In this document: positions 1 to 64,000 of the stretch, in pieces
Layout: every line of letters starts with the position of its first letter
How positions within the stretch are numbered: position 1 is the first letter of the stretch
DNA from: Blastopirellula sp. J2-11
GTDB taxonomy: Bacteria; Planctomycetota; Planctomycetia; Pirellulales; Pirellulaceae
Direction of reading: 5' to 3'
DNA: 64,000 bases
NCBI RefSeq assembly: GCF_024584705.1
Contig: NZ_CP097384.1
Span: 1,984,001 to 2,048,000 of the forward strand
Position numbers and translations under genes: made by a program
Notes under the pieces: generated by a model
Seen by the model: only the letters and a program-made list of their open reading frames with translations
The model's database searches: none
Told to the model about the DNA's origin: nothing

Positions 1-163
1 CGCCCAACGACTTGCCTGTGAGATCGCAAGTCGCGGCGAAGGCTGGAGTTGAGGATTCGGCCATGGGGCGTCCGCAAAGTGAACAGTAACATCCTAGGTT
101 CAGTATGGGCGGCGATCCCCGGCAAGGCAACCAACGGGGGAAACCGTCGCCCAGATCCGTCGG

Positions 164-1120
164 CTAGAGATGCGCCTCTGGTGGAGGGGTTTTGCGCGAA
201 TCTTCCGCTTTCTCCGGCGGCATCCGTTCGTGGAGCCACTCGTCAGACACAAATCGCCGCAGCAGCGATCGCAAGCTGACTCGGAGGGCCGAATTGACTT
301 CTTCGTTGACTTCGCCAGTGACGCCGACAAATTCGATCTGAGTAAACCCATTCCAGGTGAGCCAAAGGCCCCATTGGTAGCGTGTCGCGGAAGCATTGAG
401 CCGCTCGGCGACCCGCAATGCCCAGAAAGCGCCAAAACTGTCGCGGAAATCGAGCCAGACCCGATCTTCGGGGCGTATCGCCGGTCCTTTCGGCGGCCAG
501 TCGACGACCGTCAAAAAGATGGCGGTCAGCAGCAGCAAGATCGCCAGCGTCGCTCCGCCGGCGGCGAATCCGACGCCGATTCCCGGCAGATGTTTGGCCA
601 GCATCAACGTTTGCGCCATCGCCAACAGGATCGCCGTCATGCAGTAACGTGTGGGGCCATTGTTCAGCAAGCCGACCACGATCAGCACAAAGAGAAACCA
701 ACTACGAGCGCCGACCAGGACAAGCTCTCCCCCGCGACCCGAGGCGAATTGCTCGCCGACCGGCATCATCAGCACCGCCCACAGCGTGACGACCACCCAT
801 TGCCAGGCGACGTTTTGCGGGCGTTTAGCGCCCAACTGAGCCATCTGCGGGCAAAAGAGGGTCATGCCGGCTGTAAAACGGAGCGAATCGCGAAACGGGA
901 CGGCGGACCCGGCCGAAACGGCCAGGCCGATCCAGGTTTCGACGCCAGTGACCGCGATCCACGCGATCAACACCCACCACCAGGGAGCGATGAGAGTTGT
1001 TCCATTCAAGGAGCGGCGACGCGTGGCCAAGAGCAAAACGCCGACAATGCCGGCAATCATCGCCGTTAGCCCGGTAATGACGCCGGGTTGGATATCTCCG
1101 AGAGTCTGCAAAATCGTCAT
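164..1120 (-). CDS. Polytopic membrane protein of unknown function
   Basis: A 318-residue protein that I do not assign to a family. The first two thirds hold about six hydrophobic segments, at roughly residues 15-32, 45-70, 105-120, 135-150, 157-172 and 178-205. They are followed by a soluble, probably cytoplasmic, tail of about 110 residues rich in Arg and Glu. The tail contains the motifs WLDFRDSFGAFWALRV and WGLWLTWNGF, which look like a conserved soluble domain. It is divergent from the Cys-rich secreted gene at 1397. The reading frame is long and has membrane-protein composition, so I consider it real, but the substrate or role cannot be read from the sequence. Confidence 0.7.
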   Translation of the reverse strand: MTILQTLGDIQPGVITGLTAMIAGIVGVLLLATRRRSLNGTTLIAPWWWVLIAWIAVTGVETWIGLAVSAGSAVPFRDSLRFTAGMTLFCPQMAQLGAKRPQNVAWQWVVVTLWAVLMMPVGEQFASGRGGELVLVGARSWFLFVLIVVGLLNNGPTRYCMTAILLAMAQTLMLAKHLPGIGVGFAAGGATLAILLLLTAIFLTVVDWPPKGPAIRPEDRVWLDFRDSFGAFWALRVAERLNASATRYQWGLWLTWNGFTQIEFVGVTGEVNEEVNSALRVSLRSLLRRFVSDEWLHERMPPEKAEDSRKTPPPEAHL

Positions 1121-1396
1121 GTTCCGGTCCTACGCAGGACTGCCCCCTTACTATTGCATGGCGACTTTGGGCCCCTCTGATCGTAGCACCAACTGCTGGC
1201 GTGAACAAAGGATAGAGCGATTCTGCGGCGGTCGGCAATTCGCAATTTCTCCAAAAATCAACATGATGCGTTTGCACAACGCCAACGGTGGGCAATGTTT
1301 CTCCAGAGCGACGCTCGCGCTTGCCTTGCTTCCGATTCGGGATTGCGGCGATAGAGCGATCCGACTCCCCCCACTCAATTGCATGGAGATCGTCCG

Positions 1397-1954
1397 ATGA
1401 ATTTGAAAGCCATGGCCGCATTGCTCGGCATGATGATGTTCGCCACGCTGGCCCACGCCGGCGGTTGGGGCGAAATGATGGGTTACTCTAGCGCCGCTGA
1501 TTGCGGTTGTGCTTCGGCGCCGGCCAATTGCGGCTGCGGACCGAACTGCGCCAACGTCTGGGATGGTTATTGTGCCGATCAGGGATGTCATCGCCGTACG
1601 CCGATTCAGGGGCGTTATCACTGGTTCGCTCTCCCAACCGCTTGCGGTTGCGGACCGACTTGCGCGACTGGAGCTTGCTGTGATGAGTATCCGATGTGCG
1701 ACTGCAATGGTCCCCATTTCGAGCGCGTTTGCGAGAAATGTCCGAGTTGCCTGAGGATGTTCAAAGGTCGCGGTTACAGCGGCGGAAGTTGTGGAACTCC
1801 AGGTTGCACCTCCTGCGGTCAATCGAATACCCGCATCATTCAGTTGGGGCAACCGTCGTACCCACAGATCCAAAGGATGTCATCGGCCCCGGGCGCTCCG
1901 ACCAAAGAAGCGAAGCTGATCTATCCCGGCCATCGGGCGACGCTTCCGAACTAG
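1397..1954 (+). CDS. Small secreted cysteine-rich protein
   Basis: A 185-residue protein with an N-terminal signal peptide (MNLKAMAALLGMMMFATLAHA, cleavage near residue 21). The mature part has 20 cysteines, many in CGCGPxC-type clusters that occur twice. Such a composition suggests disulfide cross-linking or metal binding at the cell surface or in the cell wall; that role is inference. I prefer the ATG at 1397 because GGAG lies 8 bases upstream and the signal peptide begins there; an upstream TTG at 1379 is unlikely. A strong terminator follows at 2031-2064. I recognise no named domain. Confidence 0.7.
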   Translation: MNLKAMAALLGMMMFATLAHAGGWGEMMGYSSAADCGCASAPANCGCGPNCANVWDGYCADQGCHRRTPIQGRYHWFALPTACGCGPTCATGACCDEYPMCDCNGPHFERVCEKCPSCLRMFKGRGYSGGSCGTPGCTSCGQSNTRIIQLGQPSYPQIQRMSSAPGAPTKEAKLIYPGHRATLPN

Positions 1955-2431
1955 TATTCTCGGATCGAGCGGGTCATTGCGGGGGAGCAACGATTCGACC
2001 TCGATCCAAAAGTAGTCAGAGCAGCGAGGAAGGGCGCGTCTTCTCCGAGACGCGCCCTTTTTTTGCGCCGTGGGAGAGAAGCGTCGTCGCTACAGTCGTT
2101 GCTAGCATTATTTTCCTGAAATTCGGCTTCAGCAGACTTTGTCCGACGTCCGATGATGAACAACACACTCAACGCGTGAGGACGGAATGCAAGACGCGTT
2201 TCGTTTCCATTGGGTCATGGGGATCGACGGACCGACCAACCATGGCCTTTTTTTATGCGCCGCAGGCGATCTTTGCCTGATCTGGCCCTTCTAAGCTACC
2301 TCCCAGATATGGGGTAAAAATATCCCCTCTGTAGATTGATTGGCCCCCTCTCTGGTTGTAAACTGCGGGGCAACTGTGGAGGAAATTGTTCGGCACGGAG
2401 GCTTCCATCTCATTTGAGTAGGAGATTTTCG
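1955..2431. other. Intergenic region, terminator plus unassigned sequence
   Basis: Between the Cys-rich gene and the next secreted gene. Apart from the terminator at 2031-2064 and an AGGAG ribosome binding site at 2420-2424 for the next gene, I see no gene, repeat or clear promoter. Short open frames here lack signal peptides or recognisable composition. Confidence 0.5.
2031..2064 (+). terminator. Rho-independent terminator
   Basis: An 11-bp perfect stem (2031-2041 with 2048-2058), six-base loop TCTCCG, then a run of seven T ending at 2064. It lies 77 bases after the stop of the Cys-rich secreted gene and should end its transcript. Confidence 0.85.
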
Positions 2432-2833
2432 ATGCTTCGTACCCGATTCATTTCTGCTTTGGTGATCTTTGGTTTAGGCGTCGCCGGTGTCACGGCCTTC
2501 TCAGCGCGTGCTGCTGACGAGCCGCCGGTTGCGGCTCAGCCGAAAATGGAGACCAAGGCCCGTAGTGAGCCCCGTGGCCGACTTCCCAATTTCTATGGTC
2601 AGGTAGTCAGTGAGAAGCAGAAGGAGGAGATCTACTCGATCCAGAGCGAGTATGAGGCCAGGCTTGATGAACTTGTGCGCCAAATCGTGGTGATCAAGGC
2701 CGAAAGAGACGCCAAAATCGATCAGACTTTGACTCCCCAGCAGCGCAAAGAGATCGCTGATCTGCGGGCCGAGTCAGAAAAGCGACGCGCGGAACGTCGC
2801 GCTTCGGCCGCAAAAGCTGCGGATGCGAAATAA
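2432..2833 (+). CDS. Small exported protein with charged coiled-coil tail
   Basis: A 133-residue protein with a signal peptide (about residues 1-27, ending SARAAD) and a highly charged helical C-terminal half. The segment LTPQQRKEIADLRAE resembles the LTPEQ-type helical motif of Spy/CpxP-like periplasmic proteins and of many small planctomycete exported proteins. The resemblance is only local, so I do not claim Spy function. AGGAG at 2420-2424 lies 7 bases upstream of the ATG at 2432 and fixes this start over an upstream one at 2336. It is probably periplasmic, with an unknown role. Confidence 0.7.
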   Translation: MLRTRFISALVIFGLGVAGVTAFSARAADEPPVAAQPKMETKARSEPRGRLPNFYGQVVSEKQKEEIYSIQSEYEARLDELVRQIVVIKAERDAKIDQTLTPQQRKEIADLRAESEKRRAERRASAAKAADAK

Positions 2834-2897
2834 TCGACGGGGGCCATCGCGAACCGGAAGGTAGATCAGCACGAGTCGCGTAAGCGACTTGTAGGGG

Positions 2898-2929
2898 CAG
2901 CGCGTGCTCGAGCTTTCGGGCACGCGCTG
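2898..2929. terminator. Possible bidirectional hairpin between convergent genes
   Basis: A 10-bp perfect stem, cagcgcgtgc (2898-2907) with gcacgcgctg (2920-2929), and a 12-base loop. It sits between the ends of two convergent genes. No long T-run follows on either strand, so it is a weak terminator candidate. Confidence 0.4.
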
Positions 2930-2983
2930 ATTTCGCATCTCTTTGGCGACTCTCCGCCAGAATTCCGTTGACTTCGACCTAGG

Positions 2984-3343
2984 CTAGGCCAGTTCCTGTC
3001 GCAAAACGTCGGGCTCGACTTGCACTGGGCCATCAAACGGCGTGGGAAAGACAGCGACGGTGTACTTTTGCTTGGCAAGTTTGTCAAGAAATCGATCTAA
3101 AAAGCTTGAAAGCTTGATCATCTTGGGTGAATAGTGCTTCCATTTGTCAGTCGCGCAGAGCCCTGCATGCGACTGATCAGGAAACACGATAAATCCCTTC
3201 CGCCGCTGCTCATCGGTCGATTCGGCCCAACCGTCGGCATATAAGCCCCACAGTTCTTTGTGCTCGCGAACCATGCGGATGAAGTATTGCAGACGCTCGT
3301 CGCCGTTCAGGTCAACGGCGCTAAATCGTTTTGAGGAGAACAT
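2984..3343 (-). CDS. DUF2750 domain protein
   Basis: A 119-residue cytoplasmic protein matching the DUF2750 pattern: RLQYFIRMVREHKELWGLY near the N-terminus, a central DGWAES, the WPEx-like stretch FIVFPDQSHAGLCA, KWKHYSPKMIKLSSFLD, and the ending VAVFPTPFDGPVQVEPDVL. This family covers about 100 residues and is usually a stand-alone protein of unknown function, so length fits. The start is uncertain: an in-frame ATG at 3391 adds 16 residues outside the domain, and neither has a convincing ribosome binding site. It is convergent with the gene ending at 2833. Confidence 0.8.
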   Translation of the reverse strand: MFSSKRFSAVDLNGDERLQYFIRMVREHKELWGLYADGWAESTDEQRRKGFIVFPDQSHAGLCATDKWKHYSPKMIKLSSFLDRFLDKLAKQKYTVAVFPTPFDGPVQVEPDVLRQELA

Positions 3344-3761
3344 GCGATTTGACTTCTGCTCTGAAATATGAGGAGATGATGTAAACCGCATGCTTCGATG
3401 CGGGCTGCCAAGCTGTCCACCGACTCATCGCTGCTTCGAGCCAGGTCGAAGGGCTCTCGCGAATCGCGGCGTGGCAAATGGGAAAAATGACGAGGAGTTG
3501 CGGTATATCGTCACCGGTCTGTTGGACCGGCTTAGTTGCCCGTTAATCGAACCTCAGCGGACGAGTAGTAGCCACTAACGAGAGTTAGCAAGCGAATGTC
3601 CAATGTTTTCGCATGCTTCCTCGATAAAATTCGAGACCATGGCCCCCATTGAAGGGTGTCCGAACTTAGGAAATCGAATAAACTCTTAAGGATTGTAACT
3701 GCCTTGGTGCGTGTCCAGGGAGTATGCAAGTCCATCACCCTCTGCCCCGATCTTTCACAAT
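3344..3761. other. Intergenic region with no feature seen
   Basis: About 420 bases between the divergent DUF2750 gene and the NRDE gene. If the longer DUF2750 start at 3391 is used the gap shrinks to 370 bases. I see no RNA gene, hairpin or credible small coding sequence. Confidence 0.4.
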
Positions 3762-4538
3762 ATGTGCCTACTGGCAATCCAATATCGCTCGGTTGCCGAA
3801 GCGCCCATTTTGGTCGCCGCCAATCGAGAAGAATTTTACGATCGTCCCAGCTCCGCTCCTTCGATTCAATCAGGGAAGCCTCGTGCTTTATGCGGAATTG
3901 ATCAGCAAGCCGGCGGAACTTGGCTGGGCGTCAATCAACACGGGCTATTTGTCGGTGCGTGCAATCGCCGCAAGATGAATCGCCCCATCGCTCCTCGATC
4001 ACGTGGCCTGCTCTGTCGTGAACTGCTTCGCGCCAGTTCAGCCCAAGCGGCCGTCGATTTGGCGATGGAAGCACTTAATAACGACGAGTATGACGGAGTC
4101 AACTTTGTGGTCGCCGATAGCCGTACCGGCTATGCGATTCATGGGGGAGATGACATCAACGCTCAACCGTTGGAAGAAGGTTTAAACCTGATCGGCGGCG
4201 GTGATCTCAATGATTCCCGCGACGAACGCGTCAAGCTGGCTCACCGACTGTTGACGTTGCAAACGCTCGATTCGGCCGTGAAGTTTCTCGCGGTAGCGAG
4301 CAAAGTTTTTGCTCGACCGTCCGCTGCTCCTGGTCGTCCCGGCATGGTCATGGAAGGTCGCGAATGGGGAACGGTCAGCTCTACGCTAATCGCTCTCGGC
4401 AAAAAGCCGCGTGATGCGATCTATCAATTCGCCGCTGGCGCACCGACGAAAGTTCCGTACGAAGATTTCTCGCCGTTGTTGCGCGACATCCTCAGCCGCG
4501 GACTTCGCGAAGCCCGCACCAAGACGCAAACCAGCTAA
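3762..4538 (+). CDS. NRDE family protein (TANGO2-like)
   Basis: A 258-residue protein of the NRDE/TANGO2 family. Diagnostic features are the N-terminal MC (Cys2, placed as in N-terminal-nucleophile hydrolases), the sequence AANREEFYDRPS that gives the family its Asn-Arg-Asp/Glu-Glu name, GGTWLGVNQHGLFVGACNRR, and a late GREWGTVSSTLIAL. Family length is about 250 residues, so it is complete. TANGO2-like proteins have been linked to heme or lipid handling in eukaryotes; the bacterial substrate is unclear. The ATG at 3762 is chosen because it places Cys at position 2; the open frame extends upstream to 3711. Confidence 0.85.
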   Translation: MCLLAIQYRSVAEAPILVAANREEFYDRPSSAPSIQSGKPRALCGIDQQAGGTWLGVNQHGLFVGACNRRKMNRPIAPRSRGLLCRELLRASSAQAAVDLAMEALNNDEYDGVNFVVADSRTGYAIHGGDDINAQPLEEGLNLIGGGDLNDSRDERVKLAHRLLTLQTLDSAVKFLAVASKVFARPSAAPGRPGMVMEGREWGTVSSTLIALGKKPRDAIYQFAAGAPTKVPYEDFSPLLRDILSRGLREARTKTQTS

Positions 4539-4568
4539 CGCATTTGCGTCACTTACTTGATCCCACTA

Positions 4569-4599
4569 AGAGCCTCGCACGCAGCGAGGCTCTTTTTTT
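4569..4599 (+). terminator. Rho-independent terminator
   Basis: A 10-bp perfect stem, agagcctcgc (4569-4578) with gcgaggctct (4584-4593), loop acgca, then seven T. It lies 30 bases after the NRDE gene. Confidence 0.9.
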
Positions 4600-4833
4600 G
4601 CGCGCTTAGCGAGGGAGGTTGAATCTGGGCGTCATCAAAGCGGGGCGATGCTGACGGAACCTTGGCAGCGATCGTCGAACCGTTGAAAGTTAACCCGGCA
4701 AAATAATTTGCAAGCGAAAGAGGCGCTACAAGGATTTGAGGGAATTGTGATTGAAAACTAAATTTAATTGAGTTATTTTCTAGCACGACAGGGGTATGTG
4801 CCCTCTTTTTCCCCCAATAAGTGCGAGCGTCCC

Positions 4834-5820
4834 ATGAAACCGAAACAGGCCGGCTTCACTCTTGTTGAGTTACTAGTCGTTATTGCGATCATCGGCGTAT
4901 TGATTGCGCTTCTTTTACCTGCGGTCCAACAGGCGCGCGAAGCGGCGCGACGGTTGACCTGTAGGAGTCAGCTGAAGAATTTTGGTTTGGCGCTGCATAA
5001 CTATCATGACGTCCACGGCACATTGCCGCCGGGGCTGACCGCTTCGGCCAATGGCGGTTGGTCTTGGGGCGCAATGCTCCTTCCGTTTATTGAACAGAGC
5101 AACATTCACGACGCGATCGACTTCAAACTATCGCCGAGCAATGGGAGCAATGCGACGGCGATTCTTAGCACGATCCCGATCGCCAATTGCCCCAGCGATC
5201 AAGCGCCGAAAACGAACGATGAACTCTCGCTACCCAATCAAGCGACAACCAGTTATTGCGCCTCAGGCGGGGCGAATATGTACACTCCTAACAAGTGCAG
5301 CGGAGTCGAAGAAGGGGTCTTCTATCACAACAGCAAACGAGCCTTTCGCGATTTCACCGATGGTTCGTCCAATTCGATTGTGGTCGGCGAAGTCGTGTGG
5401 CGCGTCACGCCGTATATGTCGGGCAACGCGGCTCGCAACTTACAGCATTACTACGGTGGACAAGTGACCGTGCCGTGGTATCACAACGGCGATCCTTGCG
5501 GCGTCGGTTCTGACGATAACACCTATCGTCGAACGTTTGCGATCATTCGCAACGCCGGCTATCCCATGAACGTCTATCACGCGGCGGCCGATACGTACTA
5601 TGACAACGCTCACCATGCGTTCGGCAGTCACCATCCCGGTGGTGCGCACTTTTTATTCGGCGACGCATCCGTTCACTTTTTGAGCGAGCATATCGACTCG
5701 AAGACCGACCGCACCTGGTGGCCGAATGTCACCGACGGTCAGGATGATCCTTCTCGGTTTACCGGGGTTTATCAAGCGCTGAACGTGATCAACGATGGCA
5801 ACGTCGTGGCGATCCCCTAA
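4834..5820 (+). CDS. DUF1559 prepilin-like protein
   Basis: A 328-residue protein of the planctomycete DUF1559 family. It opens with a type IV prepilin-like leader and helix: [16 protein letters not shown], where the residue pair G/F marks the likely cleavage and Glu follows five residues later. [16 protein letters not shown] and AREAARR come next. The remainder is the DUF1559 globular part, with [14 protein letters not shown], a [11 protein letters not shown] motif, and the C-terminal [20 protein letters not shown] typical of the family. It is expected to be inserted in the membrane and probably assembled or displayed as a pseudopilin; the exact role is unknown. A lipoprotein gene follows at 5937, forming the first of three such pairs in the window. 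Confidence 0.92.
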
Positions 5821-5936
5821 CGTACCAGACGCATGCCGTTCGAGATCCTCGACGGAAAATGCAAACTTGACTTTGCCCGCGTCCCAGGTTTCCTTCATTT
5901 TTCCGTTTGGAGATCGTCTCCAGGGGTAGTTTCGTC

Positions 5937-6347
5937 ATGACGCGCTACGACTTGTTGCTGATATTTTTGTTTCTGCTGACGACAATCGGTTGCAGCCCTG
6001 ATGGTCCTCCGATTGCTGAGGTCGCAGGGCAAGTTCTGCTGGATGGAAAACCGCTTCCGGAAGCGGAAGTCACATTTCAGCCGGTTTCCGGTCGCCCCTC
6101 TGTCGGAACCACCGATCTCGATGGTCATTTCGAGGTTCACTATTCGGCGACACGAAAGGGAGCGCTGGTTGGTGATCACAGCGTTCGCATTTCAACCTAT
6201 CAAGCGCCGCACCCCATCGGTCCCAATGGGGAAATGTCATCGTTGAAAAAAGAAGTCGTTCCGCATCGCTACAATCGTGATACCGAACTGACTCAGACGG
6301 TCGAATCGTGGGGCAACAATTTCGTATTTGAGTTACGGTCTAAGTAA
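5937..6347 (+). CDS. Lipoprotein with carboxypeptidase-regulatory-like domain
   Basis: A 136-residue lipoprotein. The signal peptide ends in the lipobox LTTIGC. The mature part is a single beta-sandwich of the carboxypeptidase-regulatory type: VAGQVLLDGKPLPEAEVTFQP followed by a GTTDLDGHFEV strand. Such small lipoproteins accompany DUF1559 genes throughout planctomycetes, and this one lies 116 bases after the DUF1559 gene at 4834. It probably sits on the membrane next to that product. The ATG at 5937 starts the signal peptide; the frame is open 10 residues further upstream. Confidence 0.85.
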   Translation: MTRYDLLLIFLFLLTTIGCSPDGPPIAEVAGQVLLDGKPLPEAEVTFQPVSGRPSVGTTDLDGHFEVHYSATRKGALVGDHSVRISTYQAPHPIGPNGEMSSLKKEVVPHRYNRDTELTQTVESWGNNFVFELRSK

Positions 6348-6487
6348 CGGCGATCGCCGTTTTCATGCGCGCTTCTGTTTCGATTCGTCACGACGGCATC
6401 GCCTGGGAACGCCCACAGGCGAAGTTGAATCCTGTGGCGCAAGAAAACAGACACTCATCAGGTGGCGTATCGGACCCCTAAAAAGCG

Positions 6488-6516
6488 TTTGCAAACCGAG
6501 GTAAAATTTATATAAT
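6488..6516 (+). promoter_or_regulatory. Candidate sigma-70-type promoter
   Basis: TTTGCA at 6488-6493 and TATAAT at 6511-6516, separated by 17 bases, inside an AT-rich stretch. The -10 is a perfect match and the -35 matches four of six bases. It lies about 95 bases upstream of the DUF1559 start at 6610. Confidence 0.45.
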
Positions 6517-6609
6517 TATTCAAAACGTTATTCGATTGTTTGCTTGGCGGTCGCCGACGTTCTTCTCATTCGCGTCTTCTTTCTTATCTTTTGTCGAAAG
6601 TCTGGTTCT

Positions 6610-7554
6610 ATGAGATCGAAATCCGGATTTACGTTGGTCGAACTGCTGGTGGTCATCGCGATCATCGGCGTCCTGATCGCCTTGTTGTTGCCGGCGGTAC
6701 AGCAAGCTCGTGAAGCGGCGCGTCGCATGAGTTGCACCAACAATATGAAGCAGATCGGACTCTCGCTACATAACGTGCATGATGTCCATGGTCGCTTCCC
6801 ACCGGGAAGTCTCTCCCTAGATGGAACGCGTTGGGGGAACAAAGAATGGCCCAATTTTCTGCACTTCTGTCTGCCGTATCTCGAGCAGACGGCTTACCAC
6901 GATCGATTGAACGATTATCAGAACGCAATGGCGTGGAACGTCAGCTCCTCGCATGCGCAGTGGGGACCGTTGCATGATCTGCCGATCGACGGATTGACCT
7001 GTCCCAGCGCCATCGGCGGTTCGACGAAGGAAGTCAAAGGTGGGCTCCGCTTGGCCGCGACCAACTACCTGGGAATTTTTTCTGGCCTGAATGACGGCCA
7101 GTCTGCCGCCGACACAGATGCGCAGCAGCGTGGACTGTTCGCCATGACGACCGAGAAAAAAGCCCGCCGCATGGCCGACGTGACGGATGGACTGAGCAAT
7201 ACGATTGTGGTCGCGGAATATATCACCGGTACGCAAACTGACGTTCGGGGTTGTTTTATCACTGCTCGAGCCGGTTGCCAGTTTCTGCAAGCGAAAAATA
7301 CGCCCAACTCATCGGCGCCGGATGAACTCTATAGCTATGCGTCTCCCAAGTTTTGTCCCGACAACGATCCCTTTTGCACGGCGGTCGCCAACAACGATAC
7401 GAATCACGCTTCATCGCGCAGTCGACATCCTTCTGGCGTCAACGTATTGAACGGCGACGGCAGCGTGCACTTTGTCTCTGAGAGCGTCGCGCTGACCATT
7501 TGGCAGTCGTCCGCTTGGATTAGCGATGGCGAGGTCGTTCCTGGTTCGCTTTAA
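6610..7554 (+). CDS. DUF1559 prepilin-like protein
   Basis: A 314-residue DUF1559 protein, the second in the window. It starts [15 protein letters not shown], continues with the same helix, and has the family blocks [43 protein letters not shown] and [20 protein letters not shown]. It is expected to be a membrane-anchored pseudopilin-like protein. The start at 6610 is set by the short Lys/Arg-containing leader. It is followed 54 bases later by a lipoprotein gene, and a candidate promoter lies at 6488-6516. Confidence 0.92.
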
Positions 7555-7608
7555 ATGGCTGTCCAACTTCCTTGTTCCAGGTCGACTCTTGTCAAAGGCG
7601 ATTCACTG

Positions 7609-8043
7609 ATGGCGAATTTTCCCCACCACTATTGGCGCATAGTTTTGTTGCTTGTTCTGACAGGTTGCGGTCGCGGTTACAACGGACCGGAGCGAGCCAG
7701 CATATCAGGCCGCATTTCCCTGGACGGTCAAGCGATCGAAACCGGCACGATTGAGTTTCTACCGACCGCCGAAACCGCTGGTCCCACTGCCGGCGCAAAG
7801 ATCAGCGGCGGCCTTTACGAAATCGCCGAGAAGCAGGGACCGGTGTTGGGCAGGTATCAGGTGCGGATTCATGCTCATGGTAAGACGGGACGAAAGATCT
7901 CGCCCGGTTCGCTGGAAGCGGCAGGAACGATGATCGACGAAATCGGCGAAATAATCCCCAGCAAGTTCAACGAAAAGACGACGCTTGAGCGGGATGTAGT
8001 TGCCGGAAAGAACCAGATCGATTTTGAGCTAAATTCGAATTAA
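7609..8043 (+). CDS. Lipoprotein with carboxypeptidase-regulatory-like domain
   Basis: A 144-residue lipoprotein with lipobox LVLTGC after a short hydrophobic leader. One beta-sandwich domain follows: ISGRISLDGQAIETGTIEFLP, then GGLYEIAEKQGPVLGRYQVRI and a late LERDVVAGKNQIDFELN. It pairs with the DUF1559 gene at 6610, 54 bases upstream, as in the first and third pairs here. The function is unknown; the shared arrangement suggests that the lipoprotein and the pseudopilin-like protein act together at the cell envelope. Confidence 0.85.
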   Translation: MANFPHHYWRIVLLLVLTGCGRGYNGPERASISGRISLDGQAIETGTIEFLPTAETAGPTAGAKISGGLYEIAEKQGPVLGRYQVRIHAHGKTGRKISPGSLEAAGTMIDEIGEIIPSKFNEKTTLERDVVAGKNQIDFELNSN

Positions 8044-8202
8044 GGGGCCGTGCTAACGAGATCGACAGCGCGGCGAATTGCGCTGAAAGTGCGTGCTAAT
8101 CGTGGCAATTTGCGCGGCGTGCGATTATATTGCGCTGCAGACCCCCGAAAGCACGCTCTGTGCTGCGTAATCCGTACGACGCTCCGAATCTGAGATCTCC
8201 GC

Positions 8203-9480
8203 ATGAACCCCACCCGCATCAGCCGGCGCAACGCGCTCGGAATTCTTGGTCTCACCGCCGCTGGCGTCTCCACCGCGTTCGCCGCGCAGCCCAAACCAAA
8301 ACGTATTCTGCTTCGCTCGTCATGGCAGACGATCAACATCGGCGACATCGCCCATACGCCTGGCGTGTTGCGATTGTTGGCGGAATACTTGCCAGAGACC
8401 GAGGTGACGCTGTGGCCCAGCAAGGTCGACAACGGCGTTGACAAACTGCTGTTAGCCAACTTCCCTAACCTGCAGATCGCGCAAGGTAAGCAGGCGCTGA
8501 ACGCGGCGTTCGAGGATTGCGATTTTCTCTTGCACGGTTCGGGCGCATCACTCGTCGCCGAACGGGACGTATTACGCTGGTCGAAAGCAACGCAAAAGCC
8601 GTACGGCATTTATGGAATTACCTTCCCACCGAAGAAATCGTGGAAGACCGAACCGACGAGCGACCAGGAATTGGCCGAATCCGTCCGCGTGTTGAATGGG
8701 GCGCAGTTCGTTTACTTCCGCGACTCCCGCTCGTTGGCGTTCGCCAAAGAGAAAGGTTGTAAAGCGCCGATCATGCAGTTCGGTCCTGACGGCGCGTTCG
8801 CGTGCGACCTGCGCGACGACGACAAAGCCGCCGCGTTTATGAAGAAACAGGGGCTCGAAACCGGCAAGTTCCTTTGCTGCATTCCACGACTCCGCTACAC
8901 GCCATCCTGGATCTACAAAAAGACCGCCGTGGATCCTGCCAAGCACGCGCGCAATGAGGAAATGAAAGAGCACGATCACGCTCCGCTGCGTGACGCGATC
9001 GTCGAAGTCATCAAAACCACTGACATGAAGATCCTGATCTGTCCCGAAGATCAGACGCAGATGCAAATCGGCAAAGAGATGCTGCTCGACAAGTTGCCGG
9101 CCGATGTTCTTTCGCGCGTCGTCTGGCGCCCCAATTATTGGCTCACCGGCGAAGCGGTCAGCACCTACATCCGCAGCGCGGGTCTGTTCGGCAACGAGAT
9201 GCACTCTCCGATCATGTGCATCGGCCACGGCGTGCCGGCCGTCGTTTGTCGCTGGAAAGAACAGACGACCAAAGGCTACATGTGGGAAGACATCGGGCTC
9301 GGCGATTGGTTGTTCGACATGGACGACCCAGCCAGCGTGGCGAAGATCGTGCCGACGGTGGTCAAGATCGCCAAAGATCCGGCGAAGGCTCAGCAAACAG
9401 CGGTCGCCGCTCAGAAGCGTGTCGAGAAGCTACAGGCCGAATCGATGGCCGTTTTGAAACGTGAGCTGGCTCAGGCATAA
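8203..9480 (+). CDS. Exported polysaccharide pyruvyl transferase family protein
   Basis: A 425-residue protein with the fold of the polysaccharide pyruvyl transferase family. Evidence is the N-terminal block [20 protein letters not shown], a central [25 protein letters not shown] and a late ETHSP-like region [18 protein letters not shown]. Characterised members transfer pyruvate ketal to sugars of surface polysaccharides. Unusually it begins with a twin-arginine-like export signal ([15 protein letters not shown], ending AFAA near residue 27), so it probably works outside the cytoplasm, where phosphoenolpyruvate is not available. It may therefore have a different activity. It stands alone, with an inverted repeat after its stop. 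Confidence 0.75.
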
Positions 9481-9490
9481 CGCGAACACG

Positions 9491-9578
9491 AGCCCGCTGC
9501 GCGAGCGAGGGAATGTGGTCGGCCATTCGAATCATTAGCGCATTACCAAGCGAATTCCCTTGGCTCGCGCCGCGGGCT
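9491..9578. repeat. Imperfect long inverted repeat (dispersed hairpin type)
   Basis: Arms at 9491-9514 (agcccgctgcgcgagcg...) and 9554-9578, pairing over about 24 bases with two differences and one gap; spacer about 40 bases. It lies between the convergent ends of the pyruvyl-transferase-like gene and the zinc-ribbon gene, so it could act as a bidirectional terminator. Its right arm ends in cgcgggctaatg, similar to the hairpin at 35437-35532. Confidence 0.55.
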
Positions 9579-9583
9579 AATGT

Positions 9584-9820
9584 CTAAGCTGGATCGGCCG
9601 TTCGTTTACAGAATGGGCAACGATCGCCATTCGGAAATTCTTCGGCGTCATCTTCTTCGTCGCTGCGCAGCGCTGACGTTTCGCGATGGCCGCAGTCGGG
9701 GCACTTGTGCTCCCAACTGTGGATTTCCAGCTCGTCGTTTTGAAAGTGGTTGTAAGTGCAAGTCATCGTGTCTGACTTGCACTTGGGGCAACCGCCGATC
9801 GTTTGACGATCGCGTGACAT
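9584..9820 (-). CDS. Small zinc-ribbon protein
   Basis: A 78-residue protein with three CxxC pairs: CPKC (residues 11-14), CPDC (40-43) and CPFC (68-71). The first two pairs, 26 residues apart, form a zinc ribbon; the third could bind a second metal or be structural. The middle of the protein is acidic (SDEEDDAEE). The start at 9820 lies 17 bases after the stop of the sugar isomerase-like gene, so the two are probably co-transcribed. Its role is unknown; DNA, RNA or protein binding is possible. Confidence 0.7.
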   Translation of the reverse strand: MSRDRQTIGGCPKCKSDTMTCTYNHFQNDELEIHSWEHKCPDCGHRETSALRSDEEDDAEEFPNGDRCPFCKRTADPA

Positions 9821-9837
9821 AATAAGTTGCTGCTTTC

Positions 9838-10851
9838 TTAGAAGCCGCGGGCTGCACAAATATCGTCGAAGTCACGCAGGTGATAATCGACGCCGGCGAA
9901 GTCGAGCGTTCGACAAAGGCCGCGAAGTGCGACGCCCATGCCGTCTGGCCCGCTGAAGCCGCCGAACTGTCCGCCACCTTTGACGTGCGGTTCAAGATCG
10001 AGGAAGACGCCGGGGATGCCGCGCTTCTGCAACTTCTTCTCGAGCTTCGGAATCATCGCGCCAAAATCGCGCAAGATCCGCTCGTGAGCGCTGTCGCCCA
10101 GATCGGACGGCACGAAGTTCTTCAGTGCGTCTTCGTCAATGTGCCCCTTCTCGGTGATCGGCTTGGTCACCTTGTAGTCTTTGATGTGCATCCAGCCGAG
10201 GCCCGGCTTCATCTTGACGTACTGCTGATAAACTTCGTCCGGCGTATAGCCTTGGCAGACCAAGTTGCCGGCGTCAAAGATCAGCATCATCGCCGGGTGA
10301 TTCACCTTCTTGTGAATCTCGGCCAGGATGTCGCCGGTTTGACCGATCAGGTTCGCTTCGACCTCGAGGCCAAACGTCAGATCGCTGCGGTGACACATTT
10401 CGGCGATTTGGCCGAGCTGATCGACCGCTTGCGGGATGTGATCGTACGGATCCGATCCGATCGGGTGATAGAACGAAAAGCCGCGGATCAGTTTCGTCTC
10501 GAACGCATGCGCCAGATCGCACGCCTTTTGCACGTCGGTAGCCAGATACTTATCGAACTTGACGAACTTGTTCTTGGAGCCGTCGTCGGAGTCGACCAGT
10601 TTCACCTTGCCGATCGGCGAACCGATCGAAGCGACGTTCAGGCCGTATTCCCCTTCCATCTTGCGGACCTTGGAGATCTCGGACTTGTTCAGCTGCATCA
10701 CGTTTTTGATGCCGTTGCCGACGTCAATAAAACGGAGACTGTAATACTCGAGTCCAAGAGCCGCGAACGCACTGAATTGTTGTACTGCGAGTTTGTCATT
10801 CGCCGCTTCATCCGCAAAGCCGGAGAGGAGGACTTGGGGAAGCTCGTTCAT
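9838..10851 (-). CDS. Sugar phosphate isomerase/epimerase-like TIM-barrel protein
   Basis: A 337-residue xylose-isomerase-like TIM barrel (AP endonuclease 2 superfamily). Metal-site residues expected in this fold are visible: Glu in FGLEVEANL, Asp in LIFDAGNLV, His in GWMHIKDYK and Glu in VFLDLEPH. Members isomerise or epimerise small sugars or inositols; the substrate cannot be told from sequence. The start at 10851 is preferred over an in-frame ATG at 10884 because the family begins near LPQVLLSGFADEA. It is divergent from the lactonase-like gene at 11083 and probably co-transcribed with the zinc-ribbon gene downstream. Confidence 0.85.
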   Translation of the reverse strand: MNELPQVLLSGFADEAANDKLAVQQFSAFAALGLEYYSLRFIDVGNGIKNVMQLNKSEISKVRKMEGEYGLNVASIGSPIGKVKLVDSDDGSKNKFVKFDKYLATDVQKACDLAHAFETKLIRGFSFYHPIGSDPYDHIPQAVDQLGQIAEMCHRSDLTFGLEVEANLIGQTGDILAEIHKKVNHPAMMLIFDAGNLVCQGYTPDEVYQQYVKMKPGLGWMHIKDYKVTKPITEKGHIDEDALKNFVPSDLGDSAHERILRDFGAMIPKLEKKLQKRGIPGVFLDLEPHVKGGGQFGGFSGPDGMGVALRGLCRTLDFAGVDYHLRDFDDICAARGF

Positions 10852-11082
10852 GAATCGCCCTAGCGAAAATGGTTTCAGGAACACTGAGAAAGACGTGTAT
10901 TGTGCGGGGGAAGCGGCGGAGTCGCAACCACCCTAGCCCAGCGCAAAGAGACGCAAAAAAGTGGTCGCTTCGTGCGAAAAAAGGAGTTATTCTGTTAGTC
11001 ATCGCCTTCGTTGGAGGTGAACTCTCACCGCTCCCCTCTTTTTCCCGCCACCCCTGCCCTGTTCGGATTGCGAGAATACGTG

Positions 11083-12141
11083 ATGCGCGTTTTGTCTCTG
11101 CTCTTGGTCTTGTTGGTTTCCGCTTCGGCTTCGGCCAAGTCATTTGTCTACGTCTCAAACGGGGGCGATAAAACGATCTCGCTTTTCTCGATGGACGAAG
11201 CAAAAGGAGATCTGACGCTGGTCAAAACGGTGCAGTTGGAAGCGGCGCCGGGGCCGATGGCGCTGTCGCCCGATCAGAAGTTTGCCTATGTTGCAACTTC
11301 TCGGCCAAACAACTTGTTGAGCTTTGCTGTCAACGCCGAGACAGGCGATCTGACGCAAATCGAAGCGGTTCCGCTCGATGCGACTTCCTGCTTTGTCTAC
11401 TGCGATCCGACCGGCAAATGGTTGCTCAACACGTACTATAGTGCCGGCAAAGTGACGGTCCATCCGGTCGACGGCGGCCAGATCGGCGATCTGGCGCAGA
11501 CGATTCCAACCGCGAAGAACGCTCATTGCATCCGCACCGACGCGACCAATCGCTTTGCCCTGGTTCCTCACACCGGCCCCAACAAAATCTTCCAGTTCCG
11601 TTTTGATCCGGCCAACGGCAAGTTGACCGCCAACGATCCGTCGTCGGTCGCTGCGCCGGAGACGACCGAACCGCGACACGTTCAATATCACCCGACGCTG
11701 CCGCTGGTCTTCTCTTCGGATGAGGTCGGCGACAGCATCACGGCGTACGACTACGATCCGGCGAAAGGAACGTTGGCGCCGCGGCAGACCGTTTCGACTT
11801 TGCCGGAAGATTATGACGGTACGAAAAATACCTGCGCTGATCTCGAACTGACCGCCGATGGCAAGTTTGCGTTGGTCTCGAACCGCGGGCATGATTCGAT
11901 CGCGCGGTTCGCGATCGGCGACGATGGCCAGGTGACGGCGCTGGGCCAAACGCCCACCGAAAAGATCCCCCGCTCGTTCAACTTGGCTCCTAACCAGAAG
12001 TTTCTCTATTCGGCTGGCCAAAAAAGTGACCAACTGGCCGCTTATCGTTTTGAGAAGACAACCGGCGACCTGGCCCCGTTTGCGACCTACAAAACGGGCA
12101 AAGCCCCCAGTTGGGTGCAGGTAGTTACCTTCGCTGACTAA
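11083..12141 (+). CDS. Exported lactonase-family beta-propeller protein
   Basis: A 352-residue protein with a signal peptide (about residues 1-18, ending SASASA) and a seven-bladed propeller of the 6-phosphogluconolactonase/lactonase (PF10282) type. Repeated blade motifs of the form DQKFAYVATSRPNNLLSF, DPTGKWLLNTYYSAGKVTV and DGKFALVSNRGHDSIARF are clear, as is the PRHVQYHPTLPLVFSSDE block. Cytoplasmic relatives hydrolyse 6-phosphogluconolactone; this one is exported, so it more likely acts on a periplasmic lactone or sugar. The ATG at 11083 begins the signal peptide. Confidence 0.85.
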   Translation: MRVLSLLLVLLVSASASAKSFVYVSNGGDKTISLFSMDEAKGDLTLVKTVQLEAAPGPMALSPDQKFAYVATSRPNNLLSFAVNAETGDLTQIEAVPLDATSCFVYCDPTGKWLLNTYYSAGKVTVHPVDGGQIGDLAQTIPTAKNAHCIRTDATNRFALVPHTGPNKIFQFRFDPANGKLTANDPSSVAAPETTEPRHVQYHPTLPLVFSSDEVGDSITAYDYDPAKGTLAPRQTVSTLPEDYDGTKNTCADLELTADGKFALVSNRGHDSIARFAIGDDGQVTALGQTPTEKIPRSFNLAPNQKFLYSAGQKSDQLAAYRFEKTTGDLAPFATYKTGKAPSWVQVVTFAD

Positions 12142-12333
12142 TTCAGGGGGCATGTGATTCTTTCCGTTTGGCGAAATGAGCTTAGGGGGTATTGCGCCAC
12201 TTTGCGCCTCTGTGCGCACTTGGGGAATCTTGTTGCCGAAACACCGCTGATTGCGTACCTTATAGAGTAGGAAAACGTGCATTCCGGCCGTTGGCCGCTC
12301 CCCGCCTACCTACCAAACTCCCGCCTCTAGGAA

Positions 12334-14943
12334 ATGTCGCCCATGCGCCGTACTTGGCTATGGATGCCGCTTGCGATTTCGCTGCTTTTGTCGGCTGCTG
12401 CGCATGCAGAAGAATCGCCCGCCGCGGAAGCGAAGTTTACGCCGGAGCAAATTCAGTTCTTCGAAGCGAAGGTCGCTCCTCTGCTGTCCAAGCATTGCAG
12501 CGAGTGTCATTCGGCCGAGTCGCGCAAGCTGGAAGGAGGTCTGATCCTCGACAATCGCGCCAGCATCTTGGCCGGCGGCGATAGTGGAGCCGCGATCGAG
12601 CCCGGCAACGTCGAAGACAGCCTGTTTATCCAAGCGGTCCGTTACGGCGAATTCTCTTATCAAATGCCTCCCAAGGGCAAGCTGACCGATGAGGAGATTG
12701 CGATCTTCGAGAAGTGGGTCGCCGATGGGATGGCTGATCCTCGCGGCGGCGAAGCGATTACCTACGTCGAAAAAGATCCCCGCGACTTCTGGTCGTTCAA
12801 AGATCCGCAACGTCACGATCCACCGCAAGTCAAACAAGCCGACTGGCCGCAGGGCCGCGTCGATCATTTCATTTTGGCCAAGCAGGAAGAAAAAGGGCTC
12901 TCCCCTTCTCCGCCCGCCGCCAAGACTACGCTGGTTCGCCGGCTCTACTTCGACTTGACCGGCCTGCCGCCCACCAAAGAACAGATTGACGCTTTCGTCG
13001 CCGACAACTCTCCTGATGCGATCGAGAAGCTGGTCGATCAGCTGTTGGCGTCGCCTCATTTCGGCGAACGTTGGGCGCGGCACTGGCTGGATGTCGCGCG
13101 CTACGCCGATACCAAAGGTTACGTCTTTCAGGAAGATCGCGCTTATCCCGGCGCCTACAAATATCGTGACTGGGTCGTGACGTCGTTGAACGAAGACCTG
13201 CCGTTTGACAAGTTCGTCGCCCAGCAATTGGCGGCCGATCGTCTGCCGGAAGGAGAGCGTCATCTCGAGGCGCTCGGCTACTTGACGCTGGGACGTCGCT
13301 TTTTGAACAACAAGCATGATATTCTCGACGATCGCATCGACGTCGTCGCTCGCGGCTTTTTGGGGCTGACCGTCGCTTGCGCGCGTTGCCATGATCACAA
13401 GTTCGACCCGATCAGTCAGGCCGACTACTACAGCATGTACGGCGTCCTCGGCAGTACGAAAGAAGAAACGCCTGAAGGAATGCCGCCGGTTCTGCACGAC
13501 GAAAAACCGCACGATGTGCGGATCTTCAAGCGCGGTCAAGCCGGCAATCGCGGCGATGTCGCCAAGCGTCAGTTCCTTTCGATCCTGACTGACAAAGATA
13601 AACCGCTGCCGTTGACCGATGGCAGCGGACGTTTGCAACTTGCCCAAGCGATCACGGCCCGTGATAACCCGCTGACGGCGCGAGTGTTTGTCAATCGCGT
13701 TTGGGGGCATCTGTTTGGCGAAGGTCTGGTCACCACGCCGAGCGACTTTGGCGCCCAAGGCGAGAAGCCGAGCCATCCGCAATTGCTGGACGACATGGCG
13801 GTCGAGTTCATGGACGACGGCTGGTCGGTCAAACGCCTGATCCGCCGTCTGCTGCTGACCGCGACCTACCAGCAAGCGAGCGCGGATCGCGCCGATTGTC
13901 GCGCCATCGATCCCACCAACATTTACCTGTGGCGGATGAATCGCCGCCGCTTGGATTTTGAAGCGTCCCGCGACAGCCTGTTGGTTGCGACCGGTTCGCT
14001 GGATGAAACGCTCGGCGGCCCGGCGGTTGACATCACGGCCGATCCTTCGCCGCCGCGACGCACCATCTACGGCCAGGTCGACCGGCAAAACTTGCCCGGC
14101 ATGTTCCGTACGTTCGACTTCGCCGGCCCTGATTCGCATTGTCCAATTCGTCCCGAGACGACCGTGCCGCAGCAGGCGCTCTTCATGCTTAACAGCTCGT
14201 TCATCATGAATCAGGCCAGCAAGTTGGCCCGCGATTCGGCCTCGCAAGCCGATCCCCAGCAGCGCGTTCAACAACTCTATCAACGAGCGCTTGGCCGTGA
14301 TCCGAGCGAAGCCGAGCTCCAGCTGGCGATCCAGTTTGTCAGCAGCGCCCCGAGCGAACCGGCGCCGGCGACCCCTTGGCTGTACGGCTATGGCAGTCGC
14401 GACAGCGAGAGCGGCAAAGTCGATCAGTTCACGCCGTATGCGTCGGTTTCGGCCGATGGCAAAACCTGGCAAGCCGCTCCGGAACTGCCGAACAAAGTTG
14501 CAGGCTGGTCCAGCTTGAACGCCGGCGGCGGTCATCCCGGTAGTTTAAAGTTCGCCGCGATTCGGCGCTTTGTCGCTCCGACCGGCGGCGTGATCACGAT
14601 TGAAGGCAAGTTGCGTCATAAGTCGGAAAACGGCGACGGCGTTTTTGTCTCGATCATCGGTCCCGGCGGACCTGTCGGAAATTGGAAAGCCAAACACGGC
14701 GGCGCCCAGACCAACGTCAAACAGGTCGAAGTCAAAGCAGGCGACGCGATCGACTTTGTCACCGAGTCAGGCGAAACGATCAGCAACGACAGCTTCGAGT
14801 GGACCGTCAATCTGCTGATGCGCGGCGACACGATTCAAGCGTGGAACAGCGCCTCGGACTTCAACACGCAGCGACCGGTCGACGCTTGGACGCAACTCGC
14901 CCAAGTGCTGCTGGTCTCCAACGAATTTCATTTTGTCGACTAA
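12334..14943 (+). CDS. PSCyt1-PSCyt2-PSD1 planctomycete cytochrome with inserted beta domain
   Basis: An 869-residue secreted protein with the planctomycete cytochrome plan. A signal peptide (to about residue 25) is followed by PSCyt1 with heme motif CSECH (residues 55-59), then PSCyt2 (about 170-380) with a second motif CARCHDHKFDP near 349, then PSD1 (about 430-690) with TARVFVNRVWGHLFGEGLV. Between the usual PSD1 end (QLAIQFVSS) and the terminal WTQLAQVLLVSNEFHFVD there is an insertion of about 190 residues, predicted to be beta-rich and resembling a carbohydrate-binding module. The function is presumed extracellular redox or polysaccharide-related. The DUF1501 partner follows after 34 bases. 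The start could also be the ATG at 12343. Confidence 0.92.
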   Translation: MSPMRRTWLWMPLAISLLLSAAAHAEESPAAEAKFTPEQIQFFEAKVAPLLSKHCSECHSAESRKLEGGLILDNRASILAGGDSGAAIEPGNVEDSLFIQAVRYGEFSYQMPPKGKLTDEEIAIFEKWVADGMADPRGGEAITYVEKDPRDFWSFKDPQRHDPPQVKQADWPQGRVDHFILAKQEEKGLSPSPPAAKTTLVRRLYFDLTGLPPTKEQIDAFVADNSPDAIEKLVDQLLASPHFGERWARHWLDVARYADTKGYVFQEDRAYPGAYKYRDWVVTSLNEDLPFDKFVAQQLAADRLPEGERHLEALGYLTLGRRFLNNKHDILDDRIDVVARGFLGLTVACARCHDHKFDPISQADYYSMYGVLGSTKEETPEGMPPVLHDEKPHDVRIFKRGQAGNRGDVAKRQFLSILTDKDKPLPLTDGSGRLQLAQAITARDNPLTARVFVNRVWGHLFGEGLVTTPSDFGAQGEKPSHPQLLDDMAVEFMDDGWSVKRLIRRLLLTATYQQASADRADCRAIDPTNIYLWRMNRRRLDFEASRDSLLVATGSLDETLGGPAVDITADPSPPRRTIYGQVDRQNLPGMFRTFDFAGPDSHCPIRPETTVPQQALFMLNSSFIMNQASKLARDSASQADPQQRVQQLYQRALGRDPSEAELQLAIQFVSSAPSEPAPATPWLYGYGSRDSESGKVDQFTPYASVSADGKTWQAAPELPNKVAGWSSLNAGGGHPGSLKFAAIRRFVAPTGGVITIEGKLRHKSENGDGVFVSIIGPGGPVGNWKAKHGGAQTNVKQVEVKAGDAIDFVTESGETISNDSFEWTVNLLMRGDTIQAWNSASDFNTQRPVDAWTQLAQVLLVSNEFHFVD

Positions 14944-14977
14944 CGATGCGTGCGATCAATCGCCGCCAGAGGATGTG

Positions 14978-16408
14978 ATGGATAACTGGATCAACTCGCC
15001 CGATCGCAATATTCTGAACCGTCGCGACATGCTCTCGATGACCGGCATGGGGCTCGGTTCGCTGGCGCTCGGCTCGATGTTCGGCAATCCTGCGTCGGCG
15101 GCGCCCGCCAATCCGCTCCTCCCCAAGGCGCCTCACTTTGCTCCGAAAGCGAAGCACGTCATTCATATCTTCTTGAACGGCGGCCCGTCGCATGTCGATA
15201 CGTTCGACCCCAAGCCGAAGCTGGATGAATACGCCGGCAAAGAGATCCCGGTCAAAATGCGAACCGAACGTCCGACCGGCGTCGCGTTGCCGTCCCCTTA
15301 CAAGTTTAAAAAGTATGGGCAAAGCGGCATCGAGGTCAGCGACATCTTTCCGCATGTCGCCGAAAACGTGGACGACATGTGCTTCATTCGCTCGATGCAC
15401 GCCAACGTCCCCAATCACGAACCGTCGCTGCTGCTGATGAACTGCGGCGAAGCCCGACTGCCGCGGCCCAGTCTCGGCTCGTGGCTCGTCTATGGCCTGG
15501 GGACCGAAAATCAAAATCTGCCGTCGTTCATCTCGATGTGCCCCGGCGGCTATCCGATTCAAGAGTCGCAAAACTGGCAGTCGGGCTTCCTGCCGGGCGT
15601 CTTCCAGGGAACCTACGTCGACACCAAAAACACGGACCTTGAAAAGCTGATCGCTAACGTCCGCAATCAGCGCGTCGATCATGACGCCCAGGTGCGTCAG
15701 CTGGAACTGCTGCGTCAACTCAACGCGCAGCATCAAGCGCAACGCGGCGCCGATCCGCAGTTGGAATCGCGGATTCAATCATTCGAGCTCGCTTTCCGTA
15801 TGCAAAGCGAAGCGGCCGAAGCGTTCGACGTTTCTCGCGAACCGAAACATATCCTCGACATGTACGGCGAAGGAACCCAGGCTCGCCAGATCTTGATCGC
15901 GCGTCGGCTGGTCGAACGAGGCGTTCGCTTCGTGCAAGTCTGGCACGGCCAAGGCCAGCCGTGGGACAGTCATGACGATATCGAAGTCAATCATCGCCGC
16001 CTGGCCAAGCAGTGCGATCAGGCGATCGGCGCCCTGTTGAAAGATCTGAAACAGAGCGGCCTGCTCGAAGACACGCTGGTCATCTGCGGCGGCGAGTTCG
16101 GCCGTACGCCGACCGTTGAGATGCCCAAAGAAGGCTCGAACCAAGGCAAAATCAACGGGCGCGATCACAATCATTATGGCTTCACCGTCTGGATGGCCGG
16201 AGGCGGCGTCAAAGGGGGTCACATCCACGGAGCGACCGACGACTTCGGTTTCGCCGCCGTCGAGAACAAGGTCCACGTCCACGACCTGCACGCGACCATC
16301 ATGCAACTGATGGGCTTCGACCACGAAAAACTGACCTACCGCTACGCCGGCCGCGACTTCCGCCTGACCGACGTGCATGGGCACGTGGTCAGTGACATCA
16401 TCGCGTAG
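14978..16408 (+). CDS. DUF1501 domain protein (exported, sulfatase-like fold)
   Basis: A 476-residue DUF1501 protein. It begins with a Tat-type signal (LNRRDMLSMTGMGLGSLAL) and contains family blocks HVIHIFLNGGPSHVDTFDPK, FIRSMHANVPNHEPSLLLMN, WDSHDDIEVNH, VICGGEFGRTP, and DHNHYGFTVWMAGGGVKGG. The fold is related to alkaline phosphatase/sulfatase enzymes, with His/Asp clusters that could hold metals, but no activity has been established for this group to my knowledge. It is the constant partner of PSD1 cytochromes in planctomycetes, as here, 34 bases downstream of one. AGAGGA at 14968-14973 supports the ATG at 14978. Confidence 0.93.
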   Translation: MDNWINSPDRNILNRRDMLSMTGMGLGSLALGSMFGNPASAAPANPLLPKAPHFAPKAKHVIHIFLNGGPSHVDTFDPKPKLDEYAGKEIPVKMRTERPTGVALPSPYKFKKYGQSGIEVSDIFPHVAENVDDMCFIRSMHANVPNHEPSLLLMNCGEARLPRPSLGSWLVYGLGTENQNLPSFISMCPGGYPIQESQNWQSGFLPGVFQGTYVDTKNTDLEKLIANVRNQRVDHDAQVRQLELLRQLNAQHQAQRGADPQLESRIQSFELAFRMQSEAAEAFDVSREPKHILDMYGEGTQARQILIARRLVERGVRFVQVWHGQGQPWDSHDDIEVNHRRLAKQCDQAIGALLKDLKQSGLLEDTLVICGGEFGRTPTVEMPKEGSNQGKINGRDHNHYGFTVWMAGGGVKGGHIHGATDDFGFAAVENKVHVHDLHATIMQLMGFDHEKLTYRYAGRDFRLTDVHGHVVSDIIA

Positions 16409-16619
16409 GGGAGAAATGTCTAATGGGAAGATCTGGAATAGCGGCACGTTACGGGGCAATCCTCCGTCCTTAGACATTCCCGCCAACGGCGGGCCGGTTG
16501 ACTGCCAGCTCTTCGGCATTAAAATCATGAAACCTTCGTTAACCTGCCTTTTGGCGAACTTCCTCGATTCGCCGGTGTCTGGATGACGATGGAACGGGAG
16601 TGGAAATCACGTCGCTCCC

Positions 16620-16647
16620 CCAGCGAGCTAACCTCTAGGCTCGCTGG
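16620..16647. repeat. Stem-loop with 9-bp perfect stem
   Basis: ccagcgagc (16620-16628) pairs with gctcgctgg (16639-16647) around a 10-base loop. It lies immediately before the large palindrome and may help terminate the PSD1/DUF1501 transcript, although no T-run follows. Confidence 0.5.
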
Positions 16648-16651
16648 AAGT

Positions 16652-16712
16652 TGGAAAAAGGGGTCAGGTCCTCTTTTTCGCTGCGAAAAAGAGGACCTGA
16701 CCCCTTTTTCCA
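16652..16712. repeat. Perfect 30-bp inverted repeat with one-base centre
   Basis: Bases 16652-16681 and 16683-16712 are exact reverse complements around a single T at 16682. The arm contains the string aaaaaggggtcaggtcc. A perfect arm this long outside any gene is typical of a REP/MITE-like mobile hairpin rather than an ordinary terminator. There is no transposase here. It would form a very stable cruciform or RNA hairpin just upstream of the tRNA gene. Confidence 0.8.
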
Positions 16713-16737
16713 GCCAACACACCCAATAAAAAAGTAC

Positions 16738-16810
16738 GCCCCCTTCGTCTAGTGGCCCAGGACGTCGGATTCTCAGTCCGAAAACAGGGGTTCGACTCCC
16801 CTAGGGGGTA
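16738..16810 (+). tRNA. tRNA-Glu (anticodon CUC)
   Basis: A 73-nt cloverleaf. Acceptor GCCCCCT/AGGGGGT, D-arm containing GTCTAGTGGCCCAGGAC, anticodon stem TCGGA/TCCGA around loop TTCTCAG (anticodon CTC), and T-arm AGGGG-TTCGACT-CCCCT. CCA is not encoded. The first acceptor pair reads G-U instead of G-C. A terminator follows at 16817-16840. Confidence 0.93.
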
Positions 16811-16816
16811 CTTTCC

Positions 16817-16840
16817 AGCCGCAGCAATGCGGCTTTTTTT
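16817..16840 (+). terminator. Rho-independent terminator of tRNA-Glu
   Basis: Stem agccgca (16817-16823) with tgcggct (16828-16834), loop gcaa, then a run of T to 16840; seven bases after the tRNA end. Confidence 0.88.
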
Positions 16841-16888
16841 ATGCGCTGACGGCCCCCTGCTCTTTTGGGTTGGATCATAGGACCGGAC

Positions 16889-17208
16889 CGGACTCCGCGC
16901 TTTTTTCGAGTTGGAACCTTGGACTGGATCGGACTCCGCGTTTTTTCGGGTTGGAACGTTGGACAGGATCGGACTCCGTGCTTTTTCGGATTGGAACCTT
17001 GGACTGGATCGGACTCCGTGCTTTTTCGGGTCGGAACCTTGGACCGGATCGGACTCCGCGCTTTTTCGGATTGGAACCTTGGACTGGATCGGACTCCGTG
17101 CTTTTTCGAGTTGGAACCTTGGACCGAACGGACTCCGCGCTTTTTCGGGTTGGAACGTTGGACCGGACCGGACTCCGTGCTTTTTCGGGTCGAAACGTTG
17201 GACAGGAC
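16889..17208. repeat. Tandem array, eight copies of a 40-bp unit
   Basis: Copies begin at 16889, 16930, 16970, 17010, 17050, 17090, 17129 and 17169. Six are exactly 40 bases; the first is 41 and the sixth 39. The unit begins cggactccg, has a T-rich centre (cttttt) and ends with a ttggac-like block. Copies differ by a few substitutions. There are no spacers, so it is not a CRISPR. No stop codon occurs in the unit on several frames, which creates long false open frames. Confidence 0.93.
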
Positions 17209-17397
17209 TGGCTGCATCTGCATACGCGGCGTCCAGCGGTCCGGTTGATCGGCGGTGGAAATTTTCAGGGCGCAGCACAGCGGCCTCGAATCGGCCTTCT
17301 CGGCCGGCGAGTGATTGTGGTTGGTTCGGGATTTCCTGGGTAGTGGACCCTGGATTCGTGCGCATTGTCAATCGACAATTTTGGCTTGGCGGCCCCC

Positions 17398-18021
17398 CTA
17401 CTTTTGCTTCGCCAGGATCGCCTGCAAGTCGTGCTTATAGATGCACAAGCAGTCTTCTATCTGTTGCGGAGTGAGACGGCGAAACGTCCTGGGAAGATCC
17501 CCAGGCTCGATCCATTTCCGCGAACCTTCCAGACCTAACGCGACGGCTCCAACCCGCACTCCGGCATGGAGATAGACGAACTCCGGCGAAAGTCTGAGAA
17601 AGGCGCCCAAGCGATGCGCCGTGTCATAGACCATTAGTTCGCCGATCCCCGAAATGCTCAAGATCGCCTCTTCGACCAGCAGGAACAGTTCGTGAAAAGT
17701 TTCGCATGCGGCGAGATTTCGTCTTCGCAATCGAGCATGAACCTTCTGCAGATTGACCCGCTTCAAACGATACTGATGCGGATGCCGCCGGCCCTGGGGC
17801 GTTTCCGCAAACGACGCCCGCCGGAGAGCTTTGTCCCAAGAGGGAAGTTGCTCATAAAATCGAATCTCTTTATCCGCCCCTGACTGATAATGCTTCAAGT
17901 AGTGACGGACGATCGCGGCGTAAGTGTCCAGGTTGGTGTCTTTCAGACGCTGTTGGCAATCGCCTGATTTGGGGTGACGCGGTCCGCAGGACTTGGGTGA
18001 GGTTTTCTTGCGGTTTGACAT
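17398..18021 (-). CDS. Hypothetical protein with helix-hairpin-helix-like segment
   Basis: A 207-residue basic protein that I do not recognise. The N-terminal 20 residues are Lys/Arg/Cys-rich. A central helical region follows (HARLRRRNLAACETFHELFLL). Then comes SISGIGELMVYDTAHRLGAFL, where SGIGE resembles a helix-hairpin-helix turn used in DNA binding, followed by SPEFVYLHAGVRVGA. It ends in a helical Gln/Lys tail. No signal peptide or membrane segment is seen, so it is cytoplasmic. It lies 105 bases downstream of the nuclease-like gene on the same strand, but its base composition looks like the host genome and a direct repeat falls between them, so it may not be part of the defence segment. 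Confidence 0.6.
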   Translation of the reverse strand: MSNRKKTSPKSCGPRHPKSGDCQQRLKDTNLDTYAAIVRHYLKHYQSGADKEIRFYEQLPSWDKALRRASFAETPQGRRHPHQYRLKRVNLQKVHARLRRRNLAACETFHELFLLVEEAILSISGIGELMVYDTAHRLGAFLRLSPEFVYLHAGVRVGAVALGLEGSRKWIEPGDLPRTFRRLTPQQIEDCLCIYKHDLQAILAKQK

Positions 18022-18066
18022 GGCTGCAGTTCGGTTAATCGAGGATGTCCGTCGCCGTTTCGGGTG

Positions 18067-18081
18067 TCATTGCCACGGAAG
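18067..18081. repeat. Left copy of 15-bp direct repeat bracketing the defence segment
   Basis: tcattgccacggaag here matches 21058-21072 at 14 of 15 positions, in the same orientation. The two copies enclose the nuclease gene and the Kiwa genes and could mark an insertion. Confidence 0.4.
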
Positions 18082-18126
18082 CGATGCGCATTACCAGTCG
18101 ACAATCTCTGGCGGCGGTGCTACAGG

Positions 18127-19020
18127 TCAGTCTTCACGAACGCAGGTCTTGACGTACTTGATCCACGCCTGAATTCTACGCGGCATTACATCCCGATGGG
18201 AGAAGATGAATTTACGGATCACGTCGGCGGGAATGATTTCGGTCATGTCGTTGGCGCTTCCTTGGATCTCTCCGGACGCCGAAAAGAGAAACGCTTTGTC
18301 GGAATCGTTTCGATAGTTGTCGTGATTCAAGAGCGACGTTTTCTCCGCTTTTACCTGAACGCCGAAATGATCTGTTCCTTCACGCGATACCAATATAAAT
18401 TCGATGTGCTTCGTATCGCGTTTGCAGGTGCTGGGGTAAATCAACAGGCGTTTCTCCAACTGCAAATAAATGCCGACCACATCTTCAAAATCGTCTGGGT
18501 CCAGCAGATCGAAAATATCGGTCGTTGTGTCGGGATCCAATGGGTAAATGTTTTCCCCTTTTTTCTGGTTGAAGAAAAAGCGGGAATATCGGTTGACGTT
18601 TCGACTTTTGACCTGTTGTGCGGTTCGTCCCCGGCGAAAATTATTGAGCACCCGACCGGGAACTTCGTCGATGCTTCCTGCCGTAATCCAGTCGCAGTCC
18701 CGCACGTTTCTGGTGTCAGCGTCTCGGAAGTCCTGATCGTTTTCGGATCGCCAATCACTGGTCACACGGCCAAGGTAGTAAGTTGCATTACTGGTTCTTG
18801 TCCAAACGAGGTCATCAACATTCATCCGTTTGAGAAGGATATTGGTGGCTGTTGTCCAGGAGATGTTGCCATACTTTACTTTGCTTCTACGCAAGTAATC
18901 TGGTGCCGAGGTAGGTGGCGGATCGATGCCCCAGCCAATTCCCACAATCCCCCTGGCGATACAGAACTGAGCGGTGGTTGGTTGAGCCTTGAGATTGACG
19001 CACCAGATGTTTTGGCTCAT
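18127..19020 (-). CDS. Probable modification-dependent restriction nuclease (PUA-like + PD-(D/E)XK)
   Basis: A 297-residue cytoplasmic protein. Residues 1-115 look like a PUA/EVE-type base-reader domain: IARGIVGIGWGI, then VDDLVWTR (68-75), YYLGRVTSDW (81-90) and a W111 after NVRDCD. Residues 165-290 look like a PD-(D/E)XK nuclease of the Mrr type: FEDVVGIYLQ (178-187), PSTCKRDTKHIEFIL with Asp202 and Glu207, and HFGVQVKAE with the Q-x-K pair 222-224. This pairing of a reader with a nuclease is known from enzymes that cut DNA carrying modified bases. It is divergent from the Kiwa genes, which supports a defence role. The family call is by motif reading only. Confidence 0.6.
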   Translation of the reverse strand: MSQNIWCVNLKAQPTTAQFCIARGIVGIGWGIDPPPTSAPDYLRRSKVKYGNISWTTATNILLKRMNVDDLVWTRTSNATYYLGRVTSDWRSENDQDFRDADTRNVRDCDWITAGSIDEVPGRVLNNFRRGRTAQQVKSRNVNRYSRFFFNQKKGENIYPLDPDTTTDIFDLLDPDDFEDVVGIYLQLEKRLLIYPSTCKRDTKHIEFILVSREGTDHFGVQVKAEKTSLLNHDNYRNDSDKAFLFSASGEIQGSANDMTEIIPADVIRKFIFSHRDVMPRRIQAWIKYVKTCVRED

Positions 19021-19398
19021 CGTGTTGTTCCCGTAGGAGTTTCCTGCAAAGCCATGTACTCATTTTCACGATGACGTGGCAATATTACGCGATCTCTAAA
19101 TTGCATTGAACTCAGCAGGGAAAACCTGAAGGTGAGATTCGATTAGACATGCAACCCAAAAAATATTGTTGAGATGACTCGCCGGACTCCATGTTTGCGA
19201 CAAGTGCGGGCGATTTCACTTTTGAAGGAACTCGAAAGCTGGAGGTCTGTTTATCGATGTGTAATGGATTTCAGTCTGTTTGAGCCAAAAAATAGCCCAG
19301 CTAGAACACGAGGACCAAACGTGTCGTTCGGCCGTGCGATAATTATCATTCTTACCAAATCACACTTCATTGACTTCAGAAGTAAGGGAAGTGGCCAT
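19021..19398. other. Divergent AT-rich intergenic region upstream of Kiwa
   Basis: The 378 bases between the nuclease gene and kwaA. It contains a perfect 10-bp palindrome gataattatc at 19338-19347 that could be an operator or part of a promoter, and AAGGGA at 19384-19389 as the kwaA ribosome binding site. In-frame codons continue upstream of kwaA to 19174 but do not look like protein. Confidence 0.4.
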
Positions 19399-19959
19399 AT
19401 GAGTCGAATTGCAAAGTTGTTGCTCGTCTTTACGTCACTGTCACCCGCAACGGGCGCTCTCGCGATAATTGAATTTCAGGCAGGGCGACCAGTCACAGCC
19501 TTAGTTCTAATTGGCTCTGCCCTTTTGCTCATCGCAATCTGCTATTTAATCAAGATTTACCCTGAGAAATATGGCGAACGACGATTACTAGACGTTGCTG
19601 CTGTTAAGAGTACAGACAAAGAGGCGCTGGCATTTATTATTGCATACCTGGTTCCAATCCTAACAGGAAAGATCCCAAATGTTTCAGAGCCACAGTATTG
19701 GGCGATTACCGCGTATGTATTTGCGGTGATTGGGCTTACCGTGTACCATAGCAATGCGTTTCATTTTAATCCAGTTCTCGCCGCTTTCGGGTATCACTTT
19801 TACGAGGTTACGGCGGATAACGGAATGACTTATTTGCTCATAGCGCGACATGTCGTTCGAGTGCAGACCCCTGAGGTTTGGGTGACCAAGTTATCCGACT
19901 ATGTGTACCTGGAAGTGAAGTCGGATGAGCATTCATCAGGCAACATAAAAGATGAGTAG
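19399..19959 (+). CDS. kwaA: KwaA, membrane component of a Kiwa anti-phage system
   Basis: A 186-residue membrane protein with four hydrophobic segments, at about residues 6-25, 32-52, 76-90 and 100-117. A soluble C-terminal part starts at FHFNPVLAAFGYHFYEV and includes YLLIARHVVRV and a final charged tail. Length, four-helix layout and the NP-x-L...GY-x-Y block agree with KwaA, the membrane partner of KwaB in the two-gene Kiwa system. KwaA is thought to sense phage attack at the membrane. It overlaps kwaB by 8 bases (19952-19959), implying translational coupling. The start at 19399 is preferred over 19174 because AAGGGA lies just upstream and the first helix begins there. The DNA is visibly AT-richer than its neighbours. 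Confidence 0.78.
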   Translation: MSRIAKLLLVFTSLSPATGALAIIEFQAGRPVTALVLIGSALLLIAICYLIKIYPEKYGERRLLDVAAVKSTDKEALAFIIAYLVPILTGKIPNVSEPQYWAITAYVFAVIGLTVYHSNAFHFNPVLAAFGYHFYEVTADNGMTYLLIARHVVRVQTPEVWVTKLSDYVYLEVKSDEHSSGNIKDE

Positions 19960-20893
19960 TGCTAATTTTTATGCTCTGCTTCGCGACGGCCACGGAATCA
20001 TCGCACAGAAGATCCCGGTGTCGAATTCAGTCCAAAAAGAACTTAGTGAAGTTTTTAAGCGGCAATCAGACGCTTTTCATACATTTTCACATAAAGTTGA
20101 CATGGAGGATGGCAAAACAGAACGTGTTGAGTCTGAATCCGAAGTGATCGATTTTTTTCCGATCTATACGATTAGTGACAATTCTCAGATCTTCGAGATC
20201 GATTATCAGCTTGATGGACCGATCGCGGCGCTTACGAAGTCATTGGATGGTGTTCCAAATTTGGCGATAAATGACAATACGATTCCTTCAATCCGGGCAA
20301 TTCTCGCGATTTGGGTTTCTCGCAGTTCAACTAAAATTTGTTTTCAGAGCTTTGATCGCCGCCGGATTCTGTCGCCAAAAAAGATGACTTTTTTAGAGGC
20401 TGCGGGTACTTTTTCCCGTTTAGATAAGCCGGGGTTTACTCTAGGCGAAAAGGCGGATGCTGTATTTGAAGATGGGAAGCTCCATTTTCGATCATTTCCA
20501 GTTGTTGCACGATTTTTAAATTTGATTGAATTATTTGACGAAGCGTCTGATGAAAAGATTGAGGAAGTATTGAGACATCAACTTCTTTATGTAGGCGATG
20601 CAGACTCAGTTAAGAGCAAGGCTGATCTTTTGATGCGAAAACAATTTGCAGCCGTCTCAAGTTTGGGCATCCTCGATAAAGCTAAACCCAGAAAGATTCG
20701 CGATTCTGCAGTTGAATTTGGCATCAACGTGAAGTTAAAGCAGCGCGATGGAAAAATGACGGTAGAGTTCCCTGAAACGAAGAAGGAACAGAAGGAATTC
20801 CTCCGATTTTTGACCGAAGGATTTTACCTTGGTCCAATTACCGGCACAAAGTATCAAAGCAATTCACATCGACCATGGAAGGGAAAAAAGTGA
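19952..20893 (+). CDS. kwaB: KwaB, DUF4868 effector of a Kiwa anti-phage system
   Basis: A 313-residue cytoplasmic protein with the DUF4868 pattern of KwaB: GFTLGEKADAVFEDGKLHFRS (about 161-181) leading to FPVVARFLNLIELFDEASDEK, and the C-terminal FYLGPITGTKYQSNSHR, which matches the conserved ending of KwaB proteins. Family length is about 315 residues, so it is complete. KwaB is the DNA-binding effector that works with KwaA to block phage replication or late transcription. The ATG at 19952 lies inside the end of kwaA. One counted line (20041-20100) has 20 G+C of 60, against 43 of 60 at 21301-21360, which supports transfer from another genome. Confidence 0.85.
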   Translation: MSSANFYALLRDGHGIIAQKIPVSNSVQKELSEVFKRQSDAFHTFSHKVDMEDGKTERVESESEVIDFFPIYTISDNSQIFEIDYQLDGPIAALTKSLDGVPNLAINDNTIPSIRAILAIWVSRSSTKICFQSFDRRRILSPKKMTFLEAAGTFSRLDKPGFTLGEKADAVFEDGKLHFRSFPVVARFLNLIELFDEASDEKIEEVLRHQLLYVGDADSVKSKADLLMRKQFAAVSSLGILDKAKPRKIRDSAVEFGINVKLKQRDGKMTVEFPETKKEQKEFLRFLTEGFYLGPITGTKYQSNSHRPWKGKK

Positions 20894-21057
20894 TTTGAGT
20901 GGGAGGTTCAATTCCAGTTTTGACTGCCAGGACGCCGTTACCATTCCTTCGTGGTAATGAATGCAGATGGCGTCAGGTGGTGTACCTATCTTGATGATGT
21001 GACGACATGATTTCTATCGAGTTGGGCTACACTCGAATCTAGCTCTCAAAAGCACAT

Positions 21058-21072
21058 TCATTGCCACGCAAG
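21058..21072. repeat. Right copy of 15-bp direct repeat bracketing the defence segment
   Basis: tcattgccacgcaag, 14 of 15 identical to 18067-18081. This copy is also the left arm of a hairpin. Confidence 0.4.
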
Positions 21073-21084
21073 ACCGTGGCAATG
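21059..21084. repeat. Hairpin, 10-bp stem and 6-base loop
   Basis: cattgccacg (21059-21068) with cgtggcaatg (21075-21084). It lies 165 bases after kwaB and 95 bases before the SGNH gene. No T-run follows, so it may be an attachment-site structure or a weak terminator. Confidence 0.5.
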
Positions 21085-21178
21085 GCACCTCCGCTTCTTC
21101 TTTGCACCCGTGTAGAATAGATTTCTCCCCTGCCCTGTTTCTTCCTCCCGCCGCCGTTCTGCAAGCAAAGAGCCCGCC

Positions 21179-22540
21179 ATGAGAAGCTTCTTCGTATTCC
21201 GTGTTGCTTCGTTGGTGTTGTTCATCAGCGGATTAGCGGCGTCAGTTGCTTGGGCGACGGATCCGCCAGCCAAGGTAACTTTGAGCGGGGACTGGGAAGT
21301 GCAGGTCGATGTCGCCGGCAACGGGGACGATCCGGGGGTGTCGGCGTTGGTCGCGGTGGATCTGCCGGGGCTGTTTACGGTGACGGCTGAGCAGCATGAT
21401 AGTTTGCCGGTTTATGATCCGGCGGGGCCGCAGTATTATCGCGGCGCTCGGCTGACGGCGTTGATTTCTGAATCGCTGACGGCGCCTGACGTGCTCGACC
21501 CGAGCAGCGTGGTGGTTCGTAGCGGGCCGACCGATACGGCGGAAACTTATGTGCGTGGTCGCGATTATGAATTCGAAAATCGTTGGGGCGGGATTGGTCG
21601 CTTGGCCGGCGGGAGGATCGCCGCGGGGACGCCTGTGTTTATCAGCTATCAGCATTCGCTTTCGCGGATCGATTCGATCGTGTTGAACGGTGCTGGCGAG
21701 TTGGAGTATCGGGCCGGCCAACCGAAGGCCGAAGCGCCGGCGTCGCCTCAGATTGTCGCCGGAGAACGACGCTTGGCGAACGTGTGGATACCGGGCCCGC
21801 TAGAGCGGCTGACGAAGAAGAATCTGTTTCCCCTTTTGGAGACCGCTTATCCCGAGCCGGCGGCGACTTCTCCTTCGCTGGCCGAGCAGAAAATTCCTCG
21901 CGCGATGGCCAAGTTGCGCTCAGGCGAGCCGCTGCGAATTTTGGCTTGGGGTGACAGCGTGACCGAAGGCGCCTACCTGGCCCACCCAGAGCGGGAACAC
22001 TGGCAACAGCAATTTGTCGCGCGGCTGCGGCAGCGCTTTCCCCAAGCGAAGATCGAACTAGTGACCGAAGCTTGGGGCGGTCGAACGACCGGTTCCTACT
22101 TGGCGGTTCCGCCGGGTGAGCCGCACAATTATCAGGAAACAGTGCTGGACGCGAAGCCCGACCTGGTGATTAGCGAGTTTGTGAATGACGCCGGTTTGAG
22201 CCCGGCGGCGGTGGAAGATCGCTATGGCAAGTTGCTGGCCGACTTTCAAGCGATCGGCGCCGAATGGATCATTCTCACGCCGCACTATGTGCGACCTGAC
22301 TGGATGGGATTGGATCGGCAGAATGAGATTGATGACGACCCGCGCCCGTATGTGCAGGGGCTGCGAGAATTCGCCGCCCAGCATCCGGTGGCGCTGGCCG
22401 ACGCGTCGCTGCGGTATGGTCGACTGTGGCGACAAGGGATTCCGTACAACAGTCTGATGGTGAACTGCATCAATCATCCGGGGCCTGCCGGGCTGGCGAT
22501 TTTTGCCGACGCGCTGATGGAGCTGTTTCCAGAGAAGTAA
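21179..22540 (+). CDS. Secreted SGNH/GDSL hydrolase family protein
   Basis: A 453-residue exported protein. A signal peptide (to about residue 27) precedes an N-terminal beta-rich domain of about 200 residues of unknown type. A C-terminal SGNH hydrolase domain follows: GDSVTEG with the nucleophile Ser260, Gly300 in GGRTTG, Asn336 in EFVND and His433 in NCINHPG. The Asp normally three residues before the His is not obvious, since the position is Cys430, so the catalytic dyad may be atypical. Such enzymes are esterases, often on acetylated or sulfated sugars. A long hairpin (22554-22588) separates it from the large PVC cytochrome gene. Confidence 0.85.
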   Translation: MRSFFVFRVASLVLFISGLAASVAWATDPPAKVTLSGDWEVQVDVAGNGDDPGVSALVAVDLPGLFTVTAEQHDSLPVYDPAGPQYYRGARLTALISESLTAPDVLDPSSVVVRSGPTDTAETYVRGRDYEFENRWGGIGRLAGGRIAAGTPVFISYQHSLSRIDSIVLNGAGELEYRAGQPKAEAPASPQIVAGERRLANVWIPGPLERLTKKNLFPLLETAYPEPAATSPSLAEQKIPRAMAKLRSGEPLRILAWGDSVTEGAYLAHPEREHWQQQFVARLRQRFPQAKIELVTEAWGGRTTGSYLAVPPGEPHNYQETVLDAKPDLVISEFVNDAGLSPAAVEDRYGKLLADFQAIGAEWIILTPHYVRPDWMGLDRQNEIDDDPRPYVQGLREFAAQHPVALADASLRYGRLWRQGIPYNSLMVNCINHPGPAGLAIFADALMELFPEK

Positions 22541-22553
22541 GCTTGAGATGGGA

Positions 22554-22588
22554 TGGCCCGGCCAGTTCTGAACGAACTGCCCGGGCCA
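22554..22588. terminator. Strong stem-loop after the SGNH gene
   Basis: A 15-bp stem with one mismatch (22554-22568 with 22574-22588) and loop tgaac. No T-run follows directly. It may terminate or attenuate transcription between the SGNH gene and the gene at 22662, or stabilise the mRNA end. Confidence 0.55.
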
Positions 22589-22661
22589 CCCGGTGTTGTT
22601 TCCGCAATTAGATGTTCACCGGGATTGGCCCTGATTATCGATCGTAGTCGAGAAAATTGAG

Positions 22662-25600
22662 ATGATGATATTGGTAAAACAAGCATGGATTGCGGTTGTC
22701 GTCAGTCTGGGCCTGCTCGGCGGTCAGGCCTTCGCCGACGAGTTTCCCATACCCGAGAACACCGAAAAATCGACTTCTACGCCGGTCGACCCTGCTGCGG
22801 TGGTGAAGTCAGCGAAGTTGCCGCCGGGGTTTCAGTTGTCGTTGATCGCGGCCGAGCCGGATGTGCGGAATCCGATTGCGATGACAATGGACGAGCGCGG
22901 ACGGTTGTGGGTTGCGGAGAACTATAGTTGGGCCGGCGGCGGCGCTGGCGGTTTTAACAGCGACATCCGCGATCGGATCTTGATTTTTGAAGACACCAAC
23001 GGCGATGGGACGCTCGACAAACGGTCGGTGTTTTGGGATCAAGCCTCTAAGCTGACCAGTATTGAAATTGGGGATGGCGGCGTTTGGGCGATCTGCCTGC
23101 CGCACTTGTTGTTTATTCCGGATCGTGATCGAGATGACGCGCCGGATGGCCCGCCGGTGGTGGTGTTGGATGGATTCGACAGTAGCAGCGGCGTGTCGCA
23201 TACGCCGGCCAACGGACTGAAGTGGGGGCCCGATGGTTGGCTGTATGGTCGTCATGGGATTTTGGCGACCAGCCGCGTCGGCAAGCCTGGCGCGAGTGAC
23301 TCGCAGCGATTTGCAATTAACACCGGCGTGTGGCGCTATCATCCGATTCGCGATGTGGCCGAGCCGGTGATGCACGGGATGACCAACTCGTGGGGATTTG
23401 ACTTTGACGAGCATGGCGAGATGTTTGTCATCAACACCGTGATCGGGCATCTCTGGCACGTGATCCCGGGCGCACATACCGAGCGAATGTTCGGGCTCGA
23501 CATCAACCCGCACTCTTATCAGTTGCTGAAGCAGGTCGCCGATCACGTCCATTGGGACGAAGGAGAAAATTGGGCCGATGTCCGCAAAGGCATTACTGAC
23601 AACACGAGCGCGGCCGGCGGTGGTCATGCGCATATCGGGCTGATGATCTACCAAGGAGACAACTGGCCCGCCGAGTATCGCAATCGGCTTTATACGCTGA
23701 ACCTGCACGGGCTGCGGATCAATACCGACTATCTGAAACGGAGCGGCGCCGGGTACACGGCGACGCATGGGCCCGATATCTGCTTTATGGAGGATCCCTG
23801 GTTCCGCGGCATGGAACTAATCACCGGTCCTGATGGCGGCGTCTACATCGCTGACTGGAGCGACACCGGCGAATGTCATGACCACGACGGGGTTCATCGC
23901 AGCAGCGGGCGGATCTACAAGCTGACGTATGGTGAACCAAAGCGGATCGCTCCGTTTGATCTGCAGAAGCAAGCGACCGACCAGCTGATCGCATTGCTCG
24001 CGCATCGCAACACCTGGTGGGCGCGTCAGGCGCGACGGCTGTTGACCGAGCGCGCCGCGACATCGAAGAATGAGGAAGAACTAGCGACGCTGCATGCGGC
24101 GCTTCAGAAAAGCTTGCGCGAGACCAGCGATCCGATCGTGCGGATTCGGTTGCTGGAGACGATCGCGACGACCGCCGGAGCGGATGAAGCGTGGTGGATT
24201 AAGCAATTGGCGGCGGAAGACGAATACCAGCGCAGCGCCGCTTTGAAATTTTTGGTGGATCTGACCACGCAAGCGGGCGCGACTCCCTCGGCCGTGGTTT
24301 TGCAAACGTTGCAGCAACTTGCGGCCAGCGATCCTTCTGGATTGGTGCAATTGCATCTAGCGTCGTCGCTGCAGCGACTGCCGGTGGATCTGCGGTGGGA
24401 GATCACCCAACAACTGGCGCAGCGAGACGAATATGCGACCGACGCCGTCTTGCCGCTGATGATCTGGTATGGAATTGAACCGGCGATAACGCGTGATTCG
24501 ACGAAGGCGCTGGCGCTGGTCGAAAAATCGCAAATGCCGCTGCTGACCGAGTTGGTCGCACGGCGGATGACCTTGGAGATCGAACGTGAGCCTGGCGCCG
24601 TTGATCAAATGTTGGCGCTCGTAGCGGAGGGAAAATGCCGCTATCCCGAAAGCGTGATCCGCGGCATGGCCGCGGCGCTCAACGGTTGGCAGAAAGCGGC
24701 GGCGCCGAAGCCTTGGTCAGACGTAGCGAAGAAGTATGGTCAGGCGCAGGACGTGGAGATCCGCAATCATGTGCAAAGCCTGAGCGTGGTCTTTGGCGAT
24801 GGTCGTGCGCTGGACGAAATCCGTGTGATCGTGACCAACAACCAACTGCCGGCCGAGGCGCGACGTTCTGCGTTGCGTTCGTTGCTGGTCAGTCGTCCGG
24901 CCGATTATGTGCCGACCTTGGTGCAACTGCTGGATGATCCGGCGCTGATGATCGAAGCGCTGCGCGGATTGGCACAGTATGACGATCCGTCGATTCCGGC
25001 GAAGATTTTGGCGCGGGCTTCTAAGTATGACGCCGCCGCGCGAGCCGAGATGATTCAGACGCTCGCGGCTCGGCCGAGTTCGGCGCGAACGCTGTTAGAC
25101 GCCGTCCAGGCGAAGCGGATCGCAGCCAGCGAGATCTCTGCGTTTCAGGCGCGGCAGATCGCGTCGCTGGAGAATGAAGAGCTAACCCGTGACCTGATCC
25201 AACTGTGGGGAGATGTGCGCGTCAGCGCCGCCGAGAAACGCGCGCTGATCGACAGCTTCAAGGAGAAACTGTCGCCTGAGGTTTTATCGCAAGCCGATCT
25301 GTCAGCGGGGCGCGTGCTGTTTCAGAAGACTTGCGCCAGTTGCCATGTGTTGTATGGCCAGGGGCGACTGCTGGGGCCTGACCTGACCGGTTCGAATCGG
25401 AAGAATATCGATTATCTGTTGGAAAATGTGATCGATCCCAGCGCCAGCGTCGGCGCCGATTTTCGGACGGTCGTCATCGCGATGGACGATGGCCGCGTGC
25501 TGAACGGCGTGATCGGCGAGTTGAACGAACGGACGCTGACTCTGAAGTCAGCGCAAGAGTCGATCACATTGGACCGGCAAGAGATTGAAGCGATGAAGAC

Positions 25601-25715
25601 GAGCCAGGTATCGCTGATGCCGGAAGGTCAACTGCAAAAGCTGAGCGACGAGGAAACGCGGAACCTGATCGCTTATCTGATGTCAAGCGTCCAGGCGCCG
25701 CTGCCGCCAGAGTAA
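22662..25715 (+). CDS. PVC-type heme-binding CxxCH protein with HEAT repeats
   Basis: A 1017-residue secreted protein. After a signal peptide (ending GGQAFA) it has the N-terminal membrane-bound-dehydrogenase-type propeller (about 45-430), with PPGFQLSLIAAEPDVRNPIA, MTMDERGRLWVAENYSW and GLKWGPDGWLYGRHGI. A long alpha-helical HEAT-like region (about 440-850) follows. At the C-terminus is a cytochrome c domain with CASCH near residue 890, then GRLLGPDLTGSNRKNIDYL and VIDPSASVGADF. This is the typical planctomycete/verrucomicrobial architecture, presumed to be an extracellular sugar or alcohol dehydrogenase that passes electrons to its own heme. The start could also be the adjacent ATG at 22665. 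Confidence 0.92.
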   Translation: MMILVKQAWIAVVVSLGLLGGQAFADEFPIPENTEKSTSTPVDPAAVVKSAKLPPGFQLSLIAAEPDVRNPIAMTMDERGRLWVAENYSWAGGGAGGFNSDIRDRILIFEDTNGDGTLDKRSVFWDQASKLTSIEIGDGGVWAICLPHLLFIPDRDRDDAPDGPPVVVLDGFDSSSGVSHTPANGLKWGPDGWLYGRHGILATSRVGKPGASDSQRFAINTGVWRYHPIRDVAEPVMHGMTNSWGFDFDEHGEMFVINTVIGHLWHVIPGAHTERMFGLDINPHSYQLLKQVADHVHWDEGENWADVRKGITDNTSAAGGGHAHIGLMIYQGDNWPAEYRNRLYTLNLHGLRINTDYLKRSGAGYTATHGPDICFMEDPWFRGMELITGPDGGVYIADWSDTGECHDHDGVHRSSGRIYKLTYGEPKRIAPFDLQKQATDQLIALLAHRNTWWARQARRLLTERAATSKNEEELATLHAALQKSLRETSDPIVRIRLLETIATTAGADEAWWIKQLAAEDEYQRSAALKFLVDLTTQAGATPSAVVLQTLQQLAASDPSGLVQLHLASSLQRLPVDLRWEITQQLAQRDEYATDAVLPLMIWYGIEPAITRDSTKALALVEKSQMPLLTELVARRMTLEIEREPGAVDQMLALVAEGKCRYPESVIRGMAAALNGWQKAAAPKPWSDVAKKYGQAQDVEIRNHVQSLSVVFGDGRALDEIRVIVTNNQLPAEARRSALRSLLVSRPADYVPTLVQLLDDPALMIEALRGLAQYDDPSIPAKILARASKYDAAARAEMIQTLAARPSSARTLLDAVQAKRIAASEISAFQARQIASLENEELTRDLIQLWGDVRVSAAEKRALIDSFKEKLSPEVLSQADLSAGRVLFQKTCASCHVLYGQGRLLGPDLTGSNRKNIDYLLENVIDPSASVGADFRTVVIAMDDGRVLNGVIGELNERTLTLKSAQESITLDRQEIEAMKTSQVSLMPEGQLQKLSDEETRNLIAYLMSSVQAPLPPE

Positions 25716-25841
25716 TAGAGCACGGCGAAGCCGCGCATGAAGCGCGGAAAGTCAGGGTCGGCATCAAGCGGGAAATGGTCTCACGGGGCTCTGTCCTGCG
25801 AGCACAAAGCTGGATCAATTACGTCTTCTAACGCAATTCGA

Positions 25842-27161
25842 TTAAAAGCTGATCTTGCCGCGTAAACCGACCAGCAGCGCCGTATCAATATCGGTTACTT
25901 CAGGGCGAAGGATTTGCATATCGGTCGTCAGATGGAACCAAGGAGTAACTTCGTAGTTATAGAACATCTCGACTCCGTGGCCGTCGCCGATCGGACCTAG
26001 CACGGCTTGCAAGAAGGGGCCGATCTGATCGCTCGTCTCTAGGTAGTAGTAACCGACGCCAAAGGTGTCTTGCCGGCGCGAGCAGATCGGACTATCGCCG
26101 CCGATGCCGACGCTGAAAAAAGAAGCGAGCGGATTCGCCTGATCGTCGGCGACGCTGGCCCGAGCGAACATGCCCCAGCCTTTGGTCGGTTCGTCGTCGT
26201 AGTGGACCAAGTACTGGTCCATATTCCAGTAGAACGCCCAAGTGCCTGAGGTTTGTTCAATAGGAACGTCCGGCAAGACGACGCGCGGATCTTGTCCCAG
26301 CGACGTGTACTGGCGACTGCTCCACGAGCCGCCGAATAGTTGATGTCCTTGATAGCCCCCAATTTCATAAGGCAAACGAATTTCGCTGTTGATCGTGACC
26401 CCTTCGGCGAACAATTCCTCAAATCCGCTCGTGCTCGACGTATTGGTTGGATTGAGGATGGTGAAGGAAAAGATCGGCGCCGAGTCTCGTAACAGGATGA
26501 AGCCGGTTCCCAGCGTCGAGTAGGGGACGGAACGCAATAACAACGGGTTGACGACAAATCCCAGATTCGAGAATTGATCTTTGCCCCGTTTGGAGGCGAA
26601 CGCATTGGTGTCGCCGTCCAGCGCGTCCAGTTTGCCGGCGAACACGGCGACTTCTTCCGACAGAAATTGCGTGAACAAGACGTCTGTGAGATAGACGTTA
26701 TTGCTGCCAGGCGAAGGCAAGTCGGTCACGATCGTCGCCGGCAACGCCGATCCGTCGAATGCAGAAATCGACTCGCCATAACGATGCTCGGCACGAAGCT
26801 TGACAAACATGCCTTCTTGAATGCCGGCTTTGCCGAGATCCCAGTTCAAGACATAGTCGCCGTGCCCGGCAAAGGTAAACCGTTGCTCTTTGCCGCCGCT
26901 GGCGACGCCAAAAAAGAACTCGGTCTGATCGATGTCCCACAGCATGCCATGTTCGAGCATGCAACTGCGTGTGCCGAGCCAATCCCCCAATAACGCCTGA
27001 CGTTCACAAATGCAGCCGGCATAGTTGGGCGCCGTCGGCGCGGCCGCTGCGGCCGAGCAGTCAGCGCAGTCGCACTGAGCGGCTGCCGGACTGCCGCTGC
27101 CGAGCATCATGAGCGCAGTCGTCACCAGAGGGGCGACAAATCGTCGAACGGGAAACTGCAT
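25842..27161 (-). CDS. OprB-family carbohydrate porin
   Basis: A 439-residue outer-membrane protein of the OprB (carbohydrate-selective porin) family. A signal peptide ends near PAAAQ and is followed by a Cys-containing segment (CDCADCSA). Then comes the family start CERQALLGDWLGTRSCMLEHG with alternating aromatic beta strands, LFTQFLSEEVAVFAGKLDAL, and KGWGMFARASVADDQANP. The protein ends in a strand terminating in Phe (LVGLRGKISF), as expected for outer-membrane assembly. It likely carries sugars across the outer membrane. The start at 27161 is favoured over an in-frame start at 27182 because the signal peptide begins there. Confidence 0.9.
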   Translation of the reverse strand: MQFPVRRFVAPLVTTALMMLGSGSPAAAQCDCADCSAAAAAPTAPNYAGCICERQALLGDWLGTRSCMLEHGMLWDIDQTEFFFGVASGGKEQRFTFAGHGDYVLNWDLGKAGIQEGMFVKLRAEHRYGESISAFDGSALPATIVTDLPSPGSNNVYLTDVLFTQFLSEEVAVFAGKLDALDGDTNAFASKRGKDQFSNLGFVVNPLLLRSVPYSTLGTGFILLRDSAPIFSFTILNPTNTSSTSGFEELFAEGVTINSEIRLPYEIGGYQGHQLFGGSWSSRQYTSLGQDPRVVLPDVPIEQTSGTWAFYWNMDQYLVHYDDEPTKGWGMFARASVADDQANPLASFFSVGIGGDSPICSRRQDTFGVGYYYLETSDQIGPFLQAVLGPIGDGHGVEMFYNYEVTPWFHLTTDMQILRPEVTDIDTALLVGLRGKISF

Positions 27162-27536
27162 GATCCAGCCTACTTTGGTCAACGCGATCGAGGTTCTCTC
27201 CCCCCTTTCATCGTCGCTGCTGGCGCGCGGATGAAAGGTTCTCCCCGTCGGTGGCAGACTTTACGTAACCGTTCCCTTGATTTTGCCAGGGAAGTTTCGC
27301 AGGACGGCCTACAACCATGCCAGGCCGACTATTTTCGCGGTGACAATGGCTCTCTGGACGCAGCGGCCTGCGAGCGGTTTGCCAAAAGACGTAGATAGTG
27401 GCCTCATGGTGGGTTTATTCCCTTTGTAGATCGGCACAGCTCAGGTACAATAAGTGGACATTCAAAATTTGAATCTGCATTTTGAATCGGCGGTTGGTCG
27501 CGACGCTCTACGCGACTCACGGATTGGAGTTCGACC
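27162..27536. other. Divergent intergenic region
   Basis: The 375 bases between the porin gene and the gene at 27537. It holds one candidate promoter for the rightward gene (27424-27451) and GGAG a few bases before its ATG. No RNA gene or repeat is seen. Confidence 0.4.
27424..27451 (+). promoter_or_regulatory. Weak sigma-70-type promoter candidate
   Basis: TTGTAG (27424-27429) and TACAAT (27446-27451) with a 16-base spacer. The -10 matches five of six bases; the -35 is poor. About 85 bases upstream of the gene at 27537. Confidence 0.3.
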
Positions 27537-28052
27537 ATGGATTGTGTCGAGATGACTCGCCAGCGGTTTCTCAGCGATGATCAGGGACGCACGTTTTCGG
27601 ACGTTGCGAACGATCCCGATCAACCCTTTGACGAAGTGCTCGCATTCTTTAGCGACGAAGGTCGCCAGCGCCGCCTGGAAGAGGCGGAGATCCATCATGA
27701 TCGTCCCCCTTTGGCTGGCGTCGTGCGCGAACTGGAAGCGATTCCGGCCGTTGATCAAGCGCTCGCCAAAATGCAACTGAACCAAAGCAAACGCTTGCGA
27801 CAAGCGATCGGCGTCATCGTACGGATGATTATGGAGGCCCGCGGTTGGAGCAAGACCGGGCGGAAGGGATCACTTGGCGTTCGCGCCGCAAAGTCGGCGA
27901 CCGCGCCGAATCACAATACCGGCGGATTGGCGTTCTGGTTTATTCGCGCCGAGCGATACGAGCGCCCCAGCGGCATGCCGTACCAATCGGTGCGGCAACG
28001 ATGTCGCCAACTCGATTCGCTCACCCCGCAAACGACAAACAGGGCACACTGA
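27537..28052 (+). CDS. Hypothetical cytoplasmic protein
   Basis: A 171-residue protein that I do not recognise. It has an acidic N-terminal half, a helical LGVVRELEAIPAVDQALAKM-like stretch, and a basic segment (QAIGVIVRMIMEARGWSKTG) before a polar C-terminus with AFWFIRAERYERP. No export signal or membrane segment is seen. GGAG at about 27525 supports the ATG at 27537. Its stop is two bases before the ATG of the TPR gene, so the two form an operon. The conserved-looking basic helix could bind nucleic acid, but that is a guess. Confidence 0.6.
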   Translation: MDCVEMTRQRFLSDDQGRTFSDVANDPDQPFDEVLAFFSDEGRQRRLEEAEIHHDRPPLAGVVRELEAIPAVDQALAKMQLNQSKRLRQAIGVIVRMIMEARGWSKTGRKGSLGVRAAKSATAPNHNTGGLAFWFIRAERYERPSGMPYQSVRQRCRQLDSLTPQTTNRAH

Positions 28053-28054
28053 AA

Positions 28055-28396
28055 ATGAATCTTATCCTTTGGATGACCAGTTGGTTTTCCGCCCGCGGCA
28101 AGGCGATCTCGCTTTATCGTCGCGGGATGGCGAAAGCCAAGTTGCGCGACTATCCTGCCGCCGTCGACTTTTACTCGCAAACAATCGCACTGACGGCGAC
28201 TCCTGCTGATGTGCGCGGGATGGCGCTATATAATCGCGCGCTAGTTTACTCGGCTTTGGGAGACGGCGCTAAAGCGACCGATGATTTAAATCAAGTCTTG
28301 GCGGTCGCCGAAACTCCGGCCAATATCAAGACCGAAGCGAAGCGAAAGTTAGCTCGCATGCGCCGCCATGCCGGCGACGCGCCAGCCCACGCGTAA
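28055..28396 (+). CDS. Small TPR-like protein
   Basis: A 113-residue protein with about two tetratricopeptide-type helical pairs: SLYRRGMAKAKLRDYPAAVD and ALYNRALVYSALGDGAKATD fit the TPR consensus positions for small residues (G/A at 8 and 20). The N-terminal MNLILWMTSWFSARG is hydrophobic but short. It likely mediates protein-protein contact. The ATG lies two bases after the stop of the preceding gene; an open frame extends upstream through that gene but is not needed. Confidence 0.7.
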   Translation: MNLILWMTSWFSARGKAISLYRRGMAKAKLRDYPAAVDFYSQTIALTATPADVRGMALYNRALVYSALGDGAKATDDLNQVLAVAETPANIKTEAKRKLARMRRHAGDAPAHA

Positions 28397-28476
28397 TCGA
28401 ATATTCTCAGCGACGTGCGTATCGGTCAGCCGTTCGTCATCCTTTGCAAGACTAGCGGCCGATCAAGGAAACCTGC

Positions 28477-29562
28477 ATGTTCGCAGAAGCTCTCTTGCTG
28501 GCCGATCTAGAATTCCTGCAGATGCTTTCTTATGGCGGCATTGCTTTTGTCGCCATCATCGGGCTGATATTTCTGATTGTGGTGCTGCGCTATGGGGCGA
28601 TCTGGTTTCAGGCGTTTGTCTCTGGCGCCGACATTAGCCTCCGCAGCTTGGTCGGCATGAGTTTGCGGCAAGTTCCGCCGTCGACCATCGTCACCGCAAA
28701 AATCATGGGCAAGCAAGCCGGCCTGAGCATCGACCGCCAGTCCGGCATTAGCACGCAGAAGCTGGAAGCTCACTTCTTGGCAGGCGGTGATGTGATGCGT
28801 CTGATGCAAGCGTTAATCGCCGCCGATCGCGCCGGAATCGATCTCGATTTTGAACGCGCCGCCGCGATCGAGCTTGCCGGCCGCGACGTCTTTGACGCCG
28901 TCCGCACCAGCGTTTCGCCCAAAGTGATCGACTGTCCGCAACCGGTTGGCGGAGTCCACAAGGCGCTCAGCGCCGTCGCCAAAGATGGAGTCGAACTGTT
29001 AGTGAGAGCCCGCGTGACCGTGCGAACCAATCTGGCCCAATTGATTGGCGGTGCGACCGAAGAAACGATTGTCGCCCGCGTTTGTCAAGGGATTGTCACG
29101 GTCATCGGTTCTTCCAACACGCACATGGAAGTGTTGGAGACGCCGGCCAACATTTCCCGCGGAGTGCTGGAGCGAGGGCTCGACGCCAACACCGCGTTTG
29201 AGATTGTCTCGATCGACATTCTGGATGTCGACGTTGGCAAAAACATTGGCGCTCGCCTCCAGACCGATCAGGCCGAAGCCGACACGCGCGTCGCTCGAGC
29301 GTTGGCCGAAATTCGTCGCGCTGAAGCGGTCGCCCTGCAGCAGGAAATGGTCGCCAAAGTGGTCGACTGTCGCGTTGCGATGGTGCGTGCTGAAGCCCAG
29401 GTCCCGAAAGCGCTCGCGTTCGCGATTCGAGCTGGCAACTTGTACTCGACAGGCGCACCCGTTCTGTTTCTCAATCGCTCCACCCAATCGCGCCCGGTCG
29501 ATGGCCTCTCGACCGACGGTCCCCTACTGATGCCGCCGCATTCCGGCGACGACAACAACTAG
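28477..29562 (+). CDS. floA: Flotillin-like protein FloA
   Basis: A 361-residue protein of the FloA (UPF0365) family, which organises functional membrane microdomains. A hydrophobic N-terminal segment (about 15-45, [21 protein letters not shown]) anchors it. The SPFH-like part follows, with [60 protein letters not shown], and the [23 protein letters not shown] and [20 protein letters not shown] blocks of FloA. Typical FloA is about 330 residues; this one has a short N-terminal and C-terminal extension. Its last four bases overlap the end of the convergent methyltransferase gene. Confidence 0.93.
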
Positions 29563-30362
29563 AGCGGCGGCTTGGTCGTCAAAGTCGCGATGGTGGTGGG
29601 CGAGAACTGGTTCAATCGCGTTGCGGCGTCAGACCACCAATCTTCATAGAGGTCGATCAACACCAGCCCGGCGGCGAGTTGTCCGCCGATTTGCGACTGC
29701 AGGCTATGGCTGAACTCGAACGCTTCTCCGCCGGCCAGTTGACGACGCCGCGTCTGGCTGAGGTCAGGGTGAATCGATTCGTCATAAGGGAGTCGATGCC
29801 GGACCAGCAGGGTTTCGGTCGCCGCGTCTTCTTCATGATCGAACAGAAAATAACTGGGGTTCATGAAGCCGGCCAGAAGGCGACCGCCGGGGCGCAATAC
29901 CCGGGCGCACTCTCGCCACACCGGGCGAATGTCACGTACGAAGACGTTCGAGCAGGGATGGAAGATCAAATCGAACGAAGCGTCGGCAAAGCGAGAGAGA
30001 TCGGCCATGTCTCCTTGCTCCAGACGTATTTCCAGCCCTTCCCTTTCGGCCACCAGACGATCGAGCGCCAATTGTTCGTCCGAAAGATCGAAGCTGGTGA
30101 CATGAGCGCCGGCGGCGGCCAATGTGGGCGACTGTTGACCGCCGCCCGAGGCGAGACAGAGCAGCTGCTTGCCTGGCAGATCGCCCAACCAGGATCTCGG
30201 CACGGCTTTGGTCGGCGTGAGGATCACCTGCCAATCGCCGGTTCGTGCTCGGGCCACGGTCGCGGCATCGATTGGCAGCGACCAGGGATTGCCGCTACGT
30301 GCGGCGTCATTCCAGGCGGCGCGATTGCGGGCCAAGATCGGATCGTTCGTCGGTTGCGTCAT
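29559..30362 (-). CDS. Class I SAM-dependent methyltransferase
   Basis: A 267-residue methyltransferase. The AdoMet-binding motif I is [20 protein letters not shown] (about 88-107), followed by the acidic strand end [11 protein letters not shown], a GDMADLSRF motif II/III region, [10 protein letters not shown], and the post-motif [17 protein letters not shown]. The N-terminal [11 protein letters not shown] is typical of small-molecule methyltransferases of the type-11 group. The substrate cannot be told. It is convergent with floA, with a four-base overlap of the stop regions (29559-29562). Confidence 0.88.
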
Positions 30363-30496
30363 AGTTTCGGTTCGCCGCAGAGAGTCTGTAAGTCGTCATA
30401 CCGCCGCCATTGCGACGCAATCGATACAATCAAGGTTCGGCTTTTCGGCCGATTTTTTTGTCGATTGATAGGCGTCCAAGGGCAAGGCTTTGCGGA

Positions 30497-31315
30497 ATGA
30501 GTTACGACAAGTTACCCCCGATCGCCGCGGCGCTATCCCTGATTATCGGTTGGTGGTTCTTCGCAGGCAACGCACTGACGGCGGAGCCAGCCGTCGATTA
30601 TCCGCCGGGCAAACTGGGAGAAGTCGTCCGACTGGGCGAAGAGATCGTCTTGCAGACTGACCAACATCCTCTCTCCAAGCCGTATGTCGGCAACGCGCTG
30701 CGCTGTACGTCGTGTCATTTGGAAGGGGGAAAGCATCCGCAGGCAGGCAGCTTTTTGCAAACCGCCGCCGCCTATCCCGCTTGGTCGCCGCGTGAGAGTC
30801 GCGTGATCACGCTCGAAGATCGCGTGTTGAACTGCTTCATGCGCAGCCAGAACGGCGTTCGTCCGCCGAATGGAAGTCAAGTCGCGGTCGCGGTGACGAC
30901 CTACATCACCTGGTTGTCGACCGGCGCCAAAATCGAAATGAACGCCGAAAAGCCGCTCGGCCCGAACCATGTGCCGCCGATTGATCTTGCCGCGCATCAG
31001 CCGGCCAATAGCGAGCGCGGCAAGATTGTCTACCTGCAGCGCTGCTCGGAGTGTCACGGCGAAGATGGCGGCGGCGATGACGATAACCCGCCGCTGTGGA
31101 GCGATCGATCGTACAACGACGGCGCAGGGCTAAGCCGCGTCGAGAAGCTGGCGCCTTGGCTGAAAGTCGCGATGCCGCTGGATGACGCGACGCTGAGTGA
31201 GCAAGAAGCGATTGATGTCGCCGCGTTTGTAAACAGCCACGCGCGGCCCCGCTTCAACCTGAAGGATCACCTGCCGCCGCCAGAGAGACGCGGCGAGTAC
31301 AACGCCAAAAAGTAG
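30497..31315 (+). CDS. Diheme c-type cytochrome, thiosulfate dehydrogenase (TsdA)-like
   Basis: A 272-residue exported cytochrome with an uncleaved or cleaved N-terminal helix (about 8-28). Two heme sites are seen: CTSCH (70-74) and CSECH (183-187). Between them lie AAYPAWSPRESRVITLEDRV and LNCFMRSQNG, with Cys113 43 residues after the first heme Cys, matching the spacing of the cysteine that ligates heme 1 in TsdA enzymes. Met226 in VAMP could ligate the second heme. The block PPLWSDRSYNDGAG and DVAAFVNSHARPRF also fit. TsdA joins two thiosulfates to tetrathionate or the reverse; this assignment is probable, not proven. The ATG at 30497 starts the signal helix. Confidence 0.78.
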   Translation: MSYDKLPPIAAALSLIIGWWFFAGNALTAEPAVDYPPGKLGEVVRLGEEIVLQTDQHPLSKPYVGNALRCTSCHLEGGKHPQAGSFLQTAAAYPAWSPRESRVITLEDRVLNCFMRSQNGVRPPNGSQVAVAVTTYITWLSTGAKIEMNAEKPLGPNHVPPIDLAAHQPANSERGKIVYLQRCSECHGEDGGGDDDNPPLWSDRSYNDGAGLSRVEKLAPWLKVAMPLDDATLSEQEAIDVAAFVNSHARPRFNLKDHLPPPERRGEYNAKK

Positions 31316-31442
31316 GGAAGGCCGTGCCTGCCGTGCGTTCTAACGATTCCGTGACATGCCACAACTCAACCGCTAGAATGCGATACGCAGCTATCGTTTC
31401 TTGCGACGTAGTTCTTGTCACGAAAATCAGGGCGCCCTGCCC

Positions 31443-32399
31443 ATGTGCATCTTTTCTCAGCCGGTCATGACCGTCAACAAGACGAGGATCTTCGCTCGCA
31501 CAACATCGGCAAGTTCGCAGTTTCTCGTCTATCAGATGAACTACGAGTCACGCGACGAGAACGCGATGATTTTGCCGTTGCCGGTCAGGCGACCGGCCAA
31601 TGACGACAACGTACAGTTCATCAACTTGGAAGCGTATCCAAAATTCTTTGACGAGTTGGACGACGGATTTCCCTATTCGCGATCCCAAGGAATTGGTTGC
31701 TCGGCCGGGCCAGTGGCCGATTCCAGGTCCGGTTTGGCGGTCTTTGAGGTGGGAAACTACCTCGCGTCGTTTGTGCCGAGTTTGGCCGATTTCTCACGAC
31801 TCGATCCTCGGTTTGTGCTGCCAGAGGAGACATGGGCGCAGATTCCGCAGTACCAAGATTATGGATTCGCGGTGTTTCAATTGGCGTCCGGCGCGATCCA
31901 GCCCCATCCAATGGCGTTGGAGTTTGCAACCGCGCTGCGTGATTCTATCTACTTCCCGACGATGCACATTCACGACGGTGAGGTTCACAAGTCCGAAGAG
32001 TTTGATCACGTTCTCTATCTGCAGCACGCAGGCTTCGATAGCCAAGTTCACGGCTACATCAATTCCGATGTCGCCGATTCCGCTACGGGACTCGTACGCT
32101 CGAAGCATGTCGCGAAAAACTTTACCGATGTTGACCGGGCTAGCGGCGTCGTCTTGCCTGACTTGTTGGTTCACCGCCAGATCGTGCGCGGCGAACTGCT
32201 GAATCAAGATATTGAGATCGCGACGACTGGTGATCCGACGTATCCGGCGCTCAATTTCCGCTGGTTGAAGCCGTTGGCGCCCTGGATGCTGGGGGCTGCT
32301 GCCGTCGGCTGGTTCTTGATGCGGCGGGCGAAGATCCGAAAGCGTCAAAGCGAGGATCGCTCGGCTGCGGATGTCGCGCCGCGAAGCGAGGATGATTGA
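31443..32399 (+). CDS. Hypothetical protein with C-terminal membrane anchor
   Basis: A 318-residue protein that I do not assign. It starts MCIFSQPVMTVNKTRIFAR, so Cys is at position 2. It has no classical signal peptide, has a long beta-rich region (LPLPVRRPANDDNVQFINLE, YGFAVFQLASGAIQPHPMAL, FPTMHIHDGEVHK), and ends with a single membrane helix near residue 293 (LAPWMLGAAAVGWFLMRR) and a charged tail. It could be a tail-anchored protein or a lipid- or metal-modified one. The ATG at 31443 is used because it gives the MC start; an earlier in-frame start at 31401 is possible. Confidence 0.6.
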   Translation: MCIFSQPVMTVNKTRIFARTTSASSQFLVYQMNYESRDENAMILPLPVRRPANDDNVQFINLEAYPKFFDELDDGFPYSRSQGIGCSAGPVADSRSGLAVFEVGNYLASFVPSLADFSRLDPRFVLPEETWAQIPQYQDYGFAVFQLASGAIQPHPMALEFATALRDSIYFPTMHIHDGEVHKSEEFDHVLYLQHAGFDSQVHGYINSDVADSATGLVRSKHVAKNFTDVDRASGVVLPDLLVHRQIVRGELLNQDIEIATTGDPTYPALNFRWLKPLAPWMLGAAAVGWFLMRRAKIRKRQSEDRSAADVAPRSEDD

Positions 32400-32431
32400 T
32401 GGCGCGGTCGCATCGCTCGCTGGGGAATCAA

Positions 32432-32650
32432 TCAGTCGGCAATTTTTTCAAACCGCGGAATCGTTTTACCGTCAATCTCGACCGTTTCGGCAAACATTGC
32501 GGCTGGCCGGACCCAAAGACCATGCGGGGGATATTCTTGGCGATAGACGACCAGCAGTTCTTCGGTTTCGCTGTGCCGTGCGACGCCTAGCACGGTATAT
32601 TCCGGCCCTTTGTAGTGGCGATATCGGCCAGGAAGGATCTGGGCATCCAT
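32432..32650 (-). CDS. DUF1653 domain protein
   Basis: A 72-residue protein that is essentially one DUF1653 domain: LPGRYRHYKGPEYTVLGVAR, HSETEELLVVY, and GLWVRPAAMFAETV match the family consensus closely. Members are small cytoplasmic proteins of unknown function. The ATG at 32650 is chosen because the domain begins right after it; a longer open frame continues upstream to 32719. It is convergent with the gene ending at 32399. Confidence 0.88.
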   Translation of the reverse strand: MDAQILPGRYRHYKGPEYTVLGVARHSETEELLVVYRQEYPPHGLWVRPAAMFAETVEIDGKTIPRFEKIAD

Positions 32651-32884
32651 GTTGCGGTTCCATTCAATTGGATTAATTCGGGAGAGTGGCCAAGTAAATC
32701 GTCGCAGCGGCCCTTTCAATTGATATCATGAATGCGCAACGGCTATTAGGCCGGGCAAACTTTCAATCTGGTTGCACGAAAAACGGGCATTGTCGCTCCT
32801 GTTTTTTTTCGCCGGAAGGCGAATTAACCAGCGTAAACGATTGAATACCGTTAATTTGCGATTCATTTTCGTCCTTGCGACGAC

Positions 32885-32902
32885 GTGGCACAGAACGTGC
32901 TA
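32885..32902 (+). promoter_or_regulatory. Candidate sigma-54 promoter
   Basis: gTGGCACagaacgTGCTa: TGGCAC at 32886-32891, then five bases and GTGCT, against the consensus TGGCAC-N5-TTGCW with one mismatch. It lies about 50 bases before the ATP-grasp gene at 32953. No activator site was identified. Confidence 0.35.
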
Positions 32903-32952
32903 CTTTCACCCTACGCTGAGAAAACCCCATCGAAGCGCAGGAGCCGCACGTC

Positions 32953-34422
32953 ATGCAACAACAATCGTCCATAGAACAAGTAAACGGCGTTTCGGAGTAC
33001 GACGTAGGCGAATATTACGACGAAATGTTCGCGCAGGACTCGTCGCCTCGAGACAATTGCAACCTGCTCTATAAACGGGTCATCGGGCTCACCTCGCTTG
33101 ATCTGCAACGTCGCAAGTTGGCGGCCGAGCGATCGATGGTGCGGCTGGGAATCACTTTTAACGTCTATGGCGACGAAGAAGGGACCGAGCGGATCATTCC
33201 GTTCGATATTCTCCCTCGAATTATCGACGCCGATGAGTGGAAGTGGGTCAGCGACGGTCTGAAGCAGCGCATCGCCGCGTTGAATCTATTTATCGGCGAC
33301 ATTTACAGCGATCAGAAGATCCTGAAAGATGGCGCGATCCCCGAACATGTCGTCCGTTCCGCCGCTTCCTTCCGACCGCAATGCGTCGGTTTGAAGCCGC
33401 CCAAGGGAATCTGGTGCCATATCACTGGAACCGACTTGGTGCGGGATCAGGAAGGAAAGTTCTACGTCCTCGAAGACAATCTTCGTTGCCCGTCCGGCGT
33501 TTCTTATGTTCTGCAGAATCGCCAGTTGATGAAGCAGGCGTTTCCAGACTTGTTTGAATCGTTGTCGGTCCGACCGATTGACGACTATTGCGGCAAACTG
33601 CTCGACGCGCTTAACTTTTTGGCGGAAGACCGGACCGAGACTCCCACCGTCGGCGTGCTGACGCCGGGCGTCTACAACTCGGCTTATTTCGAGCATTCGT
33701 TCCTGGCCCAACAAATGGGGGTCGACCTGGTTGAAGGTCGCGATCTCGTCGTACAAGACAAAAAAGTCTTCATGCGCACGACGAAAGGGCTCGCTCGTAT
33801 CGACGTCCTCTATCGCCGCATCGACGATGATTTTATCGATCCGAAAGTCTTCCGCGAAGATTCGCTGCTGGGCGTGCCGGGGCTGATCGAAGCTTACGAG
33901 GCCGGCAACATCGCTCTGGCGAATGCGCCCGGGACCGGAATCGCGGACGACAAGGTCGTCTACGCCTACGTCCCAGAGATGATCAAGTATTATCTGGGGG
34001 AAGACCCGATCTTGCCGAACGTCCCGACGTTTGTTTGCTGGGACGAGAAGCAACGCGATCATGTGCTGAAAAATCTAGATAAATTTGTCGTGAAACCGGC
34101 CAACGAGTCTGGCGGCTACGGCATGCTGATCGGCCCGCGATCGACCCGCGAAGAGCAAGCGAAATTCGCCGATTTGATCAAAGCCAATCCACGCAATTAC
34201 ATCGCCCAACCGACGCTTAGTCTCTCCCGAGCGCCGGTGATTATTGAGGATCACCTGGAAGGACGTCACGTCGATTTGCGACCGTTTATTATCTACGGTC
34301 GTGACGTCTTCGTGCTTCCAGGCGGATTAACCCGAGTCGCTTTGAAAAAGGGCTCACTCGTGGTTAACTCCTCGCAAGGCGGCGGGAGCAAAGATACCTG
34401 GGTTGTTGAGGAACTGCCGTAA
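32953..34422 (+). CDS. Circularly permuted ATP-grasp protein
   Basis: A 489-residue soluble protein of the circularly permuted ATP-grasp family (CP_ATPgrasp_1). Key blocks are [71 protein letters not shown] and [20 protein letters not shown]. These enzymes are predicted amino-acid ligases that form amide bonds using ATP. The stop overlaps the start of the alpha-E gene by one base (TAATG), so they are translationally coupled. With the convergent operon at 35579-42546 it belongs to the ATP-grasp/alpha-E/transglutaminase gene set proposed to make or attach small peptides. A sigma-54-like site lies upstream. Confidence 0.9.
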
Positions 34423-35378
34423 TGCTGAGCCGCGTCGCGGAATCCATCTATTGGATGAGCCGTTACGTGGAACGCGCCGAGAATGTGGCGCGTTTCATTT
34501 CTGTCAATCTAAACCTCAGCATGGATCTGGCCTCGGAGGGGCATCAGCAATGGCTGCCATTGGTGACCACGACCGGTGACGACAAGCTGTTCTATGAACA
34601 CTACGACGCACCGACCAAGCGAAACGTGCTGCAGTTTCTGACGTTCGATCGCAATAATCCGAACTCGATTTTGTCGTCGCTCATCGGAGCGCGCGAATGC
34701 GCTCGCAGTATTCGCGAAGTGATCTCGGCCGAGATGTGGGAGCATATCAACAACTTTTACCTGATGGTGAAAGATGTCGGCGGCGCCGATGGCGTCAGCG
34801 AAGAGCAACTTGTCTTCTACGAGCAAATTCGGGCCTCGGGACAGCACTTTATCGGCATCACCGATGCGACGATGACCCATGGCGAAGGTTGGCACTTTGG
34901 CCAATGCGGACGCTTCATGGAACGCGCGGACAAAACGTCGCGGATCCTCGACGTGAAGTACTATATCTTGCTGCCGAGCCCGCAGCATGTCGGTTCGCCG
35001 TTCGACGAATTGCAGTGGTCCGCCCTGCTCCGTTCGGCCAGCGCCTTTGAAATGTATCGCCAGCGTTATGGGCGAATCATTCCGGCCAACATCGTCAGCT
35101 TTCTGGTCTTGGACCGGGCCTTTCCCCGCGCGATCCTGCATTGCTTGTCCAAGGCGAACGATTCGTTGCACGCGATCTCTGGTTCCGATCCAGAGAGCTT
35201 CAGCAATCTGCCGGAACAACGACTCGGTCAGTTGCGCGCCAGCCTGGCGTTCACCAGCGCCGACGACATCATCAATCGCGGCATGCACGAATTTGTCGAC
35301 GACATGCAGCGCCGCGTCAACGCGGTAGGATTGGCGCTCTCTAACACCTTCTTCGCACGACAAACCGACGCGGCGTAA
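34422..35378 (+). CDS. Alpha-E domain protein
   Basis: A 318-residue, largely helical protein of the alpha-E family. It opens [24 protein letters not shown], the family signature, with the FIGITDATMTHGEGWHFGQCGRFMERADKTSRILD block in the middle and LVLDRAFPRAILHCL later. Alpha-E proteins always accompany circularly permuted ATP-grasp ligases; the conserved Arg/Glu/His positions suggest it contributes to catalysis or substrate holding, but no activity is established. It starts on the last base of the ATP-grasp stop codon. Confidence 0.9.
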   Translation: MLSRVAESIYWMSRYVERAENVARFISVNLNLSMDLASEGHQQWLPLVTTTGDDKLFYEHYDAPTKRNVLQFLTFDRNNPNSILSSLIGARECARSIREVISAEMWEHINNFYLMVKDVGGADGVSEEQLVFYEQIRASGQHFIGITDATMTHGEGWHFGQCGRFMERADKTSRILDVKYYILLPSPQHVGSPFDELQWSALLRSASAFEMYRQRYGRIIPANIVSFLVLDRAFPRAILHCLSKANDSLHAISGSDPESFSNLPEQRLGQLRASLAFTSADDIINRGMHEFVDDMQRRVNAVGLALSNTFFARQTDAA

Positions 35379-35436
35379 CGCCGCGTGCTCGCCACAATTC
35401 TTCATTGAATAGCGACCGCATTTCCCTGGCATCGAC

Positions 35437-35532
35437 ATCAGCCGCACGGCGTTAGCCGCGGTTTTTTTGTCTCCGAATTTCCGTCGACCATGAGTTCCTC
35501 TCAGAAACCGCGGCTAATGCCGTGCGGCTGAT
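35437..35532. terminator. Long inverted repeat between convergent operons
   Basis: Arms 35437-35464 and 35505-35532, 28 bases with a single mismatch, separated by 40 bases. The left arm runs into a T-run (gttttttt, 35461-35468). It lies between the ends of the two amidoligase operons and probably terminates both. The sequence aaaccgcggctaa in the right arm recurs at 51309-51321. Confidence 0.65.
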
Positions 35533-35578
35533 ATTGTGGAGACGAAGAAGACGTTTTTCTGGAAGACGAAGACGCGGA

Positions 35579-36478
35579 CTACGATTGCGACTGCGATTGG
35601 GTCGCCATCTCTTCCAGCGGCTCTACATCGACCGAGACGCTCATCATGTGGGCGCCGCCGCCGACGACGACTCCTTGGATCGGCGTGACGTCTTCAAAGT
35701 CACGTCCCCACGCGTTGGTGACGTGGTCGGTGCTGCAGAGCATGTCGTTGGTCGGATCGAGATCGACCCAGCCGGTTTTGTCGCCGCAATAGACAGAGAA
35801 CCATGCGTGCGACGCGTCAGCGCCAACCAAACGAGGTTTGCCCGGCGGCGGCAGCGTGCGGAGATAGCCGCTGACGTAACGCGCCGGCAAGCCCAGCGAA
35901 CGGAGGCAGCCGATCGCGACATGGGCGAAGTCTTGGCAAACGCCGTGTCGGTTGGCGAACGCTTCGGCGACCGGCGTTTGAATGGTGGTCGCGGACGAAT
36001 CGTATTTGAAATCGGTCCGAATCCGCTTGGTCAGTTCTCGCGCCGCGTCAAAGATCGGGCGATTCTTGGTGAACGAAATCTTGGCGTATTGCTGCAGTGG
36101 ATCCAACATCGGAATGTGTCGCGATTTGAATGCGAACTGCAAGACCGAGAGGATACGCGGCGTGCCGGGGCGAAATTGCGCCGCGATTTGTTCCCAGGGG
36201 GGATTTTCTTCGATCGGCGGCGGCGGAGAGACGTCGACGCGACTGGTCGCAACGATCGTCAATCCATCGTGCGGCTCGGTCACCGAGAAGTAGTCGACGC
36301 GATTGTTAAAATAGTCGCGGCGATTCACGATGGTCGGCGGCGACGGCTGTACGGTCAGACGATACTCGTGGACCGCCTGGCGAGGAAAATTGGCCGGAGC
36401 CAGATGAACCAAGTTGTGACAGACCGAGGCCGGCTCGGCGTAGGAGTATTTCGTCGTGTGCGAAATGCGATATTGCAT
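35579..36478 (-). CDS. Transglutaminase-like protein
   Basis: A 299-residue protein with the bacterial transglutaminase-like N-terminal domain (MQYRISHTTKYSYAEPASVC) followed by a transglutaminase/protease core. The catalytic Cys lies in ANRHGVCQDFAHVAIGCL, His in GADASHAWFSVY, and Asp in WVDLDPTND. Such proteins in this gene set are predicted to cleave or form isopeptide-type amide bonds. It ends the operon 42546 to 35579, 18 bases after the ATP-grasp/alpha-E fusion gene. No signal peptide is seen. Confidence 0.9.
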   Translation of the reverse strand: MQYRISHTTKYSYAEPASVCHNLVHLAPANFPRQAVHEYRLTVQPSPPTIVNRRDYFNNRVDYFSVTEPHDGLTIVATSRVDVSPPPPIEENPPWEQIAAQFRPGTPRILSVLQFAFKSRHIPMLDPLQQYAKISFTKNRPIFDAARELTKRIRTDFKYDSSATTIQTPVAEAFANRHGVCQDFAHVAIGCLRSLGLPARYVSGYLRTLPPPGKPRLVGADASHAWFSVYCGDKTGWVDLDPTNDMLCSTDHVTNAWGRDFEDVTPIQGVVVGGGAHMMSVSVDVEPLEEMATQSQSQS

Positions 36479-36496
36479 ACGTCGTGGCGTGGGCCG

Positions 36497-39118
36497 TTAG
36501 GGACGAATCTCGGTAAGTTGCACTTGCGCGCCGGCGTGCACCAAATAGCGATTGGACAACGCGTCCGCTAGTTTCGGCAACAGCGACTCGATTTCTTGCA
36601 GCAGCAGACTGAGCGGAGCGTTGGGATTGAGATCTTCCGATTCTCGGAAGACCGTCACGTCGCACATTCGCGTCTCGTTCAACAGCGTCATCGCTAGTCG
36701 CTGCTCGAGCGAAAAAAGTCCTGAGCCCGTGTTATGAGGCAAGGCGTTCACGTGGTCAAGCAGTTGCACCAACTGCCGCGCGATCGAACGCGGATTGGTC
36801 TCATCGGTCAGCAGCAGGTCGAGCACCGCCGGCATCTGAACATCGGCCAGATAACGCGAGCGATAGGTCATCGAACTGTCGGAGATTTCCAGCAGCGCTT
36901 CCAAGATCGCCGTCAAATCGCCGGTCGGCTCGATCAAGCAATTGCGAAGCAGCCGCACTTGCTGCAACGCTCGCTCGATGCGACGTCCCATGTCGAGGAA
37001 GTAATAGATCTGCGTCCGCGTCATGCTTTCCGACACGATACCGCTAAACGCCGCCAGATCGAGGATCAAATCGTCCAGCAGCGCCAGCAAGTCAGAAAGA
37101 TCCCACTGGCCGATGGCCGGCGGAGTAAAACTTTTATCGATGCGATGCAAAATCCGCCAACTGTCCGACGAAACGCGATCGCGCGAGCGAGTCGTCAAGC
37201 GGAAAATCTCGGTCACGATCGCCCGCAAGCTGAACGAGTCGCTGGCGTCAAACACGGCCGGCGGCAACGCTGTCTCGAGCGGCGGCAGCTGTTTCCGAAT
37301 TTCTTCGATGCCGTAACCAGTTTCGATCTGGCCAATGTCGGCCAGCGCTCGCAGCAGCGCCGGCGTTTCGGGCTGTTCTTCTAAGATCGATTCGCTGGTC
37401 AGACGGACAATGGTCGCACGCAACAAGCGAGCGCAAACGTCGGCGCGTTCCAGATTGCGACCGAGCCAGAACAGGTTCTCGGCGACGCGACTGGGCAGCT
37501 CACCGCCGGTCCGTTTCAGATCAATCGGTCCGCCCGCTTTTTTCAGCAGCGAAACCCGATTGACCGGGCCTTGCGAAAGGACCCACGCGTCTTTGCTCTT
37601 TTCGCCGGCGAGGATCGACATTTCGAGCGGATCGGGCGCCGCCGAAACGCGAACGAGTCCCCCCTGCATCACTTCAAAGTCATCGCCGGATGCGACGGCG
37701 AACGCGCGCATCGCGATCGGCGCGGGAGCGATTCCTTGCGATTTCCAGACGGGGCAAGTGGAGCGTTTGACGACTTCTTGGCCCACGTACTGATGGGGAT
37801 CGGAGCGAATCATCTTGATCGTCGCTTCGCGCGACTGATTGCGCACCATGTTGGCGAAGGCCAACTCGCGCCCCCGCATGCGATAGGCGCGTTTGACGAT
37901 CAGCGTATCGAGATTGGCGAGGACGTGGTCCATCTGGTCCGGATCGCCGCACCACCAGGTTGCGACGCCTGGCGTCAGCAAAGGTTCGCCAAACAGTTCC
38001 TGGCAAAGCTTGGGCATGAACGCCATGAAGATCGGCGACTCGACCAGTCCCGAGCCCAACGGATTGATCACCGCGACGTTCCCGTTGCGCGAAGCTTGCA
38101 GCAGTCCGGGAACCCCTTCGGAGGTGTGGCTCAACTCGAGCGAGTCGCATTGCTCGCTGTTGGGGCGACGAATAATGACGTCGACCTGAATCAAACCGCC
38201 GAGCGTTTTCAGCATCACGCGGTGATTGCGGATCGCCAGGTCGGAGGCTTCAACCAACGTGTATCCGAGATACCGCGCCAGGTAAGCGTCTTCAAAGTAG
38301 TTGGGGCCGCCGGAACCTTGGCTCAGAATCACGACGCGCGGGTTTTCGACGCGTGGAGCCGCGGCCGCGACGGCGCGCTTGAAAGCGAGAAAATATTGGG
38401 CGAGACGTTGAACGTTCGCTTGATGGAAGATCGTTGGTAACGTGCGTGACTGAATCAGGCGATTCTCTAGCACGAAGCCGGCGCCAGAAGGAGCTTCGGT
38501 TCGGTCGGCCAGCACCCACCATTTGCCGTTCGGCGCACGAGCCATATCGGCGGCGTAAAAATGCAGAAAATGATTGGCCGGCGGTCGTTGGCGGTGGAAC
38601 GGCCGACAAAAACCGGGATGGCTAAACACCACTTCCGGCGGCAGCACGTTGCTTTTCATCAGCTCTTGATGACCGTAGATATCGGTCAAAATCGCTTCGA
38701 GCAAACGTGCGCGTTGCTGCAGTCCCTTGACCGCGACATCCCAGTCCTCGCTCGGGATGAGCAGCGGAATAGGATCGAGCTCCCAGGGGCGAGCTTCTTT
38801 TTCGTTTTCTTTCCACGAACTGTACGCCAAACCGTTACGGTTCAGCGCGCGATTCGCTTGCTGCCAGCGTCGTTTGAATCCCTCGACGCCCAGACTTTCG
38901 ATCGCTTGCACAAAAGGGCGCCAGGCGCCGCGCAGTCCGCTGGCGTCATACAATTCGTCGTAGACCCCTTCTCCTTTCCGATATTGGGAAAAGAGAGCAG
39001 GTGTCGGCGGCGCGTTCGGGGAAGCATTCGACACGGGGCGTTCGTTCGACAATGGTGGGGGCGTCGTCGTCGACGGATTGGTCGACGGATCAAATGGATC
39101 GCGACGAAGCGGGCTCAC
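36497..39118 (-). CDS. Circularly permuted ATP-grasp and alpha-E fusion protein
   Basis: An 873-residue protein. Residues about 85-530 form a circularly permuted ATP-grasp domain (type 2), with FYAADMARAPNGKWWVLADR, TEAPSGAGFVLENRLIQSR, VVILSQGSGGPNYFEDAYLA and TLIVKRAYRMRGRELAFANM. Residues about 555-860 form an alpha-E domain starting SRVAENLFWLGRNLERADVC. The two domains are encoded as separate genes in the rightward operon, so this locus carries both the split and fused forms. The first four bases overlap the stop of the DUF2126 gene (39115-39118, ATGA), showing translational coupling. Predicted role: ATP-dependent amide ligation. Confidence 0.9.
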   Translation of the reverse strand: MSPLRRDPFDPSTNPSTTTPPPLSNERPVSNASPNAPPTPALFSQYRKGEGVYDELYDASGLRGAWRPFVQAIESLGVEGFKRRWQQANRALNRNGLAYSSWKENEKEARPWELDPIPLLIPSEDWDVAVKGLQQRARLLEAILTDIYGHQELMKSNVLPPEVVFSHPGFCRPFHRQRPPANHFLHFYAADMARAPNGKWWVLADRTEAPSGAGFVLENRLIQSRTLPTIFHQANVQRLAQYFLAFKRAVAAAAPRVENPRVVILSQGSGGPNYFEDAYLARYLGYTLVEASDLAIRNHRVMLKTLGGLIQVDVIIRRPNSEQCDSLELSHTSEGVPGLLQASRNGNVAVINPLGSGLVESPIFMAFMPKLCQELFGEPLLTPGVATWWCGDPDQMDHVLANLDTLIVKRAYRMRGRELAFANMVRNQSREATIKMIRSDPHQYVGQEVVKRSTCPVWKSQGIAPAPIAMRAFAVASGDDFEVMQGGLVRVSAAPDPLEMSILAGEKSKDAWVLSQGPVNRVSLLKKAGGPIDLKRTGGELPSRVAENLFWLGRNLERADVCARLLRATIVRLTSESILEEQPETPALLRALADIGQIETGYGIEEIRKQLPPLETALPPAVFDASDSFSLRAIVTEIFRLTTRSRDRVSSDSWRILHRIDKSFTPPAIGQWDLSDLLALLDDLILDLAAFSGIVSESMTRTQIYYFLDMGRRIERALQQVRLLRNCLIEPTGDLTAILEALLEISDSSMTYRSRYLADVQMPAVLDLLLTDETNPRSIARQLVQLLDHVNALPHNTGSGLFSLEQRLAMTLLNETRMCDVTVFRESEDLNPNAPLSLLLQEIESLLPKLADALSNRYLVHAGAQVQLTEIRP

Positions 39119-42100
39119 TTCCGTACCGTTTTACCCCGACGTAAATCTAACGTGAAGGGGAAGTCAGAATTCGGTTCATCTTGCGGCATCGGCATCTTGC
39201 CTGCGGTATGCCCCATTTGGTGGAAGCGTGCGGCTCGGCGCGATTCGGCTTCAAAGGCATTCACCGGAAATGACTCTGGATTATTTCCGCCGGGATGGCC
39301 CACAAAGTATCGGCACCCGCCCAGTGAACGCTGTTGCCAAATATCAAACAAGTCGAACGTCAGCGGTTCGTCGACCGGAATTGTCGGATGCAAGCATGAT
39401 GGCGGCTGCCAGGCGCGATAACGCACGCCTGCCGCAAATTGCCCTTGTACCCCAGTCGGATGAAGCGGCACTTTGCGGCCATTACAGGTGATCATGTAGC
39501 GTTCTGGGGTCATGCCGTCGACGCGGACCTGAAGTCGTTCAATCGACGAGTCGACGTATCGCGCCGTTGCGGCGGCGCCCTGCTCTTCTCCCAGCACGTA
39601 CCAAGGTTCGATCGCGGTGCGAAGCTCGATATTCACGCCGCGCTGCGTAAAGTGCCCGATCTTGGGGAACTTGAACTCGAAGTGAGGAGCGAACCACTCG
39701 GCCTTGATATCGAAAGCGTGTTGGTTCGTTTCCAGGATGACGTCTTCAAAGTCTTGCCAGACGAAGTACGGCAACATGAAGCGGTCGTGCAGCGTCGTAT
39801 CCCAATCGACCAGCGGCGTGCGATACGGATCTTCCAGGAAGCGGCAGACCAGCGAACGAAGCAGCAACTGCTGCGTCAGACTCATGCGAGCATGCGGCGG
39901 CATTTCAAACGCACGAAATTCGAGCAGGCCGCGGCGTCCAGAACTGCTGTCGGGCGAAAAGAGCTTGTCGATGCAGAACTCGCTGCGATGCGTGTTGCCG
40001 GTCATGTCGACCAGCAAATTGCGGAAAATACGATCGACCATCCAAGGAGGACATTCGCCGTTTTCGGGAATTTGCTCAAAGGCGATTTTCAACTCGTAGA
40101 TCGCGTCGCGACGACCTTCGTCGACGCGCGGCGCCTGCGAGGTCGGGCCGATGAACGAACCGCTGAACAAGTAAGAGAGCGAAGGGTGATTGTGCCAATA
40201 GGCGACCAGACTGCGGAGCAAGTCGGGACGCTTCAGGAAGGGACTATCGCCGGGAGTCGGTCCGCCGATGACGACGTGATTTCCACCGCCAGTGCCGGTG
40301 TGACGACCATCCTGGTTGAACTTTTCGGTTCCCAGACGCGAGTAATGCGCATCTTCGTAAACTCCGGTGGTGATATCGACCAACTGGTCCCAGTTGTGGG
40401 CCGGTTGAATGTTGACCTCGATCACGCCGGGATCAGGAGTCACGCTGAAGCTGTTGATCCGATCGTCGTGCGGCGGCAAGTAACCTTCGATCACGACCGG
40501 AACGTTCAACTCTTTGGCGGTTTGTTCGATCGCAGTCATCAAATCGAGATAGGCTTCGATCCGATCCAGCGGCGGGCAGAAGACGTGCAGTCGTCCTTCG
40601 CGAGCTTCGATGCAGAGCGCGGTCCGAATGATCGACGAATCGTAGGTGGCGCTGTCCCAGGTAGAACCATGGCCGTTGCCGCCGCCGGCGGACGGAGATC
40701 GTCCACTGCCGAGCGATTGGCCATGCATCGCTTGTCCGGTGCGCACTCCGCCGAGTCCGCCGTTGCTATGCGTACGAGCGTAAATGGGCGCCTGCGAAGC
40801 GCCGGTCAGCATTTCTATTCCGCTGTGGCGTGCGACCAGTTCTTCGTGCGACATCAGCGAAGTGCGCTCGGCCAGCGGATCCAGCGGGAAGAGTATCGAA
40901 CGTTCGTTCTTGGTCTCCCAAATCAGCGAATCGAGCGGCAGACGCAACCCCATCGGCGAGTCGCCGGGGACCAGGAACAATTCTTCGGAGCGAACCACCC
41001 ACTCGCCGCTAATCCAGCGAGGCGTGGGCTCCCAATGCGCGAATTGCAGCGGCAGGATGACGCCGACCGGGCTGGTGAGCCCTTGCTCGAAGATCCGCGC
41101 CATGCGCAGACGTTCTTCTTTGTCTTCGAGTTTGGAATCATAGGGATCGACATTCGCCGGCATCCGACGTTCGCGCCACGCGTAATAAAACGCATCTTCG
41201 TAGGCGAAGCTGACGTGCTGCGGATTGACCTCGATCTTTTCGGCCAGGATGACGCCAAATTCTTTCGCCACGTCGGCGGTATGTCCGTAGTCGACATGAT
41301 CGACGGCGAACAGTTCCGGGTTCTCCCAGATCGGTTGTCCATCTTCGCGCCAATAACAGCGGAATGCCCAGCGCGGAAGCGGTTCGCCGGGATACCATTT
41401 GCCCAGGCCGTAATGGAGCAGTCCGCCGGGGGAAAAGCGATTGAACAGCCGTCGCATCAGGTCGTCGGCCAGACGTCGCTTGGTGGGGCCGACCGCGGCG
41501 GTGGTCCACTCTTCCCCTTCCATGTCGTCGATGGAGACAAACGTCGGCTCGCCCCCCATCGTCATTTTGACGTCGGCTTGATCGAGACGCTGATCGACTT
41601 CTCCGCCGAGCGCGTAGATCTTTTCCCATTCTTCTTCGGTGTACGGTTTCGTGACGCGCGGATCTTCCCAAAACCGCGACACGTTCATCGAGAAGCTGAA
41701 GTCCACTTTTTCACAGGCCTCGTGACCACCGTCGATCGGCGCGGCGCTGATCGGCGAAGGCGTGCACGCGAGCGGAATATGCCCTTCGCCGGCCAACAGT
41801 CCAGAGGTCGCGTCGAGACCGATCCAGCCTGCGCCCGGCAGAAAGACTTCGGCCCAAGCATGCAAGTCGGTGAAGTCGATTTCGGTGCCGGAGGGGCCAT
41901 CCAACGATTTGACGTCCGGCTTCAACTGAATGATGTAGCCGGAAGCGAACCGAGCTGCGAAACCAAGGTTGCGTAACGTTTGCACCAACAGCCAGGCCGA
42001 ATCGCGACAGGAACCGCGGCGGAGCGTCAAAGATTCTTCCGGCGTTTGCACGCCGGGCTCCATGCGGATTTCGTATTCCATTTCTTGATGGATACGTTGA

Positions 42101-42546
42101 TTGAGGTCGACGACAAAGTCGATCGTCTTGCGCGGCGTTCGATCGATCGAATTCACCAACTCGGTAAGAAGCGGGCCAGCCGGTTCTTTTTCAAGGAACG
42201 GCAGGAGATCGGCTTTCAGCGCGGCCTCATAAGCGAACGGGTACATCTCCGCGTCGGGTTCAATGAAGAAGTCGAACGGATTGATCACCGTCATCTCGGC
42301 GATCAAGTCGATATCGACGCGGAAATGATCGACCGGCTCGGTGAAGACGACGCGGCCGACGAAGTTGCCGAAAGGATCTTGCTGCCAGTTTAAAAAATGA
42401 GCTTTCGGGCTGATCGTCAGCGAGTAGCTATGAATCGGCGTACGGCAATGGGGCGCTGGCCGCAGACGGATGGTTTGCGGGCCCATCCCAATGTGACGGT
42501 CGTATTGATAAAAGGTCGAATGATGCAGCGCGGTCAGAATCGCCAT
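39115..42546 (-). CDS. Transglutaminase and DUF2126 protein
   Basis: An 1143-residue protein that begins the leftward operon. It has an N-terminal transglutaminase-like domain: MAILTALHHSTFYQYDRHIG, catalytic Cys in LRRGSCRDSAWLLVQ, His in TDLHAWAEVFLPG, and Asp in GLDATSGLL. The remainder (from about residue 320) is DUF2126, with VKMTMGGEPTFVSIDDMEGE, GLLHYGLGKWYPGEPLPRWA, GVIEVNIQPAHNWDQLVD and TGTGGGNHVVIGG. DUF2126 is related to glutamine-synthetase-type amidoligases. Together the two domains would make and cut amide bonds. It overlaps the next gene by four bases. Confidence 0.93.
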   Translation of the reverse strand: MAILTALHHSTFYQYDRHIGMGPQTIRLRPAPHCRTPIHSYSLTISPKAHFLNWQQDPFGNFVGRVVFTEPVDHFRVDIDLIAEMTVINPFDFFIEPDAEMYPFAYEAALKADLLPFLEKEPAGPLLTELVNSIDRTPRKTIDFVVDLNQRIHQEMEYEIRMEPGVQTPEESLTLRRGSCRDSAWLLVQTLRNLGFAARFASGYIIQLKPDVKSLDGPSGTEIDFTDLHAWAEVFLPGAGWIGLDATSGLLAGEGHIPLACTPSPISAAPIDGGHEACEKVDFSFSMNVSRFWEDPRVTKPYTEEEWEKIYALGGEVDQRLDQADVKMTMGGEPTFVSIDDMEGEEWTTAAVGPTKRRLADDLMRRLFNRFSPGGLLHYGLGKWYPGEPLPRWAFRCYWREDGQPIWENPELFAVDHVDYGHTADVAKEFGVILAEKIEVNPQHVSFAYEDAFYYAWRERRMPANVDPYDSKLEDKEERLRMARIFEQGLTSPVGVILPLQFAHWEPTPRWISGEWVVRSEELFLVPGDSPMGLRLPLDSLIWETKNERSILFPLDPLAERTSLMSHEELVARHSGIEMLTGASQAPIYARTHSNGGLGGVRTGQAMHGQSLGSGRSPSAGGGNGHGSTWDSATYDSSIIRTALCIEAREGRLHVFCPPLDRIEAYLDLMTAIEQTAKELNVPVVIEGYLPPHDDRINSFSVTPDPGVIEVNIQPAHNWDQLVDITTGVYEDAHYSRLGTEKFNQDGRHTGTGGGNHVVIGGPTPGDSPFLKRPDLLRSLVAYWHNHPSLSYLFSGSFIGPTSQAPRVDEGRRDAIYELKIAFEQIPENGECPPWMVDRIFRNLLVDMTGNTHRSEFCIDKLFSPDSSSGRRGLLEFRAFEMPPHARMSLTQQLLLRSLVCRFLEDPYRTPLVDWDTTLHDRFMLPYFVWQDFEDVILETNQHAFDIKAEWFAPHFEFKFPKIGHFTQRGVNIELRTAIEPWYVLGEEQGAAATARYVDSSIERLQVRVDGMTPERYMITCNGRKVPLHPTGVQGQFAAGVRYRAWQPPSCLHPTIPVDEPLTFDLFDIWQQRSLGGCRYFVGHPGGNNPESFPVNAFEAESRRAARFHQMGHTAGKMPMPQDEPNSDFPFTLDLRRGKTVRK

Positions 42547-42849
42547 CGTGGTAGTGCCTTTACGTGCGTCGCGGCTATTTTGCTTTTGGTGGGATGGGGG
42601 AAAGCATCTATGCTATCAAGCAAATCTCGGGCCTCGCTCTAATTTTGCTCTAAGTTCGTTCCAGGCAAAACTTTCCGGGCGTTTTTTGCCTAAATTTAAA
42701 GCACCATGCGCGCTCGTGTCGCGAAATAACGATTGGCGCATCGGAATCCTACAGACCTGAATCGTTTGCGCTTGACATGGTCGCCCACTCCCTAGATAAT
42801 TGGAGAGCACATGAGATCGAGTCTCATTTTCTGAAGAGTACGCTTCAAT
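42547..42849. other. Divergent promoter region
   Basis: The 303 bases between the leftward DUF2126 operon and the gene at 42850. It contains the strong rightward promoter at 42772-42800. No other feature is seen, and the leftward promoter was not identified. Confidence 0.5.
42772..42800 (+). promoter_or_regulatory. Near-consensus sigma-70 promoter
   Basis: TTGACA (42772-42777), a 17-base spacer and GATAAT (42795-42800): eleven of twelve consensus bases. It lies about 50 bases upstream of the small gene at 42850. Confidence 0.75.
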
Positions 42850-43176
42850 ATGCAGATCGCCCGAGAATATACGGTCAACACCGTTTACGCTTCCACGGAT
42901 GGAGAGCGCACTGCTGTGGTTGTTTGCACCAACGATGATGGCGATAGCCACATCGAGGTACGACAGCAATCATGGGGGGGCGATCGCGTCGGTTGGTTTA
43001 CTCAGTCCAGCATTCGCCTTGCCGCCGATCAATTGGCCCCGATGCGTCAGGCTCTGGGACAAGCGGGCGCAATGCCGCAAATGGTCGCCGAGACCAAAAA
43101 AGAACGCCGGATCACTGGAGAGCGACCCGACGTCTTTGCGTCTCACTTAAAGGTCTGGCAAGCCGAATCGGCCTAA
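42850..43176 (+). CDS. Small cytoplasmic protein with a possible PC4-like fold
   Basis: A 108-residue protein that I do not firmly recognise. The first 70 residues read as four beta strands and a helix (REYTVNTVYAS, RTAVVVCTN, HIEVRQQSW, GWFTQSSIRLAADQLAPMRQ). That is the order seen in PC4/YdbC-type single-strand DNA-binding proteins, but the resemblance is weak and may be wrong. A charged tail follows. It is transcribed alone from a near-consensus promoter, which suggests steady and high expression. Confidence 0.65.
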   Translation: MQIAREYTVNTVYASTDGERTAVVVCTNDDGDSHIEVRQQSWGGDRVGWFTQSSIRLAADQLAPMRQALGQAGAMPQMVAETKKERRITGERPDVFASHLKVWQAESA

Positions 43177-43245
43177 TTTCAGCTATTCTTACGGTGTCTT
43201 CGCAGAAAGAGCATGTCTTCCAACTGCGGCGCACCTGCGAAAACC

Positions 43246-43701
43246 TTAGCCAACCTTGCTGCTCGATTTGCCGCTGACGGCCGAGCCGGGGTGATCCTTC
43301 AAAATTAGCGAAATGTGGTCGACCCCTTCTTGCTCTTCGAGCAAGATATCTTCCAGCAGAATCACCAGCGGGCGATCTTTGCCGTCGACCATTTTCAGCA
43401 CTTCGCTGTAAAGTGCGACCGCTTTCGACTCGAATTCGAGCCCGATTTCCAGCAGTTCGGTCAGGTCGGTCGATTGTTTGACCGGATTACGTTCGACGGT
43501 CGGAACGCCTCCGAGGGCCGAGATTTTCTGGCCGATTCTCTTGGCGTGGCCAAACGATTCCTTGGCGCTGTCCAGGAACATATCGGTGTAAACTTCACGC
43601 ATTAGACCGGTAACGACGAAACCAGCTTGCGAGTACTGAGCGACTCCGGTCCACTCGTGCCGCAAAATGTCGTTTAACTTGTCGATGACTGCTTGGTCCA
43701 T
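43246..43701 (-). CDS. Bacterioferritin-like ferritin-fold protein
   Basis: A 151-residue four-helix ferritin-like protein. Di-iron ligand positions are visible: Glu17 in RHEWTGVAQY, Glu48 and His52 in AKESFGHAKR, Glu88 in LEIGLEFE, and Glu121 with His125-like residues in EEQEGVDHI. Length is close to bacterioferritin (about 155). The Met that binds heme in true bacterioferritin is not clear, so it may be a heme-free Dps/ferritin-like iron or peroxide handler. It is convergent with the small gene at 42850. Confidence 0.85.
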   Translation of the reverse strand: MDQAVIDKLNDILRHEWTGVAQYSQAGFVVTGLMREVYTDMFLDSAKESFGHAKRIGQKISALGGVPTVERNPVKQSTDLTELLEIGLEFESKAVALYSEVLKMVDGKDRPLVILLEDILLEEQEGVDHISLILKDHPGSAVSGKSSSKVG

Positions 43702-43997
43702 GATTGTCTCTCCTTACTGGGCGTATGTATTGCTGGCGGCAGGCCCCGAAAAAGTCAGGCGCCCTTTGGCTCGCGGTTAGTCTCAACTTCTACTCTTATC
43801 CTAGCGTTCTTTCGGCGGCTGTCGACAATGGGCTAAGTCTTTATAGCATAGGGGCTTAGTTTTCTTCAAAAAGATAGCCTGTCTCATTTGCGCCTCCGTG
43901 GATGCGTTCGTTTATGGTTATCCAGTCTCAATAAATTTGCGACTCTCGGCGATCTGATCGACAAAGTGGTGGGCGGACCGGCGATCGGCCGCTTACA

Positions 43998-45716
43998 ATG
44001 ACGCCAGAAATCATCAACCATGCGACGGCTGACGGAGCGAACACCTGGATGTACCTCGTTGAAAACCCCGTGCTGCAGCGGGAATTGCTGGTCAATTTGC
44101 GGACGGTTCGCTCGTTCGTCTTGTTGTTTCTGTTTCATGTCTTGTTGGCAGGCGTCGTCTATGCGGCCTGGCCGCAGGTCGAGCGCTGGGACCCCGAAGG
44201 TAATCGGGCCGAAGCGCAGAAGTTGTTCAATCTCTTTTTTCTCGGCCAGTTCATCCTGGCGTCGATGATGGCGCCCAGCTTCGCCGCTGGCGCGCTGACC
44301 GGCGAGAAAGAGCGGAAGACTTATGAAATGCTGCTGGCTAGTCCGTTAAAACCTGGTGCGATTGTCATCGGCAAGCTGATGGCCTCACTCGCTCACTTGG
44401 CGCTGCTGATCTTCACATCGCTGCCGATCGTGCTGTTGTGTTTGCCCCTGGGGGGCGTCTCGCTGTATGAAGTGATCGCCGCTTACTTTCTGTTGATGGT
44501 CGCGGTCGCGACGTTCGGCATGATCAGCGTCGCTTGCAGCAGTTACTTCCAGCGCACCGCTTCTTCGCTGGTCGTCTCGTATCTGGTCATCTTGCCGATC
44601 GCGCTGGTCGGCGCGATGTTCTGGCAATCGTTCCAAGGCTCTGGAGCGACGCGACTCGCGGTCTTGCTGGCGTTCGTGCCGCTCTGCTCGGTCGCGATTT
44701 GCGGCATTCTGTTTGTGATCACCGGCCGGCGTTTGCTCTATCCGCCTGACGTTGGCAGCGAAGGGGGCGAGGTCGTCGATCTCGACAAAGAAGCGGAAGA
44801 AGCGGTCGGACTGGTGATTCAGCGCGATCAGTTTCCCGATCGCTTGTTCGCACCTCCCAAGCGAACGAAGTTGTTGGAGGACAACGCCAACCCGGTCTAC
44901 GAGAAAGAGATCCATAGCGAGATCTTCGCGCAAGGAACGTTGATGCTGCGGGTCGTGATCCAGGTCAGCATGGTGTTGGCGATTCCGTTGATGGCGATCT
45001 GCTTGTACATCTGGCCGCATAACGCGCCTTATTACATTTCGTACGTCGTGTTGTTCAACATGTTGGTGGGGCCTGTCTTTTCCGCCGGCAGCATTACATC
45101 AGAACGGGAACGGCAAACGTTGGACTTGCTGCTGACGACTGAGATTTCACCCTGGCAGATCCTCTCGGGCAAGTTGCTGGCCGGGTTGCGCGTCTCGACG
45201 GTGTTGACCGGATTTTTGCTGTGGCCGCTGCTGTTGGCCTGCGTGATGGTGACGCACTATTGGGAGAACTTCACGTCGGTGCTCGGTTATCTAGTGATCA
45301 TCGCGCTGACCTGTTTCACTTCTTCGATGCTCGCGTTGTTCGCGTCGGTCAACTTCCGCAAGACGGCCCATAGTTTGATGACGACTTACCTGGTGATCAT
45401 CGCATTGTTCGCCGGTCCGCTGGCGTTCGCCTATTTCGCCGATTTGGCGTTCGGGCATACTCCGTTGGATGCGCCGGCCGAGGTCATCGCGACCAACGCG
45501 GCGATTGTGAATTGGGCCGATCGGTTGACGATCATGAGCCCCTTCGCGGCGACCTGGAACGTGCCGATGTCGTTTCAAGCGGGGGACCAGTCGCAGAGCA
45601 TCGTCGGCAGTTGGATCAAGTTCGGCTATTATGCGGCGTTTACGACGCTACTAAATCTGACGCTCTTTTGCTCGATGACCTGGCTATTCAATCGTCGTTG
45701 GCGCGTCGCCGAATAA
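43998..45716 (+). CDS. ABC-2 type transporter permease (two-half protein)
   Basis: A 572-residue membrane protein with two similar halves, each of about six membrane helices. Each half opens with a short amphipathic stretch carrying an N-P-V motif (ENPVLQRELLVNLR at about 22 and NPVYEKEIHSEIFAQG at about 298) and later has the conserved GEKERKTYEMLLASPL or SERERQTLDLLLTTEIS block of ABC-2 permeases. It therefore probably works as one full permease. No ATP-binding subunit lies next to it; that partner must be elsewhere. The function is export of an unknown substrate. Confidence 0.85.
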   Translation: MTPEIINHATADGANTWMYLVENPVLQRELLVNLRTVRSFVLLFLFHVLLAGVVYAAWPQVERWDPEGNRAEAQKLFNLFFLGQFILASMMAPSFAAGALTGEKERKTYEMLLASPLKPGAIVIGKLMASLAHLALLIFTSLPIVLLCLPLGGVSLYEVIAAYFLLMVAVATFGMISVACSSYFQRTASSLVVSYLVILPIALVGAMFWQSFQGSGATRLAVLLAFVPLCSVAICGILFVITGRRLLYPPDVGSEGGEVVDLDKEAEEAVGLVIQRDQFPDRLFAPPKRTKLLEDNANPVYEKEIHSEIFAQGTLMLRVVIQVSMVLAIPLMAICLYIWPHNAPYYISYVVLFNMLVGPVFSAGSITSERERQTLDLLLTTEISPWQILSGKLLAGLRVSTVLTGFLLWPLLLACVMVTHYWENFTSVLGYLVIIALTCFTSSMLALFASVNFRKTAHSLMTTYLVIIALFAGPLAFAYFADLAFGHTPLDAPAEVIATNAAIVNWADRLTIMSPFAATWNVPMSFQAGDQSQSIVGSWIKFGYYAAFTTLLNLTLFCSMTWLFNRRWRVAE

Positions 45717-45759
45717 AGCGGAACGTCGGCGAAAAATCCTTCTAACCAGAGCGGTATCC

Positions 45760-46119
45760 ATGCCGATTGAAATCGCAGAAAATTACGAGTCCGATTTATT
45801 GCAAGTCACCGCTGCGGGCAAGTTGACCAGCGCCGACTATGCGACGTTTGTGCCTGCGGTGGAAGGGATGATCGAAGCAGCAGGACGCATTCGCATCCTC
45901 TTCGTGATGGATCAGTTTGAAGGCTGGGACGCCGGCGCGGCGTGGGAAGATACGAAGTTCGCGATCGAGCATTTTAACGACATTCGCAAGATCGCGCTGA
46001 TCGGCGAGTCGAGTTGGGAGAAATGGATGGCCGTGATTTGCAAGCCGTTCACCATGGCCGAGGTGCGCTTCTTTGCACCTGATCAGCGAGCCGAGGCGCT
46101 CGAGTGGCTCGCTGACTGA
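45760..46119 (+). CDS. SpoIIAA-like (STAS-fold) protein
   Basis: A 119-residue protein matching the SpoIIAA-like family (PF11964): alternating strands and helices, with LLQVTAAGKLTSADYATFVP at the start, IRILFVMDQFEGWDAGAAWEDTK in the middle and IALIGESSWEKWMAVICKPF near the end. Members bind lipids or partner proteins; the role here is unknown. It lies 43 bases after the permease gene and may be co-transcribed with it. Confidence 0.88.
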   Translation: MPIEIAENYESDLLQVTAAGKLTSADYATFVPAVEGMIEAAGRIRILFVMDQFEGWDAGAAWEDTKFAIEHFNDIRKIALIGESSWEKWMAVICKPFTMAEVRFFAPDQRAEALEWLAD

Positions 46120-46137
46120 GCATCGCAAGTGGTCGAA

Positions 46138-46647
46138 TTAGTCATGACTCAGCGGATTGGCGTCGACCGACGGAGCCCCGCCCATCATGCGGAACGGATT
46201 GATTAGCGTTCCGAACATGTCGTCGAGTGAATTGTTGGTGTCTTTCAAAATCACGATACGATCGCCGGGCCGTAGCGAATAGTCGTATTCCATCGGAACT
46301 TGTTTCGCAATGTGATCGTATCCCGAGACCAGCTTTTGCGGCGGCGCTCCTGGATAGGCCGGCAAGCGGCTGATTGCGACATGAAAGCGACGGAACTTGC
46401 TTTTGGCCCGCGAAGCGTCGATCGCCGTTTGCACCGTAGCGCCTTCGGTCAGCGGCAGTTTTTTCGTTTCGCCGTGATGGTTTTCATCGACCAATTCCAC
46501 AATGTACTGCGCGCCCCCTTGGGCAGCCGCTGCATCTTGTTCGGCATTTTGTTTGGCCAAGGGAATGCCGCTGCACCCGCCGCCGATAAGCAAGATCGCC
46601 AGAACCGGCAACGTAAAGAGCGGCAATCGTCTCGATTCGGTCAGCAT
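46138..46647 (-). CDS. Lipoprotein with a ubiquitin-like/SLBB-like C-terminal region
   Basis: A 169-residue lipoprotein (lipobox LIGGGC, near residue 25). The mature part has a helix-strand fold ending in YDYSLRPGDRIVILKDTNN, which resembles the repeat ends of SLBB domains in polysaccharide-export proteins. Residues LTEGATVQTAID also fit such a beta-grasp turn. The similarity is modest. It is probably attached to the outer membrane. The start at 46647 begins the signal sequence. Convergent with the SpoIIAA-like gene. Confidence 0.65.
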   Translation of the reverse strand: MLTESRRLPLFTLPVLAILLIGGGCSGIPLAKQNAEQDAAAAQGGAQYIVELVDENHHGETKKLPLTEGATVQTAIDASRAKSKFRRFHVAISRLPAYPGAPPQKLVSGYDHIAKQVPMEYDYSLRPGDRIVILKDTNNSLDDMFGTLINPFRMMGGAPSVDANPLSHD

Positions 46648-46922
46648 ATGCGTCGATCCTTCCACGTAAATCCGGTGCTAGCAGCGAGGCTTCCATTCCT
46701 CTTACCGGCTTATCAACACGCATCGACCATTTTCGTGGCGAACTTTAACGATTAACAAGATTTTGCGGATTAGGATGCTGGCGGAGATAGCAAGCGGCAA
46801 GGCGGCGCTGTTCAGCAGTTAAAATTTCGGGCGTTACTGGTCCTTTCAGCCATTCACTCTCGTCCTTTCTTCGTCCAATCCTAGTAGAGTGGATTTCCCC
46901 ATCTAACCGGTTCGCCAGCGGA

Positions 46923-47363
46923 CTACTTCACAGGACGCTGGCCGACGAGATCAAAATCCAGATCCTGCGTAGGCTCGATCACGTTGGCCGATAGTTCGGT
47001 GGTTTGCACCGCACTGTAAGCGTCTGGCGTAATCTTGCGGTAGGCTGGTCGCAGGTCACTGTCGGGAACTCCGCTCAGTTCGGGCTCCATGCCCGCGGGT
47101 TCGTTTCCAAGCACCAAAACCGATTTTTCACCTGGTTGAACAAAAGCGGTGTAGCGTCCATTCTTGATGACGCCACCCCCGGTTTGCGCTTCCCCATGCT
47201 TGTCGACAAATGTGATCGTTCCACTGGGTATGGGGGATCCGTTAAGCGTAACATTTCCCGATATTGTTAGCTCGCTTCTTGGCTGCTCCTCGCAGCCGAT
47301 AAACGCCGCCGTGAAGCAGAAGAGCAGGCAAAGGTTGGCAGGTTTGAGCGGTGAGTATTGCAC
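46923..47363 (-). CDS. Lipoprotein with carboxypeptidase-regulatory-like domain
   Basis: A 146-residue lipoprotein. The signal peptide ends in the lipobox FIGC, with GCEEQPRSE after the cleavage site. One beta-sandwich follows: ISGNVTLNGSPIPSGTITFVD, GGGVIKNGRYTAFVQPGEKSV, and a late LSANVIEPTQDLDFDL. It is the lipoprotein partner of the DUF1559 gene 30 bases upstream and closes the operon that starts at 50094. The role is probably at the envelope, together with the DUF1559 protein and the glycosidase. Confidence 0.85.
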   Translation of the reverse strand: MQYSPLKPANLCLLFCFTAAFIGCEEQPRSELTISGNVTLNGSPIPSGTITFVDKHGEAQTGGGVIKNGRYTAFVQPGEKSVLVLGNEPAGMEPELSGVPDSDLRPAYRKITPDAYSAVQTTELSANVIEPTQDLDFDLVGQRPVK

Positions 47364-47392
47364 GGGGCTGTCTCCTCCTGTGAGATTGCACG

Positions 47393-48358
47393 CTAGTTTT
47401 CAATTACTTCGCCACCCTGTCCTGAAAGCAACGCTTCCCAAGACGACTGGCTGATTGTTTCTGTTACAAACCTTACCGACCCATCACAAAGGCTAACCAT
47501 AACGCCTCCAGGGTGACGACTGCGTGCGCCAATATGATGATCCGTCGCCTCGGTGACTAAGGCACATGGCGTGCTACGGTAGGCAGTGCTGTTCACGTCC
47601 TGGGAGGCTGCGTTACATGTGCGGGGTTGATCCGGAGCGGACGAATTCGGAGTGAGGATCGACATAAATCCTGGGCAGGCTCCATCATTTAAAATGTCTC
47701 CGCGATCATCTTTTTCGGTTGCGGTGGTAGGCACCGCAATGACTTCGGAGAAACAGGCGGTGTTGGATAGGCCGTCGGTGATTCGCGAATATTTATATTT
47801 GTGGGCGACGGCAAAAGGGGAACCGGTGAAGTTGGCTCGGTCTGTCGCCCCTTGAAGGAGGTGCGTGTTGCCCATGTTGACGACATAGTTGCCCTTCACG
47901 CGCCAATAGGTTCCTAAGGTAGTCAAGGTTCCTGCGGCAGCATCAGACGGACAGCTGTACTGTGGTATAAATTGTTGATACGTGGAAAGATTCGGCGCTT
48001 CGTAATAGTGTCTTTCGTAGTCATATTGATCATGTAACGCGCCGTGTTCGACGTAAGGCCAAAGTTCGGTGGGCCAAGAAATGCGTCGGTAGAACTGCCC
48101 GTTTTCTACCTTGCGATGCTCGTGATTGGCGCCAATGGGAAACCATTCCGAATGGCTGTCTCCGAAAGTATGAACCGCCAAAGTCCACTGCTTCAGATTG
48201 TTGGTGCACTGCATCCTTCGCGCCGCTTCACGGGCGGCTTGCACCGCTGGCAACAGCAAGCCGATCAGGATCCCAATAATCGCAATCACAACCAATAGTT
48301 CCACTAGGGTAAAGCCGGGGCGGAATTGTCTCGGCGATTGAAAGCGTAATCGTTTCAT
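47393..48358 (-). CDS. DUF1559 prepilin-like protein
   Basis: A 321-residue DUF1559 protein, the third in the window. A slightly longer basic leader ([14 protein letters not shown]) precedes [15 protein letters not shown] and the hydrophobic helix; then come [31 protein letters not shown] and [20 protein letters not shown]. It lies between the glycosidase gene and the lipoprotein gene, so the usual DUF1559-lipoprotein pair is here joined to a glycoside hydrolase and controlled next to a divergent regulator. Confidence 0.92.
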
Positions 48359-48477
48359 GAGTTGAATTCCTTACGAAGAGAGCAAGATGAGAGAGTCATA
48401 AATTTGAAGTCCCGATTTCTAAAGCATCGCTGCACCGCAAGCAGACGATCGCGCTTGTTTGTCCAATTTGCGATGTG

Positions 48478-50094
48478 CTACTTGGGGGAGACCAAGGCTT
48501 CCACGTGGAAGACTTTTAGTCCACTGCGAACATGGGGGTTTCGAGCATTTACCGTGATTTTCAACTTGTTGTCGCCACGATGAATGGATTCGGAGACATC
48601 AAAGTCTAGTACGCATTCGTTGTAGTTGAAGCGTACGGTCGCATCACTGCGAGATAGCATGGCGCCATTGAAGAGAAAGGTCACGTCATCCAAGCGAGTC
48701 AATTGTTCGATCGTCAAACGCAAAGTCGCTGAAGGCTTTGTCGGGCCATCAAATTTGTCGGCAATTTCGATGCTGATATCTGCGGAATCTCCAGCAGAGT
48801 TCAGGGTAATTGGCAAGTTTCCTCCGCGATCATGAGGCCCGACAATGTAGTGCTTGTCCAGTGATTCCAGCGTTTTGGGGTCACCAATTTCTTTCCAATG
48901 CTGTGGGTCCCATGCTGCGTTATGTGAATACGGCAAAAAGTGTTGATTCCAGATAAACATGCCGTCGGCCCCAGCCATCCAGTGACGCGCCGCCACGGCA
49001 CGAAACTGTTCGGTGCTGTAATAGTTATTGTTTTCGCCAAACAGCACCCTGGCCGACCGAACACGTTCTTGTTTGAACGCACATAGGTTTTGGGCAAGCA
49101 CTTTCACGGGACCTTGGTTCGCCAACTTGACATAGGGCTCAATGGGGAGACGGTAGTGCCAGCCAAATGTTTCGGCAACGATTAGGTAGTCGACTAAATG
49201 TTCTTTGATCCATGTTTCGATTTCGAAGGTCGGATCAGAAAGGGCCGTATGCGGAACGCGAACCGATATCCCGAAATTGCGATCGCTCGTTTCCTCCTTT
49301 TGCTTGGCCAACTGCCGCGTTTGGCGTAACATCTGCGTAACCAAGGCCGCCCCGGTCTGTTCTTCTCCCTGCTTGAATAACCGTGGGTGTCGACAAAAAT
49401 CAAGTTGGATGCCGTCGGCGTCGTATTGCGTGATCGCTTCTTCGATCAGCGCCATCCGATAGGCTCGCACTTCGGGAATCGCGTAGTTCAGTCCGGTGCG
49501 TCCCCACTGGACTGACTTTTCGTCCAGCACCCAATCCGGATGCTGCTTCTTGATGGGGCTCATGTTTTCATCCTGCAGCCCTTTTTCCAGAAGAAAGTCG
49601 TGGGAATCATTCATACGCAGCGACAGGTAAACCGCGATACCTGCCTTGTGCCCAGCATCGATCACGACAGTCGGGACATCGGTACCGGTGCTTTCGATAT
49701 CGCGCGTGTTTTCGTAAATTCTCCATTCGCCAGCGGTGCGAAACGCCTCGCGATCACTTCCCCATCGCGCCCCGACTCTCGATTGATGAGAATACCAATC
49801 GGTTAATCGAGCCGTTTTCGTTCCTTTGAACGGATCGGTTCCCAGTTGCCAGTACAGGGTATCGATCATCGTGTCTTGAAGGGGAGCAATCGTGCTTTGG
49901 ATCAAGCCGTCAATCCCCACGGGCGCTTCACGATCAGGCGCCGCTAACGTGCCGCCGTCGTTGCACAACACAAGTCGATGCGCACCGGCTTGCTTAAGTG
50001 GCGTTTGTGCCGTGGCTGCGTGCGCTGCCAGCAGAACAAGGAGGCAGGAGAATAGGCAAGGAATTAGAGAATTTTGGTTCTTCACTCGGTTCAC
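48478..50094 (-). CDS. Exported glycoside hydrolase-like protein (family-10-like GHL10)
   Basis: A 538-residue secreted protein. A signal peptide (ending HAATA) precedes a TIM-barrel catalytic region of the glycosyl-hydrolase-like GHL10 kind: VDVPTVVIDAGHKAGIAVYL-type strand, MNDSHDFLLEKG, ITQYDADGIQLDFCRHPR, and FGISVRVP. The acidic residues in ADGIQLDF sit where such barrels carry active-site acids. A C-terminal beta-sandwich of about 120 residues follows (from about 420), probably sugar-binding. It is the first gene of the leftward operon and is divergent from the FCD-AraC regulator, so its substrate or product may induce the operon. Confidence 0.75.
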   Translation of the reverse strand: MNRVKNQNSLIPCLFSCLLVLLAAHAATAQTPLKQAGAHRLVLCNDGGTLAAPDREAPVGIDGLIQSTIAPLQDTMIDTLYWQLGTDPFKGTKTARLTDWYSHQSRVGARWGSDREAFRTAGEWRIYENTRDIESTGTDVPTVVIDAGHKAGIAVYLSLRMNDSHDFLLEKGLQDENMSPIKKQHPDWVLDEKSVQWGRTGLNYAIPEVRAYRMALIEEAITQYDADGIQLDFCRHPRLFKQGEEQTGAALVTQMLRQTRQLAKQKEETSDRNFGISVRVPHTALSDPTFEIETWIKEHLVDYLIVAETFGWHYRLPIEPYVKLANQGPVKVLAQNLCAFKQERVRSARVLFGENNNYYSTEQFRAVAARHWMAGADGMFIWNQHFLPYSHNAAWDPQHWKEIGDPKTLESLDKHYIVGPHDRGGNLPITLNSAGDSADISIEIADKFDGPTKPSATLRLTIEQLTRLDDVTFLFNGAMLSRSDATVRFNYNECVLDFDVSESIHRGDNKLKITVNARNPHVRSGLKVFHVEALVSPK

Positions 50095-50200
50095 GTTGTG
50101 TTGATAAGACAGTGGGTAATCATCCCAACGACGGGAGAGGAATCCAGCGATTTGAGTTGATCGAAATTGGTTGCTTTGGGCTCATGCTAACTCAACGCAC

Positions 50201-50229
50201 ATGGCAAGCAACCGAACGGAAGCTATAAT
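50201..50229 (+). promoter_or_regulatory. Candidate promoter of the FCD-AraC regulator gene
   Basis: ATGGCA (50201-50206), a 17-base spacer and TATAAT (50224-50229). The -10 is perfect and the -35 matches four of six bases. It lies 65 bases before the GTG start at 50294. The palindrome aaacgttt follows within a few bases and could be an operator. Confidence 0.45.
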
Positions 50230-50293
50230 ATAAACGTTTGCATTGAATGTCCTATCGGCGTGATTGGATTTGGTTATTTTGGAGGTAGGCTTG

Positions 50294-51094
50294 GTGGAGC
50301 ATCCAAGCGCATCGTTTCACAAAGCGTCGCGGTTTCGTGCTGTCCTTGAACGGCACGCAATCGAAACAATTTTGGACGCTGACGGCATCGTTCCGCTGTT
50401 GCCTGAATTTCGCAGCTTGCTTGGTGAGTTAGAACAGTCGGCGAAACAGAACGATTACGAGCGGTTCATGAGCATCGACCATGCGTTGCATCGATGCATG
50501 GTCGGCGGAGCAAAAGTGCCTGGATTGCTGGAATCGTGGGAGCACGTGTTTACGCTTCATACCGACGAGATGTGGACAATTTTGCAAAGCATGTGGCCTC
50601 GCCTCATCGATCTGTATCAAGAGCACGTACATCTGATTGCGGCATGGGAAACCAAGGATCATTACGTGGCGCTGCCGGCCACCGAGGAGCACATCCGAGC
50701 GGGATGGTATCGAGTTCGAGTTCTTTCCGGGGGGGAAGCGAGCAATCTCGGGCCGGCGGAACGCGTTGCTGCGTACCTTCAAATTCATTACGCTCGCAAA
50801 CTGGAAGTGCCATGGTTGGCTCGGCATGTTGCTTTTCTTAGTTCGCCGCAACTAAATCGCCTGTTTCAGAAGCAATTGAACTGTAGTCCCAACCAGTATC
50901 TAAAGCGGATCCGCCTCGACCGGGCGCGCAAACGCCTTTGTCTACCAGGTGTTCAGGTGGGGGACGTTGCGAAGGAGGTTGGCTATGCCAATCCTTCGCA
51001 CTTCATCCGAGACTTCAATCGCGAGTACGGCATGACTCCATTGAAATTCCTTAAATCTCAGCCTGCCGAATGTTCTACAAGGGGAACTTCCTAA
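50294..51094 (+). CDS. AraC-family regulator with N-terminal FCD sensor domain
   Basis: A 266-residue regulator. Residues about 10-135 form an all-helical FCD-type ligand domain: RFRAVLERHAIETIL, then Asp62 and His66 in SIDHALHRCM, His111 in YQEHVHLIAAW and His133 in TEEHIRAG, which occupy the metal-binding positions of FCD domains in GntR regulators. Residues about 155-255 are an AraC DNA-binding domain, with AARHVAFLSSPQLNRLFQK-like first helix-turn-helix, SPNQYLKRIRLDRARKRL, and VAKEVGYANPSHFIRDFNRE. FCD is normally joined to a winged helix, so this fusion is unusual. GGAGG at 50281-50285 is eight bases before the GTG at 50294, which decides the start. Confidence 0.85.
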   Translation: MEHPSASFHKASRFRAVLERHAIETILDADGIVPLLPEFRSLLGELEQSAKQNDYERFMSIDHALHRCMVGGAKVPGLLESWEHVFTLHTDEMWTILQSMWPRLIDLYQEHVHLIAAWETKDHYVALPATEEHIRAGWYRVRVLSGGEASNLGPAERVAAYLQIHYARKLEVPWLARHVAFLSSPQLNRLFQKQLNCSPNQYLKRIRLDRARKRLCLPGVQVGDVAKEVGYANPSHFIRDFNREYGMTPLKFLKSQPAECSTRGTS

Positions 51095-51771
51095 AACTTC
51101 CATTTGACCTTGCCGCAGTGGAACGGAGGGCCCAGGGAGATCCGGCGGCGCTGACCAAAAAGCATTTATTCCGTGTGCCGTTGGCCCTTTTCAGCCAGTT
51201 TCTTCATTCCAATGGTTCCGCGCCATCTTTTTCTAGAAATCGTAGCCGTCGCAGAGCGTTCGCTCCGGTTTTTGAGGCGAACTCGATCGCGAGGAAAGAT
51301 CGGCGAAGAAACCGCGGCTAAGGCAGGGCTGCTGATTTTTTCCTTGATAAAGTCTATCACTTTCGTTAGAATGTACTCGCAGTTTTACGTGCGTAGTGCA
51401 GGTCGTTTGCTGGACGACGAGCGAGCGTTGTAGGCGTTGGCTTCGGGAGAAGTTGGCGGGTTAAAATGCTGCGCGGGGTCGAAAATGGATCGTACGCCGC
51501 GGGATGATGGGGGGAAGTGTCGAATACCCCGGATCGTTGGACTCCATCAAAATGCCCAGCGGTCCAGTCCCAGGTTTCGATCTGTAAAATCCAGATTCTG
51601 TCCAACCTTGTCCTGTCCTGTCCAGCCTTTGGAAATGTCGAAGGACGAAGGAAGAACGACGATCGAGATTGCCGGTCTCCTGAATTTGACATTCGACATT
51701 AGAAATTCGACATTCCGCCCAGCGGTCCGGTCCAGTCCAAGGTTCCAGCTCGAAAAAAGTGCGGAGTCTGG
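51095..51771. other. Intergenic region with dispersed repeat fragments
   Basis: About 680 bases without a convincing gene. It holds the 13-mer aaaccgcggctaa (51309-51321) shared with the hairpin at 35505, and two related repeat-like stretches: one starting cccagcggtcc at 51555, the other the array-unit copy at 51720-51769. Open frames over these stretches have no protein-like composition. Confidence 0.6.
51720..51769. repeat. Single inverted copy of the 40-bp array unit
   Basis: On the minus strand this segment reads like one unit of the array at 16889-17208, ending with the same cggactccg-type, cttttt and ttggaacc blocks. It lies about 34 kb away in the opposite orientation and ends two bases before the stop codon of the HTTM gene. 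The 12-mer cagcggtccggt at its left edge also occurs near the array, at 17234-17245. Confidence 0.8.
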
Positions 51772-52740
51772 TTAGGCGACGAGCGGTTCTTTCGCGGCTG
51801 GGCGTAGCCGATCGGCGATCGCCTGTTCGAGCCGGCGGATGATCCAGGGAGAGACAAAGGCTAGATTCGCGATCAGCATCGCCAGGCCGAAGGTGATCAT
51901 CCCCATGCAGATGGCGATGCCCAAGTGCAGTGGAATCGCCATGCCGATCACCAGCGGACGAGTCAGTCGGGGCCAGACCAAAAAGGTGTAAGTAAGTTCC
52001 CAAGCGACGCTGATTTGCGTCAGTGCGTTGATGACCAGCGGATAGGCGGCGAGCCAAGTCATGTCGAGAGACTGGTATTCAGAGTTCGCCAGTGCGCCCC
52101 ACATCGCCGAGCCATCCCACCAGGTTTCGCCACCCAGTTTGCTCAGACCGGCGAACAGATAGATGATGCACATGTGAATCTGGATCAGACGAATCGAGAT
52201 ATTGGCGACGGTGCTTTGCCGGGGACCATCCATGCGAACGTTGCGGCGGCGCTTTAGCCAATAGTCAAGACTGTAGGCCTCGCCGGCGGCGCCCAGCATC
52301 AAGTACATGATCAGCAGCCCATTGATTTGATCGAGACCAAACAATGCGCCCGGCACGCGATGCGCGTAGCTGATCGTGATGATGAACGACAGCACGCCGG
52401 TGATCCGCGTGTAAAGTCCGAGCGTAAACATCAGCAAGATGGCCAGCGCCACGAGGTGAGCCGACCAAAGCAATGCTGGCGAACCGTCGACCAGCGGCAA
52501 ATAGCTCCACGCGAAGGGGCTTTGCCCTTGCATGCGATTGGCCAGGTCGTGCGACATGCGTCCGCCGGCGCCCAGAAAGCCGTCGAGATCCAGCGACCAG
52601 ACCAGGTGCGTATAAAAGATCATCGCGCCGGCCAAGATCCGAATCAATCCGAGCGTTGCGGGATCGGTCGGCGTGAACCAGAAGCGGTTCCAGCCGTCGA
52701 TGACGCCGCGATAGAGTTCGTGCAGGTATTCGCGAATCAT
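51772..52740 (-). CDS. HTTM-domain membrane protein
   Basis: A 322-residue polytopic membrane protein of the HTTM family (related to vitamin-K-dependent gamma-carboxylase). The family pattern is seen in TLGLIRILAGAMIFYTHLVW, LYTRITGVLSFIITISY, NISIRLIQIHMCIIYLFAGLSKLGGETWWDG and WELTYTFLVWPRLTRPLVIG. About eight membrane segments are present. The lysine needed for carboxylase catalysis was not identified, so activity is uncertain. It overlaps the start region of the gene upstream by four bases, forming an operon with it. A copy of the 40-bp repeat unit lies immediately beyond its stop. Confidence 0.88.
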   Translation of the reverse strand: MIREYLHELYRGVIDGWNRFWFTPTDPATLGLIRILAGAMIFYTHLVWSLDLDGFLGAGGRMSHDLANRMQGQSPFAWSYLPLVDGSPALLWSAHLVALAILLMFTLGLYTRITGVLSFIITISYAHRVPGALFGLDQINGLLIMYLMLGAAGEAYSLDYWLKRRRNVRMDGPRQSTVANISIRLIQIHMCIIYLFAGLSKLGGETWWDGSAMWGALANSEYQSLDMTWLAAYPLVINALTQISVAWELTYTFLVWPRLTRPLVIGMAIPLHLGIAICMGMITFGLAMLIANLAFVSPWIIRRLEQAIADRLRPAAKEPLVA

Positions 52741-53486
52741 ATTTCTTCGGCCTTTACCGGCGGAGGAGTCAGCATCACCGGTACGGAAGACTTCTTCTCA
52801 ACTCCATCGCGCGTGTAGACGCCGAGCTCTCGTTCGCTATAGAGCGAAGGATCGGAAAGCGGCATGCCGGCGGCTACATCCAACGGATGAGGAATCCCAT
52901 GTTCGACGAGAAACAATTTCACTTGCGCCGCGTCGTTTTGTTCGAGCAAATAACGGCCGACCGACGCCAGATAAGCGTCGCGAAGGCGCACCGCGTTTTG
53001 ATAGCCAGCTCGCGCTTCGGCAGGCGCCTCCGGCGGCGGACCTTGCGGCGGAATGCTGGTGACGTTGTTCAGCGATTCGCTGATCATGAAGTGACGATGG
53101 TACAGCAGTCGCGGCCAATGAATGTCCAGATTCGGAAACCGCCCTGCTCCGATCTGATTGCCGGCGGCGTCAAGCAATTCATAGCGGACCAGGTGACTTG
53201 CGCCGGGATTGGGAGCAAAAAAGCGGTAACCATGGTCCTTCAAAAAGGTGATGCGCAAATAGGGGTCGTACAGCTTTTCGACTTGCTGCGACAAATAACT
53301 GGATGGAGGGGGAGACGCCCAGGGACCGACGAACAATGCGGTTACATGGATCAGCAGCAGAATGCTCACCCAGCCCCGTACGGCTCCGCTCCAGATGATG
53401 CGCGGCTGCACGGCCGGCGACGGCGTGCTGTCCGATACGATCGGGCTGGGGGGGGCGACTTGGGCAGTTCGACTGAGCTTCGCCAT
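52737..53486 (-). CDS. Single-pass membrane protein co-expressed with HTTM protein
   Basis: A 249-residue protein with one membrane helix (about residues 35-53, GWVSILLLIHVTALFVGPW) and a large extracytoplasmic part: YDPYLRITFLKDHGYRFFAP, VRYELLDAAGNQIGAGRFP, and a long helical middle. It is typical of the partner that accompanies HTTM proteins in planctomycetes; no enzymatic motif is seen. The last four bases overlap the start of the HTTM gene (ATGA), so the two are translationally coupled. The ATG at 53486 is chosen; the frame is open 22 residues further upstream. Confidence 0.75.
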   Translation of the reverse strand: MAKLSRTAQVAPPSPIVSDSTPSPAVQPRIIWSGAVRGWVSILLLIHVTALFVGPWASPPPSSYLSQQVEKLYDPYLRITFLKDHGYRFFAPNPGASHLVRYELLDAAGNQIGAGRFPNLDIHWPRLLYHRHFMISESLNNVTSIPPQGPPPEAPAEARAGYQNAVRLRDAYLASVGRYLLEQNDAAQVKLFLVEHGIPHPLDVAAGMPLSDPSLYSERELGVYTRDGVEKKSSVPVMLTPPPVKAEEI

Positions 53487-53577
53487 GGCGAACGGTTGTG
53501 CGTGGGATACGTGGAGCAAATAGAAAGCTTCGACACGCATTTTATCGACCATGACCGGCCGCTTGTCCCGCGAGGCG

Positions 53578-53620
53578 CAAAAAGAGACCCTCGCAGCGGA
53601 AAGGCCGACTGCGAGGGTCT
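53578..53620 (-). terminator. Rho-independent terminator on the minus strand
   Basis: An 11-bp stem (53585-53595 with 53610-53620), 14-base loop, and, reading leftwards, a ctcttttt tail (complement of 53578-53584). It ends the TIGR03000 gene transcript, whose stop is at 53655. Confidence 0.85.
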
Positions 53621-53654
53621 TAAGGTTTATGCAGGTTGTCAGCGAACGCGTCGC

Positions 53655-54728
53655 TTACTTGGCCGAAGCGAGTTCGGTCGCATCAAAGTCAAAGCTGATG
53701 TCGCGAACGTCGCCGGCAGCCAGGTTGATCACCTTCTCTTTGGTGATTTCACGACCGTCTTTGTTGACGGTAACCAGGATGCGGTAGTCGTTCCACACGG
53801 CGCCATCTTTCAGGGCGCTGGTGTTGTAGGTGCGAACTTCGCCGCTCGAAGCGGTTTCGTTACCGGCCAGCGACACTTTGGCGTTGGCGGGAACGTGCAG
53901 CGTCAGCTTGGTGTCGACCGGTTCGCTGGCGACTTGCGGCTGATCAGCCGAGCCGTTGAACTCGAACGACAAGTTGGCCGAATCACCGCCACCGAGTTGA
54001 ACTTCTTTGGTCTCAACCACGGTCTTGCCGTCACGAACCGTTTCGGCACGCAGTTGGTAGACGTACTTGAAGCCCGGCATCAGGTTCCGCGAAACGAAGC
54101 GGCGTTGCAGCCCTTCGCTCGACGTGGCTTTGCCGTTGACGAAGATTTTGACGTCCGCGGGGACTTCGACATTGATGACGGCGTCGCTTTGGGCGCTGGT
54201 CATCGGGGTCGGCATCGCGTCAGCCGGAGCTGGCGACGAAGGCGCCGAAGGAGTGCTGGGCGTGGAGGGAGCTTCATAGTAGTAGCTGCCGCCGTAGGTC
54301 GTGCCCGAGCTTCCGCCGCTCGATCCGCCGCTGCTGCCGTACGTGCCCGAGCTTCCGCCGCTCGAGTAGTAGCTGCCGCTCGAACCGCCCGAGCTTCCGC
54401 CGCTCGAGTAATAGCTGCGATAGTATTTGTGGGCGCGGTGATGTTGGATCAAACGGCTAATCAAGCCGCCGCCGCTGCTACCGTACGAGCCCGAGCTTCC
54501 GCCGCTCGAATAGTAGCTGCCGCTCGAACCGCCTGAGCTGCCGCCGCTGGAATAATAACCGCCGCTGGAACCCCAGCTGCCGGAGCTGCCGCCGCTGGAT
54601 CCCCAGCTGCCGGAGCTACCGCCGCTGGATCCCCATGAACCGTGCCAACCGGCTTGCACCGAAGTTGACATCAAACCGATCGCCATTACGGCAGCCATTG
54701 CAGCCGCCTTGTGTCCTAGCCTCGCCAT
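53655..54728 (-). CDS. Secreted TIGR03000-domain protein with Gly/Ser repeats
   Basis: A 357-residue exported protein. A signal peptide (ending SVQAG) is followed by about 110 residues of Ser/Gly/Tyr repeats (SSGGSSGSWGSSGG-like units) and then two TIGR03000 domains: INVEVPADVKIFVNGKATSS with FVSRNLMPGFKYVYQLRAE, and LTLHVPANAKVSLAGNETAS with DGREITKEKVINLAAGD. TIGR03000 is a planctomycete surface domain of unknown function. The low-complexity part suggests a flexible, possibly cross-linked, surface linker. AGGAG nine bases before the ATG at 54728 fixes the start. A strong terminator follows on this strand. Confidence 0.93.
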   Translation of the reverse strand: MARLGHKAAAMAAVMAIGLMSTSVQAGWHGSWGSSGGSSGSWGSSGGSSGSWGSSGGYYSSGGSSGGSSGSYYSSGGSSGSYGSSGGGLISRLIQHHRAHKYYRSYYSSGGSSGGSSGSYYSSGGSSGTYGSSGGSSGGSSGTTYGGSYYYEAPSTPSTPSAPSSPAPADAMPTPMTSAQSDAVINVEVPADVKIFVNGKATSSEGLQRRFVSRNLMPGFKYVYQLRAETVRDGKTVVETKEVQLGGGDSANLSFEFNGSADQPQVASEPVDTKLTLHVPANAKVSLAGNETASSGEVRTYNTSALKDGAVWNDYRILVTVNKDGREITKEKVINLAAGDVRDISFDFDATELASAK

Positions 54729-54934
54729 CTTGCTGTATCTCCTAAAGCGTCTGAACGTTGTCCTACCGACTTGAGAGCACTGGCGACGCCAGCTGCTATC
54801 ACTCGAACATAACATGCTCCTGCAGTAGTTCAAGCAGAATAGGTAAAATTTGAGGCCGAGTGAGACTCTTGGAAATAGGGGGACTTTTGACATAAAGCCC
54901 CGCCATTGGGGATTTTATGGCAATTTGTTTCCGG

Positions 54935-56149
54935 TTAATCCGTTAGAGGGGTCATTTTGACATCGTCGAAACAGGCCTCGCCGGTCGCGCCAAATAAACC
55001 AATCCGCAGCAGCGCTTCCTTGGCTGTAGGGGGGACGCGGATCGTTTCGTCGATTTGTCGCCAATCCGAGTTGGTGATAAAGGGACCGACGACCCCGCGG
55101 CCGACATCGCGGCGAGCCGCGTCATAAAAAGTGACCGCGATCATCGGAGCTTCGCGGCGATCGGGGCCTAGCCCGATTTGGCTGGTTTTGACCCAGGCGG
55201 TGATTTGCAATCGATGAACATTTTCGCCGTCGACGCCGAAACCTTGCAGCGCCATCGAAGTTCGTCCGAGGTCGCTGTTTTGAAATCGAACGTATCGTTT
55301 TCCTTGCGGCGCCGAATCGTCCTCGACCAGTTCAAACTGTCGCTGGTAGTACCAGCCGGCCATCTGGTCATGCTCTTGCAAGTCGGCCTCAAAATCGCCG
55401 TTGGCGGCATGAGGATGCAGCGGATCGGGTTTGACTTCACGATTGTCTTCGGCGGTACCGGTCATCGGCACGAACAACGTGGGACGCAGCGCCTCGGCGA
55501 CGAGTTTTCCGTCTTTCTTCGTAAACAGATAAAGGGTTTGCTGATAGCGTTCGCCGACCGGGATGACCATGCGTCCCCCTTCGCGTAGTTGATCAATCAA
55601 CGGTTGCGGCGGCTTTTCGGGGGAACAAGTCACAATGATCTTGTCGAATGGCGCGTGTTCGGGCCACCCTTTGTAACCATCGCCGATCTTCGTATGGACG
55701 TTTTCATAGCCAAGTCGACGCAGCGTTCGTGCGGCGCTGCGCCCCAGTTCCGGCACGATCTCGATCGAATAGACGTCCTTCACCAGCGGACTCAGGATCG
55801 CCGCTTGAAATCCGCTGCCGGTGCCGATTTCCAACACTTTGTCTGCGGGCTTCGTTTCGAGCGACTCGGTCATGTAGGCGACGATGAACGGCGACGAAAT
55901 CGTCTGTTGTCCGCCGATCGGCAAGGCCATGTCGTAATAGGCTTGCGAGCGATATTTATAAGCGACAAATTCATGCCGCGGCGTGTTCATCATCGATTGG
56001 ATGACGCGCTGATCGGTGACGCCGTTGGCGACGACCGCTTCTTCCACCATCACGCGCCGCGCGGCGGCGGCTGGATCCTCCGCTGCAAGTGGGCGAGCGA
56101 TCGCGAAGACGAGCAGCGACAACAAGAGAATTGGTGAGGGGCGATGCAT
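54935..56149 (-). CDS. Secreted protein-L-isoaspartate O-methyltransferase fusion
   Basis: A 404-residue exported protein. A signal peptide (to about residue 23) precedes a Pcm-type methyltransferase domain (about 35-235): PIGGQQTISSPFIVAYM, AdoMet motif KVLEIGTGSGFQAAILS (104-120), GDGYKGWPEHAPFDKIIVT, and GGRMVIPVGE. Residues about 250-404 form a beta-sandwich like a carbohydrate-binding or discoidin-type module, ending GEACFDDVKMTPL. Pcm repairs isoaspartate in proteins; an exported form would have to obtain AdoMet outside the cytoplasm, which is odd. GGAGG lies nine bases before the ATG at 56149. It is divergent from the aldolase gene. Confidence 0.85.
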   Translation of the reverse strand: MHRPSPILLLSLLVFAIARPLAAEDPAAAARRVMVEEAVVANGVTDQRVIQSMMNTPRHEFVAYKYRSQAYYDMALPIGGQQTISSPFIVAYMTESLETKPADKVLEIGTGSGFQAAILSPLVKDVYSIEIVPELGRSAARTLRRLGYENVHTKIGDGYKGWPEHAPFDKIIVTCSPEKPPQPLIDQLREGGRMVIPVGERYQQTLYLFTKKDGKLVAEALRPTLFVPMTGTAEDNREVKPDPLHPHAANGDFEADLQEHDQMAGWYYQRQFELVEDDSAPQGKRYVRFQNSDLGRTSMALQGFGVDGENVHRLQITAWVKTSQIGLGPDRREAPMIAVTFYDAARRDVGRGVVGPFITNSDWRQIDETIRVPPTAKEALLRIGLFGATGEACFDDVKMTPLTD

Positions 56150-56305
56150 GATCGTATTCCTCCAATCGTGCGGATTTTCGGGCGAATTCTGCAATTATAG
56201 CTTGTTGCTTCGCTAAGTTCGAAAAATCGTGGTGCGCTTGCGACCCGTTGGCGAATGTGAAACACTTTCGTATTCCCCTGCCCACTCGTATCGAATGGAT
56301 CGATC

Positions 56306-57103
56306 ATGCGTACAAATCCGGTAAAACAGAAGCTGAAGAACGGCCTGCCCACTTTTGGCGTCTGGCTTTCGTTGGGCGACTATTATGCGACGCGAACGTT
56401 GGCTCGCATGCCGTGGGATTGGTTAACGTTGGATCTGGAACACTCGCCGATCGACTGGTCTCAGGCGGCGATCATCTTTGGCGCCGTGGCTGACGCCGGC
56501 GGAGTTCCCTTGGCCCGCGTACCGCGCGGCGATCATGACCTGATCAAGCGCGTGCTCGACGCCGGCGCTTGGGGGATTGTCGTGCCGATGGTCGATACCG
56601 TCGAGCAGGCGAAAGCGGCGATTGCGGCGGCCAAGTATCCGCCCCAGGGAGATCGCAGCGTCGGCGGCGGAATGCATTCGATGAACTTTGACGCGTCGCC
56701 AGACGAGTATTTCGCCGCCGCGAATGAAGAGATCCTGGTCGTACTGCAGACCGAAAGTCCGCGCGGCGTCGCCAACGCGAAAGAGATCTACGCACTGCCG
56801 GGCTGCGACGCCATCTTTATCGGACCAAATGATCTGTGGGCGCAGATGAAGACGATCGAGAATCCGAACCCAACCATGGCTGGGCACGAAGCGCTGATCC
56901 AAGAGGTGATCTCGACCGGCAAAGATGTCGGCACGCCGACCGGCATGCATGTGATGACGGCCGAACAGGCGCTGCTGCGTGCTGAGCAAGGAATGCAGTT
57001 TATCGCTGTCGGCAGCGATGTTCGCATGATGGCGGTCGAAGCGGAAGCGACCCTAAAAAAATTGCGTCCCGACGAAGGGACGCAAAGCGTGGTTCATTAC
57101 TAG
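56306..57103 (+). CDS. HpcH/HpaI family aldolase
   Basis: A 265-residue aldolase of the HpcH/HpaI (2-keto-3-deoxy acid) class. Diagnostic parts are [33 protein letters not shown] with the metal-near [33 protein letters not shown], and [16 protein letters not shown]. These enzymes split 2-keto-4-hydroxy acids using a divalent metal. It stands alone. The hairpin near its end (57062-57085) serves as terminator for the convergent operon, not for this gene. Confidence 0.9.
57055..57085 (-). terminator. Terminator of leftward operon inside the aldolase CDS
   Basis: A 9-bp perfect stem (57062-57070 with 57077-57085), 6-base loop, and a seven-T tail on the minus strand (A-run 57055-57061). It is 49 bases past the stop of the WD40 cytochrome gene and lies inside the 3' end of the convergent aldolase gene. 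Confidence 0.8.
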
Positions 57104-57133
57104 AGCCGATCTGGCGACTTTTCCGCAGGGAGA

Positions 57134-59668
57134 TTACTTGGCGACCTCCGAGACCTGCGTCTCGGTGGGCGCGTCGGCCGAAACCTGTTGCGGCTGAGCG
57201 GCGTAGGCGGCCGCTTCCGCTTTCAGCTTGGTGAGCGTCGACTCGGCGTCAGCGAGCGATTTTTTGGTCGCTTCGACGGCGGCGGTGCGTTCCCCTTTTT
57301 GCTTTTCCAGTTCCGCCAATTCGGTCGCCAACTTCGCTTTCGCTTCCTCGGCCTGCTTGATCGCCGCTTGACGTTGCTGCGTCTCTTTGGCGTAGCCGGC
57401 GAGGGCGCCTTCCAACTGCTTCTGCTTGGCCTGGGCTGCGACGATCGCTTGCTTGACGGCGTCCAGATCAGCCTTTGATTTGGCGACCGCGTCGGCCTTC
57501 TGTTGACGTTCTCCGTCCAGTCGCTGCGATTCGGCGGTTTGCTTTTTCACTTCGGCGTCATCCGCCGCAACCAGTTGCTCCAACTGCTTGGCCGCCGCAG
57601 TTTTGGCTTCCATTTCTTTCGTCAGCTTGGCGACTTCCGCGGTAGCGGCCGCCGCTAGTGAGGTCGCCTGATCCGCTGCAGTCTTGGCGGCGTCGGCGGC
57701 TTTACGATTTTCGGCGACTTGTTGCATGAGCGCTTCTTTCTCGGCTTCCGCCGCCGAAGCGAGTTTTTCTTCCGATGTCTTCAGAGCTGCCGCCGCCGAA
57801 GTCGCGGCGTCAGTCGCTTTGGTCATATCGGCCTTGGCGGCCGCTTCTTTTTGTTTCGCCGCTTCCGTTTGTTGCTTCGCCGTCGCGAACGCCGTTTGAG
57901 CGGCTTTCAATTCGGTTTGACGCTTGGTGAGTTGGGCGGCGGCGTTTTTCATTTTTTCTTGTGCGCCCTGAACCGCTTTCACCACTTGGGCCAGTTCCTG
58001 GTCCATTTTGGCGATGGCGCCTTCCAGCGATTTTTGCTTGTCGCCGTTCTGCTTGATCGCGGCGATTTGAGCATTCTTTTCGTCATCCGCTTTTTTCGTG
58101 TTGGCGGCGAGATCAGCGATTTCTTTTTGCAAGCGAGCCAGCGTTTCGACGTTGGCGGTTTGCTGCGACTTTTTGTCCGCCACTGATTTTTCAGCCGCTG
58201 CGAGTTGAGTCGCCGCTTCGTCCGCTTTCGCTTTCGCAGCGGTCTGCGCCGTTTGCTGAGCCGCGATCTGCATCTCGTAGGTTGGCGGGTTCGGCGGCAA
58301 TTGGGCTACTTCTTCCATCTTTTCGAGATCCCACATCCGCACGATTCCGTTCCAATCGCCGGCGATCAGCCGTTTGCCGTCGTAGGTCAAAACCGCTTCT
58401 AAGGCGATATCACCGAACGCGGGCGATTTCTTTTCTTCCTTGCCGTCGCCGCTGAAGACTTTGGCGACGCGATCACGACCGGCCGTCGCGAGACGACCAT
58501 CTTGGCCAAAGCGAACGCATTCGGTTCCGCCGCCATGTGCGTTGAACGATTTGATCGTTTTGCCCTCGTTCATTTCCCACAGTTTCACGGCGCTATCTTC
58601 GCTGGCCGAAGCGAGGACATTGGAGTCGCCGCGCCAGGAGACGGCGGTGATCGCTTCTTTGTGACCTTGCAGGTTCAGATACTCCTGAGCTGCGTCCGCT
58701 TCCCAGACGAAGAGGCCATTGGCGCGGTCGCCGCTCGCCAGGAGAACGCCATCGGGGCTGTATTCGAGCGCGGTCACCCAATCGGTATGCTTTTTGATCT
58801 CATGCAGCAGCGAGCCGTCCTCTGTCGAGTAAATGCGGATGATCTTTTGCGGACCGCCCAGTGCAACTCGGGTCAGGCTGGGGTTGATATCGGCGGCCAA
58901 GACGACATCCAACTCGTCACCCAGCGTCATCAAACGCTTGCCGGTGCGGACTTCGTACAAGACGACCGTTCCCGAGTGCGCTCCGCGACCACCGCCTGCC
59001 AACAACAGTTCGCCGTTACGACTGAAGCGGAGGATGAACGCGATTCCTTCGGGATAGGGAAGGATGCCGAGCAGGCGCCCGTTGTCGGTGTTGTACAGTG
59101 AGATCTGCTTTTGCCCAGCGACAGCCGCCAGCGGCGCCCAAGGACTGGTTGCAATCGAAGAGACCGCCGCGGCGCGATCGGTATAAATGCTTGGTTGGCG
59201 CCAGACGTTCTCTGGCATCGCTGCAGGACCTTCCGGCTTGCCGGTCGTTGTTGGACCGGCCATTTTCAGGCTCGGCTTGTTCGACTTCTTCGCGGTGGAT
59301 CCGCTGTTTTCTAACGCGCCCATTTCGATCCAGGATTTGATCAGATCGAGCTTCGGCTGCGGCAGTTTGTCTTGATTGGGGGGCATCGTAGGCGTGTCGA
59401 TATGCGCGACCAAGTCCCACAGACGCGAACTTTCGATGTCCTGTGCGACGATCACTTCGCCGCTGGAGCCCCCCTCCATCGCTTTGCCAAACGAGTCGAG
59501 GGCGAGTCCCCCTTTGGCCTCGGATTGGTTATGGCAAGTGAAGCAGTGCTCACGAAAAATCGCCCGAACATGATCGTCGTAGGTGACCTTGGGGCTGGCC
59601 GGCTTCTCTTGAGCGGCCAACGGCGCGGCGACCAACAGCAACATCGCGGTGGTGATGATTTTTTTCAT
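57134..59668 (-). CDS. Secreted cytochrome-WD40-coiled-coil protein
   Basis: An 844-residue exported protein. A signal peptide (to about residue 20) precedes a PSCyt1-type cytochrome domain with CFTCH near 42-46 and WDLVAHIDTPTMPPNQDKLPQP. WD40 repeats follow from about 165 to 480 (LEYSPDGVLLASGDRANGLFVW, VSWRGDSNVLASASEDSAVKLWEM, VRFGQDGRLATAGRDRVAK). The last 350 residues are an Ala/Lys/Gln-rich coiled coil (AAKAKADEAATQLAAAEKSVAD...). This is a large extracellular scaffold with a heme. It is the last gene of an operon led by the PPC-type and DUF1549/1553 genes. Confidence 0.9.
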   Translation of the reverse strand: MKKIITTAMLLLVAAPLAAQEKPASPKVTYDDHVRAIFREHCFTCHNQSEAKGGLALDSFGKAMEGGSSGEVIVAQDIESSRLWDLVAHIDTPTMPPNQDKLPQPKLDLIKSWIEMGALENSGSTAKKSNKPSLKMAGPTTTGKPEGPAAMPENVWRQPSIYTDRAAAVSSIATSPWAPLAAVAGQKQISLYNTDNGRLLGILPYPEGIAFILRFSRNGELLLAGGGRGAHSGTVVLYEVRTGKRLMTLGDELDVVLAADINPSLTRVALGGPQKIIRIYSTEDGSLLHEIKKHTDWVTALEYSPDGVLLASGDRANGLFVWEADAAQEYLNLQGHKEAITAVSWRGDSNVLASASEDSAVKLWEMNEGKTIKSFNAHGGGTECVRFGQDGRLATAGRDRVAKVFSGDGKEEKKSPAFGDIALEAVLTYDGKRLIAGDWNGIVRMWDLEKMEEVAQLPPNPPTYEMQIAAQQTAQTAAKAKADEAATQLAAAEKSVADKKSQQTANVETLARLQKEIADLAANTKKADDEKNAQIAAIKQNGDKQKSLEGAIAKMDQELAQVVKAVQGAQEKMKNAAAQLTKRQTELKAAQTAFATAKQQTEAAKQKEAAAKADMTKATDAATSAAAALKTSEEKLASAAEAEKEALMQQVAENRKAADAAKTAADQATSLAAAATAEVAKLTKEMEAKTAAAKQLEQLVAADDAEVKKQTAESQRLDGERQQKADAVAKSKADLDAVKQAIVAAQAKQKQLEGALAGYAKETQQRQAAIKQAEEAKAKLATELAELEKQKGERTAAVEATKKSLADAESTLTKLKAEAAAYAAQPQQVSADAPTETQVSEVAK

Positions 59669-59750
59669 AGCAGACTAGCGTCGGTAGGAAGCGAGGCAGG
59701 AAATCAAACAGCGGCGACCAAGCGTCGCCGCTTACTGCGAGATTGCATCT

Positions 59751-62186
<2,436 letters not shown>

Positions 62187-62256
62187 AGCAATTCTCCTAG
62201 TCTTCTAGTCGCTTCCGGGGGGGAAGTCGTATGCGTTGGTAACGTTGGAAAAGAAA

Positions 62257-64000
62257 CTATTTGCCCGCCGCTGCTTTCGCCGCTTCTTTCTCCATGCGCA
62301 ATTGCTCAAGGCGACTTAGCGGTTTGGGAGCTGCTTCTTTCTTCGGTTCTTCTTTTTTGGGCTCTTCTTTTTTCGGCGCCGGGGCCACTTCTTTGGGCCG
62401 CGGCTTGTCGACGCGAATCTCGCCTGTTCCTAGCGTATGCGTGATCGGCTCGTCGTTTTGCGTGATGATCGCGCGAGCCATGATCGACTTGTGGCGGCCA
62501 TCTTTCGTCTCCGGAGTCGCTTTGACCGCAAAGACCGCTTGCGTTGAGTCTTTGGTGATCTCGGTCGGTTCCGCCGTAGCGCCATTGGGAAGCCCCAGCA
62601 GCTCTACCTTGGCGGCGCCTTCAAAGTCGAGCTTCTTTGTGACTTCGATGACGTATTGCAATTCGCTCCCCTGCTCCATCGCCGTCTTGGCGAAGGCGAA
62701 ATCAAAGAAGCGATCGGAAATCGTCAGCGTCGAGAAAGGAGTCGCCGCTTCGACGGCGCCTGATTTGTAGCCGGCGCGGCCGATGACGCAGATCTTCCAG
62801 TCGCCGATCTCGGCGCCGCCGTTGGCGGTGACTGGAATAGACGCTTCGTCTTTTCCTTTCTCAATCTTGATCGAGCCTGACGAGCCGATGCCGGGCGGGT
62901 TGTAAAGCATGCGGAGCGAGATCTCGGCGTCGAAACCTTCTTCGCGAACGGCTTTGACTTTCAACTGCATCGAGCCGTTGCGCACGATCGGCACTTTGGG
63001 CTGAATGATTTCAAGCTTGAACGGGATCTTTTCGGTCACGGCCATCGTCATGCGATCGGCATTATGACCCCATACATCGGAATTGTTGCGTCCGCGAACT
63101 AGCAGCGTCCGTTGATTAATGTTGCCGGTGACTTTGACATTCTCGTCGACGGGACTACCTGTGACGTTCACCAAGGCGCTGGCCAAGGGAGCGTCGGCAG
63201 CCGCTTTGAACAATACCGGCGTCGTCGTTTGATTCCCCTTCATCGTGAGGATCTCGTATTCGACACCTGGAGGAAGATCGGTCAGCACCGCTTTCAGGTC
63301 TCCCCCCCAGTTTTCGCGTTTGGCGCTCAGCAGCAACGCATAGTTATTCCCCTGCGGGACTTCGGCGAAGTGCGAGACGTACTTACGAACTTCGGGAACG
63401 TCCATCGTCAAAGCGGGAGCAACGCGCGTGATTTCAATGCGATAGATAAACTCGGGACCACCTTTTTGCAGATGATCGATGACGCGAACCAGATAGTCAT
63501 CATCTTCCGGAACTTTGAGACGATAAAAACTGTCGAGCCCGCCAGAGTCATCATTGCCGCCGACGCCGCCGCCGTTGGAGCGATAGACGTTAACGACTGG
63601 ATCTAACGGCGAGCGAAGCGGTTCACGCGAGTAAACGCGAATGTCGTACTCCTCACCCTTTTTAGCGGTGAACTTGAAATAGTCGGTGTCGCCTTTGCCG
63701 CCGATCGCGCCGTTGGCGGCGCCTGGCGCTTCCATCGGAGTCGCTTCGGCCTGAGCGTCATTCGGTTCCGCTTCCAGCGTGTTGGGGATGTCGATCACGC
63801 GCATCCGATTCGGCGAAGGAGCGATTCCTTTTTCGTCTTGCGCGAAGAACTCAAAAACGCCGGGAGTGTCGGGAAGCTTGACACGCGTTTTTTTCTCGCC
63901 GGCTGCGTCACCGACCATGGTGATTTCGACTTCTTCGCCGGGGCGTCCGCCGCCGGGATAAACGCCTAGCGGTCGCGGAAATTCTCCCACATGCAGGCGA
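62257..64000 (-). CDS. Secreted PPC-domain protein, 5' end outside window
   Basis: The frame is open to the right edge of the window (codons before the first seen start read RLH), so the true start and signal peptide lie beyond 64000. What is visible has an N-terminal VGEFPRPLGVYPGGGRPGEE repeat with Ig-like/IPT character, a bacterial pre-peptidase C-terminal (PPC) domain with DTDYFKFTAKKGEEYDIRVY and LDSFYRLKVPEDDDYLVRVID, more beta-rich modules, and a Pro/Lys/Glu-rich C-terminus (EEPKKEEPKKEAAPKP). PPC proteins are exported and often surface attached. It is the first visible gene of the leftward operon that continues with the two large cytochrome genes. Confidence 0.85.
   Translation of the reverse strand, partial: RLHVGEFPRPLGVYPGGGRPGEEVEITMVGDAAGEKKTRVKLPDTPGVFEFFAQDEKGIAPSPNRMRVIDIPNTLEAEPNDAQAEATPMEAPGAANGAIGGKGDTDYFKFTAKKGEEYDIRVYSREPLRSPLDPVVNVYRSNGGGVGGNDDSGGLDSFYRLKVPEDDDYLVRVIDHLQKGGPEFIYRIEITRVAPALTMDVPEVRKYVSHFAEVPQGNNYALLLSAKRENWGGDLKAVLTDLPPGVEYEILTMKGNQTTTPVLFKAAADAPLASALVNVTGSPVDENVKVTGNINQRTLLVRGRNNSDVWGHNADRMTMAVTEKIPFKLEIIQPKVPIVRNGSMQLKVKAVREEGFDAEISLRMLYNPPGIGSSGSIKIEKGKDEASIPVTANGGAEIGDWKICVIGRAGYKSGAVEAATPFSTLTISDRFFDFAFAKTAMEQGSELQYVIEVTKKLDFEGAAKVELLGLPNGATAEPTEITKDSTQAVFAVKATPETKDGRHKSIMARAIITQNDEPITHTLGTGEIRVDKPRPKEVAPAPKKEEPKKEEPKKEAAPKPLSRLEQLRMEKEAAKAAAGK

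Follow-up and report, generated by a model that had tools for sequence, protein, structure and literature searches.

The question raised by this locus is whether two overlapping genes of a planctomycete constitute a Kiwa anti-phage system and, if so, how they came to their present site and whether they would act as the studied Kiwa systems do. The genes lie in a window of 64,000 nucleotides from Blastopirellula sp. J2-11 (NZ_CP097384.1, positions 1,984,001 to 2,048,000), from the first letter of which the window coordinates in Table 1 are counted. The best explanation, held with high confidence, is that the pair is a Kiwa system of a divergent branch, carried in an exchangeable defence segment and presumably acting as in studied Kiwa.

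Table 1. Features of the Kiwa locus, its left flank, and the corresponding slot of a same-genus genome
Feature	Coordinates	Strand	Size	Remarks
tRNA-Glu(CTC)	16738..16811	+		Left flank; outside Kiwa; same site in three same-genus genomes
Left border gene	17398..18021	-	207 aa	At the slot in both the window genome and G389; outside Kiwa
Strain-specific segment (PDC-S02 and Kiwa)	18030..21122		3.09 kb	blastn flanks stop at 18029 and resume at 21123
PDC-S02 candidate defence gene	18127..19020	-	297 aa	PADLOC PDLC04816, 5.9e-85, residues 4-291
kwaA	19399..19959	+	186 aa	Predicted membrane protein; four long helices and a C-terminal beta part
kwaB	19952..20893	+	313 aa	Likely cytoplasmic effector; overlaps kwaA by 8 bases
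DSR2-type sirtuin gene and DDE transposase	L079:3248-8440			In place of Kiwa in G389

The gene pair and its family

A sequence-only reading had described a 186-residue protein followed by a 313-residue protein with an overlap of eight bases; both frames, open from ATG 19399 and ATG 19952, respectively, were confirmed together with the overlap (19952-19959), and the motifs it quoted (GEKADA...FRS, TGTKYQSNSHR, and a KwaA-type stretch) are present in the translations. The kwaA frame can also be read from ATG 19174, giving 261 aa. This longer version was rejected on a count of 34 relatives that match from residue 1 onward, in which the distance to the first possible start codon is at most 45 bases upstream in 32, the exceptions being L010 (90 bases) and L026 (a broken frame). 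Because the first possible starts of the relatives sit near residue 1, translation of kwaA probably does not begin at ATG 19174.

The window pair belongs to Kiwa, a known anti-phage system of two genes, as the earlier reading had proposed, and profiles, gene order, and predicted folds concur in this. It is a divergent member, on a branch far from that of characterised Kiwa. The profile search suggested as a check gave nearly full-length PADLOC matches, at 1.6e-42 for KwaA (residues 1-174 on positions 2-171 of a 173-position model) and at 1.7e-59 for KwaB (residues 5-309 on positions 2-291 of 292). When four window proteins were scanned with PADLOC, 15 KwaA models matched KwaA and six KwaB models matched KwaB. 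The elements of Kiwa in the PADLOC sense were checked one by one, and both profiles were found, with kwaA and then kwaB adjacent on one strand. Both proteins also match the correct NCBIfam families (NF041622 and NF041623), though they miss the equivalog cut-offs of this pair widely, with 53.9 against 100 bits for KwaA and 26.4 against 200 bits for KwaB. Similarly, KwaB falls below the gathering score of Pfam PF16162 (14.7 against 26.3 bits), and the DUF4868 label given earlier is therefore sub-threshold as a Pfam assignment. With phmmer, the window KwaA found the solved KwaA 9o0i at 1.5e-5, and 9mrg was also found by sequence; no solved KwaB was found by sequence with the window KwaB or with a 37-row KwaB profile.

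The AlphaFold model of KwaA (pLDDT 86.2) has helices at residues 2-27 (broken at 13-14), 31-58, 73-89, and 97-117, which could cross the membrane. The four long helices of the model agree with the earlier description of a four-helix membrane protein; on the Kyte-Doolittle scale only three stretches exceed 1.6 and the fourth helix remains below; insertion of KwaA into the membrane would be expected from the model. All seven PDB matches of this model at E <= 0.001 are Kiwa chains, six titled KwaA and one from a KwaA-KwaB complex, with TM scores of 0.53-0.74, the best (0.74) being to 9mrx_A of the KwaA-KwaB complex, and the predicted fold is that of the solved KwaA membrane proteins. The six PDB matches of the KwaB model (pLDDT 92.3) at the same threshold are likewise all Kiwa chains, five titled KwaB and one from a KwaA-KwaB complex, at TM 0.54-0.57, probability 1.00, identity 11-12%, and rmsd 6.5-7.8 A, consistent with a KwaB fold as modelled. 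Because this structural match is moderate, DNA binding by KwaB may differ from that of characterised Kiwa.

Relatives and their placement in type I restriction operons

A scan of genome contigs for window-like KwaA motifs yielded 41 loci, with copies such as L019-L021 counted, in several bacterial phyla and one archaeon; a scan of the genome contigs with KwaB alone found no relative, and a viral scan found one locus, on a contig whose length and coordinates are those of L042. A KwaB frame lies downstream of KwaA in all 41 loci, at a spacing of -62 to +19 bases in 40 of them; the remaining one, from Candidatus Entotheonella (L023:6541-7854), has a gap of 1314 bases. Since the KwaA and KwaB profiles for this check were built from the window pair and L002-L006, the matches of these five loci, and of the copies L001 and L011, follow from the way the profiles were made. 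The eight-base overlap of the window pair recurs in three loci (L007, L022, and L047), and KwaA or KwaB frames are broken in four (L026, L030, L033, and L041). On a Bartonella plasmid (NZ_CP104897.1), a kwaA-like frame (3.2e-30; L004:2468-2983) lies ahead of an annotated DUF4868 gene and is absent from the PLSDB gene table, a table incomplete by design. A putative KwaA fusion of approximately 580 residues in Paenibacillus (L028) was rejected, as the extra part, rich in Arg, reaches the cut-off of no Pfam family and the relatives begin at the KwaA part.

The distribution of Kiwa is sporadic. With one profile, KwaB was matched in three of 392 genomes of the window's phylum, and KwaA was matched in seven of 396 genomes of its order, the window's own genome being included in both counts; KwaB adjoins KwaA in six of these seven. 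In the other (L091), the end of KwaA is cut by the contig, and no KwaB was found in any frame within about 1.5 kb behind it, which makes it a possible orphan or remnant. A quick tree without bootstrap, in which long branches were flagged, was built after leaving out copies (L001, L002, L020, L021, and L048) and broken or cut loci (L026, L030, L031, L033, and L041). The rows nearest to the window pair are the planctomycetes L008 and L010 (support 87). L003, whose genome belongs to the same class, lies outside these two, and the planctomycete L011 falls in a mixed clade.

Many of the relatives lie in or beside type I restriction genes (L004, L007, L009, L011-L018, L023, L024, L026, L027, L032, L034, and L035), and in several of these Kiwa stands between hsdS and hsdR, at times with an extra gene before hsdR. 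The nearest frame upstream of kwaA matches Methylase_S, the HsdS domain, at 1e-5 in 15 of 39 neighbourhoods (of the 40 upstream frames listed, picked by length, with L006 left out and the plasmid locus L004 in); near-copies such as L017 and L018 are among them, and because the loci were collected by their window-like KwaA motifs, this is not a family-wide rate. Downstream, HSDR_N was matched in five of 38 nearest frames (41 listed; L005, L006, and L030 left out), and phmmer placed an HsdR frame starting at most 150 bases after kwaB in L004, L011, L012, and L032; in L009, L013, L014, L015, L016, L023, and L026, the distance is 0.95 to 1.8 kb. The order in L011 is hsdM, hsdS, kwaA, kwaB, and hsdR, with junction overlaps of 1 to 38 bases by first possible starts. 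L003 adjoins a weak match to an MmeI target-recognition domain (24.3 bits against a cut-off of 27). A restriction label, assigned by hand to 17 of the 39 rows, changes at least five times on the tree; the association of Kiwa with type I restriction was therefore probably gained, or lost, several times. This recurrent placement suggests a testable link between both defences.

A 2023 preprint, as cited in PMC11514479, linked Kiwa to RecBCD and found KwaB able to act without KwaA. No RecC match was found in the window genome by a search that did match E. coli and B. subtilis as controls, so the reported link may not apply in the window host and the RecBCD branch of the mechanism may not operate there. 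These observations raise the alternative of a Kiwa architecture that responds to another trigger or works with another partner, such as restriction enzymes in place of RecBCD, this branch having ancestry in common with the copies in type I restriction operons. In its favour, the window pair joins, at a support of 90 (not starred), a clade of 11 rows (support 100), every one of them found with type I restriction genes, which adds to the upstream Methylase_S matches, the missing RecC match, and the structural identity of only 11-12% to characterised KwaB. It is nonetheless improbable, as the window pair is free-standing, the three N6_Mtase matches of its genome are all more than 250 kb off (the nearest at about 256 kb), the predicted folds agree with characterised Kiwa, and a common operon does not demonstrate cooperation. 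A related and speculative proposal, unlikely on present evidence, is that part of the Kiwa family serves type I restriction enzymes as a built-in partner (hsdM-hsdS-kwaA-kwaB-hsdR) and that the window pair is a free-standing, RecBCD-independent relative of this branch; if true, the built-in Kiwa could, for instance, stop phage DNA that had escaped or blocked restriction.

An exchangeable chromosomal slot

The Kiwa stretch has a G+C content of 43.9% against 56.6% for the window, and equally low values occur in just four of 1251 overlapping segments of the same length (step 50); the twelve lowest segments listed all begin between 19051 and 19601. The two 60-base counts given earlier, 20 G+C at 20041-20100 and 43 at 21301-21360, are exact. 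Third-position G+C is 47.8% in kwaA and 39.9% in kwaB compared with 69-75% in four flanking genes. The dip begins near 18000 and therefore also spans the PDC-S02 gene, a neighbour outside Kiwa proper that is divergent from kwaA within the same low-G+C stretch. Its protein has no Pfam match, and phmmer found only the window's own copy in the frames of loci L001-L048. The protein of the left border gene has no Pfam, NCBIfam, or PADLOC match.

In a same-genus genome (G389), the flanks of the strain-specific segment are 88-89% identical to those of the window by blastn, and the proteins bordering the slot on the left share 98% identity, while the slot itself holds 5.57 kb of other DNA. Encoded there is a protein of 1258 aa, which aligns with almost all of the PADLOC Dsr2 model at 7.2e-179 and also matches Pfam SIR2_2, together with a DDE-type transposase of 390 aa. 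The slot is thus swapped between the two genomes, and acquisition of Kiwa, which had been proposed from base composition, is better supported by this swap than by G+C alone: the lowest G+C of the window and the exchange in one same-genus genome support acquisition of Kiwa as part of a short defence segment open to exchange. The sequence-only reading mentioned neither this slot nor PDC-S02 beside Kiwa, nor how far the pair stands from characterised Kiwa.

Two other same-genus genomes (G121 and G421) keep the tRNA-Glu and match the window to about 16847, and the remainder of the slot is unmatched in the stretches compared. Ten frames beside this tRNA (six of 13 listed in G121 and four of 22 in G421) gave no PADLOC match, and the evidence for exchange therefore comes from two genomes. 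In G121, the right-flank gene has its orthologue in different surroundings. An alignment of the junctions, inspected non-systematically, revealed no obvious repeat. Directly after the tRNA-Glu, a tandem array of 8.7 copies of a 40-base unit occupies 16859-17207, and related sequence is scattered at many sites in the window genome and in G389. A 10-pair palindrome (21059-21084) lies just within the right edge of the strain-specific segment, with short copies resembling it dispersed across the four genomes of the genus that were searched. As a site occupied by Kiwa and PDC-S02 in one genome and by DSR2 in another, the slot may be worth searching for further planctomycete defence genes.

Another alternative is that this Kiwa is silent or decayed and has lost its defence function. 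A simple sigma-70 scan detected no + strand site ahead of kwaA; the region has two sites, of which one falls within kwaA and the other is on the - strand, the mean for shuffled sequence being 4.0, and planctomycete promoters may differ from this pattern. Since both frames are intact, the positions most strongly conserved among the relatives are retained, and both AlphaFold models are confident, silencing or decay is very unlikely. Against the Kiwa reading as such count the missed NCBIfam cut-offs, the failure of the 37-row KwaB profile, the moderate KwaB TM scores, L091 with its missing KwaB, the lack of a RecC match, and the few KwaB matches in the phylum. That the proteins form a non-defence membrane protein and partner merely resembling Kiwa would suit the low identity to characterised members and the missed equivalog cut-offs, but is scarcely credible given that profile, order, and fold concur, that the neighbour PDC-S02 is a candidate defence gene, and that a relative's slot holds DSR2.

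Proposed mode of action and comparison with known Kiwa

In the treatment of Kiwa in PMC12904381, KwaA forms inner-membrane tetramers, each tetramer binds four KwaB dimers, and lattices arise; KwaB binds DNA without cutting it. The mode of infection sensing by KwaA is called unknown there, and a table names membrane perturbation and inhibition of host RNA polymerase. By analogy, the window KwaA, probably tetrameric, would reside in the inner membrane, notice phage attack at the envelope, and keep KwaB at the membrane, and KwaB dimers would bind incoming phage DNA such that replication and late expression are blocked with no cutting. Tetramer and lattice formation, sensing, and DNA binding are thus attributed to the window pair from studied Kiwa. 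A Streptococcus Kiwa is described in PMC11514479 as active on lactococcal phages and modestly on streptococcal ones. The window Kiwa adds one distant copy to a phage defence already characterised, and its host offers a setting in which the reported RecBCD link is testable.

Among the relatives, the KwaA of L008 (Bythopirellula sp.) and L010 (Isosphaeraceae bacterium) is 45% and 35% identical to that of the window by tblastn, respectively; in L008, Kiwa sits behind a gene of 1005 aa with ResIII and SWI2_SNF2 matches, whereas the neighbour of the window pair is PDC-S02. Pseudomonas phage PfAC02a and Klebsiella phage ST846-OXA48phi9.1 likewise carry kwaA followed by kwaB. Their KwaB covers 58% of the window protein (tblastn) with 24-26% identity in the alignment, and, unlike the window pair, these systems are phage-borne and stand elsewhere in the tree on long branches. 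The Kiwa of restriction operons (e.g., L011, L012, and L032) consists of the same two genes, and L011, from a Planctomycetota bacterium, belongs to the same phylum; the L011-type operon is tightly packed from hsdM to hsdR, whereas the window pair is free-standing with no such genes adjoining. Characterised Kiwa (9mrx, 9mrg, 9mrr, 9mtn, and 9nyu) likewise combines a membrane KwaA bearing a C-terminal beta part with the KwaB fold, at a structural-alignment identity to the window proteins of 18-21% for KwaA and 11-12% for KwaB; unlike characterised Kiwa, the window proteins score under the NCBIfam cut-offs and belong to a host without a RecC match.
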